This document shows positions 1-21,942 of a stretch of 21,942 nucleotides of DNA, piece after piece. The notes below the pieces were generated by a model that worked only from the letters and a program-made list of their open reading frames with translations, made no database searches and was not told the DNA's origin. Source of the DNA: a virus; the IMG/VR virus record IMGVR_UViG_3300009163_002696, positions 1-21,942 of that record; one strand, written 5' to 3'. The position numbers and the translations under genes were made by a program. Position 1 is the stretch's first letter. Every line of letters begins with the position of its first letter.

Positions 1-44
1 CAGCGCTCGCTCAGGCAAACGCTATACAAGGCACTGTTTTAGTT

Positions 45-79
45 TGTGACACTCCGCTTTTTGACACTGTGCGCTTTAT
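45..79 (+). promoter_or_regulatory. Direct repeat with TTGACA ahead of the small terminase
   Basis: Two adjacent near-copies, TGACACTCCGCTTT (47-60) and TGACACTGTGCGCTTT (62-77), fill the leader just before the first gene. The second begins with TTGACA at 61-66. From there it is 13 nt to the GTG at 80, the same spacing seen at five other genes in the window. No -10 box fits behind this TTGACA, so it is not an ordinary sigma-70 promoter. The duplication could be an operator, but that is inference. Positions 1-44 show nothing recognisable. Confidence 0.4.
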
Positions 80-946
80 GTGCCCGCCGACGCTGAATTT
101 GAGCTGAAAGCCCCCGCAGTGCCTCAAAGCGCTTCGGGGCCGCGCTATGTGCGAGCTGCGCACGACTACCAGCACATCGGCATCGGGCGGCGCACCTTCT
201 TTCGCTGGAAAGACTACGGGCTCGCGCACGATGACTGGCCACCCTTCGATGATCCCGCGCAACTCGAAGCCTGGTATCTCCGCATGCGCGAGCTTGGTGC
301 CTTCAAGCACCAGTTCCCCTCCGACGTTCGCGAGGCCATCGCGGTGCATCTCGCTGGCAATCCGCCACCCTCCGCACGGTCGCCAGCGTCCAACGCTGCC
401 GCGCCGCCCTCGCCACCGCCCGCGCCATTCGGCTTAAGCTCGCCGCCTCCCGCTGTTCCCGATGAATTTCAGGGCCTTGAGCACGAACTCCACGAAAAAC
501 GCTCCCGCGTCGTCGCTCTCCGTCAAGCCCGTGACGCTGCCTATGCCTCCGGCAACCGCCCCGAGGGCGATCTCCAGGACGCCCGCTACAATGACGCCTA
601 CTCCGAGCTCACCATCGCCGAAAAGCGCACCCTGGAAGTCCTCGAAAAACGCAAGCTCCTCATCTCACGCTCCGGCATCGAGCAGGATCTCGCCCCGCGC
701 ATCACCGGCATCGTCGTCGGTGGCATGCACTTCCTCGACCGCATCGAGCCCCAGCTCGACGCCATCGTCGATCCCGCCGAGCGCCGCGCAAAGCGCCGCG
801 CCCTCTGGATCGAGCACTGCCAACCGCTCATGCAGGGAAAATTCGTCCCCGACTTCATCCGCCTCGCCCCCGTCCAGCTCTGGCAGGAATGCGCCGCCTG
901 GCTCCAAGCCAAAGCCCCGCCAACGCTCACCCTCGACGCAGCATGA
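80..946 (+). CDS. Putative terminase small subunit
   Basis: This 288-residue protein probably recognises phage DNA and hands it to the large terminase. The N-terminal part (about residues 30-47, with GRRTFFRWKDYG) looks like a helix-turn-helix of the kind found in small terminases. A Pro/Ala/Ser-rich linker follows (about 95-125). A charged helical, probably coiled-coil segment comes next (about 130-190, starting near the EFQGLEHELHEKRSR stretch), and would suit oligomer formation. The start is GTG at 80. An in-frame stop lies at 62-64, no ATG is available nearby, and GTG 80 sits exactly 13 nt after TTGACA as at other genes. Its stop overlaps the next start as ATGA (943-946), which indicates translational coupling to the large terminase. 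The call rests on position and the HTH-plus-coil layout. I do not recognise a specific family. Confidence 0.6.
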   Translation: MPADAEFELKAPAVPQSASGPRYVRAAHDYQHIGIGRRTFFRWKDYGLAHDDWPPFDDPAQLEAWYLRMRELGAFKHQFPSDVREAIAVHLAGNPPPSARSPASNAAAPPSPPPAPFGLSSPPPAVPDEFQGLEHELHEKRSRVVALRQARDAAYASGNRPEGDLQDARYNDAYSELTIAEKRTLEVLEKRKLLISRSGIEQDLAPRITGIVVGGMHFLDRIEPQLDAIVDPAERRAKRRALWIEHCQPLMQGKFVPDFIRLAPVQLWQECAAWLQAKAPPTLTLDAA

Positions 947-3162
947 TCGCCGCTGCCCCCTCTCCCAGTCTCCCCGTCTCCGAGTCTCCCCGTCTCTCAG
1001 CCGTCCCCGCCTCCTACCTCCGCACCACCCCGCTCCGCTCCTACCTCGACCGCGAACGCACCGAGGTCTCCGCGTTTCTCGATCAAATCTTTGCCACGCA
1101 CTCCCGCATTGAGATCCCGCCGCCCATTCTCGAATGGGTCCGGCAAAACGTCATGTTGGAGGCCAGCGAGTCGAAGCAATTCCCCGGCTACTACGACCCG
1201 AATCTCTCCCCCATCTGCACCATCCTCTTCGACTTCATCCAGTCCGACCACTGGCGCGAGTTCATCTGCGTGAAGCCCTCCCAAATCGGCATGACGCTCG
1301 CCTTCCTCGGCGCTTTGATGCACAAGATCAAATTCGCCCCGCGTGACGTCGCTATGGTCATCAACAACCGCGAAGAAATCCAGCGCATCGGCATCAATCG
1401 CCTCAAGCCCATGATCCACGCCTGTCAGGCCATCCGCCAGCGCATCCCGGCGGACAAAGACAAACTCCAAAACATGACGCTCTACCTCATCGGCCTCACC
1501 ATCTACCTCCTCGGTGGCAATTCCGTCGGCGGTCTCGCCAACAAATCGCTCGACTGGTGCGAGATCGACGAGTGCGACGAGACCCCCGAGGAGCTGCGCG
1601 GCGGAGAATCCACCGTCGTCGATCTCGCCCGTGATCGACTCAAGCGCCAGGACGGCTCCAAGCTCTTCGTCATCAGCAAGCCCCGCAACGAAGACGACAT
1701 CATTTACCCCGAGTTTCTGCACGGCTCCCGCCACAAGGTCTTCGTCCCCTGCCCCCATTGCCACGGCGACACCCTCCCGCCGCAGGCCAGCGACGACTCC
1801 GCCCGCCTCTTCGATCATTTGCCGCAGCCGCTCCCTCCTGGCTACCAGATCCTCGTGCGCTCCGGCCTCCGCTATCAGCACTGCCGTCGCGAAAACTCCC
1901 GCCAGTGGGATCTCCAGCGCATGCTCACCGACACGCACTACGAATGCCTCTGGTGCAAAGGCAAAATCGAGGAAAAGCACAAAGCCTGGATGCTCCGCCA
2001 TCGCCTCTACTTCCCCACCAATACCCCCGACGGCGCTCTTCAAGACGACTGCACCACCTTCCGCACCGATCGCGATCCCACCGAGACCGATCCCGACGCC
2101 GGCCATCCGCAGCCCGTCCCGCGCAAGCTCTCCTTCCAGTGCTCCGACTTCTACGCGCTCCCGCATCAGCCCGACTCCACCTTCGGCCACCTCGCCGTCG
2201 AGATTGTCACTGCCACGAATCTCTCCAAGCAGCGCAAATTCCGCCGCTCCCGCGAAGGCCTCCCCGTCCAGCGCCAGACCAGCGACAACGCACGCACCCT
2301 CGCGCAGATCCTCGCCATGCAGGGCATCCACGCACGCGGTCACTGCTCCCGCGTCCCCCGCATCGTCATCATGGGCGTGGACACGCAGCATTACGGTCGC
2401 AAATGGGTCAAAGCCGCCTTCTACGACGACGACAGCTCCGAGATCATCGACTACGGCATCGTCTTCAAAGGCTTCGACGCCCTTGTCGATGAAGCCCTCA
2501 AGCCCGTCCTCGTCGATGACTGGGCCGACACCCCCGAAGACGAGCGCATCAACCCCGTCGTCCAGATCGGACTCATCGACGAAGGCGACGGCGCTTTCAC
2601 GAAACGCGTTCTCGCCTTCTGCGCTTCGCCTGGGGCACGTCGTCTCTTCTGGCCCGCCAAAGGTCGCGGCGGCTCCCAAACCGCCAGCATGCCCGACCTC
2701 GTCACCAAGCAGGCAAAAAACATCTACGACCGCCAAAGCCTCCCCCGCTACCTCTTCAACTCCGACGCCTTCCATGAGGAGCTTTACGACGAGCGCATCG
2801 CCCGCGCCGCCGAGATCGCCACCGCCCTCGCCAATCATCTCACCCCGCCCGTCGGCCAGCTCCGCTTCTTCAAAAACCCTGACACCGATCTCTGCCTCGA
2901 ATTCACCTCCAAACGGCGCTGGACCGAAGAAGATGAAAAAGCCCGCGCCACCGCCAAGAAAAAGCCCAACACCAGCGGCCGCCGCCAAAAGCTCCTCAAA
3001 GTCGGCGACTGGTTCCGCGACGGCGGCCCCGAAGACTTCGCCGACGCCTTCATCGAATGCCTCGCCGCCTGGTATAAAGTCAAACCCCGCACCGATCAAA
3101 GTGCAACCGATGAGGATGATGACTCTCAGGCGAACGCAAAGCTCTGCGACCCTGCGCCATGA
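943..3162 (+). CDS. Phage terminase large subunit, GpA family
   Basis: This 739-residue ATP-driven DNA packaging motor and nuclease is of the lambda gpA type. The ATPase domain shows the unusual Walker A of this family, KPSQIGMT (residues 111-118), and a Walker B-like WCEIDECDE (205-213). Two CxxC pairs, CPHC (about 270-273) and CLWC (335-338), form the zinc-ribbon insertion common in GpA proteins. The RNase H-like nuclease begins at GVDTQ (Asp about 480). It continues with GLIDEG and ends with DFADAFIECLAAWYK, giving the expected acidic residues. The start is ATG 943 in the ATGA overlap with the small terminase; an upstream in-frame ATG at 889 is less likely. Residues about 7-20 (Ser/Pro/Val/Leu) are encoded by a dispersed AGTCTCC-type repeat, so the N-terminal tail looks repeat-derived. 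The length is normal for the family. Confidence 0.93.
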   Translation: MIAAAPSPSLPVSESPRLSAVPASYLRTTPLRSYLDRERTEVSAFLDQIFATHSRIEIPPPILEWVRQNVMLEASESKQFPGYYDPNLSPICTILFDFIQSDHWREFICVKPSQIGMTLAFLGALMHKIKFAPRDVAMVINNREEIQRIGINRLKPMIHACQAIRQRIPADKDKLQNMTLYLIGLTIYLLGGNSVGGLANKSLDWCEIDECDETPEELRGGESTVVDLARDRLKRQDGSKLFVISKPRNEDDIIYPEFLHGSRHKVFVPCPHCHGDTLPPQASDDSARLFDHLPQPLPPGYQILVRSGLRYQHCRRENSRQWDLQRMLTDTHYECLWCKGKIEEKHKAWMLRHRLYFPTNTPDGALQDDCTTFRTDRDPTETDPDAGHPQPVPRKLSFQCSDFYALPHQPDSTFGHLAVEIVTATNLSKQRKFRRSREGLPVQRQTSDNARTLAQILAMQGIHARGHCSRVPRIVIMGVDTQHYGRKWVKAAFYDDDSSEIIDYGIVFKGFDALVDEALKPVLVDDWADTPEDERINPVVQIGLIDEGDGAFTKRVLAFCASPGARRLFWPAKGRGGSQTASMPDLVTKQAKNIYDRQSLPRYLFNSDAFHEELYDERIARAAEIATALANHLTPPVGQLRFFKNPDTDLCLEFTSKRRWTEEDEKARATAKKKPNTSGRRQKLLKVGDWFRDGGPEDFADAFIECLAAWYKVKPRTDQSATDEDDDSQANAKLCDPAP
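961..999 (+). repeat. AGTCTCC/CCGTCTC-type dispersed repeat inside terminase start
   Basis: Here a pyrimidine-rich run of near-heptamers (agtctcc, ccgtctc, cgagtctcc) codes for the first residues of the large terminase. Related runs occur at 10587-10627, 12618-12650 and 16155-16200. It lies just after the start codon, before the conserved protein begins. Confidence 0.6.
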
Positions 3163-3209
3163 ACGCCACGACTTCACCGAGCGCGAACCCGCAGGGTTCG
3201 CAGCAGCGC

Positions 3210-3446
3210 ATGGTTAGCCGCCGGTCATTCGAGGACTGGATTGGAGGCCCGCCATACGAGCGCGACCTGTATCGCTGGCCGATGGACGAAACAAAGCACG
3301 CATGGCCCGGCCAATACAAAGACATCGCCGTGCAACTCGCATGGGAGGCGTGGTGCGAGGCGGCTAACGCAGAAGTCAGCGACGTGTGCCCGCCGATGGC
3401 GTCCGAAACAGAGAAACCGCAAACGGGCACACGTTCGCTGCACTGA
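3210..3446 (+). CDS. Small phage-type hypothetical protein (cassette ORF 1)
   Basis: This 78-residue soluble protein begins MVSRRSFEDWIGGPP and contains WPGQYKDIAVQLAWEAW. That FE-W ... PPYE ... AWPGQY ... LAWEAW pattern is familiar from small uncharacterised phage and plasmid proteins; no function is known to me. A longer in-frame start exists at ATG 3159, overlapping the large terminase stop as ATGA. I prefer ATG 3210 because the family-like part starts there and 3163-3209 holds a GCGAACCC/GGGTTCGC hairpin (3183-3201). The last residues (after about 51) and the stop are encoded by the attC-like site 3362-3456. The GTTAGCC core at 3213 follows the ATG directly. Base composition is less GC-rich than the terminase, in keeping with acquired DNA. 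Confidence 0.6.
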   Translation: MVSRRSFEDWIGGPPYERDLYRWPMDETKHAWPGQYKDIAVQLAWEAWCEAANAEVSDVCPPMASETEKPQTGTRSLH

Positions 3447-3456
3447 CTGGTTAGGC
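3362..3456 (+). other. attC-like folded recombination site 1
   Basis: The outer cores are GGCTAAC (3362-3368) and GTTAGGC (3450-3456), matching or nearly matching the integron consensus RYYYAAC ... GTTRRRY. Between them the arms 3375-3392 and 3424-3443 are inverted repeats that pair over 18 bases. They differ only by two extra bases in the 3' arm, a T and, 5 nt on, a C. The loop is about 31 nt. The ends also match the cassette rule: GGCGGCTAAC here is the exact reverse complement of GTTAGCCGCC at 3213-3222, the proposed start of the same cassette. Confidence 0.7.
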
Positions 3457-3462
3457 GCGATT

Positions 3463-3687
3463 ATGACAATCTCGAACATCATCCAACTCTCGGAAATCAT
3501 CCACCTGATACAAGGGGAAGCGCCGTGGAGTGTCGCAACGCAATCGTGGCCGGAACACTGGTCAGAACCCACGCACTCGCTGCAATGGTATATCGACGCC
3601 AACTGGCTCATCCGAAGCGGTGCGTTGATTTACGACCCGCGCCAAGCGCCTAACGGGGAGCTATGCAGCGGCGCAAACAACCAATGA
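3463..3687 (+). CDS. Hypothetical protein (cassette ORF 2)
   Basis: This 74-residue protein starts MTISNIIQLSEIIHL. It has no signal peptide, membrane segment or motif that I recognise; the middle is rich in Trp and His (PWSVATQSWPEHWSE). The ATG lies 7 nt after the GTTAGGC core of attC-like site 1, a normal distance for the first gene of an integron cassette. The stop lies within attC-like site 2. The real reading frame could extend upstream in the same phase, but no start is better placed. The function is unknown. Its position between two matched folded sites is the main reason to treat it as a real cassette gene. Confidence 0.5.
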   Translation: MTISNIIQLSEIIHLIQGEAPWSVATQSWPEHWSEPTHSLQWYIDANWLIRSGALIYDPRQAPNGELCSGANNQ

Positions 3688-3754
3688 CTATCGCATCGCC
3701 AACACACTTTTAAGCACCAGAAACCTCGCCGTCTGCATCAGCGATTGGTTCTCT
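3648..3754 (+). other. attC-like folded recombination site 2
   Basis: The cores are GCCTAAC (3648-3654) and a degenerate GTTCTCT (3748-3754). Arms at 3659-3673 and 3727-3742 pair as agct-atgcag-cggcg against its complement. Again there are exactly two extra bases in the 3' arm (T, then C six nt on). The loop is about 53 nt. GCGCCTAAC (3646-3654) is the exact complement of GTTAGGCGC at the start of this cassette (3450-3458), as expected for a gene cassette end. Confidence 0.65.
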
Positions 3755-3809
3755 GCCGGTCTTTTATCAAGACTCACTCTGCACAATCATCAACGCCGAT
3801 GCCCGCGAA

Positions 3810-4463
3810 GTGATGCACAAAATCCCGCGTGGACTCGTGGTGACTGACCCACCCTACAATGTCGGCTACCACTACGACGGCTACGATGACAAGATGGACA
3901 CGGACGAATATCAAACGATGCTCCGCGAAACCTGCCCGCTGCCGTGCGTCGTAATCCACTACGCCGAGGACTTGTGCGCGCTCGCGTGGACGCTCGAAGA
4001 AATCCCGGTGAAGATGGTCGCGTGGGTCTATCCGTCAAACACCGCTCGCCAGTGGCGCGGCATCGGATGGTGGGGCTGCAAAACTGACTTCACGAAGGAC
4101 GGTCAAGCCTACAAAAATCCGACCGACAAACGCATCGCGGGACGCATCGCCGCCGGAAAGCAATGCCGCCTGTATGACTGGTGGGAAGTGAATCAGGTCA
4201 AAAATGTCGGCGAGCAAAAGACGGAGCATCCGTGCCAGATACCCGAAGAAATCATGCGGCGAATCCTGAAAGTCACGGACTGCAAACTCGTGATAGACCC
4301 CTACGCGGGATCCGGCACGACGCTGGTGGCCGCAAAACGTCTCGGCATCCGAAGTATCGGAATCGAGCGCAACCCGAAATACTGTGAAATCTCCGCCCGC
4401 CGAGTCGCGCAAGAAATGCCGATGGTCGAGGCAGAGAACAAAGAGATCAGCGACAACGGCTAG
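3810..4463 (+). CDS. DNA methyltransferase, beta-type adenine (N6) class
   Basis: This S-adenosylmethionine-dependent DNA methyltransferase probably protects phage DNA from host restriction. The catalytic motif IV TDPPYN is at residues 12-17 counted from GTG 3810. The SAM-binding motif I DPYAGSGTT is near the C-terminus (163-171), preceded by HPCQIP (140-145), a variant of the usual HPTQKP. Motif IV before motif I marks the beta class. Target specificity cannot be read. The frame is open upstream to 3714, and from CTG 3753 it encodes LPVFYQDSLCTIINADAREV, which resembles the normal N-terminus of such enzymes. The 3810 start therefore probably drops about 19 real residues. No ATG, GTG or TTG exists there, so the true start is a rare codon or was lost at the cassette junction (3749). 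The stop codon lies in the loop of attC-like site 3. Codon use is less GC-biased than that of neighbouring phage genes. Confidence 0.9.
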   Translation: MMHKIPRGLVVTDPPYNVGYHYDGYDDKMDTDEYQTMLRETCPLPCVVIHYAEDLCALAWTLEEIPVKMVAWVYPSNTARQWRGIGWWGCKTDFTKDGQAYKNPTDKRIAGRIAAGKQCRLYDWWEVNQVKNVGEQKTEHPCQIPEEIMRRILKVTDCKLVIDPYAGSGTTLVAAKRLGIRSIGIERNPKYCEISARRVAQEMPMVEAENKEISDNG

Positions 4464-4492
4464 TCCGTTGTTCGCTGCATCGGACGTTCGCC
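4433..4492 (+). other. attC-like folded recombination site 3
   Basis: The arms are 4445-4459 and 4465-4481, with a 5-nt loop that contains the methyltransferase stop TAG. They pair as gat-cagcg-acaacgg against its complement, with an extra T and, 5 nt on, an extra C in the 3' arm, exactly as at sites 1 and 2. The outer cores are degenerate (AGAGAAC and GTTCGCC). However, GGCAGAGAAC (4430-4439) is the perfect complement of GTTCTCTGCC (3748-3757), the other end of the methyltransferase cassette. Confidence 0.65.
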
Positions 4493-4520
4493 GCCGAATT
4501 GACATCCGCCGCCATCACAC

Positions 4521-4823
4521 ATGGCGGACACCTCACATCGCAATCGCTGGCTCCTGAACGCCGAAGACGCCTGCGGCGTCGATCAGACCGCCGCGCAGAT
4601 CATCTGGCTCCGCGCCAAACGCGCCGAATACGCCACCCTCGTCGATGCGGGCGACTGGGAAACCCAAAGCGCCAGCGGCGAAGCCGGTTCCTCCAGCTCA
4701 CGTCGCGGCGTGTCCGACCAGGCCAATCACGACGCCATCATGGCCGCGCTGCGCTACCTCGGAGCCACCGACATCGGCGGCGGCGGCATCCTCACGCCTC
4801 AATTCAGCGGCATCCTCACCTAA
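4521..4823 (+). CDS. Small protein in head-tail joining (gpW) position
   Basis: This 100-residue soluble protein lies directly before the portal gene. Lambda places gpW, a head-completion protein, in the same spot between terminase and portal. I do not see clear gpW sequence features, so the assignment is positional only. The N-terminal half (about 10-45) is predicted helical (AEDACGVDQTAAQIIWLRAKRAEYATL). It is followed by a Ser/Gly-rich link and a Gly-rich end (GGGGILTPQFSGILT). ATG 4521 is 16 nt downstream of TTGACA (4499-4504). Its stop overlaps the portal start as TAATG (4821-4825), so it is translationally coupled to portal. Confidence 0.65.
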   Translation: MADTSHRNRWLLNAEDACGVDQTAAQIIWLRAKRAEYATLVDAGDWETQSASGEAGSSSSRRGVSDQANHDAIMAALRYLGATDIGGGGILTPQFSGILT

Positions 4824-6445
4824 TGAACGCTTTCACCCGTCTACGCGCCGCCGTCGCCGCCTTCCGCGCCCCGGTAAACACCGCTGGCCTCACCTCTGAC
4901 GCGAACACGCCCCAAATCACGCCCTGGGGCACCGGCGCAGGTCGCGGGAGCGATCCCACCATGCCCGTCCGCAGCTTGCAGGACATGCGCCCCGTCGAGC
5001 GCCGCACCTCCATCACGCGATCCCGTTTCATCGCCAATCGCCTCGGCCTCGGACGTGCCATGATCGAAGGCTCCACCCGCTACGCCATCAACGAAGGCAT
5101 CATCGGCTTCGCTTCCACGGGCGACAAAGAATTCGACGACTCCTGCAATCGCGTGTGCGATGAAATCTTCGAGGGCACCGAGGAAAAGTCCTGCGATGTC
5201 GCGGGCAATTTGAACTGGTATGAGCAGCAGGAAGTCATTTGCCCCGCCATGATGACCGACGGCGACTGCGGCATCGCCAAAGTCCTCACTCGCGATGCCA
5301 ATGGCCGCATCCCCATCACCTCACGTCCGCAGTTCCAGCTCTTCGCCACCGAGCAGATCAGCGACGGCTCCGCCTACGCCTTCCCCGCCATGAACGCCAC
5401 CGGCCCGCAGTGGCGTGAAGGCGTGCTTCGCGATGAATATGGCCGCGTCCTCAAATACCGCGTCGAGCAGGAGACCGCCCCCGGCTATCCCACCTCACCG
5501 CTCGGCTGGCGCAACAACGCCTTCACCGAATTCGACGCCCGCGACTTCATGCTCGTCCTCGATCCCAAGCGCATCGGCCTCGGTCGCGGCATCCCGTGGA
5601 CACATCACGCGCAAGAGTCATCCATCACGATGATGGACCTCAAAAAACTCGAAGAATCCGCCGCCTACCTCAACGCCTTCTTCGGTGCCGTCATCACCAC
5701 GCCCGACGGTGAAGTCCCCGAAGGCTTCGAGGCCGAAGTCTTCAAGAATCGCAACACCAAAACCACCCAGAAACGCAGCAGCGGCGAAGCCGAAACTGAA
5801 GTGATGCGCAAATACGCCAACTTCATGGGCGGCGCACTCATCCCCGTCCTCAAAGAAGGCGAGAAGCTCGAAATGGTCAAAAGCGAGCGCCCTTCCCTCA
5901 CCTTCACCGGCTTCATGGACTGGCTCGTCAACGACATCGCCTGGGGCTTCGGCATCCCGCCCTCGTATGTGTGGGCCATCGCCGGTCGCAGCGGTCCTGA
6001 GACCCGCATGACACTTCAGCAGGCGCAGTGGTTCTTCAAATTCATCATGCGCCGCATGATCGCCCGCTTCTGCAAGCCCTCCCGCGACTTCGTCATCAAG
6101 TGGGGCCTGCTCACCGGCCGCATCAACAACGGCCGCCCGCCGCGCAACGGTGCCTCCCCCTTCCTCTGCCGCTGGCGCGGTCCGCGCAACATCACCATCG
6201 ACGAACGTTATTTCTTCAAGACCTGGCTTGATCGGCTCGACAAAGGACTCGGCACCGAAGAGGAATTCTACGCCGAACTCGGCCTCGAAGCCTCCGACAT
6301 CCGCCGCACTCGCGTCGATGAAGTCGCTGACTGGCTCGAACTCTGCAAAAAGAGCGGCGTCCCCTACGAGCTCGTTCGCGCTTCCACTCCCGGCAGCACC
6401 CCCGGCGTCACCGCTCAAGAATTGGCCGACGCGATGCAGAACTAG
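4823..6445 (+). CDS. Phage portal protein, lambda family
   Basis: This 540-residue protein should form the dodecameric ring at the head vertex through which DNA enters and leaves, and to which terminase docks. The sequence fits the lambda gpB-type portals. There is an N-terminal TPW-like segment (ITPWGTG) and a conserved RSRFIANRLGLGRAMIEGS region. Central strands include FQLFATEQISDG. A C-terminal core carries SLTFTGFMDWLVNDIAWGFGIPPSYVW and SGPETRMTLQQAQWFFKFIMRRM, the usual signature helices near the end. The start at ATG 4823 is fixed by the TAATG junction; the open frame extends upstream, but that part is out of phase with the coding gene before it. A perfect palindrome and a GC-rich hairpin follow the stop. 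Confidence 0.9.
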   Translation: MNAFTRLRAAVAAFRAPVNTAGLTSDANTPQITPWGTGAGRGSDPTMPVRSLQDMRPVERRTSITRSRFIANRLGLGRAMIEGSTRYAINEGIIGFASTGDKEFDDSCNRVCDEIFEGTEEKSCDVAGNLNWYEQQEVICPAMMTDGDCGIAKVLTRDANGRIPITSRPQFQLFATEQISDGSAYAFPAMNATGPQWREGVLRDEYGRVLKYRVEQETAPGYPTSPLGWRNNAFTEFDARDFMLVLDPKRIGLGRGIPWTHHAQESSITMMDLKKLEESAAYLNAFFGAVITTPDGEVPEGFEAEVFKNRNTKTTQKRSSGEAETEVMRKYANFMGGALIPVLKEGEKLEMVKSERPSLTFTGFMDWLVNDIAWGFGIPPSYVWAIAGRSGPETRMTLQQAQWFFKFIMRRMIARFCKPSRDFVIKWGLLTGRINNGRPPRNGASPFLCRWRGPRNITIDERYFFKTWLDRLDKGLGTEEEFYAELGLEASDIRRTRVDEVADWLELCKKSGVPYELVRASTPGSTPGVTAQELADAMQN

Positions 6446-6507
6446 GTCACGGAATTCCGTGACCTCGCCGCGTGAACAATGGGCGCGGATTTCCGCGCCC
6501 ATTCTAA
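6446..6507 (+). terminator. Palindrome and GC-rich hairpin after portal
   Basis: Starting at the base after the portal stop is an 18-bp perfect palindrome (6446-6463, GTCACGGAATTCCGTGAC). It is followed by an 11-bp GC-rich stem, 6479-6489 with 6492-6502, closed by two T. Only TCTAAA follows, so a rho-independent terminator would be weak. The palindrome could equally be a protein-binding site or an RNA processing hairpin. Confidence 0.4.
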
Positions 6508-6509
6508 AC

Positions 6510-6558
6510 ACCTCCGTTCCCTCCGTTTTCTCCTGTAAAAAATCCGGGCAGATTGACA
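6510..6558 (+). promoter_or_regulatory. Composite repeat leader with TTGACA, upstream of head protease
   Basis: The repeat CTCCGTTCCCTCCGTT plus CTCCTGT is followed by AAAAAATCCGGGC and TTGACA (6553-6558). TTGACA is 13 nt before ATG 6572. The same composite order recurs at 9004-9056, 13205-13252 and 14319-14365. Confidence 0.55.
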
Positions 6559-6571
6559 CACCGCGCAGACC

Positions 6572-7723
6572 ATGCGCCGCGATCTCCGCAAACTCTCCGT
6601 CAGCAACCGCACCCTCAGTGCGCCAACCTCCGCCCCAGCGAACAAGCGCTGGTTTGAAATCACCAACCTCGCCGAGTCCGGCGTCGCCGAGATCAAACTG
6701 CGCGGTTACATCGGCATGCCCACCACGGAGCGCGATTGGATGACCGGCGAACTCGTCGCCTCCGGTGGCGCAGGCACGCTCCAAGAATTCGAGACCGAAC
6801 TCGAAGCCCTCGGCAGCGTGAAGAAAATCCAGCTCTCCATTTTCAGCGAGGGCGGCGATGTCTTCACCGGCATGGCGATTCACAATCTCCTCGTGCGCCA
6901 TCCCGCCAAGAAGACCGCCGTCATCGACGGCATCTGCGCCAGCGCCGCCACCTATCCCGCGCTTGCCTGCCAGGAAGTCCAGATCCCTGCCAATGCCTGG
7001 ATGATGATCCACGGCTCCGAAGGCTGCGTCTGCGGCAACGCGCAAGAGCTGCGCGATTACGCCGACATGCTCGACAGCGTCAACGCCTCCATCATCAACC
7101 TCTACGTCGCCCGCACCGGCAAGACCGCCGAGGAAATCACCGCCATGATCGAGGAAGAGACTTGGATGGACGGAGCCAAAGCCGTCGAGCTCGGCTTCGC
7201 CGACACCGTCATCGAACCGCTGCAAAACCTCGCCAGCCGCGCCGCCACCATCCAGCCAACGAACGCCGCCGTGCTCCGTCACGCGCCTGCTGAAGTCCTC
7301 GCCCTGTTTGACATGTCCCACATCTCGAACGCTGCCCGCGTCCCACTCCCCATCGCACCCATGCAAACCACCGCCCCCGCTCCTACCAACGCCGCTCCTT
7401 CGACGACTGCCCCGGCAGTGAGCGCGGCACCCGTCATCGAAACACCCGCCGCGCCTGCGGCTCCGGTCAATGCCGTTCCTGATCTCACCACGCAGATCAC
7501 CAACGCCGTCAACGCCGCCGTCGCTCCTTTGCAGGCCGAGATCACCCGCATCTCCAACCTCGCCACTCACGGCGTCACCGCCGCCCAGCTCGGCGGTGCC
7601 CAGCCCACGCCTGGCACGCATGCCCCAGCCGCTGCCAAAGTCGTCAACCGTGCGCAGTTCGCCGTCATGAACGCCTTCGACCGCGCCGAGTTCATCAAGT
7701 CCGGCGGCAAGATCACCGAGTAA
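6572..7723 (+). CDS. ClpP-like head maturation protease with C-terminal scaffold-like region
   Basis: This 383-residue protein carries a ClpP-type (family S14) serine protease, which in phages cleaves scaffold and coat N-termini during capsid maturation. Seen are the SEGGDVFTGMAIHNLL strand-helix (92-107), the nucleophile in DGICASAAT (Ser124), and the catalytic His in MMIHGS (His147). The helical EEITAMIEEETWMDGAKAVELGFAD stretch also belongs to the fold. Its last residues define the end of the protease domain near 215. After residue about 250 a long Ala/Pro/Thr linker leads to a helical segment LTTQITNAVNAAVAPLQAEI and a conserved-looking end (AQFAVMNAFDRAEFIKSGG). This resembles a scaffold fused behind the protease as in lambda C/Nu3. 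Internal ATGs at 7312 and 7360 could start a separate scaffold. ATG 6572 is supported by the 13-nt TTGACA spacing. Confidence 0.9.
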   Translation: MRRDLRKLSVSNRTLSAPTSAPANKRWFEITNLAESGVAEIKLRGYIGMPTTERDWMTGELVASGGAGTLQEFETELEALGSVKKIQLSIFSEGGDVFTGMAIHNLLVRHPAKKTAVIDGICASAATYPALACQEVQIPANAWMMIHGSEGCVCGNAQELRDYADMLDSVNASIINLYVARTGKTAEEITAMIEEETWMDGAKAVELGFADTVIEPLQNLASRAATIQPTNAAVLRHAPAEVLALFDMSHISNAARVPLPIAPMQTTAPAPTNAAPSTTAPAVSAAPVIETPAAPAAPVNAVPDLTTQITNAVNAAVAPLQAEITRISNLATHGVTAAQLGGAQPTPGTHAPAAAKVVNRAQFAVMNAFDRAEFIKSGGKITE

Positions 7724-7763
7724 CCAAACACCACCCCACATTCACTTTTAAGCACCCAAATAT

Positions 7764-8924
7764 ATGGCTAATACTCTCACCAATCTGATCCCCGACTTCT
7801 ACGCCGCGCTCGACGTGGTTTCTCGCGAACTCACCGGCTTTATTCCCGCCGTCCAGCGTGATCCCCGCGCCGACCGCTGCGCTCTGAACGCCACGATGCG
7901 CTCCATCGTTGCACCGGCCAACGCTGCCGCTGGCAACGTCACGCCTGCCATGTCGCTCCCATCCGCCGCCGATCAGACCATCGGCAGCAAGACCTTCACC
8001 ATTCAAAAATCCCGCTTCGCGCCGTTTTCTTGGACTGGTGAAGAGCAGGGCAACGTGAACGGTGGTCCCGGCTACCTCACCATCAAGCAGGACCAGATCG
8101 CGCAAGCCATCCGTGCCCTGGTGAATGAGATCGAAGTCGATTGCGCCACCTACGGCTACCTCGGTGCATCCCGCGCCTTCGGTGCCACCGCTGGCACCGC
8201 ACCCGTGCTCGCTGACTTTGCGCAGGCAAAGAAAATCCTCGACGACAACGGCGCTCCTTCCTCTGACCGCCATGCCGTCATCGACACCACCGCAGGCGTC
8301 GCTCTTCGCGGCACCAGCAACCTCTTCAAGGTCAACGAGGCCGGAGAAAGCACCCTCCTGCGTCAGGGCATGCTCGGCAACCTCTACGGCATAGACATCC
8401 GCGAATCCGCGCAGATCCAGACGCCGACAGCGGGTGCCATGGCCTCCGCCACCTCCACCAGCGCCGCCTTCACCGTCGGTCAGACCGTGATCCCGCTGGC
8501 AACCGCTGGCACCGGAGTCGTCGCCGCCGGTGACATCGTCACCTTCGCCAACGACACGAACAAATACGTCGTCGCCAGCGTCTCCTTCGCCGGTGCCAAC
8601 CCTGCCTCGGGCGACAGCATCACGCTCGCCGCTCCCGGCCTGCGCAAGGCTCAAGGCGTCGCCACCCGTGCGATCACCGTGTTCGCCACCAGCGCTCGCA
8701 ACCTCGTCTTCACCCGCAACGCCATCCTCCTCGGCACCCGCCTCCCCGCGCTGCCGATGGAAGGCGACATCGCCACCGACCGCGAGACCATCGTCGATCC
8801 CCGCACCGGCCTCGCCTTCGAGGTCGCCTGCTACCCAGGCTTCCGCATGGTCACCTACCATGTGTCCATAGCTTGGGGTGTCGCCGTCATGAAACCCGAG
8901 CACCTCGCCACGATCATCGGTTAA
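7764..8924 (+). CDS. Major capsid (coat) protein, P22 gp5-like
   Basis: This 386-residue HK97-fold shell protein follows the protease and ends at a strong terminator, both typical for coat genes. The N-terminus (NTLTNLIPDFYAALDVVSRELTGFIPAVQRD) and helix YLTIKQDQIAQAIRALVNEIEVD match the layout of P22-type coat proteins. An inserted beta-rich domain lies at about residues 225-295 (VAAGDIVTFANDTNKYVV ... GDSITLAAPG) and corresponds to the P22 insertion domain. The end (SARNLVFTRNAILLGTRLPALP and MVTYHVSIAWGVAVMKPEHLATI) also fits. ATG 7764 follows a 40-nt gap with no Shine-Dalgarno site and no TTGACA. No cleavage site is obvious, and whether the protease acts on this protein is not visible. 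Confidence 0.88.
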   Translation: MANTLTNLIPDFYAALDVVSRELTGFIPAVQRDPRADRCALNATMRSIVAPANAAAGNVTPAMSLPSAADQTIGSKTFTIQKSRFAPFSWTGEEQGNVNGGPGYLTIKQDQIAQAIRALVNEIEVDCATYGYLGASRAFGATAGTAPVLADFAQAKKILDDNGAPSSDRHAVIDTTAGVALRGTSNLFKVNEAGESTLLRQGMLGNLYGIDIRESAQIQTPTAGAMASATSTSAAFTVGQTVIPLATAGTGVVAAGDIVTFANDTNKYVVASVSFAGANPASGDSITLAAPGLRKAQGVATRAITVFATSARNLVFTRNAILLGTRLPALPMEGDIATDRETIVDPRTGLAFEVACYPGFRMVTYHVSIAWGVAVMKPEHLATIIG

Positions 8925-8962
8925 AAATCACCGGGATTCATCACCCGGCTGTTCATGCGCCA

Positions 8963-9001
8963 GCGCCGTGTCCTTTTGGTTGGGGGACACGGCGCTTTTT
9001 T
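8963..9001 (+). terminator. Rho-independent terminator after coat gene
   Basis: An 11-bp stem, GCGCCGTGTCC (8963-8973) with GGACACGGCGC (8985-8995), has an 11-nt loop and is followed by six T (8996-9001). This is a textbook intrinsic terminator 38 nt after the coat stop. It would cap the high-level coat transcript. Confidence 0.9.
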
Positions 9002-9003
9002 GT

Positions 9004-9056
9004 CCCTCCGTTTTCTCCGTTCTCTCCTGTTCAAAGAATTCCGGGCAGGATTGACA
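9004..9056 (+). promoter_or_regulatory. Composite repeat leader with TTGACA
   Basis: A CTCCGTTTTCTCCGTT/CTCTCCTGTTC repeat is followed by AAAGAATTCCGGGC and TTGACA (9051-9056), again 13 nt before ATG 9070. It directly follows the coat terminator, so transcription of the connector genes must restart or read through here. Confidence 0.5.
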
Positions 9057-9069
9057 TCACCGCCTCCAC

Positions 9070-9414
9070 ATGCCCGCCTTCGCTCCACGCACCGCCATCC
9101 TCGCCGAGCGCACACGCGGGCAGGATGCCCGTGACGCGCACTACCTCGGCAGCGTCAAGATCGGCGCCACCACCTACGCCTGCGAGCTGTTCGTCGCGGG
9201 CAACAAGATCGAGCAGCATGCCGACGGCTCCGGCTTCGCCCACGTTCAGCGCATCACGGCCAAGATCCGCAAGACCCTTCTCAAGCTCGCGCCACCGCGT
9301 GACACCGTGCTCGTCATCGATGGCACGCAGTTCACGCTCGATCACGTCGATGGCCAGTCCGGCCACGAACCCGCCTGGGTCATCCACGCCATGCGCTTGC
9401 CACCCGCTCCCTAA
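9070..9414 (+). CDS. Putative head-tail connector protein
   Basis: This 114-residue beta-rich protein has no signal peptide or membrane segment. The end, RDTVLVIDGTQFTLDHVDGQS ... AWVIHAMRLPP, resembles the small beta-barrel head-tail joining proteins (lambda gpFII-like fold) in which a dGttftv...G pattern is common. Placement directly after the coat gene and before a tail-completion candidate supports a connector role. I cannot identify the family with certainty. The start is supported by TTGACA 13 nt upstream. Six bases separate its stop from the next ATG. Confidence 0.55.
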   Translation: MPAFAPRTAILAERTRGQDARDAHYLGSVKIGATTYACELFVAGNKIEQHADGSGFAHVQRITAKIRKTLLKLAPPRDTVLVIDGTQFTLDHVDGQSGHEPAWVIHAMRLPPAP

Positions 9415-9420
9415 TTCGCC

Positions 9421-9933
9421 ATGTCTCGTGCCTCCCCCGACTACCTCTGCGCCACGCTGATACGCGACTACCTCGCCAGCGCCGCCAGCATCACCGCTGG
9501 TGTGCCCGCAGACTCGATCCTACCCAAGCAGATCATGGACAGCGGCGAGACGCGCAAGGTGCCCTGTCTCGCCATCAATGCCGCTGAATCCGGCGACTCC
9601 TCCGGCGCTCGTCGCGTCGTCGATGTCGGTGTCCTGCTGCCTTACATGCTGAAAAGCACCGATAGCAACGCGCCCACCGATGCCACCAGCACGGCCCGCA
9701 CCATCAGCCGCGCCACCGCCAGTCAATACATGGACCTCATTGAGTGCAGGCTTCGCGACACCGCTGCCTTCAGCACCTACCTCGCCACGCTTAGCGAGGA
9801 CACCCGCGAAGGCTGGGCCATCCTGCGCATCCGCGTCCGCCAGCAGCCCGCCATTCAGCGTGAAAAAGACCAGCCCACCAACGCGCAAACTCTCGCCCTC
9901 GCCGTCCAGTTCATCCTCGCCTGGGCACGGTAG
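9421..9933 (+). CDS. Putative tail terminator / tail-completion protein
   Basis: This 170-residue protein has an N-terminal helix (SPDYLCATLIRDYLASAASI) and alternating strands (RKVPCLAINAAES, RRVVDVGVLLPYML). A helix of DLIECRLRDTAAFSTYLATL follows, ending in a strand RIRVRQQP and a final hydrophobic QTLALAVQFILAW. That order is reminiscent of phage tail terminators (lambda gpU-like) and fits the position between connector and tail tube. The family is not recognised directly. It starts 6 nt after the upstream gene, so they are probably translated together. Its stop is followed by a short GC-rich hairpin, CCGCGAG/CTCGCGG (9935-9952). Confidence 0.5.
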   Translation: MSRASPDYLCATLIRDYLASAASITAGVPADSILPKQIMDSGETRKVPCLAINAAESGDSSGARRVVDVGVLLPYMLKSTDSNAPTDATSTARTISRATASQYMDLIECRLRDTAAFSTYLATLSEDTREGWAILRIRVRQQPAIQREKDQPTNAQTLALAVQFILAWAR

Positions 9934-9934
9934 T

Positions 9935-9963
9935 CCGCGAGTCCTCTCGCGGTCTGTTTGACA
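9935..9963 (+). promoter_or_regulatory. Small hairpin followed by TTGACA
   Basis: Stem CCGCGAG (9935-9941) pairs with CTCGCGG (9946-9952). TTGACA lies at 9958-9963. The next start (ATG 10010) is 46 nt away instead of the usual 13, so the spacing rule does not hold here. Confidence 0.35.
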
Positions 9964-10009
9964 CACTCCCACCATCGTCCGCTTCAACACTTTAGCTCTT
10001 CACTCACCC

Positions 10010-10588
10010 ATGAAATCCCTCCGCCTTCTAGCTTTTGCCTTGTGCCTTCTGCCTGCTGCCTTCTGCCCCGCCGCCGATCTCAGCGTCACCGCCGCCAACG
10101 TAGTCCCCGGTGCCCGCGCCAAGACCTTCGTCGGCACCGCTGGGGCCACACTCACCGCAGGCCAGCTCGTCTATCTCGACAGCACCGCCAGCACCATCAA
10201 GCTCGCCGATGCAGATGCTTCGGCCACGACTTCTAACGTCATCGGCATCACCGCTTCTGGTGCTTCCAGTGGTCAGCCAGTCGTCATCATCACGGAAGAT
10301 GATGACCTCACCGTCGGCGGCACACTCTCCATGGCGGCCCCTGTTTATTGCCTCTCCTCGGTCGCTGGTGCCATCTGTCCTACGGCAGACATCGGCGTCG
10401 GCGAGTATCCCATCGTCGTCTTCATCGCCAAATCGACCACGAAGGCCATTTTCAAGATCACACGCGGCACCGCTCCAGCAACGGCCTTCAATCTCCCTGG
10501 TGATGACACGAGCCGCTTCGCCTTCGCTCGCCGTCCTTCATCCTTCGTCATTCCTCGTCGTGAGAATGACCTCGCCCTCGCTGCTTAA
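10010..10588 (+). CDS. Capsid decoration-like protein with repeat-derived signal peptide
   Basis: This 192-residue protein resembles small beta-rich phage decoration or stabilisation proteins (DUF2190 type). Features are GATLTAGQLVYLDSTASTIKLADAD, NVIGITASGASSGQPVVII, DLTVGGTLSMAAPVYCLSSVAGAICPTADIG and YPIVVFIAKSTTKAIFKI. Those proteins are normally cytoplasmic. This one begins MKSLRLLAFALCLLPAAFC-PAA, a convincing signal peptide encoded by a dispersed GCCTTCTGCC-type repeat (10021-10070). The C-terminal about 25 residues (after NLPGDD) also come from another simple repeat (around 10528-10560, ccttcatccttcgtcattcc). Either the virion protein has picked up both ends by repeat insertion, or translation really starts later, for example near DLSVTAAN without an ATG. 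The core call is moderately sure; the biological start is uncertain. Confidence 0.6.
   Translation: MKSLRLLAFALCLLPAAFCPAADLSVTAANVVPGARAKTFVGTAGATLTAGQLVYLDSTASTIKLADADASATTSNVIGITASGASSGQPVVIITEDDDLTVGGTLSMAAPVYCLSSVAGAICPTADIGVGEYPIVVFIAKSTTKAIFKITRGTAPATAFNLPGDDTSRFAFARRPSSFVIPRRENDLALAA
10021..10070 (+). repeat. GCCTTCTGCC-type repeat encoding a signal peptide
   Basis: Near-heptamers of the kind gccttct/gcctgct/gcctttt run through the first 20 codons of the gene starting at 10010. A longer copy at 19268-19358 begins the tail fibre gene. The Leu/Ala/Phe/Cys content of the repeat reads as a hydrophobic signal core in this frame. Confidence 0.65.
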
Positions 10589-10627
10589 TCTCCCCGTATC
10601 CCAATCTCCTCTTCTCCAAGTCTTCTT
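10587..10627 (+). repeat. AATCTCC/AAGTCTTC-type dispersed repeat
   Basis: This pyrimidine-rich run of the AGTCTCC family (aatctcc, ccgtatc, ccaatctcc, tcttctcc, aagtcttc) fills the gap between the decoration-like gene and the tail-tube candidate. It resembles the runs at 961-999 and 16155-16200. No promoter or Shine-Dalgarno site is visible in it. Confidence 0.5.
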
Positions 10628-10635
10628 CTACCGTC

Positions 10636-11115
10636 ATGCACATCCCCACCATCGTTCAAGGCGTCGTCGGCAAATGGCATGTCGATGAACTCTCCGAGAC
10701 CGGCGTCCTCACCAAAGGCGTCAAATTCAGCCTCAACGTCAGCGTCCAGAAGACGAAGGCGCACGTCTCCGCCGCAGCGCTGAATCAGACCGTCCGGACC
10801 CGCACCGATGTCGATTCCCTCATGATCGACTTCGATGGCGAGGCCATCCCCGATGCCAATGGCAAGCTCACCGGTCTCGCCAAAGTCTATGCCGGTCAAA
10901 ACCTCGCCGTCTGCGCGCACTTCGCCGCCGATGTCGATGACGGCGCAGGCAACGTCACGCTCGAAGGCCGCACGGTCTTTGGCTTCAAACGTGACAGCAC
11001 CAAGCTCCTTCAGATCACCGACCCAACGCTTGATCTTTCCCCCGAAAATCCCGCCGCCATCAAATGGAAGGCTGAATACTTCGAGTATATCACCTCCGAC
11101 GCCAGCGCCGCCTAA
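10636..11115 (+). CDS. Putative major tail (tube) protein
   Basis: This 159-residue protein is probably mostly beta. Its N-terminus (VDELSETGVLTKGVKFSLNVSVQKTKAHVSAAALNQ) suggests beta strands, and the end (DPTLDLSPENPAAIKWKAEYFEYI) suggests a compact domain. I do not recognise its family directly. The position (after the tail terminator candidate, before chaperones and tape measure) fits a major tail-tube protein. So does the strong terminator right after it, the only other one besides the coat terminator. High expression of both is expected in a phage. It could instead be another structural protein. The start at ATG 10636 comes directly after a simple repeat and has no Shine-Dalgarno site. 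Confidence 0.5.
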   Translation: MHIPTIVQGVVGKWHVDELSETGVLTKGVKFSLNVSVQKTKAHVSAAALNQTVRTRTDVDSLMIDFDGEAIPDANGKLTGLAKVYAGQNLAVCAHFAADVDDGAGNVTLEGRTVFGFKRDSTKLLQITDPTLDLSPENPAAIKWKAEYFEYITSDASAA

Positions 11116-11157
11116 CCATCGTCACTCACAGCTCGATCCAATCTCCTCATGCGTGTT

Positions 11158-11203
11158 CCCGCGTGTCACCACTCCTCTCCAGTGCTCTGACACGCGGGTT
11201 TTT
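11158..11203 (+). terminator. Rho-independent terminator after tail-tube candidate
   Basis: An 11-bp stem, CCCGCGTGTCA (11158-11168) with TGACACGCGGG (11188-11198), has a 19-nt loop. It is followed by TTTTTCTTTCC. This is the second strong intrinsic terminator in the window. Confidence 0.88.
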
Positions 11204-11210
11204 CTTTCCC

Positions 11211-11241
11211 AACTTTAAACCTGAAACTTGAAACTTTGAAC
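11211..11241 (+). repeat. AACTTGAAACTTTGAAC-type repeat at a gene start
   Basis: The run aactttaaacctgaaacttgaaactttgaac (in pieces of about 7 nt) is a fourth simple dispersed-repeat type. It overlaps the presumed TTG start (11236) of the next gene. Confidence 0.45.
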
Positions 11242-12030
11242 TCATTACACGTCACCGACACCCGCATCTCATCATCCCTGCTCGGTCTCGGCTTCCCTGG
11301 CTCCGTTCACGCCACCATTCACACGCAGACCCGCACCACGCAGGTCGAGGTCCGCTTCGAGTCCGCCAGCACTCGCTTCCCCGATCTCGATCCCGTCGCT
11401 CTCGTGAACCACTGGAAGCACGATCGCTTGCTCCAGGAGCCGCTGCACACCTTCGCTGTCTCGATGCGCGCACAAGAAAGCTACGACGCGTTTCTGACCC
11501 TTCAGCGCGAAGGAGGCAACCTCGGACTCCGCCCCGCCCCGACCTCGGAGCGTCCGCTCTATTATCAGCCGCACTTCTCCCGGATCCAGCATCCGTCGTC
11601 ATCTTCCGTCATGCTCGACGATCTCAGCCTCGCCGCCGCCCTGGGACCGCTCGGCATCGGTCTCGTCAAACTCCACGGCTCCCACGGTCAGCACCGCTAC
11701 GAGATGATCGCCACCGGCTATCCCGTGCTCGACAGCGTCGGCACCATGATCGCGCACCGCACCGTTGATCTCATTCGCTTTGCCGAGCGTGGCCCGCGTC
11801 GTCTCGCGCTCGAAGACACGCAGCCCCTGCATCCCCTCGTCATCGGTTACGACGCGCTCTATGCCCGCCAGTGCCTCAAGAAAGAGATCCAGCGCGCCGA
11901 AGCCAATCTCCTCATCACCGCAGGCGACGGCACCGCCAAGCAAGCCCTCATCGCCCTCAACTACAAAGGCCACGTCGGCGATGCCGTCTCCCGCCACTTC
12001 AAAGCCCCACCGGGTAGCCTCGGCCTTTGA
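11236..12030 (+). CDS. Hypothetical tail-region protein
   Basis: This 264-residue protein of unknown function lies between the tail-tube candidate and the tail chaperones. It begins with a beta-like stretch (VHATIHTQTRTTQVEVRFES). A middle section LDDLSLAAALGPLGIGLVKLHGSHGQHRYEMIATGYPVLDSVGTMIAHRTVDLI follows, and it ends with a conserved-looking QALIALNYKGHVGDAVSRHF. No signal peptide or membrane segment is seen. The only in-frame start near the beginning is TTG 11236, inside a simple repeat; the next ATG (11464) would cut 76 residues. The real start is uncertain. Its stop overlaps a TTG that could start the following gene. Confidence 0.7.
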   Translation: MNSLHVTDTRISSSLLGLGFPGSVHATIHTQTRTTQVEVRFESASTRFPDLDPVALVNHWKHDRLLQEPLHTFAVSMRAQESYDAFLTLQREGGNLGLRPAPTSERPLYYQPHFSRIQHPSSSSVMLDDLSLAAALGPLGIGLVKLHGSHGQHRYEMIATGYPVLDSVGTMIAHRTVDLIRFAERGPRRLALEDTQPLHPLVIGYDALYARQCLKKEIQRAEANLLITAGDGTAKQALIALNYKGHVGDAVSRHFKAPPGSLGL

Positions 12031-12032
12031 TC

Positions 12033-12278
12033 ATGCATGAACGCACCGACCACCTCTTCACCATCATCACCGATCAAGACCTCCATGATCGCAGTTTCTA
12101 CCTCGCTTGGTATCACGAGAATCATCACATCGATCTCACCATCCCCCTCAACCATCACCACCACCGCACGCTCCATCTCGGAGGCAACCAGTGCCGGCAG
12201 TGGGGCCTCAAGCTCCTCGCCCTCGCCGAGCAAATGCCGCTCACCGATCCCAAGCTCCCACTTGATTATTCCATCTAA
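12033..12278 (+). CDS. Small His-rich hypothetical protein
   Basis: This 81-residue protein has a central strand/loop rich in His (HENHHIDLTIPLNHHHHRTLHLGG) and a helical end (CRQWGLKLLALAEQMP). The cluster might bind a metal, but that is inference. ATG 12033 follows the previous stop by 2 nt; an alternative TTG at 12027 overlaps that stop. After its own stop, the +1 frame continues with CPPEFGDFERAEWEAHHSQF to 12342, which looks like coding sequence. The gene may therefore be longer by frameshift, or carry a recent indel. Confidence 0.6.
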   Translation: MHERTDHLFTIITDQDLHDRSFYLAWYHENHHIDLTIPLNHHHHRTLHLGGNQCRQWGLKLLALAEQMPLTDPKLPLDYSI

Positions 12279-12290
12279 CTGCCCGCCCGA

Positions 12291-12371
12291 ATTCGGCGAC
12301 TTCGAGCGAGCCGAATGGGAAGCCCATCACAGCCAATTCTGATCTCCGTTCCCTCCGTTATCTCCTGTTCA
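12291..12371 (+). repeat. Hairpin and CTCCGTT-type repeat before chaperone gene
   Basis: Stem ATTCGGC (12291-12297) pairs with GCCGAAT (12310-12316). Then a CTCCGTTCCCTCCGTT plus CTCCTGTTC repeat (12346-12370) ends 7 nt before ATG 12378. This copy lacks the TTGACA part found with other copies. Confidence 0.45.
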
Positions 12372-12377
12372 AAATTC

Positions 12378-12926
12378 ATGAATGATCCAGCCTCCAGCAT
12401 TGAACAAACCGCCGCCGCATCCCGCGCCGCCGCCATCACGCAAAACGCCCTCGGCCACTTCTGGCACGGCGTCCCCTTGCAACCCTGGACTGCCCGCCGC
12501 GAGCTGCTCTACCTCGCCCTCCAAGACGCCGCCGAGTCCGATTTGCTGAGCAGCATCAGCAACAACCTCGATCACCTCACTATTATCGAGGCCAAGCTCG
12601 CCGAAGCCGTCGCCAAGTCTCCCGATCTCCAAGTCTCCGAGTCGGGCCTCATTCACTGGTCCCGCTTCCTGCCCGCCGCCTCCATCGTCCTCTGGCTTGC
12701 GCATCATCAGCCCTCCGACTGGCTCACCCTCCGCGCCGATCCCGCCGCCTGGCTCCGCGTTATCGAAGACTGGGCCGATGCCAACATCGACACCGACGAA
12801 CTCGCCCCCGCCGTCCGCCTCGCCCACACGCTGCGCACCGCGCATCGTCAACTCATGACCCTCCCACGCCCCGACGCTCAGACAAGGAAGCGCGACGCGG
12901 GAAACTCGCCCTGCCCGACGAACTGA
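12378..12926 (+). CDS. Tail assembly chaperone, zero-frame product (gpG-like)
   Basis: This 182-residue, mostly helical protein is the zero-frame product of a G/GT-type pair that lies before the tape measure as in lambda. It has WTARRELLYLALQDA near residue 35-50, and helices LLSSISNNLDHLTIIEAKLAEAV and PAAWLRVIEDWADANI. Sequence similarity to known chaperones is not clear to me; position plus the frameshift signal near its end make the call. ATG 12378 is chosen because it follows the repeat leader; an upstream in-frame ATG at 12315 is inside non-coding-looking sequence. Residues near 80-92 (SPDLQVSESG) come from an AGTCTCC-type repeat. The gene reads GGA AAC at 12900-12905 and then stops six codons later. 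Confidence 0.7.
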   Translation: MNDPASSIEQTAAASRAAAITQNALGHFWHGVPLQPWTARRELLYLALQDAAESDLLSSISNNLDHLTIIEAKLAEAVAKSPDLQVSESGLIHWSRFLPAASIVLWLAHHQPSDWLTLRADPAAWLRVIEDWADANIDTDELAPAVRLAHTLRTAHRQLMTLPRPDAQTRKRDAGNSPCPTN

Positions 12927-12943
12927 GCTGGTATGAAGCTCAG
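12899..12943 (+). promoter_or_regulatory. Programmed -1 frameshift site GGGAAAC with downstream hairpin
   Basis: The heptamer GGGAAAC (12899-12905) is in the correct X XXY YYZ phase for the upstream gene (gcG GGA AAC). Slippage by -1 gives GGG AAA and enters a long coding frame. Lambda G/GT uses the near-identical GGGAAAG. A perfect 7-bp hairpin CTGAGCT/AGCTCAG (12923-12929 with 12937-12943) follows. The 17-nt spacing is longer than usual for a stimulator. The zero-frame stop lies at 12924-12926, inside the first arm of that hairpin. Confidence 0.8.
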
Positions 12944-13156
12944 CTCGCACGGGCTTTTCCAAATGCCGATCAAGACGAACTCGACTGGCACACGTCCCTG
13001 GTGCGCGGCCATGCCCGCATTCTCGCCACCGCCCTCATGCATGGCGAACCACAGATCTGGCCCGATCCCCGCCTCTCCGCCGTCGGTCGCCACCTCCTCC
13101 AAGTCCGCGACCTCGTCACCGACATCCGCACCCACGGCATCGCCTGCGATCTTTGA
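12905..13156 (+). CDS. Frameshift extension of the tail chaperone (gpGT-like T domain)
   Basis: From CTC 12905 the -1 frame encodes 83 residues starting LALPDELSWYEAQLARAF and ending LLQVRDLVTDIRTHGIACDL. The amino-acid composition is natural and the stop is at 13154-13156. It has no sensible start of its own: the first GTG and ATG come far inside. It is therefore best read as the T part of a G-T fusion of about 259 residues (176 from the zero frame plus 83). In lambda the extended form binds the tape measure and tail tube while the short form coats the tape measure. A single-base indel separating two halves of one gene is the alternative, but the slippery heptamer argues against it. Confidence 0.75.
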   Translation, partial: LALPDELSWYEAQLARAFPNADQDELDWHTSLVRGHARILATALMHGEPQIWPDPRLSAVGRHLLQVRDLVTDIRTHGIACDL

Positions 13157-13167
13157 CACAATCCCGA

Positions 13168-13252
13168 ATTTGAACAGGAGAGAACAGAGTAAACAGAGTT
13201 CAGAATCTCCGTTACCTCCGTTTTCTCCTGTAAAATTCCGGCCGCATTGACT
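13168..13252 (+). repeat. Inverted pair of CTCCGTT/CTCCTGT repeats with TTGACT leader
   Basis: An inverted copy (13173-13197, acaggagagaacagag...) faces a direct copy (13206-13230, ctccgttacctccg...). The 25-nt arms can pair with about five mismatches around an 8-nt loop. The direct copy continues into AAAATTCCGGCC and TTGACT (13247-13252), 13 nt before ATG 13266. It is the only place where both orientations of this repeat meet. Confidence 0.55.
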
Positions 13253-13265
13253 TCACGCATCACCC

Positions 13266-14036
13266 ATGGACGGCATCACCATCGACAATTCCGCCTTCGA
13301 TGCCGCCCTGGTGCGTCTCATCTCGACCTCGAAAAAATCGGCGCTCGAAGTCATGAAGCAGCAGGCGAAACTGCTATTCGTCGAAGTCGCCAAAGTCACC
13401 CCGCCCGCTGGCGGCAAACAGGGAGCAACGCTCCAGGGCAAAGCCGCCGAGCAGGCAGGGAAGCTCGCCATCGTTCGCGATCTCCATCAGATTTACGGCA
13501 TGCCCGGCCGTGCTTACAGCGACCTCCAGAACGTCAACCAAGCCAGCGCCGGTGCTTTCTGGGCCGCGCACAAAGAAGGCCGCACCGGCGATGCCGCACA
13601 GATCATCAAGCGCGATCTCGGCAAGTCCTTCGTGCCCTTCGATGGCGGCACCCTCGCCAAGAAATTCCAGGGCAAGAAGCGCACCAAAGACGCCATCTTC
13701 TACATCACCAATCCCGACGCTCTGCGGGACTACATCACGCAACTGCAGCAGCATGTCTGGTATCTCGCCTCCGGCTGGTCGCATGCGCTCACCGCCCTCG
13801 GTGCCAAGCTCCCCTACGGTGTCGGTAAGCACAGCGGCCCTGGCTTGCTCAAGATCGAACTCAACGACCAGCGCATCGGCATCACCATGACCAACGACGT
13901 GAGCTACGCCCGCCAGGTGAAGAACCTTCAAAGCCAGATCAACTTCGCCATGAAAGTCCGCACCGGCTCTCTCGACCGCCAATGGTCCGACTGGATGAAG
14001 CGCCTCGCCCGCGAGAACGGCTTCAAGGCTGCCTAG
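13266..14036 (+). CDS. Tail-completion / HK97 gp10-like protein
   Basis: This 256-residue protein has an N-terminal region (FDAALVRLISTSKKSALEVMKQQAKLLFVEVAKVTPPAGGKQG) that resembles HK97-gp10-type minor tail proteins. In those, an amphipathic helix precedes an L-V-K-TPP segment. A middle with YSDLQNVNQASAGAFWAAHKEG and KKFQGKKRTKDAIFYI follows. The C-terminal part (DVSYARQVKNLQSQINFAMKVRTGSLDRQWSDWMKRL) resembles the end of the same group. The location between chaperones and tape measure is slightly displaced from the usual head-tail joint. ATG 13266 is backed by the 13-nt TTGACT spacing. The stop overlaps by 4 nt the end of the convergent - strand gene. Confidence 0.6.
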   Translation: MDGITIDNSAFDAALVRLISTSKKSALEVMKQQAKLLFVEVAKVTPPAGGKQGATLQGKAAEQAGKLAIVRDLHQIYGMPGRAYSDLQNVNQASAGAFWAAHKEGRTGDAAQIIKRDLGKSFVPFDGGTLAKKFQGKKRTKDAIFYITNPDALRDYITQLQQHVWYLASGWSHALTALGAKLPYGVGKHSGPGLLKIELNDQRIGITMTNDVSYARQVKNLQSQINFAMKVRTGSLDRQWSDWMKRLARENGFKAA

Positions 14037-14266
14037 TGCAGCACCTTCCGGCACGTCGGGCACAGCGTGCTCGTCGGCAGCACCGTATTGCCACAGCCGC
14101 CACAGGTGCAGATCGTTTTATCATTCACGCACGCGATGATGATCAGCACGATCCCCAGCGGCCAGAAAAGAAACAGCGTCACCACGCCGATCAACCCAAG
14201 AATCAGCGATGCGATAAAGTTCGGACGCTTCGTGATTCGCTTCGCGGTTTCGGCAGACGGATTCAT
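14033..14266 (-). CDS. Small membrane protein with zinc ribbon (possible moron)
   Basis: This 77-residue protein is encoded against all neighbours. Residues 17-47 are strongly hydrophobic (FIASLILGLIGVVTLFLFWPLGIVLIIIA) and give one long or two short membrane helices. The C-terminal tail carries CxxC pairs C55-GG-C58 and C69-PT-C72 with a further C53, a typical zinc ribbon. The fold of four ligands plus hydrophobic helices is too organised for a chance antisense frame. A role such as superinfection exclusion or membrane sensing is only a guess from the lone inverted position, which fits a moron. Its upstream side (14267-14300) has TTGACA on the - strand at 14300-14295, 28 nt before the start. 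It converges with the tail gene and overlaps its last 4 nt. Confidence 0.7.
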   Translation of the reverse strand: MNPSAETAKRITKRPNFIASLILGLIGVVTLFLFWPLGIVLIIIACVNDKTICTCGGCGNTVLPTSTLCPTCRKVLH

Positions 14267-14318
14267 GCCGTCACGATGATCCCACCGCCGTCGCTGTCAA
14301 GATTCCAAAACCTCCGGC

Positions 14319-14387
14319 TCTCCGTTCCCTCCGTTATCTCCTGTGAAAATCCGGCCGCTTTGACACCGGCCCTCGGGTAATCCCGAG
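14319..14387 (+). promoter_or_regulatory. Composite repeat leader, TTGACA and hairpin before tape measure
   Basis: A CTCCGTTCCCTCCGTT plus CTCCTGTG repeat is followed by AAAATCCGGCC and TTGACA (14360-14365). Then comes a hairpin CTCGGG(taat)CCCGAG-type stem (14372-14387). The start at 14394 is 28 nt from TTGACA, which equals 13 plus 15; the hairpin insertion could account for the longer spacing. Confidence 0.5.
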
Positions 14388-14393
14388 CCAATC

Positions 14394-16154
14394 ATGTCCG
14401 CCACCATTGAAGCCTCCCTCCGCCTCGAAATTGGCGAGCTGCAGCAAAACCTCGCCCGCGCCAAGGGGCAGGTGGCGAAGTTCAAGGACAGCATGAAGCG
14501 TGAAGGCTCCGGCTTCGGCAACGATCTCTTCGGCGGTCTCAAGCGCCAGTTTGGTGATCTCCTCCCTGCCATGGGCGTCGCCGCCGTTGTCGGTGGCTTC
14601 AAGCACATCACCAACTCCATGGATGACCTCGCCGACACCGCGCTGCGTCTCAACGAAAGCACTGAGATGATCCAGCGCGTCGGCCATGCCAGCGAGATCC
14701 TGGCTGGGGTCGATGCCGAAGGCTTGACCAACAGCTTCCTCAAGCTCGAAAAAGCCCTGGGCGACATCGAAAACACCGCCGCCACGGAAGCGCTGGCCAA
14801 TCTCGGACTCACTGCCGAAAAACTCGCCGCCGCTCCGCTCGACGAAAAGGTGCTGATGATGTCGGATGCCTTCCAGCAGGCCCGCGCCACCGGCACCGGC
14901 TACAATGACATCCTCGCCCTGCTCGGAAAATCCGCTGGCGATTTGATCCCGATGTTCATGCAAACGCGCGAGACCATTCTCGCCACCTTCGACGGTGCGC
15001 ACATCGTGCCGGATGAAGAAGTGCAGCGCCTCGCCGCGCTCAATGATCAGATCGACGGCTTCATTGCCAATCTGAAAAGCATGGCCACGGAAGCCACCGC
15101 CAGCGTGCTCAGTTTCACGCAGCAGTTCGCCAATGATCTTGGCACCATGGTCGGCAGTTCAATGGAGTTCTTCAACGCCCTGCTCGACACCGGCAGCATC
15201 GAAGAAGCCATGGCCCACTATCGCGGCGTGCTCGATCTCCGCCAAGAAGCGCTCGACCAGGAAGCGCAGGCCAAAGACGCAGCAGCCAGCACCGAGAAAG
15301 CCAAGCCCAAAGAACGTGCCGCCACCGCTGAAACCAAGGCAGCCGATGACAAGGCGCAGAAAGAGGCCGACAAAGCCGCCGCCGCTGAAGCCGCGCAAAA
15401 CGAACGCACCGCTGGCAAGGCCATCGAGAACGCCAAGCTCAAGAAGCAGCTCGAAGAAGATGGCATGACCCGCACGGAAAAAATCGCCGCGCTCGAAAAG
15501 GACATCGCCGCCACGCAGGACCTCGAAGCCAAAGCCGCCGCCTATCAAGACGCCGAGCTGATGCTCGATGCGGAAAAACAGCGCCTCGAACTCCAGCGGG
15601 AAATGGTGAAGCTCAAACAGCAGGAAGCCGAGTCCGTTCAGCAGGCCGCCGAAGAGATCGAAAAAGAAGCCGCAGCCGATGCAGAGAAATTCCAAGGTCA
15701 GCAGGACGCCAAGAAATCCCTCGCCGAAGAACTCCAAATGGCTGCCGCCAAGGCCAGCGGCAACACCGATCTCGTCGCACAGATGGAACGCGAGCTGAAG
15801 ATCCGCGAGAAAGCCAAACAGATTCAAGACCAGCTCGGCAGCGGCATCACCGCGCAGCAGGCCCGCGCCAGCGCGGCCATGATCGTCGGTGCTGACGACG
15901 CCGCTGCTCCAGCGGGAGCCGATGGTAAAAAAGGCATGCGCCGCCGCATGATGGGCGGTGGCGTCGGTGACTTTAACCGCCTGCAATCCTCCGCCTTCGG
16001 CAGTGGCTCACTCTCTCGCGGCAGCGGCTCCCTCGCCGACCGCGCCGCCGTCGCCGCTGGCAATCAAGACGCCCGCGACAAGAAGGACACCAGCGGCCTC
16101 GATCTCGGCAGCAAGATCCTCGGCGTCATCACCCAAGGTCTCCTCGGCGGCTAA
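14394..16154 (+). CDS. Tail tape measure protein
   Basis: This 586-residue protein sets the length of the tail tube. The N-terminal helix (MSATIEASLRLEIGELQQNLARAKGQVAKFKDSMK) is the classical start of tape-measure proteins. A hydrophobic segment LLPAMGVAAVVGGFKHI (about 56-72) and a domain with LNESTEMIQRVGHASEIL follow; the latter resembles the phage tail tape measure core. Residues about 275-500 form a long charged Ala/Glu/Lys/Gln coiled coil. The end is Gly/Ser-rich (GSGSLSRGSGSLADR) and finishes with a hydrophobic helix LGSKILGVITQGLLGG. For a length rule of roughly 0.15 nm per residue the tail would be about 90 nm, an inference only. It is placed after the chaperone pair as expected. 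Confidence 0.9.
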   Translation: MSATIEASLRLEIGELQQNLARAKGQVAKFKDSMKREGSGFGNDLFGGLKRQFGDLLPAMGVAAVVGGFKHITNSMDDLADTALRLNESTEMIQRVGHASEILAGVDAEGLTNSFLKLEKALGDIENTAATEALANLGLTAEKLAAAPLDEKVLMMSDAFQQARATGTGYNDILALLGKSAGDLIPMFMQTRETILATFDGAHIVPDEEVQRLAALNDQIDGFIANLKSMATEATASVLSFTQQFANDLGTMVGSSMEFFNALLDTGSIEEAMAHYRGVLDLRQEALDQEAQAKDAAASTEKAKPKERAATAETKAADDKAQKEADKAAAAEAAQNERTAGKAIENAKLKKQLEEDGMTRTEKIAALEKDIAATQDLEAKAAAYQDAELMLDAEKQRLELQREMVKLKQQEAESVQQAAEEIEKEAAADAEKFQGQQDAKKSLAEELQMAAAKASGNTDLVAQMERELKIREKAKQIQDQLGSGITAQQARASAAMIVGADDAAAPAGADGKKGMRRRMMGGGVGDFNRLQSSAFGSGSLSRGSGSLADRAAVAAGNQDARDKKDTSGLDLGSKILGVITQGLLGG

Positions 16155-16200
16155 GCCTTCTCCAAGTCTCCCCCTCTCAAAGTCTCCAAGTCTTCCCCTC
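16155..16200 (+). repeat. AAGTCTCC-type dispersed repeat
   Basis: The whole gap between the tape measure stop and the next start is filled by tctccaagtctcc, ccctctcaaagtctcc and aagtcttcccc. This is the same family as 961-999 and 10587-10627. No promoter or ribosome-binding site is visible. Confidence 0.6.
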
Positions 16201-16204
16201 CCCG

Positions 16205-17356
16205 ATGCCCTTCGCTCGCACCATCATCCAAGGCAAGACCGGCACCTTCCGCCTCTCCGATCCGCGCCCGCAGATCAAGATCAACAAGGCCGATGTCGAT
16301 GAAGTGACCGACACATGGTTCTCCGATCGCTTCCCGAATCCGCTGCTCACCGAAGACGCCCCGCATCCGCTTTACAGCGGCCTCATCCTCGACAACGCCG
16401 ACTTTGAGGAAATCGCCCCCGCGTTTGATGCCATCCCCGGCAGCGATGGGCAGGCGGGGGATTACCGCGTGAACTGCCGTTGGCTGGGAGATGCCCGTGG
16501 CACCTCGCCCACGAAATTCCTGAGCCGGTCCAAGACACGCAGCATCGGTCCTGAGTTTGATACCTTCGCCGAAAGCTACCTCTCCTGGAATGCCGAGCCA
16601 CGCAGCATCACCGGCACCGCCAGCACCGATCTCATCAGCGATCCCGGCAACACCTTCAGCGATGGCATGCGCGTCGCCTTCGTCGAACTCACCGGCGGCG
16701 CGGGACTCACCGCGCTTTCCACCTCCGCACTCGCGGTGGTTTATTTCATCATCAACCGCACGGCGGATGGCTACCAGGTCAGCGCTACCCTCGGCGGCAG
16801 TGCCGTGAATTTCACGACGAACATCACTGCCGGACGCATCGCCGATGCGCGCTTCTGCCACGGCTGCCCACATCCTGACTGGTCCAGCATGTATTGCACC
16901 GGCATCAGCATCAGCGACAACTACACGCAGTGGAAGAAGATCGAAGTCACCTGGACCGGCAAGCAGTTCGACAAACCTTACCACCGCGTCATCACCTGCA
17001 ACGGCGTCGAAGTCTCGCCGGGTGATCCCATCTTCTGGGATGTCACCGATGGCTGGGCAGACTCCCGTGCGGGCTCCTTCCGCATGCCGCAGATCGTCGT
17101 CACGGACACCTTCGTCAGCACCGCCACCCTGCCGACTTCGAGCATCCCGCTATCCTCCGGCGAAGGCGGCTCTCCGCCCAATGCACCATCGGTGCGCAGC
17201 ATCGTATTCACGGGCGCATCCTCTCTCTTCCGCTGGCGCTGGCCCAATGGCTGGAGCCTCATCGACACCGCGCACGTCGCCACGCTCAACAGCGGCATCC
17301 CCGTCCACATTTACCGAAAGACGCACGAATACATCGTCGCGCAAATGTTCAAATAA
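16205..17356 (+). CDS. Tail-tip / distal tail-like protein, unknown family
   Basis: This 383-residue soluble protein follows the tape measure, where phages encode distal-tail and baseplate proteins. It is beta-rich, with a segment that may be an inserted beta-sandwich (about 138-215: LSWNAEPRSITGTASTDLI ... RTADGYQVSATLGGSAVNFTTNI). A cluster with Cys, ARFCHGCPHPDWSSMYC (about 218-234), could bind a metal. Trp-rich strands follow (WKKIEVTWTGKQF, IFWDVTDGWADS, LFRWRWPNGWSLID). I do not recognise the family. The stop is separated from the next gene by 8 nt. The start ATG 16205 lies directly after the repeat. Confidence 0.6.
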   Translation: MPFARTIIQGKTGTFRLSDPRPQIKINKADVDEVTDTWFSDRFPNPLLTEDAPHPLYSGLILDNADFEEIAPAFDAIPGSDGQAGDYRVNCRWLGDARGTSPTKFLSRSKTRSIGPEFDTFAESYLSWNAEPRSITGTASTDLISDPGNTFSDGMRVAFVELTGGAGLTALSTSALAVVYFIINRTADGYQVSATLGGSAVNFTTNITAGRIADARFCHGCPHPDWSSMYCTGISISDNYTQWKKIEVTWTGKQFDKPYHRVITCNGVEVSPGDPIFWDVTDGWADSRAGSFRMPQIVVTDTFVSTATLPTSSIPLSSGEGGSPPNAPSVRSIVFTGASSLFRWRWPNGWSLIDTAHVATLNSGIPVHIYRKTHEYIVAQMFK

Positions 17357-17364
17357 CCGCAGCC

Positions 17365-17667
17365 ATGAACGAACTCCGCCCACAGATCCAAGCCTTCATC
17401 GCGTCCCTTGTAGCAGCGGCTGGTGTGCCGCAGCTCACGCTCAACATCCTCGGCACCGCGCCTCTGCGCATCGCCGCCACCTTCAACGTCCCTGGCTGCA
17501 CGGCTGATGAGATCAAAGCGCTCATCACCTCGCGTCATTTCATGGCTTGCTGGATGCAGCAATGGCCCGAGAACATGCACGGCTCGTGCGATCTCGGAGC
17601 CATCACCACGGAAGGCAATGCGATCACCCTGAACATCCAATTCCCCAGCGTGAAACTCGATGCCTGA
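17365..17667 (+). CDS. Hypothetical tail-tip protein
   Basis: This 100-residue protein starts with a helix, LRPQIQAFIASLVAAAG. A strand PQLTLNILGTAPLRIAATF, a helix (TADEIKALITSRHFMACWMQQW) and a final strand ITLNIQFPSVKL follow. No family is recognised. It lies in a tight run of tail genes and its end overlaps the start of the next by 8 nt (17660-17667), so the two are probably translated in coupling. Confidence 0.6.
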   Translation: MNELRPQIQAFIASLVAAAGVPQLTLNILGTAPLRIAATFNVPGCTADEIKALITSRHFMACWMQQWPENMHGSCDLGAITTEGNAITLNIQFPSVKLDA

Positions 17668-18274
17668 AACCCTCGCCAGCTCCGCCAAGACGCTCAACTT
17701 CGGTCGCGCCCCCGCCGGTCTCGGCCCGCAGATGCGCTGGCTTCTGCACACCGTCATCCCCGCCATCGGTCGCGCCCTCGGCGTGAAGATTTCCATCCAG
17801 GGCGCGGAATCGGCCTCCATGCAGGCGGATGGCTCCATGAACTTCAAAGTCGGTGCGGGTAGTGGCACCAGCTCGCATCCCTTCGCGTGCCCCAACTCCA
17901 CGGATGGCAGCACCGCCAGCACCATCGTCGGCGGCACCGTCAACGGCGTGTCTGCCACGAATCTGAGCCTGACCATCTCCGCCACAGGCACGAAGTATGT
18001 TTACTTCGATATTACCTACACAGCTAGTGTCACTGCTAACGGCTACGTCATTGGCTACACCGGCAGCCCCACCTGCGCTCTGGCTACTGGAAGCAGTGTC
18101 CCAAGTGATACCACTCCCGTCGCTAATGGCGGCACAGCTCACATTTACAGGCAAATCGCTGCTTACGCTAGCGGGGTGAAGACCTCCCAAGCCATTCTGA
18201 CCAGCATGCAATTTGCTCTGCGAGATGATGGCACGGGAGCCTCTAAACCTTCAGCCATCTGGGTGCGTGCATGA
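17660..18274 (+). CDS. Tail-tip or fibre-like protein with divergent C-terminal half
   Basis: This 204-residue protein has an N-terminal half (LGPQMRWLLHTVIPAIGRALGVKISIQGAESASMQADGSMNFKVG) in the usual high-GC style. From about residue 80 the protein becomes Ser/Thr/Gly/Ala/Tyr-rich and beta-like (STIVGGTVNGVSATNLSLTISATGTKYVYFDITY). This resembles fibre or receptor-contact domains. From about nt 17990 the DNA turns visibly less GC-rich, which fits an exchanged tip domain. The start ATG 17660 lies in the end of the preceding gene. The stop overlaps the next start as ATGA (18271-18274). Confidence 0.65.
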   Translation: MPETLASSAKTLNFGRAPAGLGPQMRWLLHTVIPAIGRALGVKISIQGAESASMQADGSMNFKVGAGSGTSSHPFACPNSTDGSTASTIVGGTVNGVSATNLSLTISATGTKYVYFDITYTASVTANGYVIGYTGSPTCALATGSSVPSDTTPVANGGTAHIYRQIAAYASGVKTSQAILTSMQFALRDDGTGASKPSAIWVRA

Positions 18275-18684
18275 GTGATTTAGCTGACTTTATCAATATG
18301 GTGTCTCCGTGCGTCTATGTGCGTTGTCTGGTGGAACTGCTGGAAGATGGCGTGATCACCTCCACGCCCTACGATGTGATTGCGAGTGTTTCCGGTTACG
18401 GTGAGACCTCACCATTCAGTTTTCTGGATCATTGGTCTGTTTATGAGAACGGCTTTACGGGCACGACACGGGTGACTCTGACCCACCTGGCCGACATCTT
18501 GCCAATGCGCTGGAACTGGGATTACATTGAGATCGACGACACGCCTGGCGCTGATATTCCCGGTAATGCCTTTATCGAACTCATTACCGCCACCGCCACC
18601 AAGACGTTTTCTCCCAGCGGTAGCACGATGCACAGCTACGGCCCCACGCATATTAGCAACATCGTCTTTACCGCGCCGACTTAG
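18271..18684 (+). CDS. Hypothetical tail-tip protein
   Basis: This 137-residue soluble protein of unknown function begins MSDLADFINMVSPCVYVRCL. It has beta-like middle parts (ENGFTGTTRVTLTHLADILPMRWNWDYIEIDD). It continues the lower-GC island that begins in the gene before. The ATGA overlap at 18271 shows coupling. The stop is followed by 31 nt that hold TTGACA (18697-18702) before the next gene. Confidence 0.6.
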   Translation: MSDLADFINMVSPCVYVRCLVELLEDGVITSTPYDVIASVSGYGETSPFSFLDHWSVYENGFTGTTRVTLTHLADILPMRWNWDYIEIDDTPGADIPGNAFIELITATATKTFSPSGSTMHSYGPTHISNIVFTAPT

Positions 18685-18696
18685 ACCGTCCACGAA

Positions 18697-18715
18697 TTGA
18701 CACCACGCCCTCAGC
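18697..18715 (+). promoter_or_regulatory. TTGACA with 13-nt spacer to a GTG start
   Basis: TTGACA (18697-18702) is followed by exactly 13 nt and then GTG 18716. Because the start is GTG, the spacing rule is what picks it. A small CCACGC/GCGTGG inverted repeat spans the spacer. Confidence 0.5.
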
Positions 18716-19252
18716 GTGGAAGCCACCGTTTACGTCAATACCACCACTAAAGTCATCCGTGCCGCCCTCACTGGGGCAGCACTGCCGACTGTGGCGGTCA
18801 AGCTCCAGACGCATCTCAAGCTGACGACCTACTTCTTCGCCACCGGCGCAGATCCCGCGCTGCTTTCCGGTGCCACGTTCCGCGTCGTGCTCAAAGACGC
18901 CGCTACCCCCAGCGGCAGCGTCCTCGCCCTACTCTCCGCCGCCACCGGCAGCGGCTCAACGTATTACGAATTTGAGTGGTCATCCCTCGACTCCACCGCG
19001 CTCCGCACGCTGCTCGGCGACAATGAAAGCTGCGAAGCCGTGCTCGAAATCGAGTGGACCATCAGCGGCAAAGTCGAGCGCGCTTCGATGCCCGTCACCA
19101 TTCAAAACGCCTGGGCTCGCAGCGCCGACGCCGCCCCCGACTTTCTCCAGTTTGCCACCACCATTACCAGCCTCGGATACATGCGCTTCGTCACCAGCGA
19201 CGGCACCGTCTATCACCTCGGCCTCAACACCGGCGAGCCTCCATCCTCCTAA
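18716..19252 (+). CDS. Hypothetical baseplate/tip protein
   Basis: This 178-residue protein starts VEATVYVNTTTKVIRAALTG at GTG 18716, fixed by the TTGACA spacing. It reads as beta strands: LKLTTYFFATGADPALLSGATFRVVLKDA and YYEFEWSSLDSTALRTLL. EAVLEIEWTISGKVERASMPVTIQNAWARSAD follows. The middle resembles the immunoglobulin-like or BppU-type N-terminal domains found in baseplate upper proteins of some siphophages. The resemblance is loose. It lies directly before the tail fibre. Confidence 0.55.
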   Translation: MEATVYVNTTTKVIRAALTGAALPTVAVKLQTHLKLTTYFFATGADPALLSGATFRVVLKDAATPSGSVLALLSAATGSGSTYYEFEWSSLDSTALRTLLGDNESCEAVLEIEWTISGKVERASMPVTIQNAWARSADAAPDFLQFATTITSLGYMRFVTSDGTVYHLGLNTGEPPSS

Positions 19253-19267
19253 TCCCTCTGGCTTTTT

Positions 19268-19358
19268 CCTCCTGCCTTATGCGTTCTCGCCTTTGCCTTT
19301 TGCCTTCTGCCTCTTGCCTTCTGGCTCTTGCCTTCTGCCTCCTGCCTTGTGCCTTCCT
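19268..19358 (+). repeat. GCCTTCTGCC-type repeat encoding the fibre signal peptide
   Basis: About 12 near-heptamers (cctgcct, tatgcgt, ctcgcct, ttgcctt, ctgcctc and similar) run from before to inside the tail fibre start. The same repeat type begins the gene at 10010. Confidence 0.7.
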
Positions 19359-20877
19359 CTCCGCGCAAACTATCGGCCAATACGAACTCCGCAAACGCAC
19401 CAGCACCGGCTTCACCGCCTACGGCATCACTTTATCTAATGGTGATGTCCTTGGCTTAACGAGCAGCGTGCCCGCCGCACGTCCAGTGACATCCGGTGCT
19501 CTCGCTGCCAATGCTGGCAAGATCGTCGAATTCTCCACCGCAGGAACCATTCAGGCGACTGCCATCACCGCGATGTCTGAAGGCTCCGCCGCGCCTTACA
19601 CGCAAGCCGCACCGACCGCTTTCTACTTCGTGCCGTCATTCGGTATCACCGGCACGCTCGCCACTGCGACACTGACAACCAGTCGCGCCTGGACGCTTCC
19701 AGATACCACCGGCACCATCATCACCACCGGCGACACCGGCACAGTGACGAGCACCATGCTCGCAGGCAGCATCGCCAACAGCAAGCTCGCCACCGATCCA
19801 CTCAACGCCAGCAACCTCACCAGCGGCACCGTCCCCACCGGTCGCCTTGGCAGCGGCACAGCGAATAGCACGACCTATCTTCGCGGCGACAACACCTGGG
19901 CCACCGTCACCGGTGGCGTCACCAGCATCACCGGCACCGCCAATGAGATCACCGTCACCGGCACCACCACCCCGACGCTCTCGCTGCCATCCGCGCTCAC
20001 CTTCACCGGCAAGACGATCACTGGCGGCACGTTCAGCAGCCCGACACTCACCACGCCCGCCCTCGGCACGCCTAGTAACGTTGTTTTAACAAATGGTTCT
20101 GGTTTGCCTATTGCTGGACTCACGGGACTAGGCACCGGCGCCGCGACGGCTTTTGGCAACGCCGTCAATGCCACCGGCGGTCTTCTTACCTATGCCATCA
20201 TCGGCACGAGTGGCGGGACGATTCCGCTGCTGAATGCCGCGAATACGTGGTCAGCAAACCAAACGTTTAATGGGGTCGATTTAAAGTGGACCACGGATGG
20301 CACAGGCAACATCGGGGCGGTATCCGCTTCGCGGCCTAACACAGTGTATGCTTATTCTTTCAACGCTGGCGGCTCTAGTTTGGGTAGCAATAATCTTGCC
20401 TTCGCCAGTGGCACTGGCGCGGTTTATTGGCAAAGCGGTACCATCATTGAGCCAGTGAACGTTGACGGAAACATCAAGTTCTCAAATTACGCCCGGAACG
20501 ACTTTGGACGTATGCAATTTGGCGGCACAACGAGCAGCTTTCCGGCGCTGAAACGCAGCGGGGCAGGGCTTATTGTTAGACTAGCTGATGACAGCGCAAA
20601 CGCATCGCTGACGACTGGCAATCTCCAGGTTGGCAGCAATGGCACCGCCATTAAACAGCTCAAACGCGCCACCTGCACCCTCGTCGCAGGCACCGCGACC
20701 GTGACCGACACCGACACCACCGCCAACACGCATGTGAGTATCATGGTCTCGACCTCCGCTGGCACCATCGGCACTGGCTACACCGTCACCGTGAGTGCCG
20801 GAACGGGCTACACCATCACCGCCATTGGCTCCGTGCTTGAAACGTCCACACTCGTTCTGAAAGCCACGCATTTTTAA
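19279..20877 (+). CDS. Tail fibre / receptor-binding protein with repeat-derived signal peptide
   Basis: This 532-residue protein carries sequence typical of phage tail fibres. After GTVTSTMLAGSIANSKLA come TSGTVPTGRLGSGTANSTTYLRGDNTWATVTGG and repeated TLTTPALGTPSNVVLTNGSGLPIAGLTGLGTGAATAFGNAV, a well-known fibre motif. The C-terminal block (KQLKRATCTLVAGTATVTDTDTTANTHVSIMVSTSAGTIGTGYTVTVSAGTGYTI) is also common in fibres. Unusually, the start MRSRLCLLPSASCLLALAFCLLPCAFLSA is a convincing signal peptide, encoded by the dispersed repeat at 19268-19358. From about nt 20080 to 20590 the coding DNA is much less GC-rich than on either side, which indicates a swapped receptor-binding segment. ATG 19279 is the first sensible start after the previous stop. 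Confidence 0.85.
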   Translation: MRSRLCLLPSASCLLALAFCLLPCAFLSAQTIGQYELRKRTSTGFTAYGITLSNGDVLGLTSSVPAARPVTSGALAANAGKIVEFSTAGTIQATAITAMSEGSAAPYTQAAPTAFYFVPSFGITGTLATATLTTSRAWTLPDTTGTIITTGDTGTVTSTMLAGSIANSKLATDPLNASNLTSGTVPTGRLGSGTANSTTYLRGDNTWATVTGGVTSITGTANEITVTGTTTPTLSLPSALTFTGKTITGGTFSSPTLTTPALGTPSNVVLTNGSGLPIAGLTGLGTGAATAFGNAVNATGGLLTYAIIGTSGGTIPLLNAANTWSANQTFNGVDLKWTTDGTGNIGAVSASRPNTVYAYSFNAGGSSLGSNNLAFASGTGAVYWQSGTIIEPVNVDGNIKFSNYARNDFGRMQFGGTTSSFPALKRSGAGLIVRLADDSANASLTTGNLQVGSNGTAIKQLKRATCTLVAGTATVTDTDTTANTHVSIMVSTSAGTIGTGYTVTVSAGTGYTITAIGSVLETSTLVLKATHF

Positions 20878-20880
20878 CCC

Positions 20881-21345
20881 ATGAAAACTCTGATCTCCGT
20901 TCTCTTTGTTCTCTCCTGTTCCATCTCTGGTCTGTTCGCTCAAACCAGCGCCCAACTCGCCGCCGATCTCCAGGCTGCCGATGCTGCACACTGGCCCGCC
21001 ATTCAAGCCCTCCTCATCGCGCAACGCGACGAATTGACCGCCGCGCACCTTGCCTCGCTCACCGATGCCAGTGCCGACTTTAAAACGAAAGTCACCACTC
21101 TAACCACCGAGCGCGACGCCGCAAAAACTGAACTCGCTGAACTCAAGCAGCGCATCGACACCGTTCTCCAAACCCAGCTCACCGAAGAAATGAAAACCGG
21201 CGACGGCCCGCGTGCGCAACTCTTGCGCGCATTGATCGAACAGGCTGGGAAGTCTGCCGCTGAGCTCAAACTCGAAACCGCCAAAGCCGCCGAGGCCGCC
21301 GCCATCAAAGCCCGCCAAGAAGCCGAAGCCGCCCTTGATAAATAA
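20881..21345 (+). CDS. Secreted coiled-coil protein
   Basis: This 154-residue protein begins MKTLISVLFVLSCSISGLFAQ, a good signal peptide with a probable cut after Ala20. A long helical, Ala/Glu/Lys/Gln-rich coiled coil follows (about 70-154, with TLTTERDAAKTELAELKQRID and AAELKLETAKAAEAAAIKARQEAEAAL). No catalytic motif is seen. It lies 3 nt after the fibre stop and 4 nt before a membrane-anchored coiled-coil protein. It may act in the periplasm during lysis or fibre assembly. The codons 4-17 use the same CTCCGTT/CTCCTGT repeat (20894-20920) as non-coding leaders elsewhere. Confidence 0.65.
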   Translation: MKTLISVLFVLSCSISGLFAQTSAQLAADLQAADAAHWPAIQALLIAQRDELTAAHLASLTDASADFKTKVTTLTTERDAAKTELAELKQRIDTVLQTQLTEEMKTGDGPRAQLLRALIEQAGKSAAELKLETAKAAEAAAIKARQEAEAALDK

Positions 21346-21349
21346 CGCC

Positions 21350-21661
21350 ATGAGTCACGACGAAAGCAGCGCCATTGAAAGCATGCGCCAAACGATCAAA
21401 TGGCTGATCGGTGGCATCGTCGGACTTCTCAGCGTCGCCTTTGCGGTGGGCGCATGGGTGGCACTGCAAGAAGCCAAGATTGCCAATCTTCAAGACGCTG
21501 ACCGCTCTAGCATAGCCGACCGTGGGGATCTTCGCGGACAGTTGCGCGGGCAGTCTGAATTGCTCAACACACTGCGTCAGGACACTGCCCTCCAAAACCG
21601 AGATTTGCAATACATCAAGGAAAGTGTGACCAAGATTGAGAAGATCATCACCAAGCCGTGA
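21350..21661 (+). CDS. Membrane-anchored coiled-coil protein (holin or inner spanin candidate)
   Basis: This 103-residue protein has one hydrophobic helix (about 17-38, WLIGGIVGLLSVAFAVGAWVAL). A charged coiled-coil follows (LQEAKIANLQDADRSS ... TLRQDTALQNRDLQYIKESVTKIEKII). An N-terminal anchor followed by a periplasmic coil is the layout of inner-membrane spanins (Rz). Holins of the XhlA type have the reverse order. ATG 21350 is preferred to TTG 21335 because it follows the stop of the preceding gene by 4 nt. The small lipoprotein that follows would fit an outer spanin partner. Assignment to lysis is inference from layout and order. Confidence 0.6.
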   Translation: MSHDESSAIESMRQTIKWLIGGIVGLLSVAFAVGAWVALQEAKIANLQDADRSSIADRGDLRGQLRGQSELLNTLRQDTALQNRDLQYIKESVTKIEKIITKP

Positions 21662-21664
21662 GCA

Positions 21665-21683
21665 TTGACACCGCTGCCTGTTC
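21665..21683 (+). promoter_or_regulatory. TTGACA with 13-nt spacer before lipoprotein
   Basis: TTGACA (21665-21670) lies exactly 13 nt before ATG 21684. The gap between the two genes is only 22 nt, so the motif occupies nearly all of it. Confidence 0.5.
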
Positions 21684-21866
21684 ATGAAAACCGCGTTGAT
21701 CCTCGCATGCTGCATGCTCACCAGTTGCTCCGCTCTCACCTCATTCGTCATCGCTAACGAGCCTATGATCGAAGAAGGCATCGTCTATGGCACCCGCCTC
21801 GCTGTCCGCGCTGGCACATCACGTCTCAATGCCGCCGCGAAAAACCCCGTTAACGTGCAGCCTTGA
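21684..21866 (+). CDS. Small lipoprotein (outer spanin candidate)
   Basis: This 60-residue protein has a short signal peptide ending in a lipobox, MLTSC (Cys15), so the mature product should be a lipoprotein of about 46 residues. The mature part (SALTSFVIANEPMIEEGIVYGTRLAVRAG) is short and has no catalytic motif. Outer spanins (Rz1) are small lipoproteins encoded next to the inner spanin; this gene follows the membrane-anchored coiled-coil gene by 22 nt. It is not Pro-rich as many Rz1 proteins are, so the spanin call is tentative. Start ATG 21684 fits the 13-nt TTGACA rule. Confidence 0.6.
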   Translation: MKTALILACCMLTSCSALTSFVIANEPMIEEGIVYGTRLAVRAGTSRLNAAAKNPVNVQP

Positions 21867-21942
21867 AGCCGCCCAATTATTTTCCTCTTATCCGCAACCG
21901 CACCCTGCGCCATCTCATGAAAAAGAAATCTTGGAAAACCAC
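21863..21942 (+). CDS. Start of a further gene (cut by the window end)
   Basis: A frame opens at TTG 21863, overlapping the lipoprotein stop as TTGA, and reads LKPPNYFPLIRNRTLRHLM before an ATG at 21917 (MKKKSWKT) and the window edge. Translation may start at either codon. At most 26 residues are visible, so no function can be given. Its place after the lipoprotein would suit a lysis or post-structural gene, but this is a guess. Confidence 0.4.
   Translation, partial: MKPPNYFPLIRNRTLRHLMKKKSWKT

Follow-up and report, generated by a model that had tools for sequence, protein, structure and literature searches.

How did a set of gene cassettes come to lie within the late-gene operon of a phage, and where does the inserted DNA begin and end? 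The window (the whole stretch analysed, a 21,942-base virus record) carries a late-gene operon with TerL, joining, portal, protease, capsid and tail genes, and the array is positioned between the terminase and the portal-side genes. TerL, the large terminase (GpA/TerL; 889-3162, + strand), was recognised by Pfam GpA_ATPase (E 3.8e-26) and GpA_nuclease (E 1.3e-9). Downstream of the array lie a gpW-like head-tail joining gene (4521-4823, +), named by position only, 56-71% conserved in all relatives and without a match in a Pfam scan, and the portal gene (4823-6445, +; Phage_portal_2, E 6.8e-36). A TTGACA motif (4499-4504, +) precedes the joining gene. TTGACA(C/T) occurs ten times on the + strand and once on the - strand of the window (including 61, 4499, 6553, 9051 and 21665), often 17-22 bases 5' of a start codon; the strand bias is the same in the related phages V2, V4 and V7, and the motif looks like a phage-wide gene-start motif.

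All phages compared are metagenome contigs, except the sister prophages. V2, V4 and V7 are contigs of loci L002, L004 and L007 (records G070, G072 and G074), rotated so that the late genes read on the + strand; L237, L241, L242 and L229 were likewise turned. Gene junctions are named by the start coordinates of window ORFs (g12315, g13266 and g18716). V2 and L003, which come from different metagenomes, carry the same array, which argues against an assembly error.

The cassette array in the window is real and contains four co-oriented attCs. A sequence-only reading had named three sites (3362-3456, 3648-3754 and 4433-4492), each with long, imperfectly paired arms, one of which has two extra bases; these are indeed attCs. 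Scanning for paired arms bounded by AAC...GTT boxes added a fourth, attC1 (3129-3219, -), which overlaps the TerL stop codon and encodes the last codons of TerL (QANAKLCDPAP). The array, placed by the same reading from 3213 onwards, thus begins inside TerL at 3129. All four sites have a perfect 12-bp stem starting at base 13 and broken on the 3' arm (+ strand) by two extra bases, a T and then a C six pairs further out (T-N6-C). Among 4000 random phage windows of 95 nt, 11 contained such a stem even with one mismatch tolerated. IntI1 works best on sites whose folded bottom strand has the T-N6-C or T-N6-G architecture (PMC3053210).

We scored all positions of the window with R2, an attC model made from sites adjoining Verrucomicrobiaceae intI genes, with no phage sequence and with the structure set by hand. 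R2 found three of the four sites: attC1 (match 3134-3214, 28.5 bits, E 8e-6), attC2 (3362-3456, -; match 3373-3449, 23.3 bits, E 1.9e-4) and attC4 (4433-4492, -; E 1.1e-7). The next match (E 0.16) was noise, and the best match in 691 kb of control viral DNA had an E of 0.11. An Rfam search returned no matching attC family. DNA folding of the + strand gave strong support to attC2 (z -5.0) and attC4 (z -3.7) and moderate support to attC1 (z -2.1). The weakest of the four is attC3 (3648-3754, -), which has a long loop, received no R2 score and folded no better than shuffles (z +0.2); its support therefore comes from a perfect T-N6-C stem in the same register and from box pairing at 4/4 positions on both sides, not from folding energy. 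Taken together, the array has the structured attCs of integron cassettes and CALINs, with T-N6-C in all four sites, an R2 match in three and clear folding in two to three.

The sequence-only reading had pointed to inverted cassette ends, and these proved exact (3213-3222 with 3359-3368, 3450-3458 with 3646-3654, and 3748-3757 with 4430-4439). In cassettes 1 (3135-3367, -, 233 bp), 2 (3368-3653, -, 286 bp) and 3 (3654-4438, -, 785 bp), the cassette's own ends are complementary at 4/4 variable positions each, or at 10/10 in cassette 3 when neighbouring positions are counted. Using R2 and pattern scans, we located arrays in related phages and tested 16 cassettes from 10 arrays. Out of 64 variable positions, 59 showed complementarity between a cassette's start box and its own far box, versus 31.9 by random re-pairing (p about 1e-5); the two boxes within the same site matched at 2.0/4, and host integron cassettes (start box versus own far box) at 3.94/4. 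Judged from sequence, this exchange of start and far boxes is the trace of circular cassettes, in agreement with the original view of an integron-type array formed by circular-cassette recombination. Pairing of the acceptor boxes over the arrays was weaker (31/40, p 0.12), which may reflect box decay or a more involved history in some arrays. The end exchange is silent on orientation, because both strands predict the same pairs.

Orientation was read from the extra bases and from the host arrays. On the phage + strand, extra bases were distributed between the 3' arm and the other arm at 32:10; on the ORF-sense strand of host integrons, they favoured the 5' arm over the other arm at 47:20. In host arrays with a divergent intI, the ORFs run away from intI, along their attCs. 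From the asymmetry of the extra bases in phage and host, the phage attCs face the minus strand; the + strand is then the bottom strand used by IntI, and the cut on + falls at AA|C in the left box. The breakpoints would then lie at 3134/3135 and 4438/4439, and the predicted insert is 3135-4438, comprising three cassettes.

Relatives lacking the array exist, as had been anticipated, and pairs of empty and filled sites show the breakpoints. L229 (empty) has a lone site, ...GCAGCGTAAGCCGAAC|AAAGAGCTC...; V7 (filled) has the left flank of L229 up to GCCGAAC, a cassette, GAAC|AAAGAGCTC, and then the right flank of L229. Comparison of V2 (empty) with L237 (filled) revealed an insertion at GAAC of the left box, with both flanks in common; since the gene junctions differ, the flanks seem to have travelled along with the site. 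In L241 and L243, which have different cassettes, the 5 kb downstream are 96% identical, and this identity begins at the left box of a shared short docking site. Both sides of the cut share GAAC, so sequence places it only within four bases, and AA|C is the integron rule. A breakpoint search by alignment score against the empty TerL-gpW junction of V4 did not tell the AA|C and G|TT models apart, that junction being too diverged.

The right-hand site of every array is a short attC of 60-66 bp with the near-constant sequence AACAAAGAGCTCRCCGA...TCGGYGCAGCGGACGTTCG. By its sequence, the acceptor in the window is the right-hand site attC4, a member of this conserved phage attC family (58-66 bp), here called docking attCs. 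A model, R3, built from 16 docking sites of other phages matched 4433-4492 at 52.3 bits (E 7e-13). The site attC1 belongs to cassette 1, and its left box, GGCGAAC, which falls within the final TerL codons, complements the far box GTTCGCC (4486-4492) exactly. The GGCGAA of this left box (3129-3134) is the displaced docking-site tail. In an alignment of 16 copies from other phages, 32 columns were invariant and the stem was kept in 98.6% of cells; covariation support is modest, with a two-sided change at a single pair in five sequences and hardly any variation elsewhere. In alignment A4 of the docking attCs, columns 13-18 and 25-30 (GCTCRC with GYGAGC) may form a second, mutually exclusive hairpin, whose R/Y pair changes along with the attC stem; it is possibly a switch or a terminator.

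Docking attCs occur, empty or filled, at several late-gene junctions, and the same junctions are used in different phages: between TerL and the joining gene (the window, V2/L003 and L005), at g12315/g13266 (V2, V4 and a distant prophage in G007) and before g18716 (V2, V7 and L229). In L005, an empty docking site also lies directly 3' of the portal stop. In most lone copies (L005 after portal, L229, L233 and V2 at 24448), the boxes complement each other fully, as those of an empty site should. The TerL stop codon of V4 lies inside a degraded docking copy (28/33 matches, versus at most 22 in shuffles), a remnant which indicates that docking at the TerL end is of long standing in this lineage. 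No docking site was found at the TerL end in the relatives L001, L007 and L008. L001 is a close relative (TerL 94%) with a 2.4-kb insert (950-3441) that carries a methyltransferase near the TerL start; no attC was detectable in this insert, and the TerL-gpW junction of L001 is empty.

Outside prophages, the docking family appears rare in bacterial genomes. Strong R3 matches in 67 Verrucomicrobiaceae genomes were confined to the sister prophage and contigs with phage-like genes. The docking consensus was seen in one prophage in 68 genomes of the family, with candidate matches in two further genomes among 388 of the phylum, and in none of the sampled host integrons. A loose docking pattern gave mostly chance matches; the longer pattern was specific. 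A docking-type attC (E 4.6e-12) also lies around 9605 of L265 (G001:C5), in a second, different phage-like region of the host metagenome-assembled genome (MAG).

The cassettes of the window encode three ORFs on the + strand. The cassette 1 ORF (3159-3446, 95 aa) starts in the attC1 loop and ends in attC2, and the small cassette 2 ORF encodes 74 aa (3463-3687); both are of unknown function, the former without a Pfam or NCBIfam match and the latter without a match in a family scan of its translation. Cassette 3 encodes the DNA methyltransferase proposed earlier (3753-4463; Pfam PF01555, N6_N4_Mtase, E 2.8e-25; PHROG DNA methyltransferase, E 7.6e-37). It is a beta-class N4/N6 enzyme (PF01555 at 90 bits against a cutoff of 26.7) with DPPY and DPYAGSGTT motifs, the latter conforming to DPxxGSGTT. 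The first in-frame ATG/GTG/TTG is at 3810, conserved-looking residues begin near 3753, and an ATG at 3684 is followed by an in-frame stop at 3711; the start is either non-canonical or damaged. No clear source of the gene was identified: the best matches were about 40% (C-terminal half) in Verrucomicrobiaceae genomes and 38% in phages, with none clear in plasmids. Other docking sites have an N6_N4_Mtase (L242, E 6e-19) and a Dam methyltransferase (L243, E 1.4e-14). Three different methyltransferases were thus present among the phage arrays examined, and the remaining cassettes encode small proteins of unknown function. V4 and L237 have a 351-base cassette stretch in common, with 94% identity, at different junctions. 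The best ORFs of the phage cassettes, three with Pfam support, are on the late-gene strand, against their own attCs, and several extend from the loop of one attC into the following attC. The methyltransferase of the window might play an anti-restriction role.

The host group was traced via a sister prophage (TerL 88% identical) in a Verrucomicrobiaceae MAG. The sequence-only reading had suggested looking for an integron integrase in the host, and this MAG encodes two above the curated cutoff; in total, 24 of 68 Verrucomicrobiaceae genomes have at least one above the cutoff. On the window contig, which is partial, neither an integron integrase nor any Phage_integrase-family protein was found. 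The window thus does not have the intI gene and attI site of a complete integron; with four co-oriented attCs and no nearby intI on the incomplete contig, it corresponds to a CALIN (at least two such sites). V2, V4 and V7 encode tyrosine recombinases that score 22-28 bits, below the IntI cutoff of 265, and are thus not IntI. Near the intact intI of the host MAG (L138, 7753-10694), there is a broken intI copy (8132-9143) with an inverted-repeat hairpin of about 62 bases on either side (at 7753 and 10633); the two hairpins are nearly identical. Adjoining a host integron, L171 contains a 151-base palindrome in two direct copies (595-929).

We consider it very probable that a docking attC at the 3' end of the terminase gene took up the three cassettes through a trans-acting integron integrase cutting at AA|C. 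The resident site (4433-4492) would have been one of several lying antisense to the late genes, and the integrase would have been supplied in trans, most likely from an integron of the Verrucomicrobia host. IntI would fold the + (bottom) strand of the docking site and join circular cassettes to it at AA|C, most likely acting on folded docking DNA during phage replication or lysogeny. Insertion of 3135-3367, 3368-3653 and 3654-4438 would have displaced the outer box GGCGAA to 3129-3134 within TerL, and would have supplied TerL with a different C-terminal tail. Captured genes are co-directional with the late operon, from which they would be read, since each ORF runs antisense to its own attC and the docking sites are themselves antisense to the late genes.

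Three other explanations were weighed against uptake at a docking site. The array may be an ordinary phage CALIN, a fragment of a host integron carried in by chance through homologous or illegitimate recombination, with no docking site involved. Phage CALINs are already known (PMC9892861), and the long attCs of the array resemble those of the host; we nevertheless regard this as unlikely, since one and the same short attC, empty or filled, is found at several junctions in many phages and invariably closes the array on the right, the filled/empty pairs are clean at the recombination point, and the cassette ORFs have the opposite orientation to those of host cassettes. It is far less probable still that the hairpins are transcription terminators, or a non-recombining intergenic repeat of the phage, with gene content varying by ordinary mosaicism. 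The sites do form hairpins at gene 3' ends, and the docking family has its second possible hairpin; against this, a cassette start corresponds to its own far site at 59/64 positions, the sites have the T-N6-C architecture with insertion at AA|C, and they match R2, a model built only from intI-linked sites.

A different geometry, with attCs on the + strand, cuts at G|TT, an insert of 3214-4486 and the first attC, at the TerL end, as acceptor, is already contradicted and retains very little probability. The complementary box pairs are identical in both orientations, and the R''/R' consensus is satisfied either way. The extra-base asymmetry and the orientation of the host integrons speak against it, as do the breakpoints in L229/V7, V2/L237 and L241/L243. 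The sequence-only reading had placed the cuts at G|TT and expected an empty site to result from removal of 3214-4486, with breakpoints away from the GTT cores counting against its proposal. The breakpoints in relatives do lie elsewhere; together with the asymmetry and the host orientation, they give AA|C and 3135-4438, and the G|TT geometry was given up. The TerL-end site as a + strand acceptor, tried as a candidate, was overturned by the constant short site on the right and by the host orientation.

A broader proposal reaches beyond uptake at this one docking site. We tentatively suggest, at somewhat less than even probability, that this Verrucomicrobia phage clade forms a distributed, integrase-less integron, with a number of conserved docking attCs lying antisense within the late operon, a pool of cassettes with inverted ORFs, and movement by host IntI. 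The inverted ORFs would allow co-transcription with the late genes and mark a phage-adapted pool; cassettes would move between phages and junctions, as the 94% identical cassette of V4 and L237 may illustrate; and phages may be vehicles or even sources of new cassettes.

The bacterial counterparts closest at hand are the chromosomal integrons of Verrucomicrobiaceae, which likewise have T-N6-C bulges on the bottom strand, AAC/GTT boxes and exchange of box ends. In those integrons the ORFs run with the attC, whereas in the phages they run against it, and the short docking consensus, present in the phages, was not seen in the host arrays. Alignment of the ORF along its attC is a usual, not strictly defining, trait of cassettes, and the phage cassettes lack it. 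Reverse cassettes are known but uncommon; the inverted ORFs therefore weaken the description as typical cassettes, not the case for attC recombination. Attachment to attG sites, the non-classical insertion sites of integrons, resembles the present case in that cassettes are inserted outside an integron platform; attG, as generally described, is a bare double-stranded core, whereas the acceptor here is a full structured attC.

The sequence-only reading went too far in taking cassettes in phages as undescribed. Qi et al. 2023 (PMC9892861), in the parts covered here, report 17 phage CALINs, some with DNA methyltransferases, and a prophage CALIN that has terminase, scaffold and tail genes on its flanks; IntI1 recombined five of six phage attCs tested there. 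Cassettes in a phage are thus not new, and the present arrays resemble those CALINs in having attC clusters without an integrase and methyltransferase cargo. They differ, as far as those CALINs are described there, in the conserved resident docking attC at repeated late-gene junctions. The parts covered describe neither filled/empty pairs nor an inverted ORF-to-attC orientation, both found here, and the term Verrucomicrobia is absent from them, whereas our phages are Verrucomicrobia phages. The arrays are also like the CALINs of IntegronFinder (PMC9024848) in being attC clusters without intI, yet many phage sites are single and empty, and the default two-attC threshold would not report them. 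In the open-access literature searched, no account was found of filled/empty pairs, of inverted phage cassettes or of conserved attCs residing at fixed late-gene junctions. The conserved multi-junction docking sites and the inverted cassettes look new.

Integrons are regarded as platforms for gene capture in bacteria, carried by plasmids and transposons. Conserved attCs at fixed junctions of a structural operon would give phage genomes a permanent point of exchange with the cassette pool of the host. A requirement for two attCs in searches would miss most of the empty sites. The natural filled/empty pairs make it possible to examine attC x attC insertion, and the system lends itself to tests of ideas on how cassettes arise and are disseminated. 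The docking sites suggest a route by which phages gain modification genes, and the phage seems able to swap useful genes using a host recombinase.
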